This document shows positions 1 through 64,000 of a DNA stretch of 64,000 bases, piece after piece. How positions within the stretch are numbered: the stretch's first letter is position 1; every line of letters begins with the position of its first letter. A model generated the notes under the pieces. The model made no database searches. It saw only the letters and a list, made by a program, of their open reading frames with translations, and had not been told where the DNA came from. A program made the position numbers and the translations under genes. Source of the stretch: Pyrococcus yayanosii CH1 (GTDB lineage Archaea > Methanobacteriota_B > Thermococci > Thermococcales > Thermococcaceae); assembly GCF_000215995.1 (NCBI RefSeq), contig NC_015680.1, forward strand, positions 1,315,160-1,379,159. The letters are read 5' to 3'.

Positions 1-933
1 CCCGATCGAACTTGGGAGCTGGCCGAAGAGCTCTCCCTCATATATCCCGTCAGGGTCGTGAGGAGAACCCGCGAGAGGGGCCTCTCTTCGGCCGTTATAA
101 GGGGCTTTAAGGAGGCGCGCGGCGAAATCCTCGTGGTGATGGACGCCGACCTCCAGCACCCCCCCGAAGTAATCCCCCTCCTCGTTGAGGCCATCGAAAG
201 AGGGGCGGACATCGCCATAGCCAGCCGGTACGTGAAGGGGGGTAAGGTCGAGAGCTGGCCCCTCTACAGGCGGCTTATATCGAAGGGGGCCATAATGATA
301 GGCAGGGTTGCCCTCCCGAAGATAAGGGGGATTAAGGATCCGGTCAGTGGCTTCTTCGCCCTCAGACGGGAAGTAATTGAAGGTGTTGAGTTGAACCCTG
401 TCGGCTTCAAAATCCTGATGGAGCTCCTCGTCAAGGGGCACTACTCCAAGGTCGCCGAAATACCATTTTCCTTCGGCCTTAGAAGAGCGGGAAAGAGCAA
501 GCTGAGGGGAAAAACGATGTTAAATTACCTCCGTCACGTTTACAGGCTTATGAGGTGGGAGGGGGAAATCGACAGGCTCGTCAAGTTTTCCCTCGTGGGG
601 GCCTCAGGTATTCTTGTAAACGAGGGCTTTCTCTGGCTCTTCGTTCAACTAGGCCTCCCAAAATCCATAGCCGTTGTTCCAGCCACAGAGCTCGCAATCC
701 TCAACAACTTCACATGGAATGACCTCTGGACTTTCAGAGACCTCCGGAGGGGCCCCCTCATAGGTAGGCTTGCAAAATTCCACCTCGCGGCCCTGAGCGG
801 AGCGCTCGTCCAGTTCGTCGTTTACTGGGTCCTGCTGTTCTTGGGAATCCATTACCTTCTGGCGAACCTCGTGGGCATTATCTTGTCTTTCCTCGTGAGG
901 TTCGTGGTGAACAGACATGTAACATGGGGGTAA
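1..933 (+). CDS. Dolichol-phosphate mannose synthase-like GT2 glycosyltransferase with GtrA membrane domain (5' end outside window)
   Basis: The frame is open to base 1, so the N-terminus, including the nucleotide-binding start of the GT2 fold, lies upstream; the GTG at 58 is internal. The visible protein has the GT-A core with DADLQHPP (the metal-binding DxD region), followed from about residue 200 by a GtrA-type domain of four hydrophobic helices ending at the C-terminus. Known relatives transfer mannose or glucose from a nucleotide sugar to dolichol phosphate at the cytoplasmic membrane, supplying lipid-linked sugar for glycan synthesis; the GtrA part is thought to help membrane insertion or flipping. 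The exact sugar cannot be read from the sequence. The next gene follows after about 40 bases in the same direction with its own ribosome binding site. Confidence 0.85.
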   Translation, partial: PDRTWELAEELSLIYPVRVVRRTRERGLSSAVIRGFKEARGEILVVMDADLQHPPEVIPLLVEAIERGADIAIASRYVKGGKVESWPLYRRLISKGAIMIGRVALPKIRGIKDPVSGFFALRREVIEGVELNPVGFKILMELLVKGHYSKVAEIPFSFGLRRAGKSKLRGKTMLNYLRHVYRLMRWEGEIDRLVKFSLVGASGILVNEGFLWLFVQLGLPKSIAVVPATELAILNNFTWNDLWTFRDLRRGPLIGRLAKFHLAALSGALVQFVVYWVLLFLGIHYLLANLVGIILSFLVRFVVNRHVTWG

Positions 934-973
934 CCATTTAAGCGCTGAGGTTCATCTCTAATCGGTGAGCCCT

Positions 974-2647
974 ATGGATGCGTTCCTCAGGGAGGCCGAA
1001 GCCTTCAGGTCAGAGAGGGTCTTCGAGGACATAGTGGCAATATCCAGGTTCCACAGGATACAGGGCTCGGAGGACATCGTTAAAGCCGCCGAATACGTCC
1101 TCTCAAGGCTCGAGGAGGAAGGTATCGAGGCGGAGCTCATAAGGGACGGGTACGATGGTAAAAGGCTCCACCTAACGCTCCGCTCCCCCATAGCCTGGGA
1201 GTTGATTGAGGGTTATGTCGAGTATGGGGAGAAGAAGCTTACCACTAAAGACAGTCCCCTCCTGGTGATGGCCCATTCTCCGCCCGGCGAGGCTGAGGGA
1301 GAGCTACTGCCAATACTCAGGGAGGAGGACTGGGAAAAGGCCGAAGGGAAGGTAGTCCTCGTCGGCGAGAAATGGAGGGAGGCCTACAAGAGGGCCAATG
1401 AGGCCGGCGCAAAGGCGTTTATAGCTTACAGAAAGGGAACGGGTGAGGCGTTCCCATACGTGGGCCTATTCCTGACACGGGAAGACCTTAAGTGGGCCAA
1501 GATACCGGCCGTTGCCGTGCCCGAAAAGGTCGCCGAGGACTTAATAACCAAGGCAAAAAAGGGCGGCGTTCAGGTAAAGGTCAGGGTCGAGACGGAGGTT
1601 AGGGATAAAGCCACCCTGCCAATCGTCTATGCGAGGATCGGTGAGCCCCCGTACTTGCTGTTCTCAGCCCATATCTGTCATCCTAAGCCGGGTGCCAACG
1701 ACAACGCTTCCGGGAGCGCCATGCTCATAGAAATCGCGAGGCTCCTCAAGAACGTGAAGAGCAGAGTCGGCTTCGCGTTCCTCTGGGTCCCCGAGTATCA
1801 CGGAACGCAGGCCTTCATCTCAAGGGCCGAGCTGGAGGAGATATACGCCAACATCAACCTCGACATGGTCGCTGGAAGCGACGACAGGGCCGGCTCGACG
1901 GTAATGCTCGTGAGGAACCCGCTCTCAAGGTTCTCGCTCGTTTCAGGCATTCTCGAGCACTTCCTCGCCAAGGTCAACGTTGAAGGGAAGAGCTTCTCAG
2001 GTAATCCTCTGCCTCGCTTTCGCCTCAAGGCATACCCTTACGAGATGGGGAGCGACCACGACGTTTTCAACTTCTTCGGCGTCCCGGGAACGATGCCAAT
2101 AACGTGGCCGGACCGCTTCTATCACTCTTCCGCGGACAGCCCCGAGAAGCTGAGCCTCGAAGTCATGACCGTAATCGGGAGGGCAGCCTTAGCGACAGCC
2201 TTAGCAGTGGCGAGGGCGGGGAAGGGGGAGCTCGAGCGCTTCGCAAGAGGCTACGCTATGAAGGTGCTTGGCGAGATATCCATGGAGAGGAAGCTTGAAG
2301 AGGCAGGGAGACTCGTTATGAATGGTTTAGCGAGGGACTCGAGGCTCCTCGGCCTCGAGATCGGCAATACATTCGAGCCGGAGCCATGGCTCGAATGGAG
2401 GGAGAAGGGAATTATCAGCGCCCGGAGGGTAAAGGAAATCGACGAGAAAAAGGGAAAGGTGCTCGAGGAGTTATTCGAGGACAGAACCTTTACGGTTCAC
2501 CTCCACGAGCTTCTCATGCTGGGGGAGATGCTACCGAAGGAGAAAGCCTTCAGGGCGCTCGAGGAGGAGTACGGGAAAGTTGATCGGGAGAAGCTCGAAA
2601 GGGCCCTGAGAATACTCGAGGAAGTGGGCTTCGTAAGGGAGATTTAA
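974..2647 (+). CDS. M28-type zinc aminopeptidase with PA-like insert and C-terminal helical extension
   Basis: About 557 residues. A DUF4910/M28-like fold is suggested by the zinc-ligand motifs in order: SAHICHPKPGANDNASG (His and bridging Asp), VPEYHGT (Glu), NLDMVAG (Asp) and a late YHSSADSPEK (His). Residues about 60-200 resemble the protease-associated lid domain. The last about 120 residues are helical and charged, not part of the catalytic core. Likely a cytoplasmic aminopeptidase acting on peptides; there is no signal peptide. The ATG at 974 is preferred over the GTG at 965 because GGTGAG lies just upstream of it. The stop overlaps by four bases the end of the convergent regulator at 2644. 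Confidence 0.8.
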   Translation: MDAFLREAEAFRSERVFEDIVAISRFHRIQGSEDIVKAAEYVLSRLEEEGIEAELIRDGYDGKRLHLTLRSPIAWELIEGYVEYGEKKLTTKDSPLLVMAHSPPGEAEGELLPILREEDWEKAEGKVVLVGEKWREAYKRANEAGAKAFIAYRKGTGEAFPYVGLFLTREDLKWAKIPAVAVPEKVAEDLITKAKKGGVQVKVRVETEVRDKATLPIVYARIGEPPYLLFSAHICHPKPGANDNASGSAMLIEIARLLKNVKSRVGFAFLWVPEYHGTQAFISRAELEEIYANINLDMVAGSDDRAGSTVMLVRNPLSRFSLVSGILEHFLAKVNVEGKSFSGNPLPRFRLKAYPYEMGSDHDVFNFFGVPGTMPITWPDRFYHSSADSPEKLSLEVMTVIGRAALATALAVARAGKGELERFARGYAMKVLGEISMERKLEEAGRLVMNGLARDSRLLGLEIGNTFEPEPWLEWREKGIISARRVKEIDEKKGKVLEELFEDRTFTVHLHELLMLGEMLPKEKAFRALEEEYGKVDREKLERALRILEEVGFVREI

Positions 2648-2982
2648 CCCTTCTTAAACTCCTTTTCCAGTTCCTCTATCCTCTTCATTAGACTTTCCTT
2701 TATCTTCTGGAGGATTTCGCCAGGGGAGACTGCGGTGTAGGCGTAGCCGAGCCACCCCATCTGAATTAGCTCCCTCTTAAGAAGCCCCTTCCTGTAGAGG
2801 TTGAGGACATGCTCCCTGACGGACCTCTCGCTGATACCGAGCTCCTTTTGGATTTCTCTTATCCTCATGGCCCTGCCCTTTTCAAGGAGGAGCCGGTATA
2901 TCCTAATCTCGTTCTTCTTGAGACCTATCGAACGTAGCAGGGCCTCGAACTTCTCATAAGTATTCCCCAGCTCCCCCCTCAT
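2644..2982 (-). CDS. Winged-helix transcriptional regulator, TrmB/MarR-like
   Basis: About 112 residues. Residues 1-90 form a winged helix (IGLKKNEIRIYRLLLEKG, then ELGISERSVREHVLNLYRKG as the recognition helix), followed by a charged C-terminal helix typical of a dimerising coiled coil. Proteins like this repress or activate nearby operons; the target is unknown. A longer frame opens at 3057, but AGGTGG lies just upstream of the ATG at 2982 and the extra 25 residues overlap the cupin gene, so the shorter form is chosen. It ends against the aminopeptidase gene, overlapping it convergently by four bases. Confidence 0.75.
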   Translation of the reverse strand: MRGELGNTYEKFEALLRSIGLKKNEIRIYRLLLEKGRAMRIREIQKELGISERSVREHVLNLYRKGLLKRELIQMGWLGYAYTAVSPGEILQKIKESLMKRIEELEKEFKKG

Positions 2983-3044
2983 ACTTTCCCACCTATGAAG
3001 TTCAAAGTTCAGAAGAATAAGGGAAAAGTAAGTAATAAAGTTTT

Positions 3045-3413
3045 CTACTCGGCCCACTCATCTTCGGGAACGGCTTCTTTCTTGGCTGGGATGAGGCATA
3101 TGAACTCAAATGTTTCGGAGTCCTCATTCTTGTAGCCGTGGGGCTCGTTCGGTGGGATATAGATGAAGCTGCCCGGAACCACCTTGAACCAGTTCTTCCC
3201 GTCCTTCGTTAGGTAGCCCTCCCCCTTCACTATGAATATCTCGTGCTCCCAATCGTGCTGATGAAGGGGTATCTCACCCCTCCTCTTAATCACAAAGTAC
3301 CTCATGACGAAGTTCTTGGCCCCAAGCTTGGGCGTTATGAGCCACCTTATGGTCGTTTCCTTCGCCACCTGCACATCCTTCTCCTCAACATCGTTCACGT
3401 GCCCGATGTACAT
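3045..3413 (-). CDS. Small cupin-fold protein
   Basis: About 122 residues with the conserved cupin motifs: PLHQHDWEHEIFIVKGEG (two His and a Glu as metal ligands) and, 40 residues later, GSFIYIPPNEPHGYKN (third His). This is a single-domain beta-barrel metal-binding protein; cupins of this size may be isomerases, dioxygenases or binding proteins, and the substrate cannot be named. The ATG at 3413 has GGTG six bases upstream; two earlier in-frame starts exist (to 3431). An AT-rich AATAAAGG at about 3450 is a plausible TATA box for this gene. The Lrp-like regulator starts divergently about 90 bases away. Confidence 0.8.
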   Translation of the reverse strand: MYIGHVNDVEEKDVQVAKETTIRWLITPKLGAKNFVMRYFVIKRRGEIPLHQHDWEHEIFIVKGEGYLTKDGKNWFKVVPGSFIYIPPNEPHGYKNEDSETFEFICLIPAKKEAVPEDEWAE

Positions 3414-3505
3414 AGTCATCACCACTCTCATATCCTCGGCAAACCTTTATTGGCTTATCGCAAACGTTCTAAATACCAGGATATATTAGGGAAGCGGGAA
3501 AAAGG

Positions 3506-3973
3506 ATGCCCGGTATAGATGAAGTTGACGAGATCATCTTGAGGGAGCTAAGGAAGAATGGGAGGATAACCCTAACCGACTTGGGGAAAAAAGTTAACCT
3601 AACGCCAGCCGCCGTGAAGAACAGGGTGGAAAAGCTTGAGAAGCTCGGCGCCATAAAGGGGTACTCCGCCGTGATAGATTCGGCATTCCTCGGAGAATTC
3701 CTCACGGCGCTAATAGAGGTGGAGCTCGTGAACCCCGAAGCTCAAGATCTTGAGGAAAGGATACGTGGACTTGTAAAGATGGAGAATGTACTTGACGTTT
3801 ATAAAAAGACGGGCGAATTCCACATTCTCATACGGGCCACCTTCAAGGATGTTGAGGCCCTTAACTCCTTCCTGAGGGAGCTGAACTTGAAACACCTGAA
3901 GAACCTCGCAAGGAGGATTAGAGTCTCCGTCGTCCTGGAAAGTTTCAAGGAGGCCGGAGTGCCCGTGAGGTGA
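3506..3973 (+). CDS. Lrp/AsnC family transcriptional regulator
   Basis: 155 residues, normal length for the family. The N-terminal helix-turn-helix (DEVDEIILRELRKNG, then LTDLGKKVNLTPAAVKNRV) is followed by a RAM (ligand-binding) domain with the usual beta-alpha-beta-beta-alpha-beta pattern, including VLDVYKKTGEFHILIRATF. Such proteins form octameric or dimeric DNA-binding assemblies sensing amino acids or related metabolites. It lies divergent to the cupin gene, which it might control, and 4 bases before the helicase gene, so both probably share one transcript. The ligand is unknown. Confidence 0.88.
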   Translation: MPGIDEVDEIILRELRKNGRITLTDLGKKVNLTPAAVKNRVEKLEKLGAIKGYSAVIDSAFLGEFLTALIEVELVNPEAQDLEERIRGLVKMENVLDVYKKTGEFHILIRATFKDVEALNSFLRELNLKHLKNLARRIRVSVVLESFKEAGVPVR

Positions 3974-3977
3974 TTCT

Positions 3978-6506
3978 ATGCTGTTCGTTATAAGGCCTGG
4001 AAGGAAAAAGGGGGAGCTGGAAGCTTTTGTAATTGAAAGGGAGCCTGACAAGCTCTCCCAGATGAAGAATTTGAAGGCTGACCAAATTTATCGCCTGATC
4101 ATGAGGGACGGCAGGCTCTTCAAGGTTCTTGAAGGAAGCCAGTACAGGAACCCGAAGGAAATCGAGAAGGCCCTCAGGCAGGCTAGGATAGTCCTTGTGA
4201 ACGCCGATGAGTGGGAGGACTACTTCAAGAGAAGGCTCCAGAACAAGCGTGTCGAGAAGGCCGAGCTCTGCCGTCTCTGCCTCATTGAGGGTAGGATAAC
4301 CGTCCTCACGGAGGGCAACCGGATAAAATACAGGGGAGAGTACATCTGCGAGCGCTGTGCTGAGGAGGAGCTTAAGAAGGAGCTCCGCTTCAGGTTCAAC
4401 AGTATCGCGATGTTCAATCAGGCTAAGAAGCTTCTGGAGCGCTTCAGGGACCTAGATAAGGTCCTCTACGCCTTCGACCCCCGCTTCGACCCAGCGAAGC
4501 ATCCAGAGATTACCAAGTGGGATGAGCTTGAGGCCAAGCACATAGAGGTCAGGAAGATGATGGTAGACGAGCTGCCCATCCCCAAGGAGTTCAAAGATGT
4601 TCTCAGGACGGAAGGAGTCAGAGAACTCCTGCCAGTTCAAGTATTAGCAGTCAAGAACGGGCTCCTCGGGGGGGAGAACCTTTTAGTAGTTTCCGCCACA
4701 GCGAGCGGTAAAACACTCATCGGAGAGCTTGCCGGTATCCCCAAGGCCATGCAGGGCAAGAAGATGCTCTTCCTCGTCCCCCTCGTCGCCCTAGCCAATC
4801 AGAAATACGAGGACTTTAAGCGGAGATACTCAAAGCTGGGCCTCCGCGTGGCCATAAGGGTTGGTATGAGCCGTCTAAAGGTCAGGGAAGAGCCCGTCGT
4901 CGTGGATACTGGAATAGACGCCGAAATAATCGTGGGAACCTACGAGGGCATAGACTACCTACTGAGAGCTGGCCGAAAGTTGGGAAACGTCGGAACGGTA
5001 GTCATAGACGAGATACACACCCTCGACGACGAGGAAAGGGGACCTCGCTTGGATGGCCTTATAGCGAGACTTAGAAGGCTGTATCCGAAGGCCCAGTTCA
5101 TAGGACTGAGTGCCACCGTGGGGAACCCCGGCGAGCTTGCAAAGAGGCTCGGGATGAAGCTCGTTCTTTACGATGAAAGGCCGGTAACCTTGGAGAGGCA
5201 CGTTATCATTGCGCGCAACGAGGGGGAGAAGTGGAGACACATAGCCAACCTCTGCAGGGCAGAGGCCATGAGGAGGAGCGAGAAAGGTTTCAAGGGGCAG
5301 ACGATAGTCTTCACCTTTTCGAGGAGAAGATGCCACGAACTGGCCGCTTACCTTACGGGAAGGGGCCTCAAGGCAAAGCCCTACCACTCCGGCCTACCCT
5401 ACAAGCAAAGGAAGATTACTGAGATGGAGTTCCAGGCCCAGATGCTGGACGTAGTTGTTACCACGGCCGCCCTTGGAGCAGGCGTCGACTTTCCCGCGAG
5501 CCAAGTTATCTTCGAGAGCCTCGCAATGGGCAACAAGTGGTTAACGGTTAGAGAATTCCATCAGATGCTTGGACGAGCGGGAAGACCCCTCTACCACGAG
5601 AAGGGCAAGGTCTATCTAATTATCGAGCCGGGGAGGAAGTATTCAGCTCAAATGGAGAGAACCGAAGACGAGGTGGCATTCAAGCTCCTTACCTCCAGTG
5701 TGGAGCCCGTGGAGGTCGATTGGAGCGACGAGCTGGAGCAAGACAACGTCCTGGCACATTCCTGCGTTTTCAGCAGGCTAGATGTAATCGAGGAAGTTCA
5801 GGGGATGTGTCTCGGTGCCAATCAGAGCGCCGCGAAAGTGCTTGAAAAGCTGGAGGAGTTCGGGTTCGTGAAGCTGAAGGGCAACATTGTCGAGGTAACG
5901 CCCTACGGAAGGGTTGTTAGTATGAGCTTCCTCTTACCCAGAGAGGCGGCCTTCATAAGGGACAGCCTTGGAAAGAAACCTGTCCGCTGGATTGCAGTCA
6001 AACTCCTCCCATTCGAGAATCTGTATCTGAGCGGAACGCTCCAGAGGGAGATAGAGTCGGCCGTTAGGGGTAGGATAAGCTCGAACATCTTCTCAAGCAG
6101 CTTTGCTTCCATCCTTGAGGAGCTGGATAGAGTGATTCCGGAGCTCAGTCCGAATGCGGCCGAAAGGCTCTTCACGATCTATCAAGAGTTCTTTATCTGC
6201 GAGGAAGAGGACTGCACGGAGCATGCGATGGAGCGCGTGAGCAACTTAATAATCGACCTGAGGAGGAACGGTAAAGGACCCACGGAAATAGCGGAGCACT
6301 TCAGAAAGGTCTACGGCCTGATAACTTACCCGGGCGACGTATTCACGTGGCTCGATGGCCTCATAAGGAAGCTGGAGGCCGTGGAAAGGATAGCGAGAGT
6401 GTTCAAGATGAGGGAGGTCGAGGAAGAAGCAAGGAGGCTGAAGAGGGAGATAGAGGAAGGGAAAGCCCTTTCCATTGCTGAGAAAATGAGAAAAAAGGTT
6501 TGGTAG
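3978..6506 (+). CDS. Ski2-like DExH RNA/DNA helicase with N-terminal zinc finger (ASH-Ski2-like)
   Basis: 842 residues. An N-terminal domain of about 100 residues leads to a four-cysteine zinc finger (CRLC near 95, CERC near 120), then helicase motifs: SATASGKT (motif I), VIDEIHTL (DExH), GLSATVGN (III), FTFSRRRC (IV), and a motif VI region around HQMLGRAGRP, followed by a winged helix and helical C-terminal domain as in Ski2/Hel308 enzymes. The zinc-finger architecture matches what I recall of the Thermococcales ASH-Ski2 helicase that partners aRNase J in RNA decay; assignment to that group is by architecture only. Its last two codons (TGG TAG) coincide with the 3' CCA end of the tRNA-Gln attachment sequence. 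Confidence 0.85.
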   Translation: MLFVIRPGRKKGELEAFVIEREPDKLSQMKNLKADQIYRLIMRDGRLFKVLEGSQYRNPKEIEKALRQARIVLVNADEWEDYFKRRLQNKRVEKAELCRLCLIEGRITVLTEGNRIKYRGEYICERCAEEELKKELRFRFNSIAMFNQAKKLLERFRDLDKVLYAFDPRFDPAKHPEITKWDELEAKHIEVRKMMVDELPIPKEFKDVLRTEGVRELLPVQVLAVKNGLLGGENLLVVSATASGKTLIGELAGIPKAMQGKKMLFLVPLVALANQKYEDFKRRYSKLGLRVAIRVGMSRLKVREEPVVVDTGIDAEIIVGTYEGIDYLLRAGRKLGNVGTVVIDEIHTLDDEERGPRLDGLIARLRRLYPKAQFIGLSATVGNPGELAKRLGMKLVLYDERPVTLERHVIIARNEGEKWRHIANLCRAEAMRRSEKGFKGQTIVFTFSRRRCHELAAYLTGRGLKAKPYHSGLPYKQRKITEMEFQAQMLDVVVTTAALGAGVDFPASQVIFESLAMGNKWLTVREFHQMLGRAGRPLYHEKGKVYLIIEPGRKYSAQMERTEDEVAFKLLTSSVEPVEVDWSDELEQDNVLAHSCVFSRLDVIEEVQGMCLGANQSAAKVLEKLEEFGFVKLKGNIVEVTPYGRVVSMSFLLPREAAFIRDSLGKKPVRWIAVKLLPFENLYLSGTLQREIESAVRGRISSNIFSSSFASILEELDRVIPELSPNAAERLFTIYQEFFICEEEDCTEHAMERVSNLIIDLRRNGKGPTEIAEHFRKVYGLITYPGDVFTWLDGLIRKLEAVERIARVFKMREVEEEARRLKREIEEGKALSIAEKMRKKVW

Positions 6507-6544
6507 CCCCGCCGGGATTCGAACCCGAGTCGCGGGATCCAAAG
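6501..6544. repeat. Left attachment site (attL), copy of tRNA-Gln 3' half
   Basis: Identical to 27781-27824 except A at 6528 versus G at 27808. It covers the tRNA from the anticodon loop to the encoded CCA on the minus strand, but the sequence beyond 6544 does not continue as tRNA, so this is not a functional tRNA. It encodes the residues GSPAGIRTRVAGSK of the integrase in the + frame, and the helicase stop codon lies in its first six bases. Confidence 0.92.
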
Positions 6545-7424
6545 CCCGTCGGAAAAGCCTTTATTCGCCAAATGAAGGTCTTACAGGGCTTATTTCAGAA
6601 GAAGCCATGAAAATGCCCCAACAGGCATTTCCAGCCATAGGACATGTTTTCCACAGTAGTGGTAAACAAGACTACTACAGAAGCCTTCTTCAGGTTCAGA
6701 ATCCAAACCAGTACTATGTCATCACAGAGGAAGACATCAACAGGCTCTTCCTAGAGTTCGAAGCAAAGGGGGTCACCCACTCCCACAAACGGAGCGTTGA
6801 GTACATTATCACAATGTTCCTGAAGGAAGCCACGAAAGAGAACAACGGAAGATACATTTTCACAATGAAAGACCTGAAAGAATACCTAACCCTGATACGA
6901 CAGTCATACTCCCCCTCCTTTTACCGCAAAAATATCACATACCTCAAAAAGCTCTTCAGAATCGCAGGGATAGACTTGGCAGAATCACTCAAGGCACCAA
7001 CAGAGCTTAACGTGGACCTGACCATCGTCACCGTGGATGACATCAAGAGCCTCATTCAGCTCGTTGATTCCCTCCACATTAGCAACCGTTTTGAGGACTG
7101 GAAAAGAGATCAGTTTATCACAGCAATGCTCCTAATGGCAGTGAGTGGAATGAGAGTCAGCGAACTCGAAAGGATTCCCCTGAAGGAGATTGACATTGAA
7201 AACAGGCGGATTCGCCTTAACACGCACCAGACCAAAACCAGACAGTCAAGGGTCGTCTTTTTCACGTACGAGGTTCAGGAGTTGCTAGAGGACTACATCA
7301 GATAGCCCAGTTGGGTCATTCAATTAGATATGATATCAATGCACTGCATTACTCGCATCACACAATTGAAGAAATACAAGAAATCTATGATAAAGTCTTC
7401 GGTAATCTACGATTCCTAAGATAA
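6502..7424 (+). pseudogene. C-terminal part of split SSV-type tyrosine integrase, internally deleted
   Basis: The frame is open from attL (GSPAGIRTRVAGSK, then ARRKSLYSPNEG) through residues of a core-binding domain to the catalytic domain with MRVSELERI (first catalytic Arg) and THQTKT (catalytic Lys), then stops at 7305 after DYIR. Eight bases later another frame gives IAQLGHS and, further on, NALHYSHH (GH box and likely nucleophilic Tyr), ending at 7424. Compared with XerD-like spacing, about 70 residues containing the HxxR box are missing between the two parts. The gene would be rejoined with the fragment at 27596 by excision, but the product would still lack essential residues. A translation start inside this part (ATG 6607) is not meaningful. 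Confidence 0.85.
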
Positions 7425-7544
7425 ACTTTTCCTCTCCTCTTTTTAGTTTTTATTCCAAAAATTGAGTATCAATTCCAGAACTCCGTGATGAATCATGAAG
7501 CAGAGATCCAAAAATCAAACAAAGAATTAAAGGAAAACTTAAGC

Positions 7545-8630
7545 CTATGCTTCTTTCATTATTGTGAACGTGTTAAATACATCTTTTAAGAAGTCGATTG
7601 TTTGTTCCACGGCTTTTTCTTCATCCCTGAGCCATGAATAATTAAATTTCAATACTTCAAGGGCATTAAGCAGGAGCTGAAGATTTGATGCCATGTCCAA
7701 ATACAATGAATCATATTCATGTAGGACTTTCCAATTGACAAGTTCAAAGTCATTTTCCATTTTGGCGTCATACCTAGCGTTAATGCGATAAAATTCAGCA
7801 CTCACGTTATCCGTGTAATTAACTACCTCATCCATTTTTAACTTCACAACTTTCTCCCCAACCCAAGTAGGGTCAATTGTAAAGTACCTAACGTGTTTTA
7901 ACGCTTCCTCAAGCCTCAAAAACACATCATCCGGAATATCCCTTATGATAGGAACATTTGTAAACTCAAACCTCACAGGTTTGAACAACCCTTTTCCCGG
8001 TCTTCGTGGCTGTGTTATCCTAATTGGAACAAACCTGAACAGTAAATCCGAAGGAGCAATTCGCGAGATTGGAACGATTTTGTAATTATCAAACCTCTCC
8101 AACGTTTCCCTTCCCCAATTATGACGATATTGCTGTTCAATAACCTTAGTCTTCTCTTTAACACTCCTCACAACTTCATAGAGATTTTTTAAATGCAAAT
8201 CTTGAACTACAATAGGCTCACCAATCTTGCCAAAGATTGCATGAATCAAAGATGTTTTTCCAACTCCCTGACTACCAAAAATCAAAATCCGAAATTTTGT
8301 AAATCTTGCATACATTAGTGCAATTGCCACGATTTCATGCGTTGAAATCCGCCAGCCAAAACTTCTCAACTTCTTGAATATCTCAAACTTTAAATCATAA
8401 TAACTTTTGATGTCATTTAAATCAACTGTAACAACATTAGCACGCACTATCCTGTATGTCCGGGGATTTTCAGAAACTAACTCTACAGCTCCTTCTTTAA
8501 CTAATTCTTCAAGTGCCATTGTTAGCCTCTTACCACTCTTATTGGTAGCTTTCATAATTTCATTCCTAGTGGCAACGTCTACTTGGGCAAGATACTCTAA
8601 AATTTTAGACTTGAGTCCAGCTGATGCCAC
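7545..8630 (-). CDS. Winged-helix/P-loop ATPase of the element, possible replication or partition protein
   Basis: 361 residues. Residues 1-65 look like a winged helix (ILEYLAQVDVATRNEIMKATNKSG as HTH, then a wing). Residues about 110-125 hold a Walker A motif, IFGSQGVGKTSLIHAIFG. A clear Walker B with DExx is not evident; VVQDLHL shortly after the P-loop may be switch-like. The rest is alpha-helical and matches no family I recognise. It sits beside the AT-rich iteron-like region at 8749-9016, the kind of place where plasmid initiator genes lie, so a role in replication or its control is possible but only inferred from position. A regulator-ATPase is an alternative. Confidence 0.6.
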   Translation of the reverse strand: MASAGLKSKILEYLAQVDVATRNEIMKATNKSGKRLTMALEELVKEGAVELVSENPRTYRIVRANVVTVDLNDIKSYYDLKFEIFKKLRSFGWRISTHEIVAIALMYARFTKFRILIFGSQGVGKTSLIHAIFGKIGEPIVVQDLHLKNLYEVVRSVKEKTKVIEQQYRHNWGRETLERFDNYKIVPISRIAPSDLLFRFVPIRITQPRRPGKGLFKPVRFEFTNVPIIRDIPDDVFLRLEEALKHVRYFTIDPTWVGEKVVKLKMDEVVNYTDNVSAEFYRINARYDAKMENDFELVNWKVLHEYDSLYLDMASNLQLLLNALEVLKFNYSWLRDEEKAVEQTIDFLKDVFNTFTIMKEA

Positions 8631-9329
8631 ATCTCACACCACCACTGCGACGTAGCACAAAAAGAAATTAAATTTAGCTTTTCACGTGTTGATTAAAACC
8701 AACGCCATTCAAAACTCTATTGTCAATTTATCCTGTTGTCATTACTATTTTTGGCAAAAGAAAATCTCGACACTGTTTGGTACGCTTTGGCAAGCCTTGG
8801 CACGCTTCTCTCCCCAATTAATAACTAACTAATAAATAAATACAAACAAAAAATAAAAATCCTAAATATTGTTTAAGTAAACATAATAATAAGTAACAAA
8901 TATTTAGAATTTCAGAATTGTTTATTTATTATTTATTTTTATTATGTGGACCAAAAGTGCCAAAAGCTCTAAATTCCTAATTCTCCAAGCATTTATTACC
9001 AAACTCGTGCCAAATGGTGATTCTTCCTTTAAAATGAAAAACAATGTCTAAAATATCCTCATTCAACCGAAACTCTGACGAAAGGTCTATTCAATAAACA
9101 AAGAGCTTAAGGATGATTTCAGCTTTTACTGGGTTAACTTATCTTGAAACTTTAAAACAAGGGTTTGGTATGGAGAATTTCTCATTAAAACGTAGCTACA
9201 TCGAGAACAGTCAACACAATAATTCAATCACAAATGACAAACACACTCACAAATAAACAACCACTTCCAATGATGGAATAGAAAAAGTAAAGATTAAATG
9301 CAACGATTCAGTGAAAAAATTAAAGAAAA
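8631..9329. other. Gene-free AT-rich stretch holding the iteron-like boxes
   Basis: About 700 bases with no convincing gene on either strand. The part from 8815 to 8945 is almost pure A and T. TTTGGCA-type boxes lie on both sides of it (see the separate entry). From 9020 to 9329 I see only scattered AT-rich sequence and no strong hairpin. Confidence 0.7.
8749..9016. repeat. Iteron-like TTTGGCA boxes flanking an AT-rich core (candidate origin or operator)
   Basis: Three tandem 10-bp units at 8776-8805 (TTTGGTACGC, TTTGGCAAGC, CTTGGCACGC) and a related TTTTGGCA at 8749-8756 lie on one side. On the other side the reverse orientation occurs as CCAAAAG at 8951 and 8960 and CCAAA at 8999 and 9010. 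Between them is about 130 bp of very AT-rich DNA. Direct repeats next to a melting-prone segment and a wHTH-ATPase gene suggest a replication origin or a cluster of regulator sites. No experiment or homology supports it here. Confidence 0.5.
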
Positions 9330-9674
9330 TCAGAGAAGATCAGCACTTGAAAAGAGCTTGACTGCAACAAGCTGTCTAACATCTGTGGAGTAGACTTCTA
9401 TCCAATCCCTTCTATGCTCACTAGTTAAAAATAACAAATGCGCCTTATCTCTGAATTTTCTCTCAATCAGTAGCATTTCAAAGAACTGAATTATTACTCC
9501 AGCGAATTCATCATCGACTCTCTTTAACTTTCTCCTCTTCACAATATCTCTTAACTCTTCTCGCGTGCAGCCCTTAACCCTAAGCCGTTGCGAAACAGTA
9601 TCGAATTCAAAGACGAGGAAATACTCAAACGACGTCGTCATCCAGACATCCCTCTGATCTGACAAAATATCCAA
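9330..9674 (-). CDS. Hypothetical protein of the element
   Basis: Up to 114 residues; the ATG of residue 12 (near 9641) is the likelier start because GAGGG lies upstream, while the frame's first codon is TTG. The protein is soluble, with mixed charged and aromatic residues and a basic patch around KRRKLKR. I do not recognise a family. It stands alone on its strand between gene-free AT-rich DNA and the divergent gene at 9786, and shows no overlap with neighbours that would argue for an operon. Codon choice is AT-rich like the rest of the element. A small DNA-binding or regulatory role would be a guess. Confidence 0.45.
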   Translation of the reverse strand: MDILSDQRDVWMTTSFEYFLVFEFDTVSQRLRVKGCTREELRDIVKRRKLKRVDDEFAGVIIQFFEMLLIERKFRDKAHLLFLTSEHRRDWIEVYSTDVRQLVAVKLFSSADLL

Positions 9675-9785
9675 AAGGAGAATAAATTTAGCTGAAATCT
9701 CATTAAATCAACAAATTTAATACGCACTACATCAACTTTCAAACAGTGCCTATTTATGCCTTCATTTTTCTTGGAGGGGGTTCTT

Positions 9786-10181
9786 ATGGAAGGACTTCTA
9801 GCATACATTGAGTTGAAAAGTCAAGAAAGTAAAAAGAAAGCATTGGACTTCATAAAAAAGGCGGGTTCCTCAAGAGGTTATGAAAAGAGGAGATTTGAAG
9901 TGGAAACAGCTTACTATTTCGGCAAGCTCTCAGCTTATGCTGAGATTAGGGACATGATATTACAGGATAGAAAAGTGAGAGAGGAGCTTAAACAGCTTAT
10001 CGAAAAAGCTGCAGAAACAGCACTTATCAAAGAAAAACTTGCAGTTCTTCACGCGATCAAAACACACACTGAGCATAAAACTGACCTAAGATCTTTCGAG
10101 CAAGGTGTAGAAGAATTCAAGTTTGAGCTTTTCAAAGCTCTTAATTTATTAGATGACGTAACAATAATTGAAATAACGTGA
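9786..10181 (+). CDS. Small helical hypothetical protein of the element
   Basis: About 131 residues from the ATG at 9786, chosen because GGAGGGGG precedes it at proper distance; an earlier ATG at 9756 lacks this. The protein is mostly helical with many Lys and Glu (QESKKKALDFIKKAGSS, then long amphipathic stretches), without cysteines or membrane segments. No family is recognised. AT-rich sequence at about 9712-9722 may serve as its TATA box, so it probably has its own promoter, divergent from the gene at 9330. It is followed by about 400 bases without a convincing gene. Confidence 0.55.
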   Translation: MEGLLAYIELKSQESKKKALDFIKKAGSSRGYEKRRFEVETAYYFGKLSAYAEIRDMILQDRKVREELKQLIEKAAETALIKEKLAVLHAIKTHTEHKTDLRSFEQGVEEFKFELFKALNLLDDVTIIEIT

Positions 10182-10582
10182 TGCTCTATGCCTCTGATTT
10201 TTATTTTTAAACCACACATACAAAAGGTTTTTAGCGCCACACTAAATATCAGCACATAACCAACACACCATTTTCCAGCATTATTCGAAAAAATATTCCC
10301 TTCTACTTTGAGAACTGATTTAGCTAAGAGCAACACAACCTTAATTAATCAATTCCGCAGTTTTATGCTGTTTTTTGGATTGGGATTAGAAATAAAAAAG
10401 CACTCTCGTGCCTTCTTTTTTACACATGAATAAAATTTCATGTTTTTAAGGAAAATTATTGTGGTCAAAATACGTGTATTGTCTTTAAACTCTGATGTTA
10501 CAAATTGCTCTAAATGGAGCCCTCAGAAAGCTCCTTTTCAAGTTGCTTGAAAGACCTCTCGAACTGTCTCCAATTTGAGATG
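10182..10582. other. Intergenic stretch without a convincing gene
   Basis: Contains only low-quality frames. It holds the hairpin at 10394-10421 and, on the minus strand, a 29-codon frame (10510-10599) that overlaps the end of mcrC and has no ribosome binding site. It marks the 3' end of the long minus-strand operon. Confidence 0.6.
10394..10421. terminator. Hairpin with A/T arms, possible bidirectional terminator
   Basis: A GCAC-TCTC-GTGC hairpin is flanked by an A-rich run on the left and TTCTTTTTT on the right, so T tracts follow it on both strands. It lies between the + gene ending at 10181 and the minus-strand operon ending at 10583. Archaeal termination mainly needs the T tract; the hairpin may be incidental. 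Confidence 0.45.
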
Positions 10583-11989
10583 TTATTTCTCGCTTGCATC
10601 CAAGTTACTTCGTGGACCCAAAAGGTTACAAAGTGATTTCCTAAATTTCTCGTCAATTTTAAGCCCCTCTTTGAGAGTTTCCATGTCATACACTAAAACT
10701 AAGAGCCTCCTGCCATCAAAAAACGTAGCACCACCAACTGTGGCTTCATTGTCCTCTGTCTTAATGCTTGAGTTGTATGCATTGCTCTTTGGGAATATGA
10801 GCACGACAGGAATACCACTAACCCCATATTTTTCCTCAAGAATCTTAGCATAAACGTAAACCTGCCTCAGCGAATCTGGACTAACTTGAAGCTTGCCTTC
10901 GCTAGTCCCCAAGGATTTGTATTTGGCATCTAATACTGCTACAGGAGTGCCGTTCCTATTAATAATGAAGTCGGGGTACTGTTTTCTTGATAATATGTTC
11001 CCATTCTTGAGAAGTTTTAATTCCTTCTGATATTCAACCTCATACTCCCAGAGACTTCTCTTCAGCACCCACAGCATGAATCGCTCAAAAAGGTCATTCA
11101 TGTCAATGAAGAATCCAGATGCCTCTTCTCCTTGAATGCCACCAAGTGTGGAAAGCACGATTTTAGCAAGAGTAAACGCTCTCTTGAAGCGCTCATTCAA
11201 ACGGGTGAAGTGAACTCTTTCTAAGTCTGTCTTAGTTATTTCCTTAAAGCTGACTTCATCAAAAATCATCATCAGCTCGCCGAGTAGCTTCTTGTTGACT
11301 CTCCACGTAGTTCGAGCAAGTGAAGTTCGAACTGCCGCATAGAAAATCTGGTTGAGCAGGTTGTCTTCGCTAAACTCATGCATCTCAAGGCTGAAGGTGT
11401 GCCTCTGGTGGGGAAGCTTTCTCAGTTCTTTACTCATCAAAAGTTTGCCTTTAAGAAATCTTTCTTCATTTTGGATTTCAATGTACTCCTTGTGATATCC
11501 TCTCTGAACCTCACTCCATAGAGTGCTGGCAAAAAGATAGATAAATATCTCAAGGAGGCTTTCTGGAGTTCTCTTCTCTCTAAGCTGGGCGAGTTCGACT
11601 TCCCTTATTTTTAAACCGTAAGCAACATTAAGCATGCGGAGGAATGCCAAGAGAGCATCATTAGTATCGGCATTCTTCTCTTCATTTTCAGAAGGTTCGA
11701 AGACTTTGGGGAGAACTTGGACAACAAAGTTCCCAGCTCTGGCAAAACCAACATAGTGCCTTGCCTTTACGCTATTGCTGTAGAGTATTAAGAACCCCCT
11801 ATTTTCGTCTAAGTCTTTTTCTTCTGGACTGTCGTTGGAGCTTGATTTGGGTAGATTTCGGGCAAAAGTTCTGTTGAGCTTGCGAAGACTTTCTTTTAGT
11901 TTATCCTCGGGTATTCCCAGATTATTAGTTATTTCGCTGTATCTCATCTCCTTGTGCTCATAAAGTGTCAAAATTTTGAGAGAAGGCAT
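10583..11989 (-). CDS. mcrC: McrC-like nuclease subunit of a McrBC modification-dependent restriction system
   Basis: 468 residues, normal for McrC. The N-terminal half matches the McrC 5-methylcytosine restriction component fold, with GFARAGNFVVQVLPKVF and a long helical middle. The C-terminal PD-(D/E)XK nuclease site is visible as YPDFIINRNG followed by VAVLDAKYK (Asp, Asp-x-Lys). It would be recruited by McrB to cut DNA carrying modified bases after translocation. It follows mcrB by about 47 bases with GGGGGAG before the ATG and is the last gene of the ten-gene operon. The nuclease motif looks intact, but activity depends on McrB, which is damaged here. Confidence 0.88.
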   Translation of the reverse strand: MPSLKILTLYEHKEMRYSEITNNLGIPEDKLKESLRKLNRTFARNLPKSSSNDSPEEKDLDENRGFLILYSNSVKARHYVGFARAGNFVVQVLPKVFEPSENEEKNADTNDALLAFLRMLNVAYGLKIREVELAQLREKRTPESLLEIFIYLFASTLWSEVQRGYHKEYIEIQNEERFLKGKLLMSKELRKLPHQRHTFSLEMHEFSEDNLLNQIFYAAVRTSLARTTWRVNKKLLGELMMIFDEVSFKEITKTDLERVHFTRLNERFKRAFTLAKIVLSTLGGIQGEEASGFFIDMNDLFERFMLWVLKRSLWEYEVEYQKELKLLKNGNILSRKQYPDFIINRNGTPVAVLDAKYKSLGTSEGKLQVSPDSLRQVYVYAKILEEKYGVSGIPVVLIFPKSNAYNSSIKTEDNEATVGGATFFDGRRLLVLVYDMETLKEGLKIDEKFRKSLCNLLGPRSNLDASEK

Positions 11990-12036
11990 AGAACTCCCCC
12001 AGATTAACCTTGTCCCGCTTGCTGATTCTCACTTCG

Positions 12037-14326
12037 TTATTCTTTGACAGACTCGATTATCCACTTTAGGGCCTCTTTGAAGTCCTCTTTTTCTTTGTCT
12101 ATGTCATAGAATTTGATTCCATAGGGAGTGTTTGGTTCAACATGCTTTCCTATCTCTATTTTTGGCGCTTCGAATTTTAGTTTCTTGTTTTCTTTTTCAA
12201 GCTTGTTTTCAATGAATCCGTCTCCTAAAATCCAGGCTAAAGCTTCCCAGTCGTTGTAGAAGTACTCCATTAGGAGGGGTATTATCTCGTAGTACCATAC
12301 AAAGTGCAAGTCTTCCAACTTTTCCACCTTCAAGAAGTAGCTGTGGCCTATCCTGTGGTCTCTGTCCTTGATTGCCTCGATTTTGAGATTCAGCTTTTCA
12401 AGTAGCTCTTTCAGGTTTATTCCCTCAATGCTCTTATCTTTTAGTTTTTCTGGTCTGGGTTCAATCTCAAGAAACGCAAATCTCCTCCTCAGTGCAACGT
12501 CAAGCAGCGCAATGCTTCTGTCTGCAGTATTCATTGTTCCTATGATGTAGAGGTTCGGCGGGACTGCAAAGGGTTCTCCTGAATATGGGAGAGTTACAAT
12601 TATTTCGTGTTCTTCTCCTATGCGTTTGTCATTTTCGAGGAGAGTTATCAGCTCGCCAAAGATTTTACTGATATTACCACGGTTAATTTTGTCAATGATA
12701 AGGTAGAACTTGGGAGCATCCTTGAAGATGTTTTTTCTGTCTTCTTTGGACAGCGATAGGAGTTTTTTCCATAACTTTTTCTTGAGCTCATGGTATCTTC
12801 TGTAATCTCTTACAGCGTCTTGTTTTAGGTAATTGGAAAGTTTGTCAAGTTCATCGGCAAAAGTCTTCAAATGATTCTTTGTGCTTTTTGAGAGCCTCAA
12901 CAATAGCCCTAAGAGCCATCTTCTTGAAAATTCCATCTTCAACCACATAGGCAATATTCTCCCCTTGGCTGACTGGCCTAAAGCCCTCAACGAACTCCTC
13001 ATAGCTGTAAGACTGATGAAAGGTTACAAAGTCCCACCTATTTTTGGGTTTATCTTCATCCGTTTTGTCCTTGACATATTCCTTTGCCATCCACGTTTTT
13101 CCGGTTCCTGGCGGACCGTAGAGGATGATTTGGCCCTTTCTTTCTAGCAATCTATCCATTAGTTGTTTGATATTCTCTGGGAGAGAACTTTCTCCAGTTT
13201 TTCTGTTTTGGTATTTGCTTAGATAATAGGCTATCTCAATCATATCTTCAATCCCAAGTTCTTTTCTAACTTCATTTGTAGCTTTAAGGAACTCTACAAA
13301 TCCTTCAATATCCCAGTGTCCTCCCCAAAATCGCCTTAGTTTAATCCTCTTCCTCAAGCTCTCGGAAAATGGAGCATTGAATGGTGAGTCTTCTCTCTGT
13401 TTATGCCATGTTGGCATGAAGAATTTCCAATTTACAATACTCATCCAACTGGTGGCTTTTGAAATGCCAAAACCTCCAAGCGTATCGTCGTCCTTTATTT
13501 CTCTGAGAATTTTGGCAATTTCATCAATTTTTTCTTCGAAATTGTTCTCATTGACATCAGCAGCTGTTTTTATTAGCTTTTTAAATAACCTGTGATTAAG
13601 AAAATCAGAGTAGTCGGCTGTGGCACTGGTATCAAACAGCTTGAGTTCTGGAGGTAAGTTCATGATCCTATTTTTTATTTTCTCGGCTTCATCAGGCGTT
13701 ACGTCTCTTTCTTTCAGAAGTATCGTTTTTATGTCTTCCAAAATCTCGAGTAGTTTCTTTCTGTTGTTTAACCACTCACTTTCGTATCTGGCTTTTAATT
13801 CTCTTAACACTTCTTTAAGCGCCGTTTTATCAACAATTGGCATCATCTCCGCCTCCAAGAACTCTTTTAGGTATGGCAAAAGCGTTTCATAGAGAAGCAC
13901 CATTGTATCAACGGCCCATTCAATGGCATCTTCATTTAATTCGTCATATTCTCGAAAAATCGTGATCCATTTCCAAGTTCTTTGGGTTGTTTTAAGACTT
14001 CCTTTCGCATCCTGTGCCAGCTTTTTAAAGTCTACACGTTGTCTTAAGAATTCAAAAAGATTCTGATTTCTATTTTTAGGATATTCCAAATGAAGTGCAA
14101 CTTGAACAAGGATTTTCTCAACTTTTCTTTTTGGAATGAGCCATTCAAAATGAATGTAACCTTTCACAGTCTTTGAAAGATCTGGGGGCAGATATAATTT
14201 TCTGTAGATGTCCCTCTTTCCTTCTCTTATCTCTTTTACTTGGGTCTTTGAAATACTTAGATGTTTCTCTTTGGCTCTTTCTAGAAATTTATCTCCAACT
14301 TTCTCTAAAAACTCACGGAGATCCAT
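12037..14326 (-). pseudogene. mcrB: McrB-like AAA+ GTPase, frameshifted and with altered Walker B
   Basis: Two overlapping frames make one protein of about 760 residues. The first (14326 to 12851) has a long N-terminal recognition region and Walker A GPPGTGKT near residue 404, and stops shortly after ESFEDF. The second continues with ADELDKLSNYL and carries Walker B, the NTADRS signature and the ALRRRFAF sensor/arginine region. Removing one T from the four-T run (bases 12859-12862) restores a single frame. Walker B reads LIIDKINRGN, where the family has DEINRGN, so the catalytic Glu is Lys (codon 12688-12690). Known McrB needs GTP hydrolysis for translocation, so cleavage is probably lost even if the frame is restored. 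The start overlaps the preceding gene and has AGGAGGAG upstream. Confidence 0.85.
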
Positions 14327-15156
14327 TCATTAACTCCTCCTTTGTACTTTGTATCTTTTGATAATACTCACAATATTCTCCCAGCCTGCATTGATCACAC
14401 TTTGGTGTCTTTGTGCATATTCCCCTCTCGATACCGAGGTCTCTATTCCCGTTTTCCTGACAAAATGCCACCAGCATTATGTCAACAACTCTTATCCACA
14501 TGTTAAGCTTCTCAGCAATTTCTCTGCAAATTCTGATGGTTTTATCTATGTTCTCGTCTGTTGGTTCTGGGGATTTAAGCCATCCCAAGCGGTAGAAGAG
14601 CCTTAAGATTGTTCTATCGGGCTTCATTACTTCAAATCCCAAATCCGTCAAGTAGTGATAAACTGTTACCTTCCCAATTCCCTTGAATCTCTTAATGAGT
14701 GCGGGTCTTATCTTCTTCTTAACACCCTCATAGTCATCGAAGCTAACGCCAAATGAATCCAAGTAATTGGCAAATGATCCATATTTCTGAATTATCCTCT
14801 CAAACTCTCTTGCATTGTGAATGCACGCTTCTATCTTTCTCCTATGTCTAATCATGTTTCTGTCACTTAGCATTCTCCTTACATCATCTTCCCCATACCT
14901 TGCCACCGTCCTAAAGTCCCCAAGATACTTCAGTATCGTTGGCATTTTCTCCCCCCACAGTCTTGGCATTCATTCCAGCAAAGAAGACAATTTGAACAAG
15001 AGTAGAATACATCTCTTCATCAGTCATCCTCTTGTATCTTCCGGCATATTCATTAAACTCCTCTAGGTACTCCTCAAACTTTTTATTGTCCTTACTCTCT
15101 TCCCTCAGTTTGTCAAAAATCTTCTGGAAAACTCTAAAATACTCCTCAGCATCCAT
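14313..15156 (-). pseudogene. HhH-GPD DNA glycosylase, Tag-like with C-terminal 4Fe-4S cluster, frameshifted
   Basis: Two frames join at a C6 run (14951-14956; G6 on the coding strand): deleting one base gives MNAKTVGEKMPTILKYL and a protein of about 280 residues. The central part resembles 3-methyladenine DNA glycosylase I (RRKIEACIHNA and KYGSFANYLDSFG), then a helix-hairpin-helix segment RFKGIGKVTVYHYLTDLG. The end carries four cysteines in the spacing of an EndoIII/MutY cluster loop (C-x6-C-x2-C-x5-C). Such enzymes remove damaged or modified bases. The combination of Tag-like middle and iron-sulfur loop is unusual to me. ATG 15156 follows GGTGG. As written, translation would end early unless slippage occurs. 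Confidence 0.7.
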
Positions 15157-15166
15157 TGGAGCCACC

Positions 15167-16015
15167 TTAGATGCTTTTAATCACTTTGGCGCTTTTCTCA
15201 GCGAGTTTGCTAAGTCTCTCCAACAGCTCAACAATTGTATCCCCGTTCTCCCTAATTCCGAACGCCATTAGCATGCCAGCGACATAAGCTGAAGCCTTTT
15301 CAATTGCTTTTCCCTCGTCCTCTCCTTGAGCTATTAAGTTTTCCACCATTCTCAGCCCCATAATCAGTGCCTTGGATATTTCATTGGCAAACTCGGCATT
15401 TATCTCAGAACTGCTTTTCCTCCACTTGACTAATTCTCTAGGAGTTACTTCTCCGGTGGCCACATTCCACAGCAATCCATCCGTAAAGTCGAACTTTGGA
15501 ATCTTGATGCCTAATTTACCCTCAATATCCCTCCACAATTCTGAAAAGTCGGAAGCAATTCTTTCATTGATTGTAACAAGGTCCTCAAGCGTGCCCTTGC
15601 TTAGTCTTATTATCTGCTTCACATGCTCGACACGGTAGCCAAGTTTTTGAGCCCCTTCCAAGAACTTTCGATTGTAAACTGGGTATTTGTTGGGATTCCG
15701 GGCAAAGAGTATCTCCGAGATGGCTCCAGCCCCAAACCCGGGAATCTTCTTTTTCAGCCTCTCTCCAATTGGGAGAGACTCATCCACCAGCATCTTGAAG
15801 TCCTTGGCGAGCTCTTCCAGCGTCACGTATTTGAGAACTCTGTCCTCAATGTACCAGTCAAAGTTCCTGTACGTAAACCTAAGGGCCCATATCTCACCTA
15901 TCAGACTTTTGAGGTTCTCTTTGGTTGGGTTTTCTATGAATGCATTCAAATACTCCATAATATTCTCCCTATGTTTTCTCCTCTCATCCCAAAACTCCTT
16001 CTCAAATAGCTTCAT
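15167..16015 (-). CDS. Uncharacterised protein with HhH-like motif, restriction-operon member
   Basis: 282 residues, no signal peptide or membrane segment. Around residues 92-120 there is a hairpin-like segment, IPGFGAGAISEILFARNPNK followed by YPVYNRK, which resembles DNA-contacting segments seen in N-terminal parts of some McrB-type and related restriction proteins. The rest is helical and of unknown fold. The start overlaps the stop of the TPR gene in an ATGA arrangement, which indicates translational coupling, and the next gene starts about 10 bases after its stop. The position suggests a DNA-recognition or scaffold subunit of the operon's system; that is inferred from context only. Confidence 0.6.
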   Translation of the reverse strand: MKLFEKEFWDERRKHRENIMEYLNAFIENPTKENLKSLIGEIWALRFTYRNFDWYIEDRVLKYVTLEELAKDFKMLVDESLPIGERLKKKIPGFGAGAISEILFARNPNKYPVYNRKFLEGAQKLGYRVEHVKQIIRLSKGTLEDLVTINERIASDFSELWRDIEGKLGIKIPKFDFTDGLLWNVATGEVTPRELVKWRKSSSEINAEFANEISKALIMGLRMVENLIAQGEDEGKAIEKASAYVAGMLMAFGIRENGDTIVELLERLSKLAEKSAKVIKSI

Positions 16016-18081
16016 CCTACCCCCTCCAATATCTCAATCTCCTCAATTTTAGCATCGTGTTCTCTTCCATATTCTGCGAGAACTTCATTCAACCTTTCCG
16101 CCCACAGCCCCCATAAATCTCCAGTGAAGTCAGCTGATACTGGCAAATTGAAGATTTTTGGCTCAGGCATGTCTATGTTGTAGAGGGCATACCAGAGCTT
16201 TTGCTTTTTAACTTTCCCAAGCAGTATGTGCGGCTTTTCGTTAATCCAAACAATGCCCTTGATCCTCCATCTCCAGTTCCTCCTCTTTGTAAACCATGAA
16301 AATGCAAGTGCCTTAGCGCTTTGGATTAAATAGTAACACTCTTCACTCCCATAGTTGGCTTTAATGTAGGATTCGAAATCACAGGTCTCAATTCTTTTCC
16401 CAGTTAGATGTGGGACATCTCCGCACTTTATTTTAACGTATTCTTTTAACTTTCTCAAATCTTCCTTAGCTTCTTTTGGATAGGACTTCCGCAATTTTAG
16501 AGCATTTTCATTTCCAACTATTTTTGCAACGTCTTGCAGGAGCTTTACACACTCTACTATCTCACTGGACAGTATGCACTCTTCTCCGTTTAGTATTGAG
16601 AGTAGAGTATCGGTTAGCGGCCACTCATCACGGTCAATCTGCCCAAGCAGTTTCTTAGCCTCCTCGGTGGTTAAATTCCCACTAACCACGTCAAGTGCAA
16701 TCTTCAAAGCATAAATGTCCGTATTAGGATCTCCAGTCATCTCAATTATTCTATTAATGTCGTCATCATAAAAAGAAGCATCGCCAAAATCATGTTGCGT
16801 TGAATAGTGAATACAGATTGACTTCACCATGCAGTCAACTGCTTCTTTCTTCATCCCCAATTCAGCATAAGTCAAAGCCAGATTGTGCAGGACGAGTCCC
16901 TTTTCATCTGGAGTCTTCGCATACTCTAACGCCCTCTTAAGCACCATTAGAGCTTTCTCAGGGCGGTGAGTTTCATAATAATGGGTTCCCAGGTTATTCA
17001 GCGTTATTGCATGGTATTCTGGTACAACGCCAAGCCCTATGGCTTTTTCCTCAAGCTCAACAGCTAACCTTAAGTATCTTTCAGCCTCCTCGGGACAATC
17101 TTGCTGAGGATGATAAATCAACGAGACTCCAGTTGCAATGCTAGCAGCCTTAATGTAGTACTCTGCCGCAATCTTCTCATAACCACCTTCGGCAATGATA
17201 AAGATCTCTTCCAAAAGCCTTACGAGTTCGTCCCGCTTGTTTTCCTTACTCTTCCTTTTAGTTTTCTTATCTTTCTTTTTCGACTTCTCTAGATAATACT
17301 CAGCAATGCTGACGAGTAGCTTTATGTAGCCATCAACATAAAGGAGCTTTTCTCTTTCCCAAGCTTCCTCGTACGCTTTCTCAAGGTCTTCCAGAGATTC
17401 TTCCGAAAACCCGTCCCCAAAAAATTCTTGAACTGTTATGCCTTCTGGTCTCACGAGCTTTCTAACATCTTTGGGATGTCTGTTCTTTTTGCAATTCAAC
17501 TCTTTTTGTTTATCGGTTTCTCTTTGAGAAAGGAGGTCAAACTTAAGCCTTCTAAGATATGCATCCATATCTAAACTTTTGGAAAGAAAGTCAGAAGAAA
17601 GAGATAACAGTTCCCTTACCCACTCATCCGGTGGATTGAGTATGTCATTGCAGATTTTTTCCGCCAGTTTGCATGGTAGCTCCAAGACATCCCAGTAGGG
17701 AGGCTTTCCATCTTTTCCAATAATCTGCTCGGATTTTGCTATGTATTTCCCCTCTCCGGTCTTTTCAATTTTCCATCCGGTGAGTTCGTTCAGAGTCTGC
17801 TCAATGGGACACCAAGTTATTGCTTTAACGACTTTCTCATACTCATCACTTTCAGCAAGGAACATGCAGTAAAGGAACGCCTTTATTTCCTCCAGAGACA
17901 CTCCTTCCTCATATCCCGCACAATTTTGAAGGTAATAAATAACCGTGGTGAGCATGGGAAGTCTTCTCACGGAGGCAAAGCTACCTCCGTCTTCACATTC
18001 TTCAGATATCCTGAGTTTTCTGAGAAGATCTTCAATAATATCCTTCCTCTCCTCATAAAGCCTCAACAGCGGGCTTTTCAT
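16012..18081 (-). CDS. Large TPR-repeat protein
   Basis: 689 residues. The N-terminal third is helical without recognised family. The middle (about 300-430) contains tetratricopeptide-like repeats: EAERYLRLAVELEEKAIG, HAITLNNLGTHYYETHRPEK, GLVLHNLALTYAELGMKKEA. A very charged linker (KKKDKKTKRKSKENKR) precedes them. The C-terminal about 120 residues include many tryptophans. TPR arrays bind partner proteins, and large TPR proteins occur in many prokaryotic defence operons as sensors or scaffolds. No enzyme motif is seen. It is coupled to the next gene by a 4-base overlap and starts just 12 bases after the small membrane protein, with GAGGGGGG ahead of its ATG. Confidence 0.7.
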   Translation of the reverse strand: MKSPLLRLYEERKDIIEDLLRKLRISEECEDGGSFASVRRLPMLTTVIYYLQNCAGYEEGVSLEEIKAFLYCMFLAESDEYEKVVKAITWCPIEQTLNELTGWKIEKTGEGKYIAKSEQIIGKDGKPPYWDVLELPCKLAEKICNDILNPPDEWVRELLSLSSDFLSKSLDMDAYLRRLKFDLLSQRETDKQKELNCKKNRHPKDVRKLVRPEGITVQEFFGDGFSEESLEDLEKAYEEAWEREKLLYVDGYIKLLVSIAEYYLEKSKKKDKKTKRKSKENKRDELVRLLEEIFIIAEGGYEKIAAEYYIKAASIATGVSLIYHPQQDCPEEAERYLRLAVELEEKAIGLGVVPEYHAITLNNLGTHYYETHRPEKALMVLKRALEYAKTPDEKGLVLHNLALTYAELGMKKEAVDCMVKSICIHYSTQHDFGDASFYDDDINRIIEMTGDPNTDIYALKIALDVVSGNLTTEEAKKLLGQIDRDEWPLTDTLLSILNGEECILSSEIVECVKLLQDVAKIVGNENALKLRKSYPKEAKEDLRKLKEYVKIKCGDVPHLTGKRIETCDFESYIKANYGSEECYYLIQSAKALAFSWFTKRRNWRWRIKGIVWINEKPHILLGKVKKQKLWYALYNIDMPEPKIFNLPVSADFTGDLWGLWAERLNEVLAEYGREHDAKIEEIEILEGVG

Positions 18082-18093
18082 GCCAAACCCCCC

Positions 18094-18246
18094 TCATTTC
18101 TTTTTATTCCTTTGTGATAAGTTACAAACTTCAGCCGCTATTTCCAACAGGGCATACCAAAAGGATCTCCCAAGTAGTAAAAGGAAAAGCAAGAGCACAA
18201 CCCAAAGCAAAAAGCCACCTATTATCTTGATTAGCTCCATGATCAT
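18094..18246 (-). CDS. 50-residue single-span membrane protein
   Basis: A short gene of 50 codons starting MIMELIKIIGG, with one strongly hydrophobic segment (about residues 8-27, FLLWVVLLLFLLLL) and a basic tail NKKK. Its ATG overlaps the TGA of the ADP-ribosylglycohydrolase gene in ATGA form, and it ends 12 bases before the TPR gene. Tight placement in the operon makes it a likely real gene. Small membrane proteins in defence operons may act as membrane anchors or pore-forming effectors; nothing in the sequence decides this. A second ATG two codons on (18240) is also possible. Confidence 0.65.
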   Translation of the reverse strand: MIMELIKIIGGFLLWVVLLLFLLLLGRSFWYALLEIAAEVCNLSQRNKKK

Positions 18247-19187
18247 TTCTGCCGCCCAAGAAGGCTGTCAATGAAGGCGTTGATTATCCCTCCAGCGTAA
18301 TCTCTCGCTTCGATCCTCTCAAGCCACTCCCCTGGAATAGCGTCAATTCCATAATACGTCCCAGCCAAGCCGCCAGTAACAGCCCCAGTAGTGTCAGCAT
18401 CCTCCCCAAGGGAAACCACTTCCTTTATTGCATCGGCAAAGCTCTCGTTCCTCAGGAAAGCCCAGAGGCTTGCCTCAAGAGTATGGACGACATAACCACT
18501 TCCCCTGATCTCACTCTGCTCTACTTCGTGAATTCTCCCGCTCAAGATTCTCTCATAGTGAGCGAGCTCCTTGGCAAATGATTCCCTTGAGTAGTACTTT
18601 TCCGCTGTCTCTATTGCTTTATGATAAGCTTCAAGCTTGTCCATTCCATCAAGAATGTTCCACACGGTCAAGGAGTAAATGCTACAGCCGATGAGTGCTC
18701 TGGGATGAGCATGAGTAATCATGGAAACAATAAGCTTAAGCCTTTCCTCCAAAGAGTTGAGCTTGAAGTAAGCATAATACGTTGCTGGCAGGATTCTCAT
18801 CAGCGAGCCGTTGCCGTTATCCCACTCTCCCCTGCCGCCAGCCTCAAGCGGCGGAACCCCATTGGCAATGCGCTCTATTGCTCTCGATGTTGTGTTTCCT
18901 TGGTCAAATGTATAACCTCTCGGTGTGAATTCGCCGTCATAATACCAGCGGAGAAAGTTCTCTGCAATCCTCTCAATGCTGTAGCCTTCTGTCAGTGCTT
19001 GGGCAGTTGCCAGAGTTAAAGAGGAGTCATCGCTCCACAAGCCATCAAGCATTGGAATTTCCTTGGGTTTTGGATAATTCAATTCCATCGCAAGCCTGCT
19101 GGTGAACTGGAAGGTTAAGCCGAAAGCATCTCCAACAAGGACTCCCCAGAGACCGCCCTCAAGTCTTGAGCGGAGCACATTCACCAC
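18243..19187 (-). CDS. ADP-ribosylglycohydrolase (DraG/ARH family)
   Basis: 314 residues, full length. The di-metal motifs of the family are present: WSDDSSLTLA near residue 47, GNGSLMRI, THAHPRA, and EDADTTGAVTGG near residue 255. Enzymes of this fold hydrolyse N- or O-linked ADP-ribose from proteins, and some act on nucleic acids or free ADP-ribosyl compounds. The start is a GTG at 19187 or 19184, overlapping the end of the cyclotransferase gene. Its presence among nucleases suggests reversal of an ADP-ribosylation, for example neutralising a toxin or acting on modified DNA. No ADP-ribosyltransferase gene was recognised in the window. Confidence 0.9.
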   Translation of the reverse strand: MVNVLRSRLEGGLWGVLVGDAFGLTFQFTSRLAMELNYPKPKEIPMLDGLWSDDSSLTLATAQALTEGYSIERIAENFLRWYYDGEFTPRGYTFDQGNTTSRAIERIANGVPPLEAGGRGEWDNGNGSLMRILPATYYAYFKLNSLEERLKLIVSMITHAHPRALIGCSIYSLTVWNILDGMDKLEAYHKAIETAEKYYSRESFAKELAHYERILSGRIHEVEQSEIRGSGYVVHTLEASLWAFLRNESFADAIKEVVSLGEDADTTGAVTGGLAGTYYGIDAIPGEWLERIEARDYAGGIINAFIDSLLGRQK

Positions 19188-19522
19188 CCTTCAAATTCGA
19201 CATCATCAAAATCCCCGCTTTCCATCTTCTTCCCACTCGGCTCATGTGCCCATTCCCAAAGAATCGCCCTGCCAAACTTTGTATCCACTTCAACTGGCTT
19301 GTAGCCAGCATTCACTTCCATGCGGTTAATCCTCTCGAATGTTTCTTCATCAACTTCATAGACTTCAACCTTCAGTCTCCCTTCACCCTTAACGGCGTAA
19401 GGAAGGACGTCAACGTAAAGGTCGTAACCCTCAATCCAGTCCTCACCAAGGAATTTACTCTCCCTTAAATAGTCGTGCAACGGTTTGCCTTTCCTCAAGG
19501 TGCCGTAAACTGCTATTATCAT
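19181..19522 (-). CDS. Gamma-glutamylcyclotransferase/AIG2-like protein
   Basis: 113 residues, the usual size of a single AIG2-like domain. The signature YGTLRKGKPLHDYL at the N-terminus forms the loop that binds gamma-glutamyl groups, and VYEVDEETFERINRMEVNAG carries the conserved Glu region expected for the catalytic acid. Family members convert gamma-glutamyl amines or peptides to 5-oxoproline plus the free amine. It overlaps the amidotransferase gene upstream by an ATGA junction and the ADP-ribosylglycohydrolase downstream, so the three are translated together. The actual substrate is unknown. Confidence 0.85.
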   Translation of the reverse strand: MIIAVYGTLRKGKPLHDYLRESKFLGEDWIEGYDLYVDVLPYAVKGEGRLKVEVYEVDEETFERINRMEVNAGYKPVEVDTKFGRAILWEWAHEPSGKKMESGDFDDVEFEGW

Positions 19523-20484
19523 CTTTCCTCCCTCACAATCAGTTTGACTATTGCTTCTCTGTGATTGTTTATTGCAACTCCATTCTCGGTTATTTTCAGG
19601 AGTCTTAAGTCCACAAGTCGCTTGACTGTCTCGTTGACCTCAACGCTCTCTCCGTTCAAAACTGCTCTGAGGACTTCTATGGCTTCGCTGTCGAGCATTG
19701 GCTCGATTTTCCTACCAATCTTAAGCAGTAAAGCACCGTCCCTGAAGATGTAAAGCTTCTTTTTCTCAAGCTTTTCCCAGTTTTCGTCTGTGAGCTTTTT
19801 TGTTGCCACAAGGTATGCATACTCATCCTCGGCTTTTACATCTCCAATTGAAACTTCAAAGTCCTCGTCAAAGAGCCTTGCATGAGATTTGTGCGGCGGA
19901 TGGCGCTTCAGCAACCACATCTTATTCCGTGGGTGATGGTGATATGCAAAGAGGTATCTCCCGTTGCTTATCAGAACGTTTAACGTTCCATAATCGCTGA
20001 GCTCGTTCAAAAGCTGGTAGAGTTTGGTGAAGAGTTCTCTTATTGTTCCTATTCCCTCCAAGTTCTCCATTATGTAGCAGAATGCTGCTTCTGAATCAGT
20101 TGTTCCTAAGGGCTTGAAACGCTTAGGCAGTCTATCAACACCGTCAAGCACTCCATTGTGGGCGAAAATCCACTCATCGTACTGCCTAACGCTCCAAATT
20201 CTCCTCACGAAGGGATGAGTGTTCAGATAGTTGATTTCACTTGTGGCGTATCTAACGTGGCTTATGATGACTTGGCTCTTTATGTTAAGCTTTGGGGCAA
20301 TTCTGCTTTTGTAGGCTGGAATAGGTTGCTTTACCAGTGAAGCGGCCCTTTTTCCGTTGGCAGCTGTTAGATACCATCCAACGCCCCAGCCGTGCGGATT
20401 AAGCTTGCCTTTCCTTACAAAGCCCTGCCATGTAAAGTTGACATCTACCTTTTTGTTCGCGTTAACGCCAAAAAGCTCACACAT
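19519..20484 (-). CDS. Class II glutamine amidotransferase-like Ntn hydrolase (YafJ/EgtC type)
   Basis: 321 residues. Cys2 directly after the initiator Met (MCELFGVNA) is the expected N-terminal nucleophile. Further motifs include PHGWGVGWY, HVRYATSE, the oxyanion region FAHNGVL, and GTTDSEAAFCYI. There is no synthase domain, so the protein likely works as a hydrolase of glutamine or gamma-glutamyl compounds, as EgtC does, or with a partner. A C-terminal segment of about 80 residues resembles a small winged-helix. GAGGTG precedes the ATG, and the upstream nuclease gene ends 10 bases away. With the cyclotransferase next to it, two gamma-glutamyl-handling enzymes sit together. Confidence 0.88.
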   Translation of the reverse strand: MCELFGVNANKKVDVNFTWQGFVRKGKLNPHGWGVGWYLTAANGKRAASLVKQPIPAYKSRIAPKLNIKSQVIISHVRYATSEINYLNTHPFVRRIWSVRQYDEWIFAHNGVLDGVDRLPKRFKPLGTTDSEAAFCYIMENLEGIGTIRELFTKLYQLLNELSDYGTLNVLISNGRYLFAYHHHPRNKMWLLKRHPPHKSHARLFDEDFEVSIGDVKAEDEYAYLVATKKLTDENWEKLEKKKLYIFRDGALLLKIGRKIEPMLDSEAIEVLRAVLNGESVEVNETVKRLVDLRLLKITENGVAINNHREAIVKLIVREER

Positions 20485-20494
20485 ATTTTACACC

Positions 20495-21709
20495 TCACGG
20501 CACTACTTCGTAAATCCTAATTGCCATCTCTTTGTTTCCTAGTTTTAGGTCTCTTCTAAATCTGCAGATTACTGTAGGCTCTGGAAAGTCTTCTTTTTTG
20601 ATTATTCTCTTTAATTGCCTAACGAAGGTTACGGGCTTTCTAATCAAGTACTCTCGGGTAACTTTGAATCCAGTGTTTTCCTTTAAGCTGATGAATGGTT
20701 CGTATCCACGAGCAGGATTGATGAGATAGCTAACCATGTGTTCATCAGCAACGTAGACCAGGTATCTCTTGATATTGCCCTGCTCTTTTCTAAAGAGGGC
20801 AAGTTTGAGGATGTCGGCGAACACAGCTCCAGCATTGTCCGGTTTGGGCATGGCATTATTACCAATCTTTTTTTGGAATTTCATCTCGAATGCTAAGGCT
20901 GGTCTGTTCTCTTTAGCAGCTACAAACGTGTCGAGCTTTGCATACTTCCTGTTGGGAACTTCTGGATGGGGATATTCAAGATAAACATCGAGAGGATTTA
21001 TTCCTCCAACAGTCGTCAATACATGGAACATCATGTATCTAATTGTATCCTCGCTTTCTTGGTAAATTTCCTCAAGCTCAGAGCGTCCTTCAACTATGGC
21101 TTTCAGCCTTTCCTCTATGAGTGTAGCAAACTTCTCGAAGACGCTGTACATTTTTTCGTCAAATTCGTCCGGAGGAAATCTCTTATTTTTCTGGATTTTT
21201 TCAAACCATACTATTTCATCTCTAAGATCAACATGTTTAACCCTCCATCCTGCTTTTAACCATCCATGCACTGCTTGAGGATGCTTTTTGTCGTTAGCCC
21301 ACCAAGCCTTGTATGTCCTTGCCGCAGGTGGGAGTTCTTTCCCAATGATGTATTCTATGTCTCTAAACCTCAGAACTACAGTGTCTTTAGCGATTTTTGA
21401 TAAATATTCTCCAAGTGGGGAATACTTATGGTTTTTTCCATCAGAGATGTGTTTCTCTCTGTATTCTACCACAAGCCCAAGTTTTTCCAAATATCTCGCT
21501 GCTTCGTGGCTTGTGAACTCTGAGGAAGGTAGAAGTTCCCCGTTAGCGTATTTGTTGGCGAGCTCTACCACATACTTTACTGGATATCTGTTTCCGTTGT
21601 AAACCAAAAACCAGACCCTGGACTTCCTATTCTTTGGGATGCCATTTCTATCAATTTCCTCAATCGCTTCTAACACATGATCCCGGGTTATGTTCTTTGG
21701 GATTGTCAT
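20495..21709 (-). CDS. Putative modification-dependent nuclease: ScoMcrA-N-like domain, DUF7662, PD-(D/E)XK
   Basis: About 404 residues from the ATG at 21709, which has GGGAG upstream; a longer frame opens at 21778 but starts inside the repeat-rich promoter. Residues 1-80 (TRDHVLEAIEEIDRNG, RYPVKYVVELA) resemble the N-terminal recognition domain of ScoMcrA-type McrA endonucleases. Residues about 95-170 (SPLGEYLSKIAKD, ELPPAARTYKAWWAND) match the DUF7662 pattern. The C-terminal part has a nuclease-like YAKLDTFVAAKENRP and LAFEMKFQKK (Asp then Glu-x-Lys). I infer a restriction nuclease sensing modified DNA; domain names are from pattern memory, not a search. It is the first gene of the long operon. 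Confidence 0.65.
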   Translation of the reverse strand: MTIPKNITRDHVLEAIEEIDRNGIPKNRKSRVWFLVYNGNRYPVKYVVELANKYANGELLPSSEFTSHEAARYLEKLGLVVEYREKHISDGKNHKYSPLGEYLSKIAKDTVVLRFRDIEYIIGKELPPAARTYKAWWANDKKHPQAVHGWLKAGWRVKHVDLRDEIVWFEKIQKNKRFPPDEFDEKMYSVFEKFATLIEERLKAIVEGRSELEEIYQESEDTIRYMMFHVLTTVGGINPLDVYLEYPHPEVPNRKYAKLDTFVAAKENRPALAFEMKFQKKIGNNAMPKPDNAGAVFADILKLALFRKEQGNIKRYLVYVADEHMVSYLINPARGYEPFISLKENTGFKVTREYLIRKPVTFVRQLKRIIKKEDFPEPTVICRFRRDLKLGNKEMAIRIYEVVP

Positions 21710-21728
21710 CACATATCTCCCATATTTA

Positions 21729-21795
21729 CTGAGTTGTTTAAAGTTTAAATATTTTTCTGTATTAAACTCAGATATCAACTCAGAACTGAGTTTAA
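21729..21795 (-). promoter_or_regulatory. Inverted-repeat operator/promoter region ahead of the ten-gene operon
   Basis: TTAAACTCAG at 21762-21771 and CTGAGTTTAA at 21786-21795 form a perfect 10-bp inverted repeat. Inside it AACTCAG (21777-21783) makes a second pair with the right arm, and another CTGAGTT lies at 21729-21735 near the start codon. An AT-rich TATTTAAACTTT between them can act as the TATA box. The four half-sites around the promoter suggest binding by a dimeric repressor. Which protein binds is unknown. Confidence 0.5.
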
Positions 21796-21873
21796 TGTTG
21801 ATACATCATAAACTCCATTGTACCTGTTATTCAATTTGGAACAAATAATAAACAGAACAAAAATAGAAGACGC

Positions 21874-23790
21874 TCACTTAACTTCCACAATTGCAGAAAC
21901 CGGAATGCTGACGCCTGTTATGAAGGCGTAGCCTGTTTTTAGGTCTGAGAGCTTTTCAATTATGTCTCTTGATGCAGATTCTATTGAGCTTGTAATTGCA
22001 TCAAGATCACTCTTATTCACGATCCTGAACAACACTTGAGTGTTCATCTGGGATAACACGTACTTGGAAACCTGAGCTGGCCTCTGGCTGATGACCACCA
22101 AGCCAAGTCCAAATTTTCTCCCCTCTGATGCAATTTTTTGGGCATAAACCTTTGCGAGATTGCTCTTACCTGCTGAAGCCTCGCCGTATCCTCTTTCCGG
22201 GGCAAAATTGTGAGCCTCCTCAAGAACAACGAGGCTGTTGAAGTCTCCCGAGTTCTTTGCCTTGATAAAGAGCTTCCTGAGGATATAGCCGGCGATTTCA
22301 GTTCTGACCTCTGGACTGTCAATGTTCCGCAGGTTGAAGACCACAACCTTCTTCGTAGAATTGTTGATTGCTGAGTTAATCTTTTCAAGAACCTCTCCCT
22401 GATTGTTAAGAGCATCATCCCCAAACTCTTCCCTGAGGAAGTCCTCGATTCCAATGTTCCCAATTGCATTAAAAAGTCCCTTGCTGACCCCACCCAAGCC
22501 TGCACTTTTTGTCCATTTTGATATGGCCGCAGCAAGTGCTCTACCCTCATTGGTTCTCTTGTTTATTATGAATCCGTAGTCCTTAAGAAAGTCCTCAACC
22601 TTATCCGGGCTGAAGAAGAGCACGGTGTTTGGGATGACGACTTCTTCGAAATCCTCGAAGCCGAAATTCATGAAATCTTTTGCATACTCCCCGTGGGGGT
22701 CTAAGACGTAGATGCTGTTTAGGTGTTCACTTGCCCTTGTAATGAACTTCTTTGCGAAGTAGCTTTTTCCAGAGCCGGTGGTTCCCAAAATTGCCAGGTG
22801 CTTTGACCTGATCTCATCCAGATTGATGTAAGCTTCGATATCGCTGCTAGCAAAGACGCCGATATAAATGTTCTTTTCACCCTTCAGTAGCAGCCCGTGC
22901 AAATCTTCTCTCTTTGCCTTTCTCACCGGAATGCCAACTTTAGGTGGCATCAAAGACGGCTTCAGATTTTTTCCATCGAGATATCCGAGGATTTTTGCCG
23001 TTGCGATGCACACATTGCTATCCTTCTGATTTAGATATGCGATTAAAGCTGCCATCTGCCATTCTTTAACTTTTTGACCATCGAAGATGAACTTGAACTC
23101 GTTTGGTGAGGGAAATAGAATGCTTCCTTTTTCCTGCGTAAAGGGATTGAGGAAGAACCCCATATTCCAGCCTAGGATTTTGTTAACCCTCGCTAGGTAT
23201 TTTCTGCCTTCACTGTGGAAGACAAGAAAGCTCCCTTCGAAGACTTTTGGGTCATCAATCAGGAGAATCTCAATTGAGTCTGAACGGCTCGGGTTTGAAA
23301 TAAATCCCACTATGTCATCATCGGGGATGAAAATTCTGCCGTGGGCAACTTCAGCGTTCCAAATTTTGTAAAAGTACTCCCTGAGCTTCTGAACTTCTTC
23401 CCTCTCTTCGACGAGCACGGCAGTTTCAACGTTACCCTCGCTGGGAGAGAGCCCGCTATGTGTTATATTTGCCGAGCCTACAATGGCGTATTTTTCATCA
23501 ATGACTATGAATTTGGCATGCAGGTTGCTGTGGAAAGCCATTGAGATGTCAAGTTTGCCTTTGTAAGATTTTAACAGCTTAAAAACTTCACTTTCTGTAA
23601 TCTGCAAATCCCTTGGCTCGTTTACTCTCAGAAGGACTTTCAGCTTAATCCCTTCTTTTGCACTGTTCAGAACTGCCTGAATTCCTTGGGGAGTAATCCA
23701 TGCTGAGCTTATCAAAATTTCGTTTTCTGCCTGCTTTACATGCCCAACAATTGTATCCAGAATTTCATGTGAGGGAATAATTCGCACCAT
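21874..23790 (-). CDS. PLD nuclease-HerA/FtsK-like ATPase fusion
   Basis: 638 residues. The N-terminal domain (1-155) is phospholipase D-like with one HKD motif, H91-x-K93-x4-D98, and the usual GSANITHSG. A middle beta-rich part leads to a HerA-type hexameric ATPase: Walker A GTTGSGKS at 336-343, Walker B VVLEEAH at 521-527, and the conserved SQRPAQVSKYVLSQMNTQ. HerA proteins pump or thread DNA, and the PLD domain would cut it or bind nucleic acid ends. Fusions and pairs of HerA with nucleases are known in anti-phage systems. It has its own promoter region (AATAAATAA upstream, GGTG before the ATG at 23790) and stops about 165 bases before the operon's first gene, on the same strand. Confidence 0.82.
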   Translation of the reverse strand: MVRIIPSHEILDTIVGHVKQAENEILISSAWITPQGIQAVLNSAKEGIKLKVLLRVNEPRDLQITESEVFKLLKSYKGKLDISMAFHSNLHAKFIVIDEKYAIVGSANITHSGLSPSEGNVETAVLVEEREEVQKLREYFYKIWNAEVAHGRIFIPDDDIVGFISNPSRSDSIEILLIDDPKVFEGSFLVFHSEGRKYLARVNKILGWNMGFFLNPFTQEKGSILFPSPNEFKFIFDGQKVKEWQMAALIAYLNQKDSNVCIATAKILGYLDGKNLKPSLMPPKVGIPVRKAKREDLHGLLLKGEKNIYIGVFASSDIEAYINLDEIRSKHLAILGTTGSGKSYFAKKFITRASEHLNSIYVLDPHGEYAKDFMNFGFEDFEEVVIPNTVLFFSPDKVEDFLKDYGFIINKRTNEGRALAAAISKWTKSAGLGGVSKGLFNAIGNIGIEDFLREEFGDDALNNQGEVLEKINSAINNSTKKVVVFNLRNIDSPEVRTEIAGYILRKLFIKAKNSGDFNSLVVLEEAHNFAPERGYGEASAGKSNLAKVYAQKIASEGRKFGLGLVVISQRPAQVSKYVLSQMNTQVLFRIVNKSDLDAITSSIESASRDIIEKLSDLKTGYAFITGVSIPVSAIVEVK

Positions 23791-23941
23791 AAGCTTACAC
23801 CAGAACTAAGGTTATTTATTCTGATTGATAAACCTTTGCTCAATATCTAAGTCGTCACATCCGAGCCTAGTTTTCAGGCTTTAAAATTTCCGGTATTTGA
23901 GAGTCCTTAATGTTTAAACCTTTTTTAGGAAACTCTCAAAA

Positions 23942-24907
23942 TGTTGTATCCTGAAATTTTTTCGCAGGCATCATTCAGCACCCACCCCCCGAAACAACCA
24001 CCACAGCTTCAAACCAACAGGAACCTTCTCCAGATAAACCCTACTAGGAAAACCATAATTCAATCCCCTATGCGGCTTACTCCAGTTATACCACCAGATA
24101 AACTCCCCAAAATCATCAAACAACACAGCCTTCTCCTCAACAGTCCTGTGAAACCTCTCAACCTTCCCCAAAGTCTGAGGATGCCGCACAGAAGCTCTAA
24201 TATGCCTGACCCCTAAAGCAGCCAAAAACCTCTGAAACTTACTCCGCCCACCCTTCCGAGCAACAAACTGAGCACCATTATCCGTCAAAACAGCCTCCGG
24301 CAAACCAAACTCAGCAATAGCCTCCGCCAACAACTTAACAGTATTCTCCCCAGTCATCTCATCAAACAAACCATAAGCCAAAACCATTCTGGAAGCATCA
24401 TCCATGATTGTTAGAAGGTATTTCCGCTCGCCTCTCCAATTTAAAACCTTCCAGTCCATCTGCCAGAGCTGGTTAGAGTATTCTGCCTCGAACCTCCGAG
24501 GTTTTTTCCTGCGTTTTCTCTCAGCCACGAGGCCTGCCTCCTTTAGAACTTTGTAAATCGTGTTGTGCGGGACGTGTACCCCGTATTGTTCTTCAATCCA
24601 TTTTTCTAAGTGCACTGGGCCCTGATATTTTGATTTCTGGTGGGCTTTCAGGATTAGTATTTTGATGTCTTCTGGGATTGGTTTTGGTTTTCTGCCGGGT
24701 TTTTTCAGTTCTGGGGGTTTTCCAGTTTCCTTATAGTGTTTGATTATTCGCTGGACTCTTCTTCTGGAGATTTTCAGTAGTTTGCTGATTGTTTTAGTGC
24801 TGAATTTTGTTGTCCTGTACAGTATTATTATCAGCTTAACCTTCTCTGAATCTAACTTCATGCTTTTATGACTAATAAGTCTAGCGAAATAATTTTGGGA
24901 TACAACA
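23942..24907 (-). mobile_element. IS481-like insertion sequence, 966 bp
   Basis: Imperfect 24-bp terminal inverted repeats at 23942-23965 and 24884-24907 share TGTTGTATCC and TTTCGC, with three mismatches. One transposase gene fills the inside. I see no target duplication: the bases just outside are CTCAAAA on the left and CCATGAG on the right, so the copy may have lost one flank by deletion. The right flank carries remnants of other genes. Confidence 0.85.
23971..24861 (-). CDS. IS481-type DDE transposase
   Basis: About 296 residues from the ATG at 24861; an upstream extension to 24948 would run through the terminal repeat and is unlikely. The N-terminal HTH pair (KTISKLLKISRRRVQRIIKHY and a second winged segment) is followed by an RNase H-like integrase core with the DDE residues in LWQMDWKVL, VLTDNGAQF and GKVERFHRT. 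Length and motifs look complete, so the element may still be mobile. Its GC content and codon use resemble the island more than the core genome. Confidence 0.88.
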   Translation of the reverse strand: MKLDSEKVKLIIILYRTTKFSTKTISKLLKISRRRVQRIIKHYKETGKPPELKKPGRKPKPIPEDIKILILKAHQKSKYQGPVHLEKWIEEQYGVHVPHNTIYKVLKEAGLVAERKRRKKPRRFEAEYSNQLWQMDWKVLNWRGERKYLLTIMDDASRMVLAYGLFDEMTGENTVKLLAEAIAEFGLPEAVLTDNGAQFVARKGGRSKFQRFLAALGVRHIRASVRHPQTLGKVERFHRTVEEKAVLFDDFGEFIWWYNWSKPHRGLNYGFPSRVYLEKVPVGLKLWWLFRGVGAE

Positions 24908-24998
24908 CCATGAGATGGCGACCATAATAGAGAAAAGACGAATTTCAAATCTCGAAGCCAAGTGACCTAGGTCATGGGTCTAGGACAGGTTTAAAGCT

Positions 24999-25265
24999 TT
25001 GGTTGTATTCACAAAACAGCTACAGCAAATATTTGAAAAACTAAAAGATTATGAAATCAAATCTATCTTCGAAGAGCTCGGTCTTCCAAAGCCTAACCGT
25101 GACTTAAGCAACATCAATCCAGACGACGTTAGCTTGGATAAAGTCATCTTTGAGGTTCTTGGCTTAACTGAGGAAGAGCAACTGGAGGTTTACAAAGTTG
25201 TCGTGGAGCTGGTAAAGCAGAGACTTGCTAAAGCAAAGACGGTCTCAAATAAGAAGAAAAGGTAG
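24999..25265 (+). pseudogene. C-terminal remnant of a DNA methyltransferase/type IIG R-M protein
   Basis: About 88 residues. The segment SLDKVIFEVLGLTEEEQLEV followed by YKVVVELVKQRLAKAKTV matches the conserved C-terminal end of archaeal Eco57I-like or type I-like N6-adenine methyltransferases, where it follows the target recognition region. No methylase catalytic motif is present, and the frame is closed upstream by a stop within 20 codons. The first codon would be a TTG with no ribosome binding site. It lies 90 bases right of the IS, whose arrival or a linked deletion probably removed the rest. Assignment rests on pattern memory. Confidence 0.55.
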
Positions 25266-25771
25266 GGGTGAACCCCTGCGGACTCCCAGGTCTATCTTCT
25301 TTACATTCCGTTAAAGTCCGAAATCGAAATTGAAACAGTGACAGAAGATGAGATTCAAAGAGAAGAACTTACTGGAGATGAAGCAGGGGAATTCCTTGAC
25401 TTCTTGGAGAGAGACATATTCAGATGAGGGAAAGCTAAAGGTTGGTGAACTAAGTCTAAACATTGACTACGGGATATTTCCTGCCTTTAGAAAGAGAATA
25501 CCAAAAGACAAAAATGGAAGAAAAGAAAACCATCCTTATCTTATCCGAGCTATTCAATATCATCCCTGATTCTCCTCAAAACTTCTTGAGAGAGGCCAAA
25601 GAGGAAATTGGCAGAGAAAACTCAAAAGCTACAAAAAATCAAGAAAAAGATAATCGCTAACAGATAATTTCTTGTGTATTAATCTTACATGACGTTTGTA
25701 TTTCTTCATCTGTAAAAAATCCTGTCAAGTGATGCTCCATCACCCGTGATAGGGGGTTCACTTCCACAGAA
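25266..25771. other. Degenerate coding remnants, no intact gene
   Basis: After 25270 on the + strand a frame gives a coding-like run ending EAGEFLDFLERDIFR with a stop at about 25427, but has no start or ribosome binding site. A second frame to 25660 gives LFNIIPDSPQNFLREAKEE, also acidic and helical. Both look like pieces of genes whose other parts are gone. From 25661 to 25771 I see no gene. Confidence 0.4.
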
Positions 25772-25813
25772 TTTGAATAACAACCACTAACTTTTTATTG
25801 GTTGTTATTCAAA
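25772..25813. promoter_or_regulatory. 15-bp perfect palindrome over the abiE promoter
   Basis: TTTGAATAACAACCA (25772-25786) and its exact reverse complement (25799-25813) flank CTAACTTTTTAT, which contains the likely TATA box. The first codon of abiEi lies 10 bases after the right arm, so RNA would begin at or next to the ATG (leaderless). AbiEi antitoxins of bacteria repress their own promoter by binding inverted repeats; the same control is likely here. Confidence 0.7.
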
Positions 25814-25822
25814 ATAAATATC

Positions 25823-26449
25823 ATGAGACCAATTACTCAAATACTCCTGGCTGAATTTGGGGGCAAAGTCATTACAAAAGAAGATCTGGAAAAGCTTTCC
25901 ACTTATTTGAAAGTAGATGATGTAGATTACCTTGTAAACTACCTCATTCAGTATGGCTACATCATAAGAATTCTAAGGGGGCTCTATTATGTTAAAACGC
26001 CAGTTGAGTTCTCTTTTAAGAGCTCTCCCACAATTTACAAACTCCTTTCATTGGGAATGAACAAAGTAACGAAAAACTGGTACTTTGGCCTCTTCACAGC
26101 ATTGGTTCTAAATGGATTAACTCACGAGCACTACACTACAATTTTCATAATCAACGACAAGATTGCAAGGACAAAAATCATCCGCGTAAATGGAACTCCG
26201 GTCAGAATAATCAAAACCAAAAGAAAGCTATTTGACTTTGGAATAGTGGAAAAAGGCGATATGAAAATTTCTGATTTAGAAAAAATACTTTTAGATTTCC
26301 TCTACTTTGGAAACTATGGGACAATTTCAAAAGAACTGGCTTTAAGAATCTGGAGAGAATACAAAGATAGTGCAGACTGGAAGAAGTTGAAGAAGTATTT
26401 GGAGAAATATCCAGAGTCCATTGCAAAGGTGGTTGGTGATGTTGAATAA
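25823..26449 (+). CDS. AbiEi-type antitoxin (type IV toxin-antitoxin)
   Basis: About 208 residues. The N-terminal winged helix (LLAEFGGKVITKEDLEKLS, then YLVNYLIQYGYIIRILRGLY) is the DNA-binding part, followed by the AbiEi C-terminal domain with KNWYFGLFTALVLNGLTHEH. In characterised pairs this protein represses the operon and counteracts the nucleotidyltransferase toxin without direct binding. The start at 25823 is chosen because it sits at the predicted transcription start; there is no Shine-Dalgarno sequence. Its 3' end overlaps the start of the toxin gene by 11 bases. Confidence 0.85.
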   Translation: MRPITQILLAEFGGKVITKEDLEKLSTYLKVDDVDYLVNYLIQYGYIIRILRGLYYVKTPVEFSFKSSPTIYKLLSLGMNKVTKNWYFGLFTALVLNGLTHEHYTTIFIINDKIARTKIIRVNGTPVRIIKTKRKLFDFGIVEKGDMKISDLEKILLDFLYFGNYGTISKELALRIWREYKDSADWKKLKKYLEKYPESIAKVVGDVE

Positions 26450-27456
26450 CGAACTTCTCTTCAAAATTAGGGAGAGCGAGAGGAAGGGATTTGCCAATTT
26501 TGTTTCCAAGAAGGTTGGTATTAAAAACGTAGAGTTGGTTGAGTGGGACTACATCATTCACACCATCCTCAAAGAGCTTGAAAAAGACCCTTATTTTAGA
26601 GAGAACTATGTTTTCAAAGGTGGGACATGCTTGGTTAAGTGCCATCTGGGCTATTACCGCTTTAGCAGGGATTTAGATTTTGCCTACAGAAACAGTGAAG
26701 AACTCCAAGAGATGTCAAGGAGTAAACTCAAGAAATTCCTAAGTGAAGAGACGGGAAAAATTGCCGAAACACTGAATTGCATTGCAAGAGACTTGGGATT
26801 GGAGTTTTATTACAGAGATCACAGTGACTTTAACAATCACCGCTACTTTAGCTTTTTGATAGGGCCCGGCTGGTTTAGAGAAATAATTGCCTATTCTCCC
26901 GCAGGAGAGAAGATAAAACTGGAGTTCAACTATGCTGAAAAGTTTGCATTTAAACCCAAAACAGCAAAAGCTCACACTCTTCTATCATGGAAAAAGGTGG
27001 AATTGGGAGTTGATGATTATGAGAAATACATTGAGTTTCTCGGGAATTATTATCCCATTAGGGTTTCAGCATATCAGGATAAGGAAATTTTGATTGAGAA
27101 AGTGAGGGCTATTCTAACAAGGAGGGAATTCAAACTGCGTGATTTGTATGACCTTTACAAGCTCCATCAGGTTAAGGGGCTGAAAATTAAAAAAATATGA
27201 GAAGCAAATAATAATGAAGGTGAAGAATTACCTCAGCATGAGCAACAATGCACGTGAGAACCTCTTGAAGACCCTTGAAGAGCTCAAGCGAGAAGATTAC
27301 TTGAATGTGCTCAAGCCAGAAGTTGAAAAAGACGCTGTCCTCATTGTTGAAGAATTTGACAAGGATAAGTTCTTTGAGTTTGTAGAATCTCTCAGGAAAG
27401 AATTGCTTGAATTGGTTGAATCAGAGAGATTTGCAATCTTCATTAAGGAGTGGTAA
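26439..27456 (+). pseudogene. AbiEii-type nucleotidyltransferase toxin, split by a frameshift at an A7 run
   Basis: The first frame (26439-27200) has the family motifs VFKGGTCLVK and RFSRDLDFAY (the GGT-like and DxD metal motifs) and a later KLEFNYAEK. It stops right after LKIKKI. Deleting one A from the seven-A run at 27189-27195 continues the frame into 27214-27456 (YEKQ, then MKVKNYLSM), giving about 338 residues ending in IFIKEW. Known AbiEii-like toxins transfer nucleotides to tRNA or other targets and stop growth. The catalytic half is complete in the first frame, so the short form could still be active, with the tail as a separate small protein. GGTGGTTGGTG precedes the ATG. Confidence 0.75.
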
Positions 27457-27595
27457 CAAAAGACTTCAGGTCATGTGATCCCCTTGAAAATCGAATCATC
27501 TACAACTCTTAGATCCTTTTTAATCAGGGCATGAAAAAGACTTATTAATATCAAAGAACACATTAACAGGCTGAAAACTTTCCGTGGTGGCGGCC

Positions 27596-27824
27596 ATGCA
27601 AAGACGAAAAAATGGTTCGAACTTAGAACCTGAGAGATGGGTCACGGGACACAAAAATGGTCTCGCGACCCATTATGAAGAAGCGCCAGAAGAGAAGTTT
27701 CCAGCCAATGGGCTTGAGTTCTTCATGGAATTGTTCGGTAGGGCTATGGGAGCAGTGTTTAGAGAAATTGCAGGGCTCTATGGTAGCCCCGCCGGGATTC
27801 GAACCCGGGTCGCGGGATCCAAAG
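27596..27824 (+). pseudogene. N-terminal part of the split SSV-type integrase
   Basis: From ATG 27596, preceded by GGTGG, 76 codons run into the right attachment site and encode GSPAGIRTRVAGSK from tRNA sequence, exactly as in the left fragment and in the same frame. Joining base 27824 to 6545 restores one gene. Beyond 27824 the frame only reads host tRNA sequence to 27871. TTATTAATA at about 27543 can serve as its promoter. The fragment alone lacks all catalytic residues. Confidence 0.85.
27781..27824. repeat. Right attachment site (attR) inside tRNA-Gln
   Basis: Same 44 bp as 6501-6544 with one difference (G at 27808). It covers the anticodon loop to the CCA end of the intact tRNA gene, so integration keeps the tRNA functional on this side. 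Confidence 0.92.
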
Positions 27825-27856
27825 TCCCGCATGCTTGGCCGCTACACCACGGGGCT
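27781..27856 (-). tRNA. tRNA-Gln (UUG)
   Basis: 76 bases on the minus strand with encoded CCA. The acceptor stem pairs AGCCCCG with CGGGGCT, the anticodon stem CGGGA/TCCCG holds the loop CTTTGGA with anticodon TTG, and the T arm CCGGG-TTCGAAT-CCCGG is canonical. TTTTTAAACC at about 27880-27890 is a suitable TATA box. It is the integration target of the island. Confidence 0.95.
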
Positions 27857-27996
27857 ACATCCAAGAGATAATGCTAGAAAAGGGTTTAAAAAGGTTTAAG
27901 GCCACGAATAAATTACCATTTGTCAATATTCCCGAACACCATAGTCTATAGAAAATCTTAAATACAAGCTCGTCAGAATCGGGGCGAGGTGAAGCT

Positions 27997-28941
27997 ATGC
28001 TCGGCGGTGGAGGTCTTGCCCTTGTAATCTTGGGACTGTTTCTCCTGTTGATGCTCCTCCTGAGTGTTAAGGTAATTCGGCCATACCAGAAAGGCCTCGT
28101 CGAGAGGTTAGGAAAGTTCAACAGGATTCTCGAGCCAGGCATCCATTTTATCATCCCTTTCATGGAACGCGTCAAGGTAGTGGACATGCGCGAGCACGTT
28201 GTCGATGTTCCACCCCAGGAGGTTATCTGTAAGGACAACGTCGTTGTTACCGTTGATGCCGTCGTCTACTACCAAGTAATCGACCCAATCAAGGCCGTTT
28301 ACAACGTCAGCGACTTTCTGATAGCGATAGTCAAGCTGGCCCAAACTAACCTGAGGGCCATAATCGGCGAGATGGAGCTTGATGAAACGCTCAGCGGCAG
28401 GGACATAATCAATGCCCGCTTGAGAGAAGAGCTCGACAAGATAACAGACCGCTGGGGCGTCAAGATTACCCGCGTTGAGATACAGCGCATAGACCCGCCG
28501 AAGGATATACAGGAAGCCATGGCCAAGCAGATGACGGCTGAAAGAGAAAAGAGGGCAATGATACTTCTCGCGGAGGGTAAGAAGGAAGCTGCCATCAAGG
28601 AGGCGGAGGGTGAAAGGCAGGCGGCTATCCTTAGGGCCGAGGGTGAAAAGCAGAGGCAGATACTCATCGCCGAGGGTCAGGCCAAAGCCATAAGGAAGGT
28701 CCTCGAAGCCCTGAAAGAAGCGGACGAGAAGTACCTCACGCTTCAGTACATCGAGAAGCTGCCCGAGTTGGCCAAATACGGTAACCTCATAGTGCCCTAT
28801 GACACCGAGGCTTTAATAGGCCTGCTAAGAATCCTCCAGAAGGTCAAGAACACCGAGCCTCTGAAGGGGGAAAAGACAACCGAAGGGGACAAAAGTTCAA
28901 GCAATGAGGACTTACAAAAGCTTAAAGACCTAATGGAGTAA
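27997..28941 (+). CDS. SPFH/stomatin-like membrane protein
   Basis: 314 residues. One N-terminal membrane segment (LALVILGLFLLLMLLLSV) precedes the SPFH (prohibitin) domain with YQKGLVERLGKFNRILEPGI, EVICKDNVVVTVDAVVYYQV and VEIQRIDPPKDIQEAM, then a long Ala/Glu-rich coiled coil (AEGKKEAAIKEAEGERQAA). Pyrococcal stomatins oligomerise in the membrane, and their C-terminus can be cut by the NfeD-type protease 1510-N. The next gene encodes the short NfeD-like partner. GAGGTGA precedes the ATG, and CTTAAATAC at about 27958 fits a TATA box. Confidence 0.93.
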   Translation: MLGGGGLALVILGLFLLLMLLLSVKVIRPYQKGLVERLGKFNRILEPGIHFIIPFMERVKVVDMREHVVDVPPQEVICKDNVVVTVDAVVYYQVIDPIKAVYNVSDFLIAIVKLAQTNLRAIIGEMELDETLSGRDIINARLREELDKITDRWGVKITRVEIQRIDPPKDIQEAMAKQMTAEREKRAMILLAEGKKEAAIKEAEGERQAAILRAEGEKQRQILIAEGQAKAIRKVLEALKEADEKYLTLQYIEKLPELAKYGNLIVPYDTEALIGLLRILQKVKNTEPLKGEKTTEGDKSSSNEDLQKLKDLME

Positions 28942-28959
28942 AGCCTGAAGGGTGAGAAC

Positions 28960-29388
28960 ATGGATGGTCTTCCATACCTTCTTCTAATTTTGGGCCTCCT
29001 GATAATCGTTCTCGACATGGTAATCTCGGCATTCATAACCCCCATAGGAATAGCCTTCGCCGTATTGGGCCTTCTCATGATCTTCAACGTGCATTTCTAT
29101 ACCGCCTTCGTTGTCTCATTGATTGCTGCCGTCGTGGGTTACCTCGCCTTCGCGAGGCTCATTAAGAGGGAAACCTTGGATATAGGGAAAAAGAAGTATA
29201 CCTTCGAGCTCAGGGGAAAAGTTGGGCTGGTCGTTAAGGTTGCAGAAGACCACTACCTAGTAGAGCTTGAGGGAGATAAGTGGATAGCTCTCAGCGACGA
29301 TCCTCTAAGCGTCGGGGATGAGGTCATCGTTGTCGACGTTGACGGCGTGAAGCTCAGAGTGAAAAAACGGACTCCTCCAAAGGGATAA
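28960..29388 (+). CDS. NfeD-like short membrane protein with OB-fold domain
   Basis: 142 residues. The N-terminal half is made of two to three membrane helices ([54 protein letters not shown]), the C-terminal half is a soluble OB-type beta barrel with [20 protein letters not shown]. This is the short NfeD form without the serine-protease domain. It forms a conserved pair with the stomatin gene 18 bases upstream, probably stabilising or guiding its membrane assemblies. Its 3' end overlaps by 35 bases the end of the convergent zinc-ribbon gene. Confidence 0.88.
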
Positions 29389-30031
29389 CTTCCAGCGTCG
29401 TCTCGAAGGATGTCTCCGATGTATACACGAAGCCACACCTGTCGCAGACAAGGTAGTCTCCGGCGCTCCTAAGGGGCGCAAAACACACTGGACACTTATA
29501 CTCTTCCCCTCTCAGCCTCTCAAAAACACCATCCAGCATCACGAGTATCTTTAAATCCTCTTCCCAATCCTCATGGAGCATTCCCCAGTAGGGGAGACTC
29601 ACCGGAACGCCTTCTTCCAAGATTAAGGGGTTTATCCCGATGCTCCTGATGCCCGGGGGGAGCTTCTGGGCGGGCTCTATGCTCACGACATCCTGTTCGT
29701 AAAACTCAATGTGCTCTACCCTCACGGTCACGCCCCTCGATAGGCGAGACCTAAGGGGAAACAGCTGGAGGAAGAGAGCCTCCCTCTCAACGTTCCAGCT
29801 GGCAGTTAGGGCAACGCTCCCCTTCGTGTAGAAGAGCGTTACTGTGGAGTCATCGGAATTCTCTCCAGAAAAGGAGAAACCTAGCTTAGCAAGAGCTCTC
29901 CTTACGAAGCGGGGCTTGGGAAATCCTTTTTCTAATAGAGCTTCACCCAGCCATCCGGCGAGTGCCATGGAATAGCCTATGTAAGCCTGCCTCTGAATCC
30001 TTAGATAGGCCACGCTGGGAACAAGCTTCAT
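29354..30031 (-). CDS. Hypothetical protein with C-terminal zinc ribbon
   Basis: 225 residues from the ATG at 30031, where GGTAGGG lies just upstream; a longer frame to 30079 would overlap the exchanger gene. Residues 1-160 are of mixed alpha/beta type without a family I know. Residues about 180-215 hold the ribbon KCPVC-x(12)-CDRC, with the cysteines for one zinc. Cytoplasmic, no membrane segment. It follows the exchanger gene by 11 bases, so they form an operon. The function is unknown; zinc ribbons often serve as nucleic-acid or protein contacts. Confidence 0.7.
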
Positions 30032-30042
30032 CCCTACCTTCT

Positions 30043-30966
30043 TTATCCCCCGGGTATATACACCTTTCCCTCGATCCAAAGCCAGAGGAAGTAGACATAT
30101 ATCGCGAGGAGGACAACGGCAGTCTTCCTGCTAACCTGGTGATTCTTGAAGAGAGAGAATGTCAAGAGAGCCATAACGACGAGCGTAAAAGGCATAACCA
30201 CAGAGAATATACTCTCATGAACAGGTAACGGCCTTATGATAGAGGCAACACCAATAACCATGAGCATGTCAAGGATATTTGCCCCCACAATGTTTCCGAC
30301 GCTTACGTTTGGCACCTTCTTCAGGGTCGCCATAAGGGAGTTGGCGAATTCTGGAAGGGACGTTCCAATGGACACGAGTGTCACTCCTATGACGACCTCG
30401 GGAACGCCCAAGGCAATTGCAATCGTGACCGCACCCTTAACGACGAGCTTCGCTCCGGCGATTACCATAACGCCAGAAAGTAAGAGCACGAGAACATCCT
30501 TTTTAAAATCGCCGCTTCTCCCCGCACTAACATCCTCCAGCCTTACATGCTTTCTGTAGAGGTAGTACAGGAAGGCAGCGTACATGAGAACTAAGGAAAG
30601 CCCATCGAACCGGCTTATTACACCATCCCGCATGAGGAACCAGACGTAGAGAGTAACTATGAGCATTATCAGTGAGTTTTCTCCAGCTATTTTATCCACC
30701 TTAAGAGGCATTATAAGGGCAGATATAGCCAATATAAGAGCGATGTTGGCGAGGGCACTTCCTATGGCGTTTCCAAGGGCCACATCGGTGTTTCCTTGAT
30801 ACGATGACACAGCCGAGACCGTAACCTCAGGAAGCGTCGTAGCGATGCTGGCTAGGACAAGGGCTATCACGAACTCGCTGACGCCGAAGTTCTTCGCAAC
30901 TCTCGTGGCAGCCTCAACGAAGATGTCACTTCCCTTGATGAGCAAGAGAAGGCCCACAATGAACAT
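30043..30966 (-). CDS. Calcium/sodium antiporter, CaCA family (YrbG-like)
   Basis: About 307 residues with ten hydrophobic segments arranged as two inverted halves. Both halves carry the ion-binding alpha repeat: ATTLPEVTVSAVSS with GNAIGSALANI, and GTSLPEFANSLMAT with GNIVGANILDM, where the acidic residues bind the cations. These proteins exchange calcium for sodium or protons across the cytoplasmic membrane. The start at 30966 is preferred because GGAGGTG lies four bases upstream; an earlier TTG start at 31014 adds 16 residues. TTTAAAAAG at about 31017-31025 is a matching TATA box. Confidence 0.9.
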   Translation of the reverse strand: MFIVGLLLLIKGSDIFVEAATRVAKNFGVSEFVIALVLASIATTLPEVTVSAVSSYQGNTDVALGNAIGSALANIALILAISALIMPLKVDKIAGENSLIMLIVTLYVWFLMRDGVISRFDGLSLVLMYAAFLYYLYRKHVRLEDVSAGRSGDFKKDVLVLLLSGVMVIAGAKLVVKGAVTIAIALGVPEVVIGVTLVSIGTSLPEFANSLMATLKKVPNVSVGNIVGANILDMLMVIGVASIIRPLPVHESIFSVVMPFTLVVMALLTFSLFKNHQVSRKTAVVLLAIYVYFLWLWIEGKVYIPGG

Positions 30967-31030
30967 AAGCACCTCCGTCAGCAAGGCCTTTCCCCAGCCC
31001 AGTTTCAAGAACAATTCTTTTTAAATCTAA

Positions 31031-31103
31031 CCCGATGCTGAAGGCAGCTGACTCCTCCCAGCCGTGAATTGCGGTGGTTCATCGGGCAGGTTACCACCAT
31101 CAG
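31031..31103 (+). ncRNA. Candidate structured RNA with pseudoknot potential
   Basis: In the 173-base spacer between the exchanger and the next minus-strand gene, two pairings overlap in a pseudoknot pattern: CCCGATG (31031-31037) with CATCGGG (31080-31086), and GGTGGT (31073-31078) with ACCACC (31093-31098). CTGA and GTGA between them could make a K-turn or K-loop, as in archaeal H/ACA RNAs, but the ACA box is not in the standard place. A palindromic TTTTTAAA at about 31016-31023 could drive transcription both ways. The strand is uncertain. No family match was possible. Confidence 0.3.
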
Positions 31104-31139
31104 ACATGACCAGAAGCACTATCAAATGAGGCATGATCC

Positions 31140-32219
31140 CTAAACCCCGAGGTCCCTCAGGATAGACTCTATCTCCTTCAGATCTCTGTCCTTCTCCTCC
31201 TCTTCCTCGACCTTGACGCCCACGCTTGCAATGAGCTCCTGCACCTGCTTCTCAAGTCTCTTTAGTTCCTCAAACTGAAGCCTCAGCTTCTCGTAGAACT
31301 CCTTCTCTATGGGCGTCACAGGCACCGGCTGTTCTATAGCTTCTCCTACGCGGTCAAGAATTCCCACCAGCTCGTAAAGGGTGCGGTGAATCTTGATGAA
31401 GCTCTTTTCAGGTCCGAGTTCCTTCCCACCCTCCTCCATTGGAAGCTTTAATCTCTTGACACCAACTATTACAGAGGTCAAAGAAGAGTATATCTCCTCT
31501 TTGGGCGCCGCTATAACGGCGAGCTTTCTGAGGTCTTTGAGCAGGGACACAAGGTTTTCCCTCAGCTTTTCAAACTCTTCCCGGCCTTTTCCGGTCAGCA
31601 CATAGACCTTCCCAATATCCCTAAGGGAGAGGAGCCCCCTCTTTGCTTGGTAGAGGCCATCCCGAATCTTCTCGGGAGGCAGGTCTATCGCAATCGTCAG
31701 GAGATCCAGGAACTCCCGAAGTTCTTCATCCTTCCGCCTCTCTATCACGGTCTCGAGCTTTTCAATTTCCTCTTCAAGCTCAGATAGTACTTCCTGCTTT
31801 AGCTCTTCCTTGACTTCCTTTTTAACATCTTCAAAGACCGAATTAAGTTCGTTAATCCTCTTATCAAGCTCACTTATCTTTGGGACGACGTTTTCAAGCC
31901 CAAGTAATTTACCCCTTAGTTCCTTAAGTTCCTTGTCAAGGGATGACAATTTGTCCTGAAGCCCCTTAAGTTTCCATGAGAACACATCCTCAAGGGCGTC
32001 TTTCTCTTTTCTTTCCTCCTTACTCAGCCTTTTCTCAAACTTTCTGAGCTCCTCCTGAACCCATTCTCTAACCTTCCCAACATCCTTCCTATATTCCTCA
32101 ACTAAGTCTCTTAATTCGAAATATCTTCCAGTAACTTTGTTAACGATTGTATGGACATAGTAGGCCAAGACAACACCAACAACGATGGCCAAGATTATTG
32201 AAATTACCTCGAGGGACAT
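31140..32219 (-). CDS. Membrane-anchored coiled-coil protein next to the che genes
   Basis: 359 residues. A single N-terminal membrane helix (ISIILAIVVGVVLAYYV) is followed by long coiled coils (residues about 35-165, KEELKQEVLSELEEEIEKLE), then a region (about 165-340) resembling a helical dimer, and an acidic tail. There is no enzyme motif. It follows cheW by about 60 bases on the same strand and is likely cotranscribed with cheW and mcp. A second membrane-anchored coiled-coil protein lies near the other end of the cluster. A structural or partner role in the chemoreceptor array is inferred from position only. GAGAG precedes the ATG. Confidence 0.65.
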   Translation of the reverse strand: MSLEVISIILAIVVGVVLAYYVHTIVNKVTGRYFELRDLVEEYRKDVGKVREWVQEELRKFEKRLSKEERKEKDALEDVFSWKLKGLQDKLSSLDKELKELRGKLLGLENVVPKISELDKRINELNSVFEDVKKEVKEELKQEVLSELEEEIEKLETVIERRKDEELREFLDLLTIAIDLPPEKIRDGLYQAKRGLLSLRDIGKVYVLTGKGREEFEKLRENLVSLLKDLRKLAVIAAPKEEIYSSLTSVIVGVKRLKLPMEEGGKELGPEKSFIKIHRTLYELVGILDRVGEAIEQPVPVTPIEKEFYEKLRLQFEELKRLEKQVQELIASVGVKVEEEEEKDRDLKEIESILRDLGV

Positions 32220-32280
32220 CTCTCTGAAATTCAGCTCGAATATATTTAAATGTGACGTAAGGAATTAAAAAAGATTAGCA

Positions 32281-32718
32281 TCAAATGCTCTCTCCAAGCA
32301 GCTTGTCGAGATCAAGCATTATAAGAAGCCTCTCGCCGTTGTTTATTTTTGCTATGCCTTTAATAAACCTCATGTCCACCTTGGAAGCCAACGTCTTGGG
32401 GGGCTGTTCTATCTGGTCCTCCGTGAGGGTTAATACGTCCGAAACGGCATCCACGATAACTCCCACTATTTCTCCATTAACTTCGGCAATTATTATTTTC
32501 TTGTTCTCAAGATCACCCTCATCATAATACCCCAGCAGCTTCTTCAGATTTACAACGGTTGTTATCTGACCTCTAAGGTTTATGACACCCTCGACAAAGT
32601 CCGGAGCATTTGGCACCCTTGTTATTGGCATCATGTCCTTTATTTCCCTGACTTTGGATATTTCAAGGCAGAATTCCTCATTTCCCAACCTAAAGGCGAC
32701 AACCTGAACCTCTGTCAT
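32281..32718 (-). CDS. cheW: CheW chemotaxis coupling protein
   Basis: 145 residues, normal length. The CheW double-barrel signatures are present: VVAFRLGNEEFCLEISKVRE, RVPNAPDFVEGVINLRGQIT, and the later DVLTLTEDQIEQPPK and MRFIKGIAKINNGERLLIML. CheW bridges receptors and CheA at the inner membrane face. GAGGTGATGGTGT precedes the ATG, and the receptor gene upstream ends 11 bases away, so receptor and coupler are made together. Divergent to the rest of the che genes. Confidence 0.95.
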   Translation of the reverse strand: MTEVQVVAFRLGNEEFCLEISKVREIKDMMPITRVPNAPDFVEGVINLRGQITTVVNLKKLLGYYDEGDLENKKIIIAEVNGEIVGVIVDAVSDVLTLTEDQIEQPPKTLASKVDMRFIKGIAKINNGERLLIMLDLDKLLGESI

Positions 32719-32729
32719 ACACCATCACC

Positions 32730-33956
32730 TCACGAAACTTTACCAAGATATTCGAGCACCCGGTTTAGTATTACCTCAGTCCGGGAGATTTTATCCCTAA
32801 TGGTCTCGGCAAGAGATATAGCCCCACGGACCTTCTCAACAAGATCCATGGCAAACTCTATAGTTTCTGACATATTTTGGGAAATTGAGTCAATATTTTC
32901 CACGAGCATTTGAACGGAGTTGGCCTGATCTTCTATACCCTCTGAAAGCTCCTTAACCATTGTAGCTGTTTCATTTGCTCTCCTTGCTATATCGTCAAAC
33001 GCTGCTATGAGTTCCTGTATTGCCTCCCTGACCTCTTGGGTAGCATTAGTGTTCTCCCGTATGGAATCTATAACTTTATTTATGTTTTCCTGCATATCCC
33101 TAATAAGATTCCCAATTTGCTCTGCGGACGCCCTCGAGCGATCTGCAAGTTCTCTTATGTTTTCAGCTACAACTGCAAATCCTTTACCAGCTTCTCCTGC
33201 CCTAGCAGCCTCTATAGCGGCATTCAAAGCAAGAAGGTTAGTCTGACCCGCTATTGTAGTGATAACATCGACTATTTCATCAATCCTTTTTGAATATTCT
33301 GCCAAGATATTAATGGCATCTTCCATGCCCTTACTGACCTCGCTAATTCTGGACACTTTTAAAGCAGCATTGTCCGAGATCTCCCGTCCCTTTTCTGCCA
33401 CTGAGGCAGATTCTAGAGCAAATTCAGCCAATTGTTGTGCCTGAACATTCATTTCTTCTATACCTGCAGAAAGAGTCTGAATGTAATCATTGAGTTCAGC
33501 GACCTTGCTCTTCTCCCTCTCTAAGAGATTAATGAGGTTGTCGGCGTTTTTAAGTTCCTCAATGTTAATACTTTCGAAATCCGCCTCAATACTCTCTACA
33601 AGTTTTTTACCTTCCTCCAAATGAGCTCTAACTTCTTCAACACTATTCCTAATCCCAGAGGACGCAGGTACAGGCGTTTTAGTATCTTTTCCAACTCTTT
33701 CTATCATCCTTGAAAGTCTTTCGAGAATTCCTCTATCTATGAGTGGCAAATCAACTGGAACCTCGGGACTTTTCCCCTCGACGAGCTCGCGAATATATTT
33801 CATGACTATGTTGTATAGACTAGCCCTTTTAGTCTCTCCTTTTCTTAAGAGAGGAATTAGAATTGCCACTCCACAAGCGACACCTAGCAGAAGAGAATAT
33901 TGAGCTAGAAAAGCTGCAAGTATGGGGGATGCAATTGTCCACACGTTTTTCTTCAA
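32730..33956 (-). CDS. Methyl-accepting chemotaxis protein without extracytoplasmic sensor
   Basis: About 408 residues from a TTG at 33956 that has GGGGGAGGGG upstream; an earlier TTG at 34010 lacks a site. An N-terminal hydrophobic stretch ([26 protein letters not shown]), long enough for a hairpin of two spans, is followed directly by the coiled-coil signalling domain with the conserved tip [20 protein letters not shown]. No Cache or 4HB sensor lies between the spans, and no HAMP is clear. It may sense membrane or cytoplasmic state, or serve as a structural receptor. Cotranscribed with cheW. Confidence 0.88.
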
Positions 33957-34010
33957 CGTTGACCCCTCCCCCAGATTCTTGCCAAGATAATCGGGTGCGT
34001 GATTGGACAA

Positions 34011-34261
34011 AGTTTAATTTAATTTTCGTGTTATTATGTTAAACTCATTCAGGATTAAAAAGTTTTCGTTAGCCAAAATACCCCTCTACATAAAACGCAT
34101 GTGCTCATTTTAAGATGTAAAAACCTACAAAGGCACCTACACAATCAGCTACATACAAAATATTTTTATTGAAGATTAGCAATTATTGTATAATGGACAA
34201 GAGTTCGGATTAAATTATTAGATATACCCTAACCAAAGACCTAACTAAAGAGGGAGGTCCA
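34011..34261. promoter_or_regulatory. Divergent promoter region of the che cluster
   Basis: A 250-base AT-rich spacer separates mcp (minus) and cheR (plus). TTAAATTATTAGATATA at about 34212-34228 is a possible TATA region for cheR, and AAATTAAATTAAAC at about 34014-34027 one for mcp. GGGAGGT lies five bases before the cheR start. No clear inverted repeat was noticed. Confidence 0.4.
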
Positions 34262-35113
34262 ATGGAGGAGGAAAAAGCTTTCCAGCTCATCAAGGCCGAA
34301 ATATTCAAACGTTTAGGTGCCAAGATGGACGCATATAAGGATTCCTACTTACGTAGAAGAATAAGGGCCAGAATGAGAAAGCTCGGCATAGCTAGCTACG
34401 TGGAATACTACCAGCTATTGAAGAAAAGCAAAGAGGAGTTTGAAGAATTGCTACTCACGATTGCCATAAACGTAACGGAGTTCTTCAGGGATCCCATAGT
34501 ATGGAAAACATTTCAAAAGAAAGTAATTCCCGAATTAGTGGATTTTAAAAGGAAGCATCATCAAAGCAGCATAAAGGTGTGGAGCGCCGCTTGCTCAACC
34601 GGTCAAGAACCTTATTCCATTGCAATGAGTTTTTACGAAGTCCTAGGCCCTAACCTTGATGGTTTCAGGGTTTCAATATTGGCTACGGACATAGATAGAG
34701 AAGCCCTGCATGTTGCCATGAGGGGAGAATATCCTGAGGACGCCGTCGAAAAGCAGGTTCCCAAGCACATGATTCCCAAGTACTTCGTCAAAGTCAATGA
34801 GAGATATAGAATCAAACCTGAGATTCGAAAACTCGTAAACTTCCGCTGGTTTAACCTCCTCAGCTCCAAATATCCAGTTGGTTTCGATGTGATATTTATT
34901 CGCAATGTGCTGATATACATGAACCGAGAAGCCCAGGAGGAGATATTTATGAAGCTCTATGAATCTCTCGAAGACCATGGCTACCTAATCTTGGGCAAAA
35001 CCGAAACGATACTGGGCAAGTCCGCTCATCTATTCAAACTTTATGACCTTGTCGCAAGGATATATAAAAAGAACCTGGAGGTGAAGGGGTATGGCAAGAA
35101 TATTGGTGGTTGA
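34262..35113 (+). CDS. cheR: CheR chemoreceptor glutamate methyltransferase
   Basis: 283 residues, full length. The N-terminal helical domain (DSYLRRRIRARMRKLG) precedes the SAM-binding domain with WSAACSTGQEPYSIAM and the product-side region VIFIRNVLIYMNREAQEEI. CheR transfers methyl groups from SAM to glutamates of the receptor coiled coil and, with CheB, sets adaptation. The ATG has GGGAGGT at proper distance. The 3' end overlaps cheY by 23 bases, so the two are coupled in translation. Confidence 0.95.
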   Translation: MEEEKAFQLIKAEIFKRLGAKMDAYKDSYLRRRIRARMRKLGIASYVEYYQLLKKSKEEFEELLLTIAINVTEFFRDPIVWKTFQKKVIPELVDFKRKHHQSSIKVWSAACSTGQEPYSIAMSFYEVLGPNLDGFRVSILATDIDREALHVAMRGEYPEDAVEKQVPKHMIPKYFVKVNERYRIKPEIRKLVNFRWFNLLSSKYPVGFDVIFIRNVLIYMNREAQEEIFMKLYESLEDHGYLILGKTETILGKSAHLFKLYDLVARIYKKNLEVKGYGKNIGG

Positions 35114-35453
35114 TGATGCAGCTTTTATGAGAATGCTCCTAAAGAAGATACTGACCCAGGCCGGCCACCAGGTGGTTGGAGAAGCCAGCAATGGAAAGGA
35201 AGCAGTTGAAAAATACAAACAACTTAAGCCAGACCTTGTGACGATGGACATAGTCATGCCAGAGATGGACGGCATAACGGCTGTCAAGGAGATCATGAAA
35301 ATAGACCCAAACGCCAAGATAATCATGATAACTGCAGTCGGACAAGAGGCCAAAGTTATGGAGGCTCTAAAAAGCGGCGCCAAAGGCTATATAGTCAAGC
35401 CTTTCCAGGCACCCAAAGTCATTGAGGAAGTCAACAGGGTTCTCTCCTCTTAA
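35091..35453 (+). CDS. cheY: CheY response regulator
   Basis: 120 residues, a single receiver domain. The acidic pair D8-D9, the phospho-acceptor D53 in [11 protein letters not shown], Thr in MITAVGQEA and Lys in YIVKPFQ are all present. CheA phosphorylates it; in archaea CheY-P acts on the archaellum through CheF rather than through FliM. GGAGGTG precedes its ATG inside the end of cheR. CheB follows after 28 bases. Confidence 0.96.
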
Positions 35454-35481
35454 ATTAAAATTTTATTCGGTGGTGGCCCTA

Positions 35482-36591
35482 ATGCCCCTAGGGCAGCGGA
35501 AAATTAGGGTCCTCGTGGTTGATGATTCAGCCTTCATGAGAAAAATCCTTCGAGATATAATAAACTCCGATCCTGAGCTGGAGGTCTGCTGCGAGGCCCG
35601 AGATGGCATAGAGGCTATAGAAATGGTTAGACAACACCGACCAGACGTCATAACACTTGACGTAGAAATGCCCAGAATGAACGGCCTCGATGCCTTGAGG
35701 GTCATCATGAACAAATATCCAACCCCCGTCATAATGATAAGCGCCCTAACACAGGAGGGAGCTGAGGCCACGATTAAGGCCCTTGAATATGGGGCCATAG
35801 ACTTCATTCCCAAGCCCTCCTCCTCAATCTCAATAAACATGAAAGAAATGAAAGATGAAATAATCGCCAAGATAAAGGAGGCCGCCCGCGTTCCAAGGAG
35901 GTTTCTTGAGCTAAAGCGAGTTAGGCTTCTTCGCGTCCAGAAGGCCAAGAGAATGAAACCCTCAGTTCCAGCTAGGGTCGCAGTAGCCATAGCGGCTTCA
36001 ACTGGTGGCCCCCAATCACTTCTCAAGATATTCCCCAAGTTCCCCGAGAATCTAAAGGCTGGTATCCTTCTCGTCCAGCACATGCCGCCCGGCTTCACCC
36101 GCTCCTTCGCCAAGAGGCTCGATAATGTCTCCAAAATAGATGTCAAGGAGGCCGAAGAGGGGGACGTTGTGGAGGAAGGAAAGGCCTATGTGGCCCCCGG
36201 CGATTACCACATGGAAGTGACCCTGAGGAATGGTAAGCCTGTTATAACTCTCAATAAGAAGCCTAAGATACACGGCGTCAGACCAGCGGCAGATCCTATG
36301 ATGATATCCGCGGCCAATGTTTTTGGTAGGAAGACCGTGGGGGTAGTGATGACGGGTATGGGGCGCGACGGAGCCCAGGGAATAGTTGCCATCAAGAAGA
36401 AAGGTGGGATAACGATAGCACAGGACAAAGAAACCTCTATAATCTTCGGGATGCCCAAGGCCGCGATAGAGACCGGTATGGTTGACTATATTGTTCCTCT
36501 AGATAAAATCCCAGAGACCGTGGTCACGGCAGTCGAGAAGGTGTGGCGAGGGGGTGGAGGCGGTGGAAGACCTTTCTCAATATCTCGATGA
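35482..36591 (+). CDS. cheB: CheB receptor methylesterase/deamidase
   Basis: 369 residues from the ATG at 35482, preceded by GGTGGTGG; an upstream in-frame start at 35422 lies within cheY and is unlikely. Receiver domain with D60 in [11 protein letters not shown], then the esterase domain with the catalytic Ser in IAASTGGPQ, His in [10 protein letters not shown] and Asp in [10 protein letters not shown]. It removes methyl groups from receptors when activated by CheA. The 3' end overlaps the start of cheA by 38 bases. Confidence 0.95.
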
Positions 36592-38869
36592 ATTCCTTGC
36601 GGATGCGAGAGAGAGAATAGACAGCCTCAGCAACGCAATACTTACCTTGGAGAAGCTCGTGAAGGAGGGAGGTAGTGAAGAAGAGAAAATGGAGGTAATA
36701 AACCAGATATTCAGGGATGCCCACACCCTCAAGGGCACCGCGGCCACGATGGGCTTCATGAAGCTTAGCGAGACCGCCCATAAGATGGAGAACCTATTTG
36801 ACGCCATAAGAAACGGCCTCGTCGAGCCGACACCTGAGGTCGTTGACCTCGTCTTGGAGTTCCTCGACGCCATAGAGGCTATGGTGGATAACATAGAAGA
36901 GACTCAGAGCGAAGGAGACATTGACGTCTCAGAACTCTTCGCCAGGGCAGACGAGCTTATGGGCGAGGGCAAATCCAAGAAGGAGGAAAAACCAGCAGTC
37001 GAGGAAAAGAAAGAAGAGAAAGAGGAAACCAAGGAAAAAGCCACTGCTCCAGCTGTAGAAGGCGGAAAGACGTTTCACATAAAGGTCTACTTCGGCAAGG
37101 ACGCTCAGCTGAGGGGTGTAAGAGCATTTCTCATCCTTTCGGACCTTGAGGAAATAGGAGAAGTCGTGTGGACGAACCCGGATAGAAAAATCATAGAGGA
37201 TGGTAACGCAAACCAAGATGTTGTGGAGTTCAAGGTAGTCACGGAGGCCAGCAAGGAGGAAATTGAAAAGTTAGTTAGGCGGCATCCCGAGGTCGAAAAA
37301 GTTGAAATCATTGAGGAGCGCATCTCTGAAGAGGAAAAGCTCGAAGGGACCCTCCAAAGATATTACCGGATAAAAGTCCAATTCCAAAAGGATGCACCAC
37401 TTAAGGGACCTAGAGGTTTCCTTGTACTTCAGGATCTCAGAGAAATAGGTGAGATTGTCGAGACAAAGCCGAGCATTCAGGAAATAGAGGAGGGCAAACT
37501 CATAGATGACACTTATTTTGAGGTTGTCCTTAGAACTGACAAGGGTGAAGAGGAGATAAAAAGCGTCATAAGCAAGCACCCAGATATTGTGAACATACTT
37601 ATAACCCCAGAGGAAATTACTGAAAAGAAATCGAAAGAGAAAAAAGAAGAGAAGCTTAAAGCTCCAGAACCCCCGAAAAAGCCCTCCCCAATAGAGACTC
37701 CTAAGGTAAAGGTCTCCAGGATGATAAAGATAGATGTATCCCACCTCGATAAGCTGATGAACCTCGTAGGAGAGCTTGTAATAAACAAAGGCCGTCTCGA
37801 GCAAATAGCTGAGCGCCTTGGAGATAGGGAACTTATCGAGACGCTCTCAACTCTATCAAGGCTTCTCACAGAGCTCCAAGACGAAATTATGGAGATGCGC
37901 CTCACGCCTATCGCCGAGGTCTTCAACAAGTTCCCGAGAATGGTCCGCGAGCTCGCGAGGAAGATGGGTAAGGAAGTCGAGTTCGTTATGGAAGGTGGTG
38001 AGATAGAAGTTGATAGGACCATTCTGGAGAAGCTTGGAGACGCTCTCGTCCACCTCCTGAGGAACGCCATAGACCATGGAATAGAGCCACCTGAGGAGAG
38101 GGAGAGGCTCGGCAAGCCGAGAGCCGGAAGAGTTGAGTTGATAGCTAGAAGGGAGAGAAACCACGTCGAGATAATTGTGAGAGATGATGGTAGGGGTATA
38201 GATCCCGAGAAGGTTAAGAGGAAGGCCATAGAGAGGGGCCTAATAACCCCCGAGGAGGCCGCCAGCCTGAGCGATGAGGAGGCAATCAACTTAATATTCC
38301 TACCCGGCTTCAGCACGGCTGAGAAGATTACGGACGTTTCGGGAAGAGGCGTTGGAATGGACGTCGTTAAGGACGTCGTCAAGTCAATGAACGGTTCTAT
38401 ATCCGTGTACACTGAGGTAGGGAAGGGCACGACATTCATTCTCAAGCTCCCCATAAGCATGGCAATCATCCAGGCTCTTCTCATCAGGGTCGCCAACGAA
38501 ATCTACGCTATACCTATCAACAACATCCTTGAGACCATTGAGATCGACCCTAAGATACTGAAGACGATAGGCGGAAAGGAGGTCATAGTACTCAGGGGCG
38601 AGATAATACCTGTCATTATGCTCCATGAGCTCTTCGGCCTACCTATACCAAAGGCCAAGAGCTTCCCAGCCATAATAGTGGATTATGGAGCCCAGAAAGT
38701 TGCCATAGGCGTTGACGAATTGCTCCACAAGAGGGACATAGTCATCAAGAGCCTCGGCAAGTTCCTCTCCAACATCAGGGGATTCGCAGGAGCCACTATA
38801 CTTGGAGACGGAAGTGTCGTTCTGATAATTGACATTGGAGGCCTCCTTGGAGGTGGATACCATGGCTGA
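36554..38869 (+). CDS. cheA: CheA histidine kinase with two tandem P2-like domains
   Basis: 771 residues. Order: P1 with phospho-acceptor His57 in [13 protein letters not shown]; acidic linker; two similar domains (about residues 170-260, [19 protein letters not shown], and 275-355, [19 protein letters not shown]) that look like duplicated P2 CheY/CheB-binding modules; Lys/Pro-rich linker; P3 dimerisation ([20 protein letters not shown]); P4 ATPase with N box [16 protein letters not shown], and G boxes DDGRGID and [10 protein letters not shown]5 CheW-like end. GTG at 36554 or 36563 are possible starts. It drives phosphorylation of CheY and CheB. The stop overlaps cheC by 8 bases. Confidence 0.94.
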
Positions 38870-39491
38870 AAACTATGAAGACTACATCAAAAACCTAGAT
38901 GAGTTCGCAAAGAGTGCCCTCCTCGAGACCTTTAACATAGGAGCCTCCCATGCCGCCACCGCTTTGAGTCAGATGACGGGCAAGGAAGTCAATATCACCG
39001 TTCCAAATCTCAAGATAGTCGAGATAAAGCACGTACCAGAGGTCATTGGGGAAGATGTCAAGGTGACAGTTTACATCGAGCTGGGAAAAGACTTCAGCGG
39101 TCATGCTTTCTTCATAGCCGATTTTGATGATGTCCTCAGGATGTTCGATGTCCTTATGGGCAATCCACCAGGGACAACGCAAGAAATTGATGACATGGTA
39201 AAGTCATCCTTTATGGAGGTTGCAAACATTTTGATATCGGCCTTTGCCAATGCTCTGAGCGAGTTTCTGGGCATAACCATAGAACAGAGCCCCCCGAATA
39301 TTGCCATTGACTTCCTTCCCGCTATCCTCGATTTTGCCCTTGCTGATATTGGCCAATACTGCGACTATACGATAGTCCTTGAGACTGAAATAACGATAAG
39401 TGGCGTTGAGTTCGAGGAACATTTCATAATATTTCCAAAACCAGATGACATGAGGAAAATACTTGAAAAATTATTGGGGGGATTGGCATGA
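38862..39491 (+). CDS. cheC: CheC phosphatase, first copy
   Basis: 209 residues from the ATG at 38862 with GGAGGTGG upstream. Both CheC active sites are visible: LLETFNIGASHAATALSQ (Glu-x2-Asn) and SSFMEVANILISAFANALSE (same motif). CheC removes phosphate from CheY-P and pairs with CheD. It overlaps the cheA stop by 8 bases and the next cheC start in ATGA form. Having two cheC-type genes side by side is usual in this cluster type. Confidence 0.93.
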   Translation: MAENYEDYIKNLDEFAKSALLETFNIGASHAATALSQMTGKEVNITVPNLKIVEIKHVPEVIGEDVKVTVYIELGKDFSGHAFFIADFDDVLRMFDVLMGNPPGTTQEIDDMVKSSFMEVANILISAFANALSEFLGITIEQSPPNIAIDFLPAILDFALADIGQYCDYTIVLETEITISGVEFEEHFIIFPKPDDMRKILEKLLGGLA

Positions 39492-40099
39492 AGAAGTCAG
39501 AATGGTACAAAGACATATTCAAGGAAGCGTCCAATATAGCGGTCTCCCACGCTCTAACAGCTCTCTCTCAAATGATAGGTGGACCAATAGACATGGAAGC
39601 CCCTGAAGTCGAGATAGTACCGAGGGTCGAGTTCCTCAAGATGCTTGCCAAAAAAGGCGTCTCCAACAGCTTTACGGTGATGTTCGACATAACCGAGGGG
39701 CTCTCAGGCCTGACAATACTACAGTTCCCAAAGACCAGTGCCCTTAACCTCTCAGCGGTCCTCCTGGGCATGGAGCCAGGCTCAGTGCAGGAACTCGACG
39801 AAATGGCCAAATCGGCAATCATGGAGGTTGGCAACATCCTGATATCGGTTTACACGGACATCCTAGCTAATCTCATAGGCGAACAGGTATCCTTGAGCCC
39901 ACCAAAGCCAGCCGAGTCTCTCTATGATATAGAGAAGGAGCTCAGCAAGCCTAGTCTCAGAAATGTGGAAAGCGTCATAATATTCAAGTCAAGATTTCGC
40001 AAAGAGGATGTTGGTGTAGAAAGTTACTTCTACATCGTTCCAACGCCTGAATCCTTCACAAAGATAGTCAAACGCCTCGAGAGCCAGGTTACTGAGTGA
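39488..40099 (+). CDS. CheC-type phosphatase, second copy
   Basis: 203 residues. It has the two phosphatase motifs as in the first copy: FKEASNIAVSHALTALSQM and SAIMEVGNILISVYTDILAN. Between them is a loop differing from the first copy, so the two may have different partners or rates. The ATG overlaps the stop of the first cheC by four bases. CheD follows after 10 bases. Which of the two binds CheD cannot be decided here. Confidence 0.9.
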   Translation: MKKSEWYKDIFKEASNIAVSHALTALSQMIGGPIDMEAPEVEIVPRVEFLKMLAKKGVSNSFTVMFDITEGLSGLTILQFPKTSALNLSAVLLGMEPGSVQELDEMAKSAIMEVGNILISVYTDILANLIGEQVSLSPPKPAESLYDIEKELSKPSLRNVESVIIFKSRFRKEDVGVESYFYIVPTPESFTKIVKRLESQVTE

Positions 40100-40109
40100 G
40101 GCGAGCTAT

Positions 40110-40601
40110 ATGGCTAAGGAAATCAAGGTTGGCATTGGAGACTACGCCGTGGGAAAGCGAGAGGGGATAATTAGCACCTATGGATTAGGGAGCTGTGTGG
40201 GCATAACTTTGTATGATAGGGTTACGAAAGTTGGTGGATTGCTCCATGCACTCCTCCCAGAGGCCGCTAGATATGGGGGCAGGGGAAACCCAGCGAAGTA
40301 CGTTGACACGGGACTCCAGCTCCTACTTAGGGACGTGCTGAAACTTGGAGCATCCAAGAGTCGGCTTGAAGCGAAGCTTTTCGGGGGAGCTCACATGTTC
40401 GAGAACATCAAGAGTCGAGAACTACAAATAGGCATGAGGAACGTGGAGGTTGCAAAAAGGGAGCTAAAAAAACTGGGAATACGCCTGGTGGCAGAGGACA
40501 CGGGAGGAAAAGGTGGTAGAACAATATATCTTGATTTAGCTACTGGGAAGGTTAAAATGAGAAAGGTTTCAGGCGGACGAGTTACCGAAGTCGTGTATTA
40601 G
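40110..40601 (+). CDS. cheD: CheD receptor glutamine deamidase
   Basis: 163 residues, full length. The catalytic Cys and His are in [11 protein letters not shown] and [11 protein letters not shown], and a Thr-containing [15 protein letters not shown] closes the domain. CheD converts receptor glutamines to glutamates and, bound to CheC, raises its CheY-P phosphatase activity. It lies 10 bases after the second cheC gene and 11 bases before the receptor gene. Confidence 0.95.
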
Positions 40602-40612
40602 GGGGGAGGCCT

Positions 40613-42832
40613 ATGGAGTTCAGACGGAAGGTCGTGTTGATGATATTGCTGGCGGTCGTAATTTCAACGGCAACATTAGCAGGGACCACACTCTACTCTC
40701 TAAAAAAGATGCAGGGCCTTCTGCAGGAGCGCTTGGAAGCTCCAGCCATAGAGGTGGGGGGATATATGGCTATGAGCGCTGCGGAACTTGGGGCGAAAAT
40801 GCTCGACAACTACTTTAAGCATATAGCAAACTATGGAAAGACGGCCCTGGACGCCGTTCAAGAAGCCTATGAACGAGGCCTTGACTTGGACAAGGAAAAA
40901 ATGAAGGCGTTCCTTCTAGAGAGGTTCGCGAAAATCAAGGCACTGGACGAGAACGTGGCCTTCATATACTTCGGCGATGAGGAAGGCAATATGTTTATAT
41001 ATCCAGACGAGCCCTTGCCCGAGGGCTACGACCCGAGGGTTAGACCCTGGTACATAGCGGCGAAGGAGAAGAATGGGCCGGTGTATACCGAGCCTTATCA
41101 GGACGCTTCTACGGGCAAGTGGGTAATAACTTATTCAGAGCCTGTTTACGTGAACGGTGAGTTCAAGGGCGTCATTGGTATTGACGTGTTCGTTTCAACG
41201 CTCATACAGGATATCGAGCAAATTGAGCTTGGTAAGACCGGCTATCTTGTCGTGATAAACCAGGACGGTCTCGTTTTAATACACCCAAAGGAGGAGCTCG
41301 TGAATAAATTGAACATCTTCGAGGTTCCAGAGCTCAAGGACCTTGCGGCCGAGCTCAAGAAAGACAAGGACAAGGGTTATGTAGTCTACACGTTCGAGGG
41401 AGCAAAGGAAATTGGAGGATACAAAAGAATGGAAACGACTGGCTGGATAGTCCTAGCTATCGTGCCAGTAGATGATGTTGCCGAACCTCTCGTCACTGCA
41501 AAAGAAGCCGTTAGGAGCGAGACTGCCAAGATGGTGTATCAGGGCCTCCTTATATCAGTTATAGTCGCCGGTGCCGTTATGGTCGTGATGTACAGGCTGA
41601 CGAACTCACTCCTCGCCCCGCTTGAGAATCTCAAGAAGGCTGCACAGGCCCTTGCTGAAGGCAGGCTAAGGGAGGTCACCGAATACGTTAGGAGGATAAG
41701 GTACCTTGAAAACGACGAGATTGGAGCCCTTATAAAGGCTTTCGAGGCCGTGTCTAAGGACGTTGTCGGTACCTTGAATGCCATAAGCCAGAAGCTCGAA
41801 CGCCTTGCCCAAGGGGACCTCACCAACGGCCTAAACGTCGAGGCAAAGGGAGAGCTTAAGGATATAATAGATGACCTAAAGTCGGTAACCCGGAAGCTCA
41901 AGGAGACCATAGGGTCTCTTATTGATATGACGAACGAACTCGACAAGAAAGCCACAGTTCTCGCCCAGATATCCAAGGACGTCACGGAGGCTATCAACCA
42001 GGTGAACGAGGCAATCCAGCAAGTCAGCACCGAGGCCCAGAGGCAGCAGGAAACCATCAACGAGATAACCGAGGGCATGAGGATGGTGGCCCAGGTCAGC
42101 GAGGAGAGTGTCCGTGCCATGGACGAGTTCGAGGGGGCTGTCAATGAAGTTGTTAGCATAGCCAACGAAGGCAGCCAGAAGGGTGATGAGGCCCTCAAGA
42201 GGATAGCCGATATTCAGAATATGATGGCCAGGATTGAGGAAACCGTTAGCAAGGTCGCCGAGATGAGCAGGAACATAGAGGAAATTACAAACGTAATCAC
42301 AAACATAGCCGAGCAGACAAATCTTTTGGCATTAAACGCCGCCATAGAGGCCGCCAGAGCTGGTGAGGCCGGCAGGGGCTTCGCGGTGGTTGCGCAGGAG
42401 ATTAGGAAGCTCGCCGAGGAGAGCAAACAAGCTGCAGACAACATAAAGAGCATCATAGACAAGATAACAGATGAGATCAGACAGGCCGTTAATGCCACGA
42501 AAACCGGCGTTAGCGTCATTGGAGAGTCTTCAGAGACACTCAGGGACACAATCAGCTATCTTGGCAATATAGCAGAGCTCCTTCAGGAGACAAGCATGAG
42601 GATGGGTGAAGTTAAGTCCCAGATAGTCAAGACGCAAGAGGAAGTCGAGAACGCTCTTAAGGCCCTTGAGAATCTGGCCGCCTCCGCGGAGCAGACGACG
42701 GCGAGTGCCGAAGAGGTCAGCTCGGCCATGGAGGAGCAGACCGCCGCCATAGAAGAGCTCCAGAGGGCTACCAACGACCTCAAGAGCTTGGTGGAGAATC
42801 TCCGGAATATCATTAGCAGGTTCCGTGTGTGA
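40613..42832 (+). CDS. Methyl-accepting chemotaxis protein with dCache sensor
   Basis: 739 residues. A first membrane helix ([18 protein letters not shown]) leads to an extracytoplasmic double Cache domain (about 40-300) with [20 protein letters not shown] and [20 protein letters not shown], the pattern that binds amino acids, amines or similar small molecules. The second helix ([17 protein letters not shown]) is followed by HAMP and the coiled-coil signalling domain with [20 protein letters not shown]. No C-terminal CheR-tether peptide is seen. The ligand is unknown. GGGGAGG precedes the ATG. Confidence 0.93.
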
Positions 42833-42864
42833 CCCCTTAACTTCTTTTTACGGAGGTGAGAAGA

Positions 42865-43599
42865 ATGGACATAATTACAATGCTGGTGGTCGTGGTTGCG
42901 GTAATAGCTGGGGCAATTATTTCAGCGTGGATAGCATCAAACGCTATGGGAAGGTACGTAAGGGAGCTAGAAACCTTCATGGCGACGAAGGCACCGGAAC
43001 CTCAGCCCATTAAGAGGAGAGAGGAGCCTAAAGGCTCCACAAAAGGAGAGATAAACCAGAAAAAGGAGCTCGGAGGAATCAATGAGGAGGAAATCATAAA
43101 GAAGCTCAGGCAGGTAATCGATGAGAAGGTACAGAACGTCCTCGACGAGGCCAAGAGGAAGAAAGAGAGGCTACTAATGCTCCTCGATGTAGCCAGAGGG
43201 TATGCTTTAGGGTTTATAACGGAGGAAGAGTACAATGCCTTCCTCATGAAGATACTTGGAGAGCTCGATGAATTTAAGAGGCTATGGCTCGCCCGCTTCC
43301 CCTCCCAGAGTGATAAGGAGAAGCTCAACCAGGCCATAGCTTACGTTGCAAGGACAAAGCTGCCCATAGAGCTCAGGAGCAAGGATAAGGAACCTATTAG
43401 ACTCTCCCCCGATGAGGCTCTCATAAGGATGACGTCCAGCATAAACAGCGCTCTTTCGATACTCGATGAGCTTATAAAGAGTAGGGGTGAGAACCCAGCC
43501 GTAACGCCTCTTGAGATTAAACTCAGTCAAGAAGTTGAGAAGCTCAGGAAGAAAGTCGAGAACCTTGAAAAGAGAATTCAAGAACTTGAAGCCCTCTAA
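42865..43599 (+). CDS. Membrane-anchored coiled-coil protein in the che operon
   Basis: About 244 residues from the ATG at 42865, preceded by GAGGTGA. One N-terminal membrane helix (ITMLVVVVAVIAGAIISAWIA), a charged linker, then helical domains: KLRQVIDEKVQNVLDEAKR, a middle section of alpha-helices, and a C-terminal coiled coil (LSQEVEKLRKKVENLEKRIQ). No enzyme or sensor domain is recognised. It lies between the receptor and cheF and is likely cotranscribed with them. It has the same architecture as the protein at 31140-32219, though I see no clear sequence similarity. Role inferred as array or receptor accessory. Confidence 0.65.
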   Translation: MDIITMLVVVVAVIAGAIISAWIASNAMGRYVRELETFMATKAPEPQPIKRREEPKGSTKGEINQKKELGGINEEEIIKKLRQVIDEKVQNVLDEAKRKKERLLMLLDVARGYALGFITEEEYNAFLMKILGELDEFKRLWLARFPSQSDKEKLNQAIAYVARTKLPIELRSKDKEPIRLSPDEALIRMTSSINSALSILDELIKSRGENPAVTPLEIKLSQEVEKLRKKVENLEKRIQELEAL

Positions 43600-43622
43600 A
43601 GGGTTTTCAAGGGGGAACAGCG

Positions 43623-44648
43623 ATGCCTATAGCAGAGGTCAGGGTGAAAGCCGCGATACAGACCTCGTGGAGGACCCTGAGTAAGGCCAGCTGGAGGGAT
43701 GCGATAGCTCAACTTGAAAGCGATAGGCTCGTTCTAAAATATATTAAGATGGGTGAGGTCGTTGGAGAGGATACCTTTCCCTTCTCAGCGCTTACAGACA
43801 TAGCCGTTCAAATCCCCGATGACATGAAGCTTAACCCAGAGAAAGACCACTTTGGTATGAAATTTTATTTCCCGACCCGTGGTGAAGTTTTGCTAATCTT
43901 AACGATAGAGGAAAATCTACTTATTTACGACGAAAAGAAGTTCAAGGAATTCACCCATAAGGTTTTTGAGACCCTCATAAATGGAAAGCCCGCAATGGTT
44001 CAGGTGGCGAGAATAGTGGGTGGTGCTATAAATATGGAGTCCACGTGGCAGCAGGGATGGTTGAGGGTTGTGACCGTCAAATCCGCCCGCACCCAGCGCA
44101 AGGAAAGGAGCATAATTGTAATCACAGAAGAAAAAAAGCCCGTGTCAATATTCTCAGACATAGAGGACATAGAGATAGAGGAGGTTGAAATGAACGGCAA
44201 GAAAGTTAGGGCATGGAAGATAAGACACTTCTACATCGATCAGAGCGTAACGTCTTACCTCTACATTCCTGACAAGCAGACACAACTCTTCGTGCTAAGG
44301 TACCTGCTAACCTATGTGCCAAACTACCTGGAGTTCATTATGAAAATTTCCGATGAGTTTCCAACACTAAAGGCTGAATTCCAGGAAGTTATAGAGAGGG
44401 AGCTAAAGGAGCTTGAAGCCCTCGACGATACAGAGAAGCAGATACTTGTGGCCCTGTACTCTGGCATTAATCCTCTCGAACTGCACCAGTTCTTGGGCGT
44501 CAGCGAGAAGGAGATAGAAGAGATCTATGACCGCATGATAGACAAAGGGTTGCTAAAAATCATCATGATAAGGAAGGTCGTCGACCTGACGTCCGAAGGC
44601 AGAAAGATAGTTAACAAGCTTCTAAAGTACGGCCTTGTATCAATGTGA
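43623..44648 (+). CDS. cheF: CheF archaeal chemotaxis protein (DUF439)
   Basis: 341 residues. The N-terminal two thirds match the DUF439/CheF pattern (KAAIQTSWRTLSKASWRDAI, LILTIEENLLIYDEKKFKEF, GGAINMESTWQQGWLRVVTV). The C-terminal about 90 residues form a winged-helix-like unit (EKQILVALYSGINPLELHQF, VDLTSEGRKIVNKLLKYG). CheF links CheY-P to the archaellum switch in archaea, so this gene shows the cluster controls archaellum rotation, though archaellum genes themselves are not in this window. It ends by overlapping the convergent glycerate kinase gene by 9 bases. Confidence 0.9.
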   Translation: MPIAEVRVKAAIQTSWRTLSKASWRDAIAQLESDRLVLKYIKMGEVVGEDTFPFSALTDIAVQIPDDMKLNPEKDHFGMKFYFPTRGEVLLILTIEENLLIYDEKKFKEFTHKVFETLINGKPAMVQVARIVGGAINMESTWQQGWLRVVTVKSARTQRKERSIIVITEEKKPVSIFSDIEDIEIEEVEMNGKKVRAWKIRHFYIDQSVTSYLYIPDKQTQLFVLRYLLTYVPNYLEFIMKISDEFPTLKAEFQEVIERELKELEALDDTEKQILVALYSGINPLELHQFLGVSEKEIEEIYDRMIDKGLLKIIMIRKVVDLTSEGRKIVNKLLKYGLVSM

Positions 44649-45965
44649 ACTTTTTCCAATTCTCCAGATGACAGCTATGACCATCGAGTTCACGTTCGTT
44701 CCCGTGGGCCCCGTGAAGAGCAGGGCTCCAACGACCTTAAGGGCTCTGTATGCGTTGTGTTTCGCTAGAACTTCCTCAATCCGAAGGCCTACCGCCTCCA
44801 GCCGCTTGAGCGTCTCCCAGTCCACAATGCCACCAGCCGCGTCCGTTGGGCCATCCGTCCCGTCGGTGTCGAAGGCAACGACTACAACGCCCTTCAGCCC
44901 CGCGATTTTCCGGGCTATGCTCAAGGCGAGCTCCTGGTTGGGGCCACCCATTCCAGCATCTCCAGTTATCGTGACAGTTGTCTCGCCACCCGCTATCAGG
45001 ACGGCGGGCTTTCTGAAGGGGTCTTCCTCCCAATAGGCCCTCTGGACTATGGCCCCCAAAATAAGGCCCGCGTCCTTGGCCTCTCCCTCCATCGTCGTTG
45101 TGAGAATGTAAGGGTTGAAGCCCAGCTCCCTGGCTTTAGCCGCGACGGCCTCGCAGGCAATTGAGTTGCTTGCTATGAGGAAGTTATGGACATTTGGAAG
45201 GTCTTCCTTCAGGGTCTCCTCGGCCTCTCCCCTCAGCCCCCTCTCTATGTGTGCCTTCACGCTCTCGGGCACCTTGGCCCAGAGGCCGTAGAGCCTTAGG
45301 ACCCTGTGAGCGTCTTCGAAGGTTGTTGGATCCTTCACCGTGGGGCCAGAGGCTATGGCCTCGAGGTCGTCCCCAACAACGTCAGAAATTATCAGGGCCA
45401 CCAGGGTTCCTTTAACCCGCTTTGCAAGCTTGCCTCCCTTTACCTTCGATATGTGCTTCCTGACGGTATTTATCTCGTGTATCCTCGCCCCGCTCTTGAG
45501 GAGAAGGTCGTTCGTTTTCTTGATGTCTTCAAGCGTTATGCCGTCCTCAGGGAGCTCGAAGAGAGCTGAGCCACCTCCGGATATCAACACCAAGAGGATG
45601 TCCTTTGACCCAACGCGCTCAACTAGCCTCAAGCCCTCCTCGGCTCCCCGAATGGAGTTCTCGTCCGGTATCGGATGCCCCGCCTCGATGACCTTGATCC
45701 TCCGCAGAGGCCGCCCGTACCCATATTTTGTTACGGCAATGCCACTCGCTATTCCCTCACCAAGGACATCCTCCACAGCCCTCGCCATCTCGCAGGCCGC
45801 CTTTCCGAAGGCGAGAACGTAAATCCTGCCCCTAACCCCGAAAACCTTTCCCTGGACGATTATCTTCCCATCCTCGATACGCAAAGCCCTCTTTACGGCT
45901 AGGTAAGGATCAGCGGCCCTTATTGCTTCTCTAACGAGAGTTAGGGCGACATCTCGGGGATTCAT
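44640..45965 (-). CDS. gckA: Glycerate 2-kinase (MOFRL family, GckA type)
   Basis: About 441 residues. Two-domain DUF4147/MOFRL structure: the N-terminal part has FGKAACEMARAVEDVLGEG, SGGGSALFELPEDGITL and the C-terminal MOFRL domain ends with AGGETTVTITGDAGMGGPNQ and DTDGTDGPTDAAGGIVD. It phosphorylates D-glycerate to 2-phosphoglycerate with ATP, feeding the modified Embden-Meyerhof and related routes of Thermococcales. The ATG at 45965 has GAGGTGGGG upstream. The upstream RNA ligase ends 11 bases away, so both are in one transcript. Confidence 0.93.
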   Translation of the reverse strand: MNPRDVALTLVREAIRAADPYLAVKRALRIEDGKIIVQGKVFGVRGRIYVLAFGKAACEMARAVEDVLGEGIASGIAVTKYGYGRPLRRIKVIEAGHPIPDENSIRGAEEGLRLVERVGSKDILLVLISGGGSALFELPEDGITLEDIKKTNDLLLKSGARIHEINTVRKHISKVKGGKLAKRVKGTLVALIISDVVGDDLEAIASGPTVKDPTTFEDAHRVLRLYGLWAKVPESVKAHIERGLRGEAEETLKEDLPNVHNFLIASNSIACEAVAAKARELGFNPYILTTTMEGEAKDAGLILGAIVQRAYWEEDPFRKPAVLIAGGETTVTITGDAGMGGPNQELALSIARKIAGLKGVVVVAFDTDGTDGPTDAAGGIVDWETLKRLEAVGLRIEEVLAKHNAYRALKVVGALLFTGPTGTNVNSMVIAVIWRIGKSSH

Positions 45966-45975
45966 CTTCCCCACC

Positions 45976-47115
45976 TCAGTCGACAAAGGCCCTCCCGCCT
46001 ATCAACTCCCTTATCTCTCTCGTGGCCTCGTCATAGGCCCTCTTGAAGGTGATCCTCCACATTCCCCCAACTTCTTCTATGTCCTCTATCTTTATGTTCA
46101 GGCCGAGCCTTTCGAAGTGGGTGACCATCTTATAAGCAGTCTCTATCCTCTTAACCCTGATCCTGAAAACCTCGGCTATCTCATCGCCCTGCTCAACGTC
46201 CCATATCGACTCTACGAAAGGTTCGAGAAGGGCCTTTCCCAAATTCCTCGCTAGTTCCTCAAACCTCTCCCCTTTAATCCTCCTCTCGGCCACGTAGAAG
46301 GCGAGCCTCATTATTCTGCTCATGAAATAGCCGGGGGGAAGCTCGAAGAAGACCTTCGCTCCTATCTTCACGTCATTCACATTGGCAAAGGGCGTTACGT
46401 ACTTGACGACCCTCTTCATGTCGGGGCTCTTCATCACAACCCCTTCCCTTCCTTCCCTACTCAGCCTCTCGATGAGGTCGTAGAGATCCTCTATCCTATC
46501 GACCGTGTAGAGGCCAAAAACCTTGACGTGAGGGATGCCGTACTCCTCCGCAAGCTTTAGCCGCTCCTGGACTGGCAAGCTTTTGCCTGTTCCCTTCTCC
46601 TGGATGTCAAAAAGGAAGAATCTGATATCCTCCTCAACGTAGGGCGGCCCCTCGACGAGGTAGGGGCTCTCGGGCCCAGCCATCTCACCGACGAGGACGA
46701 GGTGTGGATAATCTTTGAAAAACTCCTCTGGCACGAAGTCCAATATCCTCTCCGTCGTGAAGGGGCAGACAAAGCCGCCCCTCGTTATCGCAAGAACTCT
46801 ATCGCTAACTAAGGCGACACGAACGTTATAACCATCCACCTTCTCCTCCACATAAAAGGGCGTTCTCTTGAATATCCTCATCACGCCAGCCCTTAGGCTT
46901 ACTACCCTCTTGATATGTGGGAACCCGAGGATGACGTTGGCCTCGTCGAATACCACCGTCCCCCGCCTAAGGCCCCGCGCAGAATCTTTAAAGCGGAGGT
47001 ACCTTATGCCATCGAACTCCTCCTCAGTTATTCCCCCCTTAGCCTCAAGGACCTCTATCCTATCTTCAGGGAGACCAAGTCTCATGAGGATTTCCTTAAA
47101 GTGCGAACTAACCAT
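45976..47115 (-). CDS. ATP-dependent RNA ligase, Rnl3 family
   Basis: 379 residues, the size known for the circular homodimeric archaeal RNA ligases (for example PAB1020 of P. abyssi, from memory). The nucleotidyltransferase motif I with the Lys to be adenylated is VEEKVDGYNVRVAL; further motifs include RGGFVCPFTTERI, HLVLVGEMAGPES, FFLFDIQEKGTG and EGVVMKSPDMKRVVKYV. A C-terminal helical domain of about 130 residues makes the dimer. It joins 5'-phosphate and 3'-hydroxyl RNA ends, and in archaea forms circular RNAs. Lies upstream of glycerate kinase on the same strand. Confidence 0.92.
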   Translation of the reverse strand: MVSSHFKEILMRLGLPEDRIEVLEAKGGITEEEFDGIRYLRFKDSARGLRRGTVVFDEANVILGFPHIKRVVSLRAGVMRIFKRTPFYVEEKVDGYNVRVALVSDRVLAITRGGFVCPFTTERILDFVPEEFFKDYPHLVLVGEMAGPESPYLVEGPPYVEEDIRFFLFDIQEKGTGKSLPVQERLKLAEEYGIPHVKVFGLYTVDRIEDLYDLIERLSREGREGVVMKSPDMKRVVKYVTPFANVNDVKIGAKVFFELPPGYFMSRIMRLAFYVAERRIKGERFEELARNLGKALLEPFVESIWDVEQGDEIAEVFRIRVKRIETAYKMVTHFERLGLNIKIEDIEEVGGMWRITFKRAYDEATREIRELIGGRAFVD

Positions 47116-47200
47116 GCTTCCACCCTAACTAGTTTGAACCTAGGAGTTAATAATGGTTTGGCCAGAGAAAGTATTTAACGCACAGAACAGAGGCACTAAC

Positions 47201-47944
47201 ATGCTAAGACCAATTCCAAAAGATGACTTTGTCAGGAGGTTCAGACTCAAAGCGAGCCTCAGAGCTCTGGAAAGGGTTAGAAAGACCATAGGAGAGAGAG
47301 CCTATCAGAGGCTTAGGGATCTCGTTGTCTTTAGGCTTGAAGGCAGGGAATTCGAGATAGATAAAGTGGGCGAAAAGATCGTTGTAGCCTACTCCGGTGG
47401 AAGCGACAGTACCGCTACTCTAAAAATACTGAGGTGGGCTGGTTTTGAGGTAATCCCCGTTATGGCAAGGCTTCCTCAGCTCAGGGAGCCGGTAGTTTTG
47501 AAGGCAACGATGGAAGGAGCAATTCTTGTTGATGTTCCGGGCTACATGGAGGAGATGAAGAGGCTTATAGAGAAGAGGGCCCCCATATGCGGAAGGTGCC
47601 ATTCAATGGTCATGAAAGCCGTCGAGAGTTACGCGCTGGATAACGGCATAAAGATAGTGGCCAGCGGAGACCTGTTGAGCTTCGGGAGTGCCTCCATCTA
47701 CGAAAAAGGCTCCATTATCGTTCTGAACCTCCCAGCGTTCTTGACCCTCACGAAGGCTGAGGCAATAAAGATCCTCGGGCGGAAGTACGCACTCGGCTTC
47801 GGATGCCCACTCTGGAGATCGGCCACGAAGAGAGCCCCAATACTGAAGAGATTCGGCATCCAGAGGATTTTGAGGGAGCTAAGGGCGGGAGCCCTTACGG
47901 AGGATATGGCCAAAGTTCTCATAATGGACGTTCTAAGGGCTTAA
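47201..47944 (+). CDS. PP-loop ATP pyrophosphatase-like protein with CxxC
   Basis: About 247 residues from the ATG at 47201, downstream of AGTATTTAACG (about 47169), a likely TATA box, with GAGG before it; an earlier ATG at 47153 would be upstream of the transcript start. The PP-loop motif is VVAYSGGSDSTATL near residue 65, where ATP adenylates a substrate. CGRCH around residue 130 gives a Cys pair. The C-terminal part resembles tRNA-thiolation or asparagine-synthase-like PP-loop proteins. A sulfur-transfer or tRNA-modifying role is plausible but unproven. Its stop overlaps the convergent MBL gene by four bases. Confidence 0.8.
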   Translation: MLRPIPKDDFVRRFRLKASLRALERVRKTIGERAYQRLRDLVVFRLEGREFEIDKVGEKIVVAYSGGSDSTATLKILRWAGFEVIPVMARLPQLREPVVLKATMEGAILVDVPGYMEEMKRLIEKRAPICGRCHSMVMKAVESYALDNGIKIVASGDLLSFGSASIYEKGSIIVLNLPAFLTLTKAEAIKILGRKYALGFGCPLWRSATKRAPILKRFGIQRILRELRAGALTEDMAKVLIMDVLRA

Positions 47945-48753
47945 ACGAAGCGGGCAGGCCTGAGCGTCCTTACGGTTATCTCCTTTCCTATGGTTACCCG
48001 GAAGCCCTCCTTAGCAACGTAGGTCTTCACGCCAGTAACTGTCTCTATGAATTTTGCCTCCTTGTAGGGGTTAGCGAAATGCATCTTCATGCCAGCGTGG
48101 GTCATGAGTAGGATCTCGGGCTTCTCCTTCATGTCCTTGAGCATGTAAACTATATCCTCGGTGCAGAGGTGGTATGGAATCCTCATGTCCCTCGGCCTCG
48201 TGACGGCAGCTATAAGAACCCTAGCGCCCGAGTGCCACTTCTTGAGCTCGTCGAAGTACTGGGTATCCGGGATGTAGGATACGTCACCGAACCGGGTCTT
48301 CAGGCGAAAGCCGATCGTCGTTGGATCACTATGGATGGAGGGCGTTATTATCATCTCATCCTCGCCGATACGAAACCTATCGCCGGGGTTGGGGGCGTGA
48401 ACCTCTTCGAGAGCGTCAAGATGGTATTTGCTCACGGCAGGTGTATGGTCCTCGTCCCCGTAGACTACGCTCCTCGACCCTATCAGGACACCCCTCTTCT
48501 TCGTCACCCCCATTGTCATGCCCTCAACCATAACCTCAGCGTCGTTGCAGTGGTCCGTGTGCCTGTGGGATATGAACAGCACGTCTATTTTTCTGGGATC
48601 TATCTTATAGCGCCAAGCCCTCACGAGAGCCCCGGGCCCGGGATCCACGTATATGTTCTTGCTGGTCCTGATGAAGAAACCTCCCGTCGCCCTCGCTTGC
48701 GTTATCGTAACGAACCTGCCTCCCCCACCACCGAGGAAAGTTATCTCTATCAA
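47941..48753 (-). CDS. Metallo-beta-lactamase fold hydrolase
   Basis: 270 residues. The zinc motif appears as FISHRHTDHCNDAEVM (His-x-His-x-Asp-His). Later parts include SIHSDPTTIGFRL and LMTHAGMKMHFANPYKEAKF, which give the remaining His and Asp ligands. There is no beta-CASP domain, so a role as RNA nuclease of the CPSF type is unlikely; a small-molecule or nucleotide hydrolase is more probable. The gene is divergent to polB, and the two start about 100 bases apart. Confidence 0.85.
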   Translation of the reverse strand: MIEITFLGGGGGRFVTITQARATGGFFIRTSKNIYVDPGPGALVRAWRYKIDPRKIDVLFISHRHTDHCNDAEVMVEGMTMGVTKKRGVLIGSRSVVYGDEDHTPAVSKYHLDALEEVHAPNPGDRFRIGEDEMIITPSIHSDPTTIGFRLKTRFGDVSYIPDTQYFDELKKWHSGARVLIAAVTRPRDMRIPYHLCTEDIVYMLKDMKEKPEILLMTHAGMKMHFANPYKEAKFIETVTGVKTYVAKEGFRVTIGKEITVRTLRPARFV

Positions 48754-48787
48754 TTCAACACCTCCCCGCCTTTTTCCAATGGCCGGA

Positions 48788-48795
48788 TATATAAA
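48788..48795 (+). promoter_or_regulatory. TATA box of polB
   Basis: TATATAAA lies about 60 bases before the polB start, inside the divergent spacer with the MBL gene. A transcript start near 48820 would leave a leader of about 30 bases with GGGGGAG before the ATG. Confidence 0.6.
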
Positions 48796-48853
48796 GGTTG
48801 GGAGCGGGCAAAGGTTAATTTAGGAAGGGGCATTAGGTAAAGGGGGAGTCCCC

Positions 48854-51800
48854 ATGATACTTGACGCTGACTACATAACCGAAAACGGAAAACCCGTTGT
48901 GAGGATTTTCAAGAAGGAAAACGGCGAGTTCAAGGTAGAATACGACCGCTCTTTTAGGCCCTACATCTACGCCCTTCTGAGGGACGACTCCGCCATAGAG
49001 GATATCAAAAAAATCACGGCGGAGAGGCACGGAAAAGTCGTGAGGGTCGTGGAAGCCGAGAAGGTAAGGAAGAAGTTCCTCGGCCGCCCCATCGAGGTCT
49101 GGAAGCTTTACTTCGAGCATCCTCAGGACGTTCCGGCGATAAGGGAGAAGATAAGGGAGCATCCTGCCGTTATCGACATCTTTGAGTACGACATACCTTT
49201 CGCCAAGCGCTACCTCATCGACAAAGGGCTCATACCGATGGAAGGAAACGAAGAGCTGAAGCTTTTGGCCTTCGACATCGAGACACTCTATCACGAGGGG
49301 GACGAGTTCGGGAGCGGCCCGATAATAATGATCAGTTACGCGGACGAGAAAGGTGCCAAGGTGATAACTTGGAAGGGGGTTGACCTTCCCTACGTCGAGG
49401 TCGTCTCGAGCGAGAGGGAGATGATAAAGAGGTTCCTCCGCGTGATAAGGGAAAAGGACCCCGACGTCATTATAACGTACAATGGCGATAACTTTGACTT
49501 TCCCTACCTCCTGAAGAGAGCAGAAAAGCTCGGGATGAAGCTTCCAATCGGCAGGGACGGTAGCGAGCCCAAGATGCAGAGGATGGGAGACGGGTTCGCC
49601 GTTGAGGTGAAGGGGAGGATACACTTCGACATATATCCCGTCATCAGGAGAACGATAAATCTACCAACTTACACACTCGAGGCCGTTTACGAGGCGGTCT
49701 TTGGAAGGCCTAAGGAGAAAGTCTATCCCAATGAGATAGCGAGGGCATGGGAAAACTGTAAAGGCTTAGAAAGGGTCGCCAAATACTCCATGGAAGATGC
49801 CAAGGTAACCTACGAGCTCGGGAGGGAGTTCTTCCCTATGGAGGCCCAGCTGGCAAGGCTCGTAGGTCAGCCTGTCTGGGATGTCTCCCGCTCCTCGACA
49901 GGCAACCTCGTCGAGTGGTTCCTCCTGAGAAAAGCGTATGAAAGGAACGAGCTGGCACCAAACAGGCCGGATGAGAGGGAATACGAGAGGAGGCTGAGGG
50001 AGAGCTACGAAGGTGGCTATGTGAAGGAGCCAGAAAAGGGGTTGTGGGAGGGGATAATTTACCTGGATTTTAGGAGTCTATATCCATCCATCATAATAAC
50101 CCACAACATATCTCCGGACACACTGAACAAGGAGGGATGCAATAGCTACGATGTTGCCCCTAAGGTTGGGCACCGCTTCTGTAAGGACTTCCCTGGTTTC
50201 ATACCCAGCCTCCTTGGACAACTGCTGGATGAAAGGCAGAAGATTAAGCGCAAGATGAAAGCCACGATAGACCCAATAGAGAGGAAGCTCCTCGATTACA
50301 GGCAGCGGGCCATCAAGATACTCGCCAACAGCCTGCTTCCAGATGAATTTATCCCCATACTCGAAAACGGTAAACTCAAACTGGTTCGCATAGGGGAATT
50401 TGTTGATTCACTAATGGAGACCAATTCGGAGTTGGTGAATAGGAACGGCGACACAGAAGTTCTTGAAGTTGAGGGAATCAAAGCCTTATCCTTTGACAGA
50501 GTGTCAAAGAAAGCACGCACGATGCCCGTAAAGGCGGTGATTAGGCACAGCTATTCCGGGGACGTTTACGAAGTAGTACTCAGCTCAGGGAGGAGGATAC
50601 GGGTAACAGGAGGTCACAGCCTTTTCGCGTACAGGAACGGTGAACTCGTGGAGATAACCGGTGGAGAAGTTAAACCCGGGGATCTTCTGGCGGTGCCGAA
50701 GAGAGTAAACCTCCCCGAAAGGAAAGAACGGCTAAACATAGTTGAACTGCTCCTTGAACTTCCGGAAGAGGAAACAAAGGACATCGTCATGACGATTCCT
50801 GTGAAAGGCAGAAAGAACTTCTTCAAGGGAATGCTGAGAACCCTCCGCTGGATTTTTGGGGAAGAAAAAAGGCTAAGGACAGCCAGACGCTACCTGGAGC
50901 ACCTTGAAAGGCTTGGCTACGTGAAGCTTAGGAAAATCGGCTACGAGGTCATTGATGAAGAGGGACTCGAAAGTTACAAGAAACTGTATGAAAAGCTCGT
51001 CCAAACGGTTCGCTACAACGGCAACAGGAGGGAATACATAGTTGATTTCAACGCCATCCGCGACGTTATCCACACGATGCCCGAGGAGGAGCTTAAGGAG
51101 TGGCTGATTGGAACCAGAAACGGGTTCAGGATGAGACCGTTCATAGATGTTAACAGGGACTTTGCGAAGCTCCTCGGCTATTACGTGAGCGAGGGTTATG
51201 CCAGAAAGCAGAGAAACAAGAAGAACGGATGGAGCTACTCGGTTAAGCTTTACAACGAAGACGGGAGCGTTCTCGATGACATAGAAAGGCTGGCATCGAA
51301 ATTCTTTGGAAGGACGAGGCGTGGAAAGAACTACGTTGAGATTCCGAGGAAGATGGCTTACGTAATATTCAAGGGACTCTGCGGTGTTTTGGCCGAGAAC
51401 AAAAGAGTCCCGGATGTTATTTTCACCTCCCCCAAAAACGTACGCTGGGCCTTCCTTGAGGGCTACTTTATCGGCGACGGCGACGTTCACTTGGGCAAGA
51501 GGGTTCGGCTCTCCACTAAGAGCGAGCTTTTGGTAAATGGCCTCGTCCTGCTCCTCAACTCGCTTGGCGTCTCCGCCATAAAGATCCGCCACGATAGTGG
51601 GGTTTACAGGGTCTACGTGAACGAGGAACTGCCGTTTGTAGAATATCGGAAGAAAAAGAACGCCTACTATTCTCACGTTATCCCCAAGGAAATACTCAAA
51701 GAAACCTTCGGAAAGGTCTTCCAGAAAAATATGAGCCATGAAAAGTTCAGGGAGCTGGTTGAGAGCGGGAAGCTTGACGAAGAGAGGGCCAAGAGAATAG

Positions 51801-52795
51801 AGTGGCTTCTTGATGGGGACATAGTTCTTGACAGAGTTGTTGATGTTAAAAGGGAACGCTATGATGGCTACGTCTACGACCTGAGTGTTGAAGGTGATGA
51901 GAACTTCCTGGCCGGCTTTGGGCTCCTCTACGCCCACAACAGCTATTATGGCTATTATGGTTATGCGAAGGCCAGGTGGTACTGCAAGGAGTGCGCCGAG
52001 AGCGTTACCGCATGGGGGAGAGAGTACATCGAGCTGGTTAGTAGAGAGCTTGAGAAGAGGGGCTTTAAAGTCCTCTACATAGACACCGACGGGCTCTACG
52101 CCACAATACCGGGAAGCAGGGAATGGGACAAGATAAAGGAGAGAGCCTTAGAATTTGTGAAGTACATAAACGCCAGGCTCCCAGGCCTATTGGAGCTCGA
52201 ATACGAGGGCTTCTACAAGAGGGGATTCTTTGTTACGAAGAAGAAGTACGCCCTGATAGATGAAGAAGGAAAAATAATAACGAGGGGTTTGGAAATAGTT
52301 AGGAGGGATTGGAGCGAGATAGCGAAAGAAACTCAAGCGAGGGTTCTTGAGGCAATACTGAAGGAAGGTAACCTAGAAAAGGCCGTGAAAATCGTTAAAG
52401 AGGTTACAGAAAAGCTTAGCAAGTACGAAGTTCCCCCGGAAAAGCTGGTTATCTACGAGCAGATAACCCGCGACCTGAAAGATTACAAGGCAGTGGGCCC
52501 GCACGTTGCCGTGGCAAAGAGACTCGCAGCCAGAGGCATAAAGGTAAGGCCCGGCATGGTCATAGGTTACCTCGTCCTGAGGGGGGATGGACCAATAAGT
52601 AGGAGGGCAATCCCCGCGGAGGAGTTTGATCCAAGCAGGCACAAGTACGATGCAGAATACTACATAGAGAACCAGGTTCTCCCAGCTGTCCTGAGAATTC
52701 TCGAGGCATTTGGGTACCGAAAGGAGGATTTGCGCTACCAGAAGACGAGGCAGGCAGGCTTAGATGCTTGGCTGAAAAGGAAAGCATCACTTTGA
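48854..52795 (+). CDS. polB: Family B DNA polymerase with one intein
   Basis: 1313 residues; without the 537-residue intein the polymerase has 776, as other Thermococcales PolB enzymes. The 3'-5' exonuclease motifs are [10 protein letters not shown] (Asp141, Glu143), [11 protein letters not shown] and [11 protein letters not shown]. Polymerase motifs are [14 protein letters not shown] (A), [10 protein letters not shown] joined to SYYGYYGYA (B, interrupted by the intein) and [13 protein letters not shown] (C). It replicates and proofreads DNA and recognises template uracil ahead of the fork, as known for the family. The intein sits in motif B, so no active polymerase exists until splicing. GGGGGAG precedes the ATG. 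Confidence 0.97.
50330..51940 (+). other. Intein in PolB motif B with LAGLIDADG homing endonuclease
   Basis: 537 codons from Ser493 to Asn1029 of the precursor. It begins [15 protein letters not shown] (Ser nucleophile, block A), has block [15 protein letters not shown], the endonuclease motifs [11 protein letters not shown] and [11 protein letters not shown], and ends LLYAHN followed by extein Ser in SYYGYYGYA. All splicing residues are present. The length and insertion site equal those I remember for the PI-PspI intein of Pyrococcus sp. GB-D. The endonuclease would cut intein-less alleles and favour homing. Confidence 0.95.
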
Positions 52796-53479
52796 AATTA
52801 TCTCCAGCACTTCCAGAATGCCTTCCACACTCGATACTTCAAAACCCCTCTCGTGAATCCTCCTTACCTTTTTGGCCTCTGGATTTATCCAGACGGCCCA
52901 CATGCCCGCCTTCAAAGCTCCTTCAAAGTCCTCGGCATACGTGTCCCCTATATGGATGGCCTCCCTAGGTTTCACGTTAAATGCCTTCAGCGGCTTCTCG
53001 AACATCTCAACCATCGGCTTGTAAGCAGAAACCTCGTCCGCAAAGAAAGTCCTATCTATGAACTCCATCAGGCCGAAGCGCTCCAACAAGAGGCGCGTGT
53101 AGGAGCCAGGCCAGAACATGACGTTCCCGAGCACGACAACCTTGAGGCCTCTCCCCTTGACGCCCTCCAGCGCCTCCCTAGCACCCGACAGGACGATACT
53201 TTCAACGCTCAGCACGGCCCTAGCCGCGGCCCTTTTTACTAGCTCGACGTCTACCCCGAGGAGCTCCGCGAGAATCTCCTGGCTCTCCTCCAATGTCCTC
53301 TTTGGATTGCCCCCTTCCCGAGCCCTCAGGACTTTTATCCTATTTCTAGCCTCCATAACGGCCTCAACGACATCAACGACGCATTTACCTGCTACCTTAG
53401 CTAGCTCGAAGGAGAACTCTTCCAACATTGCATTGAGGTCGAGAAGTGTATTCCAGACGTCGAAGGATACGAGCTTCAT
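52787..53479 (-). CDS. HAD-superfamily hydrolase
   Basis: 230 residues. Motif [12 protein letters not shown] holds the nucleophilic Asp; the second Asp of the usual DxD is replaced by Trp, with Asn following, as seen in some haloacid dehalogenase-like members. Motif II VVLGNV, motif III with Lys in [17 protein letters not shown] and motif [16 protein letters not shown] are present, with a helical cap between motifs I and II. A phosphatase or dehalogenase role for an unknown substrate is expected. Its stop overlaps the polB end by nine bases convergently. Confidence 0.88.
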
Positions 53480-53496
53480 CCCACCACCCCCGACTT

Positions 53497-54012
53497 CTAG
53501 CCAGTTTTCATATGGGCCATTCTCAAGGCCAGCTCAACGGCCTCTTCCGGGTCATCGGTCACGTAAACCCTCACATTCCTCTTGTGGTCGAAGTAACCGT
53601 CAGACGCAAGCCTCGCCAAGAGGTCGCTCCTGTACCCTGTCCCCGTGAGAACTACGACAGGAACGCCAAGGTTGTAGGCCATAAGAGCCTCTATCATCGT
53701 ACCAACGCCACCACCCAACACCACAAGGACATCTGCCGAGTTCACGAGAACGGCGCTCCTCTCAACAGGATCCATTCCCGTCCTCACCCGAATGGCGTTG
53801 AACTCATTCCCTTTATCCCTGAAGGGGAGTATCCCGACAACTGTGCCTCCTCTCTTCGAGAACTCCTCGCTCACAACCTTCATTATCCCTCCTCTGCCAC
53901 CCGTCAACAGAACGACATCTGTTGGCAGGGCCCTTGCAAAGGCTCTCGCCTTTCTCTCGGCCTCTGGAAGGAGTTTCTCATCACTCGAACCCGCTATCGC
54001 CACCTGAATCAT
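53497..54012 (-). CDS. TIGR00725/SLOG-fold nucleotide-binding protein
   Basis: 171 residues, a single Rossmann-like domain. [20 protein letters not shown] and the later [19 protein letters not shown] correspond to the glycine-rich phosphate-binding loop and the GGxGTxxE motif of the LOG/SLOG group. Relatives cleave nucleoside monophosphates from ribose or bind nucleotide signals. The exact reaction cannot be named. It overlaps the end of the site-2 protease gene upstream by four bases (same strand), so they are cotranscribed. Confidence 0.8.
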
Positions 54013-55139
54013 CCCAGCAACCCCCTCAGTGCGGGAATAAGATTTATGGCAAGCAGAAGCACGCCAACGGCCATTATCGAATACCTGAGGAGTCTCGCTA
54101 CGGTGCGCGGCAGGAGGGCCTTAAGGATATCATCAACCATCCTACCGCCGTCGAGCGGGATAATTGGGAAGAGGTTCATTAGGCCTATGCCAAAGTTAAG
54201 GAGGTATATCCAGTAGAAAGCCGAGAACAGAGCTATGAGAATACTGTCGAACCCTATCTTCGACCGCACATGCTGGGCAGGGTATATCCCTATATACCCT
54301 TTTCCAGGCTTCTCGGGGTGCTCCCCCAAGGTTATCCGCAAATCGAGCCGCTCCCCATTCCTTAGAACCGTCAGCTCGAGGGTTTGACCGGGCCTCGTCG
54401 AGTTCATGAACTCGAAGAACTCCTCTATTCGTTCCATCGAGTGACCGTTTATCGCCACGATGACGTCCCCCTTTTGAAGGACGCCGTCGGCCGGTGAAGA
54501 CGCCACAACTCCCTGGACCTCGACGCCAGTGGGGATGAAGGCGAGGGCCACGGCGTTCATAAGCAAAGCCGCGAGGAAGGCGACAAGGATATTTGCCATC
54601 GAACCGGCTGCGTAAACGCGAAGCTTGCTCCCGAGGGGAGCCTTGTTAAGGGCCTCCTCATCAGGTTCAACGAAGGCTCCCGGAATCACGAAGAGCAGAA
54701 TGAAACCGACCGACTTAAGCCGTAGTCCTTCAGCCCTCGCCACAAAGCCATGGCTTAGCTCGTGGACAACCATCACAACGGCCAGCGCTATGAGGCCATA
54801 CCACAAGGGAATCGTGACGCCCGGGATTACGGGAACGACACCAGGCATTGCCTCAGCCTTGGGCCTCAGGATCTTTATGGCCAGCGTCAGCAGGGTGTAG
54901 AAGACGTATATCATGCCCACGAAGCCGACGACAACGCCCAGAGTCCCATAAGCCTTCCAGAAGCGAGCGTGGGATGTTCCCACTCTATCTATAAAGTCCA
55001 AGAAGCGCCTCGTCCTCCAGATGAGCTGAAATGGGGCAACCTCGATGCTCTCCCACTCCCGACCCCCGAGAGCGTAGAGGAGGTATACAATCGCCCAGAA
55101 GCCGATGATTAGTCCGAGTATCATGATGACAGTTGCCAA
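54009..55139 (-). CDS. Site-2 protease-type M50 metalloprotease with PDZ domain
   Basis: 376 residues. Several membrane helices surround the zinc site VMVVHELSHGFVARAEG (HExxH) and the third ligand region NLFPIIPLDGGRMVDD. Between them is a PDZ domain (VVASSPADGVLQKGDVIVAI). The N-terminus has two further helices. Such enzymes cut membrane-embedded regulators after another protease has trimmed them. The physiological substrate here is not known. The start at 55139 has GGTGA within the upstream CCTCACC; no other start is better. Confidence 0.92.
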   Translation of the reverse strand: MATVIMILGLIIGFWAIVYLLYALGGREWESIEVAPFQLIWRTRRFLDFIDRVGTSHARFWKAYGTLGVVVGFVGMIYVFYTLLTLAIKILRPKAEAMPGVVPVIPGVTIPLWYGLIALAVVMVVHELSHGFVARAEGLRLKSVGFILLFVIPGAFVEPDEEALNKAPLGSKLRVYAAGSMANILVAFLAALLMNAVALAFIPTGVEVQGVVASSPADGVLQKGDVIVAINGHSMERIEEFFEFMNSTRPGQTLELTVLRNGERLDLRITLGEHPEKPGKGYIGIYPAQHVRSKIGFDSILIALFSAFYWIYLLNFGIGLMNLFPIIPLDGGRMVDDILKALLPRTVARLLRYSIMAVGVLLLAINLIPALRGLLG

Positions 55140-55236
55140 TCACCTCACCGGGGGTAGGATGAGTGAACCCAGCTTAAAAACCTAGTGCCCCAAAGCCCTT
55201 TAAGGCCTTAATCCTCAGGGGCCAAGGGGGGCGAGG

Positions 55237-55749
55237 ATGGGGACAAACCTAAGGGAGGTTCACAAACTCCTTAATAGGATGTGGGAGGGAATCTTCAGGC
55301 TCAGAGAAGAACTAAAGGAAGAGCTGACCGGGTTTACGGTGGAGGATGTGGAAGAGGTGTTCAACGCCTACATCTATATAGACGGTGAATGGAGGGAGAT
55401 GAAGTACCCCCATCCGGCCTTCGCCCTGAAGCCCTATGGAGAGGTCGGGGCAACCATCCAGGGATTCTACTTCGTCTTCGCCTTCGAGAGAGAGGCCATT
55501 TCCAAGGAGTTCGTCCGGGACTTCGTGAGATCCTTCAGGAGGGCCTTCATCTACGGGGCCGAGAACTTCCTAGAGGACTTCTATAACCACGAGAGACCGA
55601 AGGATCCAGAAGAGGTTTTCGAGGACATGATGAGGACCAACGAAGAAGTCTTCAACTTCGAGGTCGATGTAAGCCTCGACGAGAGAGAGCTTAAGGAAGA
55701 ACTGAAAAAGTTCATAGAACTCGCAAAGAGGCACGACCTGCTCGGGTGA
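55237..55749 (+). CDS. Conserved-looking hypothetical protein
   Basis: 170 residues, alpha/beta composition, no membrane segment or cysteine motif. The repeated acidic and aromatic pattern (EDVEEVFNAYIYIDGEWREM, FAFEREAISKEFVRDFVRSF) does not match a family I recognise. GGGGCGAGG precedes the ATG, and GCTTAAAAACC at about 55172 fits a TATA box, so it opens a three-gene plus-strand unit with the methyltransferase and the flippase-like gene. I cannot assign a function. Confidence 0.7.
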   Translation: MGTNLREVHKLLNRMWEGIFRLREELKEELTGFTVEDVEEVFNAYIYIDGEWREMKYPHPAFALKPYGEVGATIQGFYFVFAFEREAISKEFVRDFVRSFRRAFIYGAENFLEDFYNHERPKDPEEVFEDMMRTNEEVFNFEVDVSLDERELKEELKKFIELAKRHDLLG

Positions 55750-55753
55750 TGGC

Positions 55754-56908
55754 ATGTACCTCGAGGCCTTCCCGGAGGAGTTACAGCGATACTATCGTGG
55801 GCTTTTCGGAGCCGAAGCAGACGAGATCATGAGAGCTCTAAGAGAACCTGTCGAACACTACTACATCCGGGTGAACACCCTCAAGATTAGCAGGGAAAAG
55901 CTCATGGAGGAGCTAAAGAGGGAAGGGCTAAGCCCAAAGAGGAGCCCCTACCTGCCAGAGGGCCTATACTTCGAGAGGGAGGGTCCCAACTTCCCCGATG
56001 ACTATGATCCGGAGCTCCCGACGGTGGTAGTGAATAAATACGCGGCGGAGAGCGTCTATCAGGGAGCCATGCTCTACGCTCCTGGCGTTTTAAAGGCAGA
56101 TAAAGGAATAAAAGAAGGAGACGAGGTTCAGATAAGGGATCCGAGAGGCCTTCTCGTTGGTATTGGAATAGCGAGGATGGATTACAGGGAGATGGTTATG
56201 GCGACGAGGGGCCTCGCGGTGGAGGTAACCCTTCCAAAGTTCAAGCTTCCAAGCCTCAGCGAGCTGGAGAGCTTCGAGAAAGGGTATTTTTACCCCCAAA
56301 GCCTCCCCTCCATGATAACTGCGAGGATCCTTGAGCCGAGCGAGGAGGACTTAATCATTGACATGGCGGCCGCTCCCGGTGGTAAGACGAGCCACATAGC
56401 CCAGCTACTCCAGAACAGGGGCGAGATAATAGCGATAGACAAATCGGAGAACAGGCTGAAGAAGATGAAGGATAACCTGAAGAGGCTCGGCGTGAAGAAT
56501 GTTAGACTAATCCACATGGATGCCAGGAACCTTCCGGAGCTTGGGGAGAAGGCCGATAAAATACTCCTCGACGCGCCGTGCACAGCCTTGGGCGTTAGGC
56601 CAAAGCTCTGGGAGACGCGGACCCCAAAGGATATAGAGGCCACCGCCCGCTACCAGCGAGCCTTCATCTGGGCGGCCATAAAGAGCCTCAGGAAGGGCGG
56701 TGTTCTAGTTTACTCTACATGCACCCTCAGCTATGAGGAGAACGAGGGCAACGTAAAGTTCATGCTCAAGAAAGGCCTAAAGCTCGAGGAGCAGTCGATA
56801 TTCATAGGGGCCCCAGGGATAGGCCTCGATAAGGTCCAGCGCTTCTATCCCAACAGGCACAGGACGCAGGGCTTCTTCATAGCCAAGCTCAGGAAGGTGA
56901 GGGAATGA
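55754..56908 (+). CDS. RsmB/NOP2/Sun-family m5C RNA methyltransferase with PUA domain (NSUN6-like)
   Basis: 384 residues. The PUA domain lies in the N-terminal half (PTVVVNKYAAESVYQGAML, GDEVQIRDPRGLLVGIGIAR). The Rossmann methyltransferase follows with AAAPGGKTSHIAQLLQNRG as SAM loop, and the two catalytic cysteines in LLDAPCTALGVRPK and VYSTCTLSYEENEG. PUA-bearing members in Pyrococcus (PH1991-type, from memory) methylate C72 in tRNA acceptor stems. The target is inferred from that architecture. The start lies 4 bases after the upstream stop, and the stop overlaps the next gene by four bases. Confidence 0.88.
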   Translation: MYLEAFPEELQRYYRGLFGAEADEIMRALREPVEHYYIRVNTLKISREKLMEELKREGLSPKRSPYLPEGLYFEREGPNFPDDYDPELPTVVVNKYAAESVYQGAMLYAPGVLKADKGIKEGDEVQIRDPRGLLVGIGIARMDYREMVMATRGLAVEVTLPKFKLPSLSELESFEKGYFYPQSLPSMITARILEPSEEDLIIDMAAAPGGKTSHIAQLLQNRGEIIAIDKSENRLKKMKDNLKRLGVKNVRLIHMDARNLPELGEKADKILLDAPCTALGVRPKLWETRTPKDIEATARYQRAFIWAAIKSLRKGGVLVYSTCTLSYEENEGNVKFMLKKGLKLEEQSIFIGAPGIGLDKVQRFYPNRHRTQGFFIAKLRKVRE

Positions 56909-57874
56909 AGAGGAAAGTGACCCTAATCCTTGGCCTGGCAATTCTCCTGGGCCTCCTCTGGTGGGCGGGAATAGGGGAGACCATGGATATCCTCAAAGGT
57001 GCCCAGCCCTCCTACTTCCTTCTGGCCGCAGGAATGCAGGCGATAGCTCTTCTGGCTTGGGCCGTGAGATGGAGGACGTTCTTAAGGAGAGCCGGCGTTC
57101 ACGTTGACTTCCTAAGGGTTCTAGAGGGCGTCATGATAGGCATCTTCGTGAATAATCTGACGCCAGGTGCAAGGACGGGAGGAGAACCCGCGAAGGCATA
57201 CTTCATCTCGAAGAGGTCGAACGGGAGCTACCCCCAAGTCTTCGCGACCGTGATGGCCGACAGGGTCCTCGACGTTATACCTGTCGTCGTCTTCATGTTT
57301 TTAGCCTTTAACTACGCTCTCAAGCTAAGAATCGGGCTCCTTCTTACGGTGCTGATAGTGTCAATAGTCCTCATAATCATTGCCCTCAGCCTGACACTTG
57401 CCTTTTCCGTCCATGAGGGGGCCGCCGTCAGGCTCCTAATGTTCATCGCAAGGCTCGTGAAGAGAATATCTCCGGCGAAGCTTTCCGAGGCTGATGACGT
57501 GATAGAGGGGAAGCTTAGGAGGGCCATCTCGGAGTTCAAGAGAACCCTTCGGGAGCTAGGGAAGGATAAAGGAGGACTCATTATCAGCCTCCTCTGGTCT
57601 TTCACGCTTTGGAGTGCCTCCGTCCTAAGGACATACTTCGTGTTCCTCAGCATAGGGTATGAGGTTCCTCTCGCCTACGTCCTCCTCGTTCAGATGGCCG
57701 CCATGGCGATAGCCATGATGAGCGTGATACCGGGCGGGCTTGGAGTTAACGAGGCAGTCCTCTCGGCACTATTTTTAGCCTTGGGAATTGAGAAGAGCAT
57801 TGCCGTCTCTGCCACAATTCTCGACAGGCTGATCTCCTTCTGGATACCGACGCTGATAGGAGGAGTCCTAACGC

Positions 57875-57897
<23 letters not shown>
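56905..57897 (+). CDS. UPF0104/YbhN-family flippase-like membrane protein
   Basis: 330 residues with eight or more membrane helices. The family motifs NNLTPGARTGGEPAKAYFI and VIPGGLGVNEAVLSALFLAL are present. Relatives include lysylphosphatidylglycerol flippase domains and the archaeal AglD-type proteins thought to move lipid-linked sugars. A lipid or polyprenyl-sugar transport role is plausible. The start overlaps the methyltransferase stop in ATGA form. The 3' end overlaps the convergent DUF835 gene by 23 bases. Confidence 0.85.
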
Positions 57898-60587
<2,690 letters not shown>

Positions 60588-60591
<4 letters not shown>

Positions 60592-62105
60592 AATGGAAGC
60601 GCTTCTTTCTGAATCCCAGGATCCTGCTCCTCATAATCGTGCTTATAGGTTCCATAGCTTCCCTCGCCGCGAGAGGGCTGACCTTCGGCCTTGATATAAG
60701 CGGCGGTATATCGATCACCGTCAGGCTTGAGCAACCTGTTGACCCCGACACCATGGAGCAGGTAAGGATAGCCCTCGAGCAGAGACTGAATGCCCTCGGT
60801 GTTAAGGACATAACTATAGAACCGTGGGGGAATCAGTTCGTCCTAGTGAAGGTCGCCAACGTGACGGAAGAGGAAGCTAACCAGCTTCTCGAGACGATAG
60901 AAAGGCAGGGTGTCTTCTATGCGGAGTTCGAGGGGGTCGTGTTCGCGACCGGTAAGGACATCCTTAGCGTGGGAAGTGTAAACTACGATCCCCGAGAAGG
61001 GGCGTGGGTCGTCCCCTTCCGACTTTCCCGTGAGGCTGCCGAGAAGTTCGCCGAGCTTGCCAAGGGGAAGGCCGGGTACCCGGTGGATATGTTCCTCGAT
61101 CCGCCAGTAAACTCCACCATCGTGGTCTCCAAGGACATTTACAACGTCATGACCTCGGATACTTTCACGATGGCCGGAGACATGACGCTCCCGGAGAGAA
61201 TAAAGAAGGCCTTCAACATAGACATCGTTGTTTACGAGAACCAGAGCGCCGAAAATATAGCGGAGCTCGCTAAGGGTAAGAGAAAGGTCATCTTGATGGG
61301 CGTAGATAGAGAGCTATACAACCAGCTCAAGGAGCTTGGCGTCAATGTAGAGCTCAGAACTCCCTCCTCCAACCAAGACACCGCCGATTTCATAAGGAGC
61401 GTTCTCAGGCTCTACGGCCCCTATAGGGTATCGGCCGGCCTCGCGACTGGACAACCAAGCACCGAGGTCATGATATCAATAGGAGGGAGCCAGACGGACG
61501 TTAAAGCCAGGAACGACGCCCAGATAGTTGCCGTCGTCCTCAGGAGCGGTTCCCTCCCGGTGAAACTTTCAATTGAGAGAATTGACTACGTATCGCCAAG
61601 GCTCGGTGAGGGCTTTAAGAGGCAAGTCCTAGTGGCAGGCGTTGCGGCCCTTCTCGTTGTCGGCCTGATAGTTTACCTCCACTACCGCAGGCTTAGGATA
61701 GCCCTCCCCGTTATGTTCACCAGCTTTAGCGAAGTTCTAATAATCCTGGGAGTCGCCGCCCTAATCCGTTGGAATCTCGACCTCCCCAGCATAGCGGGAA
61801 TAATAGCGGCCATAGGAACGGGTGTCGACCAACAGATAGTCATAACGGACGAGCTCCTCGGTGGAGAGGAGAGAAAGAGGATAGTGAAGAGGAGTGGTGT
61901 CCTGAAGAGGATGGGAAGGGCCTTCTTCATAATCTTAGCCTCGGCAACGACCACCATTGTGGCAATGAGCTTCCTCTTCAAGTTCTTCGTTGGAGGACTC
62001 AGAGGCTTCGCCTTCACGACGATACTCGGCGTCCTCATAGGTATTCTAATAACGAGGCCGGCCTACGGCGAGATGGCTAAAGTTCTCATAGGAGAGAGGA
62101 GGTGA
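60588..62105 (+). CDS. secD: Protein-export membrane protein SecD
   Basis: 505 residues. N-terminal helix ([19 protein letters not shown]), the motif [18 protein letters not shown] with the conserved D-x-GG-like segment, a large extracytoplasmic domain, and five further helices with [20 protein letters not shown]. It pairs with SecF. The ATG overlaps the secF stop by four bases, and the TrkA-type gene follows after 4 bases, so the three are in one unit. No truncation seen. Confidence 0.95.
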
Positions 62106-62109
62106 AGGA

Positions 62110-62799
62110 ATGTTCGTCATAATCATGGGAGCAGGTAGGGTCGGAACGCTAGTTGCCAGAATGCTGGAGAACGGCGGGCACGACGTCACGATAATCGAGG
62201 CAAACAAAGAGAGGGCGAGAGAAATTTCGGCAGTTATTGCGGGGCTCGTGATAGAGGGAGACGCCACGGACCAGAAGACGCTGGAGGAAGCTAATGTTAA
62301 GCAGGCGGACGTTTTTGCCGCTCTCACAGGCAGGGACGACGCTAACATTCTCGCCTGCATCCTCGCCAAGCATATCAATCCCAAGATAACCACGATACTT
62401 CGCATAAGCGACCCGAGAAACAAAAAAGTCTTCGAGGAGGTCGAGGACCTGAAGAGGTACTTCGACATAGTCATTAGCCCAGAAGAGACAGCGGCCAAAT
62501 ATATATTCAGAACCATCGTGACCCCTGGCTTTGACAGGGTCCTTTTCCCGAAGGAAGGGGCCGAGATAGTTCAGTTTCAGATAACAGAAGAGTGTGCCGT
62601 CGCTGGGAAGCCCATTAAGGAACTTGGACTTCCCAAGGATTCTCTTATAGTAGCCGTTTATGACGAGAAGGATTCCCTGACGATACCTTCTGGTGATACA
62701 AGGATTCCAAATAGGGGAACGGTTGTCGTGTTCGCCAAGAACAGCGCCCTCCAAGAAGTGAAGAGGGTGTTCGAGGCAAAGAAAGGAGAGGAGGAATGA
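62110..62799 (+). CDS. trkA: TrkA-type potassium-transport NAD-binding protein
   Basis: 229 residues. Rossmann nucleotide-binding half with GAGRVGTLVARMLENGGHDV and ALTGRDDANILACILAKH (RCK-N), then the RCK-C domain (FQITEECAVAGKPIKELGLP, RGTVVVFAKNSALQEVKRVF). These proteins gate a potassium channel or Trk/Ktr transporter by binding NAD(H) or ATP. No channel subunit lies nearby. GGAGGTGAAGG precedes the ATG and the gene starts 4 bases after secD. Confidence 0.9.
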   Translation: MFVIIMGAGRVGTLVARMLENGGHDVTIIEANKERAREISAVIAGLVIEGDATDQKTLEEANVKQADVFAALTGRDDANILACILAKHINPKITTILRISDPRNKKVFEEVEDLKRYFDIVISPEETAAKYIFRTIVTPGFDRVLFPKEGAEIVQFQITEECAVAGKPIKELGLPKDSLIVAVYDEKDSLTIPSGDTRIPNRGTVVVFAKNSALQEVKRVFEAKKGEEE

Positions 62800-62807
62800 G
62801 CAAAAGG

Positions 62808-62814
62808 TTATAAA
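62808..62814 (+). promoter_or_regulatory. TATA box of the A-type ATPase operon
   Basis: TTATAAA lies 60 bases before the first ATPase gene in the short spacer after trkA. A transcript start near 62840 would give a leader of about 30 bases. It separates this operon from the secF-secD-trkA unit. Confidence 0.6.
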
Positions 62815-62867
62815 CCCTCGTTGTTAGACCCCGACGTCCCATTTCATCCTCATAAAAGGGGATGGTC

Positions 62868-63182
62868 ATGATGGAAGATGTCATCAAGGCCATAGTCGAG
62901 GCGGAGAAGGAAGCTGAGAGGAGGATTGAGGAAGCTAAGGAGAGAGCAAAGGCCATCGTCAGGGAGGCGAGAGGGGAAGCTAAGAAGATAGAGGAGGAGA
63001 TACTCAAGGAGGCCGAGAAGAAGGCTTCCGAAATCATCGAGGCCAAGAGGAGAGAAGGGGAGGAGGAAGCACGGAAGATTAAGGAGGAAGGGGAGAGAGA
63101 GTTGGAGGAGCTCAAGATAAGGGCCACTGAGAACCTTGAGAAGGCCGTCGAAGAGGGCGTAAAGCTCATCAGAGGGGTCTGA
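62868..63182 (+). CDS. ahaH: A-type ATP synthase subunit H (peripheral stalk)
   Basis: About 104 residues, nearly all one charged helix of heptad type (EAEKEAERRIEEAKERAKAI, EEILKEAEKKASEIIEAKRR). This is the archaeal H (EG-stalk) subunit that with E forms the peripheral stalk holding the A1 head against rotation. Starts at 62862, 62868 or 62871 are possible; 62868 is chosen because it follows GGGGATGGTC most closely. Subunit I begins one base after the stop. Confidence 0.85.
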   Translation: MMEDVIKAIVEAEKEAERRIEEAKERAKAIVREARGEAKKIEEEILKEAEKKASEIIEAKRREGEEEARKIKEEGERELEELKIRATENLEKAVEEGVKLIRGV

Positions 63183-63183
63183 A

Positions 63184-64000
63184 ATGTTCAGGCCCGAAGA
63201 GATGGTCAAGATAGAGCTCATAAGCCTCAACCGATACAAGGATGCCCTCCTAACTTACCTTCATGAGAAGGGCGTCGTGGAGCTCAGGGAGGTCAAGGTT
63301 GAGGGTGTCCAGAGGGACGCTCCCAACGAATTCTACCGGAAGGCCACCTCCTACAGCATAGGCCTATCAAGGCTCGTAGATACCCTCAGAACCCACCTGC
63401 CCGGGAAGAAGGGAGGCCTCAAGGAGTTCTTCTTCCCTCCCGAAAAGCGTAGAAGGAAATACCGCTATAGGGGGATAGAGGCCCTCGTGAAAGACGTGGA
63501 GGCTTTTCTCTCGAAGGTTGAGCTCGAGATAAAGGGCATTGAAGGAAGGATAAGTGCCATAAACAACGAGATAGCGGCCATAAAGGAGGATATCGCGACC
63601 CTTGAGACACTTTCAGCCCTTGACATAGATGTCGAGTACCTGAGGCCCAGAAGAATGCTGGAGATAGAAGTCGGTCTCGTGGAGGCGGAAAGGTACCCTT
63701 CACTAATTGAAGATCTCAAGAAGGCTCTGGAAGGCCGGTTCGTTCACGTTGAAAGATCCCTTGGACCTAGTGTCCTCCTCATCATAGCATTCCTCAAGAA
63801 GGATGCGGATAAGGCCATACCTATACTGGCTAAGCACTCCTTCGAGAGGCTTGAGATTCCAGAGGGCACTGGGAAGCCGAGAGAGCTGATAAGGAAGCTC
63901 AAAGAGAAGTTAAAGGAGAAAGAGAGGGAGCTCGAGGAAGCAAAAAAGGAAGCCCGGAAGCTCGCCGAGAAGTACTTTGACGACCTAGTCTTCTACAAGG
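63184..64000 (+). CDS. ahaI: A-type ATP synthase subunit I, N-terminal part (runs off the window)
   Basis: The frame is open from the ATG at 63184 to the window end, giving 272 residues with no stop. The N-terminal cytoplasmic domain starts MFRPEEMVKIELISLNRYKD and VVELREVKVEG, then long coiled coils (LSKVELEIKGIEGRISAI, ELIRKLKEKLKEKERELEEA). The membrane part with the conserved Arg of the proton half-channels lies beyond base 64000. It is the stator subunit that couples proton or sodium flow to the rotor. It follows subunit H without a gap. Confidence 0.9.
   Translation, partial: MFRPEEMVKIELISLNRYKDALLTYLHEKGVVELREVKVEGVQRDAPNEFYRKATSYSIGLSRLVDTLRTHLPGKKGGLKEFFFPPEKRRRKYRYRGIEALVKDVEAFLSKVELEIKGIEGRISAINNEIAAIKEDIATLETLSALDIDVEYLRPRRMLEIEVGLVEAERYPSLIEDLKKALEGRFVHVERSLGPSVLLIIAFLKKDADKAIPILAKHSFERLEIPEGTGKPRELIRKLKEKLKEKERELEEAKKEARKLAEKYFDDLVFYK

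Follow-up and report, generated by a model that had tools for sequence, protein, structure and literature searches.

Origins of the iteron type consist of tandem repeats and an A/T-rich unwinding stretch, adjoin the gene of their initiator and are autoregulated. At archaeal chromosomal origins (oriC), opposed initiator boxes are placed round an A/T-rich core, and the initiator combines a winged helix-turn-helix (wHTH) with a P-loop. The replication loci described for spindle-shaped viruses are of MCM, primase/helicase or rolling-circle type (PMC12934983), and the pT26-2 plasmids are described as having yielded no ori consensus (PMC6972569). The integrated island PYG1 of Pyrococcus yayanosii CH1 (1321661-1343016, 21,356 bp, tRNA-Gln, 43-bp repeats; PMC5126054) is, according to a review, an element without an identified replication module (PMC8371274). 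Its genetics in print comprise excision and the phenotype of its deletion at 100 °C and 80 MPa, and excision is reported together with circularisation (PMC5126054). One of its genes, PYCH_15120, is termed a hypothetical protein in the same source (PMC5126054), and among the papers listed from the open-licence literature (supplements excluded) there was none on a replication role for this gene or for the DNA boxes described here.

We analysed a stretch of 64,000 nt (the window), which corresponds to G000:C1:1315160-1379159 of the host genome, a single contig of 1,716,818 bp. Coordinates are those of the window unless stated otherwise (offset in the contig 1315159) and are collected in Table 1. 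By its coordinates, the integrated element is taken to be the published island PYG1. The open reading frames inside it fit the published sizes and order (for example 361, 468 and 689 aa), the complete tRNA-Gln occupies 27781-27856 at its right end, and an exact repeat of 27 bp is found at both ends (6501-6527 and 27781-27807). Upstream of PYCH_15120, on this mobile island, lies a group of short boxes that we consider probable to be the PYG1 replication origin (8750-9014), with the 361-aa protein as its initiator and with a probable second function as autoregulation site.

Table 1. Position of the PYG1 features discussed in the text.
Feature	Position	Strand	Description
Integrated element PYG1	6502-27857		21,356 bp; between partial and complete tRNA-Gln; published coordinates minus offset
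Tyrosine integrase, broken (taken as PYCH_15110)	6607-7305	+	Pfam PF00589, 3.1e-10
Candidate initiator PYCH_15120, 361 aa	7545-8630	-	N-terminal winged helix and P-loop GSQGVGKTS
Left outlying box TTTGGCA	8750-8756	+	From sequence; kept in G086 and G089
Left tandem array, 10-bp spacing	8766-8802	+	Units at 8766 (decayed), 8776, 8786, 8796
A/T-rich core, candidate unwinding element	8812-8946	none	85% A+T
Right pair 1	8949-8964	-	At core edge; GACCAAA 8949-8955 and TGCCAAA 8958-8964, 9 bp apart
Right pair 2	8997-9014	-	TACCAAA 8997-9003 and TGCCAAA 9008-9014, 11 bp apart
Conserved non-coding block	9151-9215	none	Box TTTGGTA at 9164; 58/67 columns invariant, three relatives
Companion gene (PYCH_15140 by order), small protein	9330-9674	-	No family match; order and direction kept in G086, G089, G060
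Companion gene (PYCH_15150 by order), 141 aa	9756-10181	+	Homologues in G086, G089, G060

A first-pass annotation of this DNA had described one outlying box and three tandem 10-bp units on the left. All of them are present, the tandem units reading TTTGGTA (8776), TTTGGCA (8786) and CTTGGCA (8796), and a further, decayed unit had been overlooked, which reads CTCGACA in the window, CATGGCA in G086 and CTTGGCA in G089. The four reversed boxes that it placed on the right are found as well, the first of them (at 8949) with its last base off consensus; their spacing of 9 and 11 bp within the pairs and 48 bp between them had escaped notice, as had the identity of the element with PYG1 by coordinates. 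Between the two groups it had seen about 130 bp of nearly pure A/T. This is indeed where the 130 bp of highest A/T content in the whole window begin (8816, 88.5% A+T), but the purity was slightly overstated, given the composition of the core in Table 1.

The pattern YTTGGYA occurs 8 times in the 699-bp intergenic region (5 on the plus strand, one of which is the separate box at 9164, and 3 on the minus strand) against 0.54 expected, a number reached in none of 2000 dinucleotide shuffles of the region. A tandem triple with at most one mismatch is found once in the genome, at the boxes, and its reversed control not at all. A loose 10-mer with 2 mismatches shows no enrichment across the window (190 matches, 177 expected), and exact TTTGGCA is mildly enriched window-wide (17 vs 9.3 expected). 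The box signal is one of clustering, phase and orientation. The locus thus shows two features by which iteron origins are recognised, direct repeats phased beyond chance and, beside them, an A/T-rich region with predicted unwinding. The extremes of the detrended GC skew of the element lie at 12,894 and 24,541, away from the boxes, in a curve confounded by gene direction. We reject the locus as chromosomal oriC, the one PF09079 (Cdc6_C) match of the genome being at 1,428,075 and not in PYCH_15120. The conserved non-coding block beyond the right boxes also holds a GAGAATTTCTC palindrome; Rfam gave no match over 8600-9750, this block included, up to E 0.5.

Next, we examined the distribution of the gene. 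Its family, an orphan combination of wHTH and P-loop, is present in 6 of 94 Thermococcales genomes (E <= 1e-5), with identities to PYCH_15120 of 89% (G086), 64% (G089), 56% (G060), 56% (G077) and 51% (G049). G086 is taken to be T. barophilus MP with its island TBG1; the published identity of the 361-aa protein to its T. barophilus counterpart is likewise 89% (PMC5126054). Weak hits from an HMM search of 115 genomes were confined to positions 5-51 in G097 and 9-72 in G068.

All five loci whose upstream region is complete show the box layout ahead of the wHTH/P-loop gene. To score it, we derived a matrix of 7 columns from the boxes of the window, G086 and G089 (26 in all), G060 and G077 remaining outside the training set, and looked for three boxes at 10 bp, a reversed 9-bp pair and a reversed 11-bp pair, with the distances between these groups free within 120-279 and 38-59 bp. 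The scan covered both strands of 372,597 bp, that is the window and 16 further stretches (L040, 4.4 kb, left out), with companion-gene loci of genomes devoid of the initiator included as background. Ranks 1-5 were taken by the five complete initiator upstream regions (window 78.0, G086 76.3, G089 65.2, G060 45.6, G077 27.2); the next-best place scored 23.6, so that the margin of G077 is modest. The layout score was reached by 1 of 5000 shuffles for G060 and by 0 of 5000 for G077, in a test that was not blind, since both sequences had been viewed by eye before the spacing rule was fixed.

Individual parts of the layout differ in strength. Pair 1 and pair 2 are 48, 48, 48, 47 and 48 bp apart in the five loci, where 38-59 was allowed, and the 9-bp spacing of pair 1 recurs in G060 and G077. 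For G077, the tandem array taken by itself is weak, with p 0.06 in 200 shuffles. In G049, whose locus is truncated by the contig end, the left array alone gave 0.017 (1000 shuffles). In each of the five complete loci, the 100 bp of highest A/T content in the intergenic stretch fall between the two groups of boxes, the core exceeding the rest of the intergenic region in A+T (82/66% in the window, 85/67% in G086, 77/66% in G089, 66/61% in G060, 73/64% in G077); the core is mildly A/T-rich in G060 and moderately so in G077.

Among the close trio (window, G086, G089), 55/64 columns of the left boxes are invariant, against 67/150 in the core (8809-8943, 26 columns gapped). The right pairs reach 18/27 (pair 1) and 15/24 (pair 2), and the flanks 47/54 (8691-8744) and 87/133 (9018-9150). 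Conservation of the left boxes clearly exceeds that of the core, whereas that of the right pairs is moderate and no better than in some flanks. A DNA search with 8600-9330 in 94 genomes found full-length matches beyond the window in G086 and G089 alone; 7 other genomes, and one more place each in G000 and G089, gave pieces of 23-42 bp, mostly A/T-rich. The best piece, in G078 (L044 ~1501-1536; 36 bp, 86%, E 9e-5), corresponds to 8735-8770 and contains one box; it is an isolated stretch, and the genome lacks the initiator. Judged from sequence, the comparison strengthens the origin reading beyond what the single locus would suggest, and an iteron-like origin with its initiator gene, as the first-pass annotation proposed, appears to be the best reading of a layout kept upstream of the gene in all five loci.

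The tandem triple (<=1 mismatch) was detected in 7/94 Thermococcales genomes (reversed control 1), of which G000 and G086 alone carry the gene; exact copies are present in G017 and G088 as well, both without a neighbouring gene of this kind. The right-pair pattern alone (<=1 mismatch) hit 21/94 genomes, its reversed control 29, and is useless singly. The contig G017:C2 (L062, 3629 bp) shows CTGGCA followed by three TTGGCA in 10-bp phase at 425-460, without any wHTH/P-loop gene; its size is presumably similar to that of plasmid pTN1. The earlier remark that no archaeal plasmid family is known to use the box has to be qualified by this contig. No homologue of PYCH_15120 was found in plasmid and phage searches, and peptide patterns, which reach relatives that share them, found none in GTDB-220 contigs and viral contigs, sets from which this genome itself or near ones may be missing. 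The plasmid search itself works, another PYG1 gene having matched T. barophilus plasmid NC_015471. A free plasmid carrying a gene of the PYCH_15120 type was thus absent from the searches made.

The adjoining gene had been described as encoding a wHTH and a P-loop. Family searches agree, Pfam and NCBIfam giving just wHTH and P-loop/AAA hits, all below curated cut-offs. A PHROG family of MarR-type wHTH is matched by all six members (best 7e-10), and the wHTH matches of PYCH_15120 go to families of transcription regulators (TrmB, MarR). No known Rep family is among the NCBIfam and Pfam matches listed (in one Pfam listing 25 of 38 families). Weak hits to PHROG families of replication initiation were obtained with phrog_428 (1/6 members, E 0.006), phrog_678 (2/6, 0.0099) and phrog_270 (1/6, 0.037). 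Searching the PDB by sequence gave a best E of 0.059, and two AlphaFold models from a 6-row alignment are poor (mean pLDDT 54 and 48), with the winged helix alone confident. In 15 other element ORFs (16 scanned in all; 18243-19187, 19181-19522 and 19519-20484, which are named metabolic genes, and the smallest ORFs lay outside the scan) there was no significant match to a replication-initiation family, and the matches of the 16 included no HUH/Rep endonuclease as expected of a rolling-circle replicon.

An ATPase gene beside phased repeats on a mobile element could also belong to a partition system, with the boxes as a centromere-like array for segregation, the protein as plasmid-maintenance ATPase and, conceivably, the small companion gene (Table 1) as adaptor. 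However, no ParA-type, actin-like or tubulin-like family appears among the matches listed (25 of 38 families in one listing). The Walker A motif of ParA is KGGxGKT, that of PYCH_15120 GSQGVGKT, and reversed arrays round an A/T-rich core suit an unwinding element better. A partition site is therefore a distant prospect in our judgement.

By analogy with iteron origins, we propose the following sequence of events. The winged helix of PYCH_15120 would bind the TTTGGYA boxes, the 10-bp phase of the left array allowing several protomers to load on one helix face, and the reversed 9-bp and 11-bp pairs on the right would anchor a second assembly. ATP-bound complexes would then melt the A/T-rich core lying between, host replication proteins would be recruited, and the excised island could replicate autonomously. 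Since in six loci the left array precedes the start codon of the initiator by about 120-175 bp, the same binding may repress the initiator gene.

Repression could in principle be the whole function. The boxes would then be an operator, at which a wHTH/P-loop regulator forms a looped repressor across the A/T region and controls its own or the companion gene; the similar distance of the left array from the gene start in six loci and the kinship of the wHTH to the regulator families named above are in keeping with this. Yet the boxes extend as far as about 385 bp from the gene, with the 130 bp of highest A/T content in the window enclosed between them, and an excising element would be left without recognised initiator if the protein were a repressor alone. 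It is, moreover, unusual for a simple repressor to be a P-loop NTPase whose C-terminal region is long and conserved. We consider a mere operator improbable and regard an origin that probably doubles as an autoregulation site as the better reading.

Comparison with G086 yielded dN 0.058 and dS 0.467 for PYCH_15120 (dN/dS about 0.12), so that this intact gene encodes a protein under constraint. The initiator of G086 is about 65% identical to that of its congener G089, which is lower than its identity to the window protein of another genus (89%). This relatedness is at odds with that of the hosts and suggests that the module moves horizontally, as expected for a mobile element. The part of the integrase at 6607-7302 has a dS of 0.057 against G086, compared with 0.467 for the initiator; these neighbours appear to have differing histories, i.e. 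modules were exchanged.

The integrase is damaged. In comparison with the 363-aa ORF of G086 and the 424-aa ORF of G089, it is devoid of the stretch with HxxR, presumably the catalytic motif of the enzyme, and its C-terminal part (HYSHHT..., 7305-7425) is in another frame. This damage fits the very low published circularisation and the excision observed in a delta-int strain; it conflicts with the published requirement of int for mini-island integration. In G089 (L009 14547-15821), the integrase ORF, inspected by eye, extends upstream across the tRNA-like attachment sequence and includes a segment resembling a ribbon-helix-helix domain, so that the integrase gene may contain the attachment site there.

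The broken integrase raises the question of whether the window carries a former true origin, now a dead relic in a trapped island, a reading compatible with origin function in the family as a whole. The circular form of PYG1 was measured at 1.2e-8 per 16S copy, which is very rare (PMC5126054) and gives no sign that the island is amplified once excised. One tandem box has decayed, and the McrB-like gene of the island is divided over two frames (it is called a pseudogene in PMC5126054). The initiator, on the other hand, is intact and under the purifying selection described above, and the other eight boxes are recognisable. We consider a dead relic rather unlikely, though not negligibly so.

Published data on T. 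barophilus are also adverse. Marker-frequency analysis there reported a single active origin, oriC at 1,671,000, and with oriC deleted no origin was detectable (PMC11005403). The close relative of the box region in G086 is located at 1,630,505-1,631,240, about 40 kb from this oriC. With oriC the sole origin detected, the integrated module is not visibly firing in T. barophilus, if the strain used keeps TBG1. This result, the rarity of circular PYG1, the lack of a free plasmid in the searches, the GC skew and the mild A/T richness in G060 can be reconciled equally well with an origin that is silent or limited by its host and with a site that is no origin, and they keep our confidence in the origin from being higher.

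The order integrase, initiator, boxes, small gene and 141-aa gene is common to the window, G086 and G089. This proximity of the integrase gene would also suit boxes that serve as accessory sites for integrase or excision factors. However, G060, where initiator, boxes, small gene and 141-aa gene occur together, has a different integrase nearby (25% identical) and still possesses the layout, as does G077; besides, the boxes are about 2.2-2.5 kb away from the left att repeat. It is very improbable that they are integrase sites.

The small companion protein is found in 10/94 Thermococcales genomes, 6 of which are devoid of the initiator, and has no match in G077; neither it nor the 141-aa protein had a match in the plasmid search. 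By eye, at least two companion-only loci (L019 and L021, of the set L019-L025) hold a 134-aa relative of the 141-aa gene. Companion genes perhaps mark a wider family of integrative elements. Other PYG1 cargo includes McrBC-like, glycosylase, TPR, ADP-ribosylglycohydrolase and transposase genes, a HerA-like ATPase with PLD-type domain and an AbiE-like pair, the names of AbiE and of the metabolic genes being those of PMC5126054. The HerA-like ATPase (21874-23790) carries its PLD-type domain N-terminally in one protein, with NCBIfam HerA and DrmC/NucT hits below cut-offs, and is likely defence cargo.

If the origin reading is true, an island described as devoid of any identified replication module would have one, and an origin of 0.3 kb with a 361-aa initiator would explain how the island persists after excision and how such islands spread between Pyrococcus and Thermococcus. 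It would also add one more type to the poorly known archaeal plasmid initiators and provide a small new replicon for hyperthermophile vectors. Both P. yayanosii (PMC5126054) and T. barophilus (PMC11005403) can be transformed by published methods, which makes the reading directly testable in both hosts. A bolder reading is that PYCH_15120 founds a new class of archaeal initiators, a compact wHTH and P-loop ATPase unrelated to Orc1/Cdc6, MCM, PrimPol and rolling-circle Reps, which would drive replication of defence-carrying integrative islands of Thermococcales by opening a core held between a 10-bp-phased array and reversed pairs at fixed 9/48/11-bp spacing. Taken as a whole, we advance it tentatively, doubts weighing at least as much as the arguments in its favour.

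How the locus relates to described systems can be stated part by part. Members of the pT26-2 family resemble PYG1 as Thermococcales plasmids that integrate at tRNA genes and have a P-loop Rep (t26-22p), often with the origin beside rep (PMC6972569). Unlike PYG1, the P. yayanosii member in the family's table is placed at tRNA-Gly and none at tRNA-Gln; t26-22p, in which a large P-loop domain is described at the centre, between short domains of no detectable similarity and with no wHTH reported, also differs from PYCH_15120 (PMC6972569). Viral MCMs of Thermococcales are similar in that a proposed origin-binding N-terminal wHTH is fused to a motor domain (PMC12934983), whereas PYCH_15120 has just 361 aa and no MCM family among its matches listed (25 of 38 in one listing). 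The Sulfolobus plasmid pRN1 is likewise a mapped archaeal replicon with a wHTH-bearing Rep, but its proposed origin is a stem-loop, explicitly without iteron structure (PMC4234260).

Closer likeness in layout is found at archaeal oriC (ORB boxes, Orc1/Cdc6), where opposed boxes also flank an A/T-rich core and the protein joins wHTH and P-loop. In contrast to Orc1/Cdc6, PYCH_15120 has its wHTH at the N-terminus and no Cdc6_C match, and no TTCCANTGGAAA-like site (<=2 mismatches to the ORB consensus) is present between 7740 and 9894. From the iteron-type theta origins, PYG1 differs in that PYCH_15120 has no significant match to a known Rep and in that its repeats, only about 7 bp long on a 10-bp phase, are opposed across the core. 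With the iteron-type origins of bacterial and haloarchaeal plasmids it shares tandem short repeats, an A/T-rich stretch, an adjacent candidate initiator gene and probable autoregulation (cf. PMC4980987).
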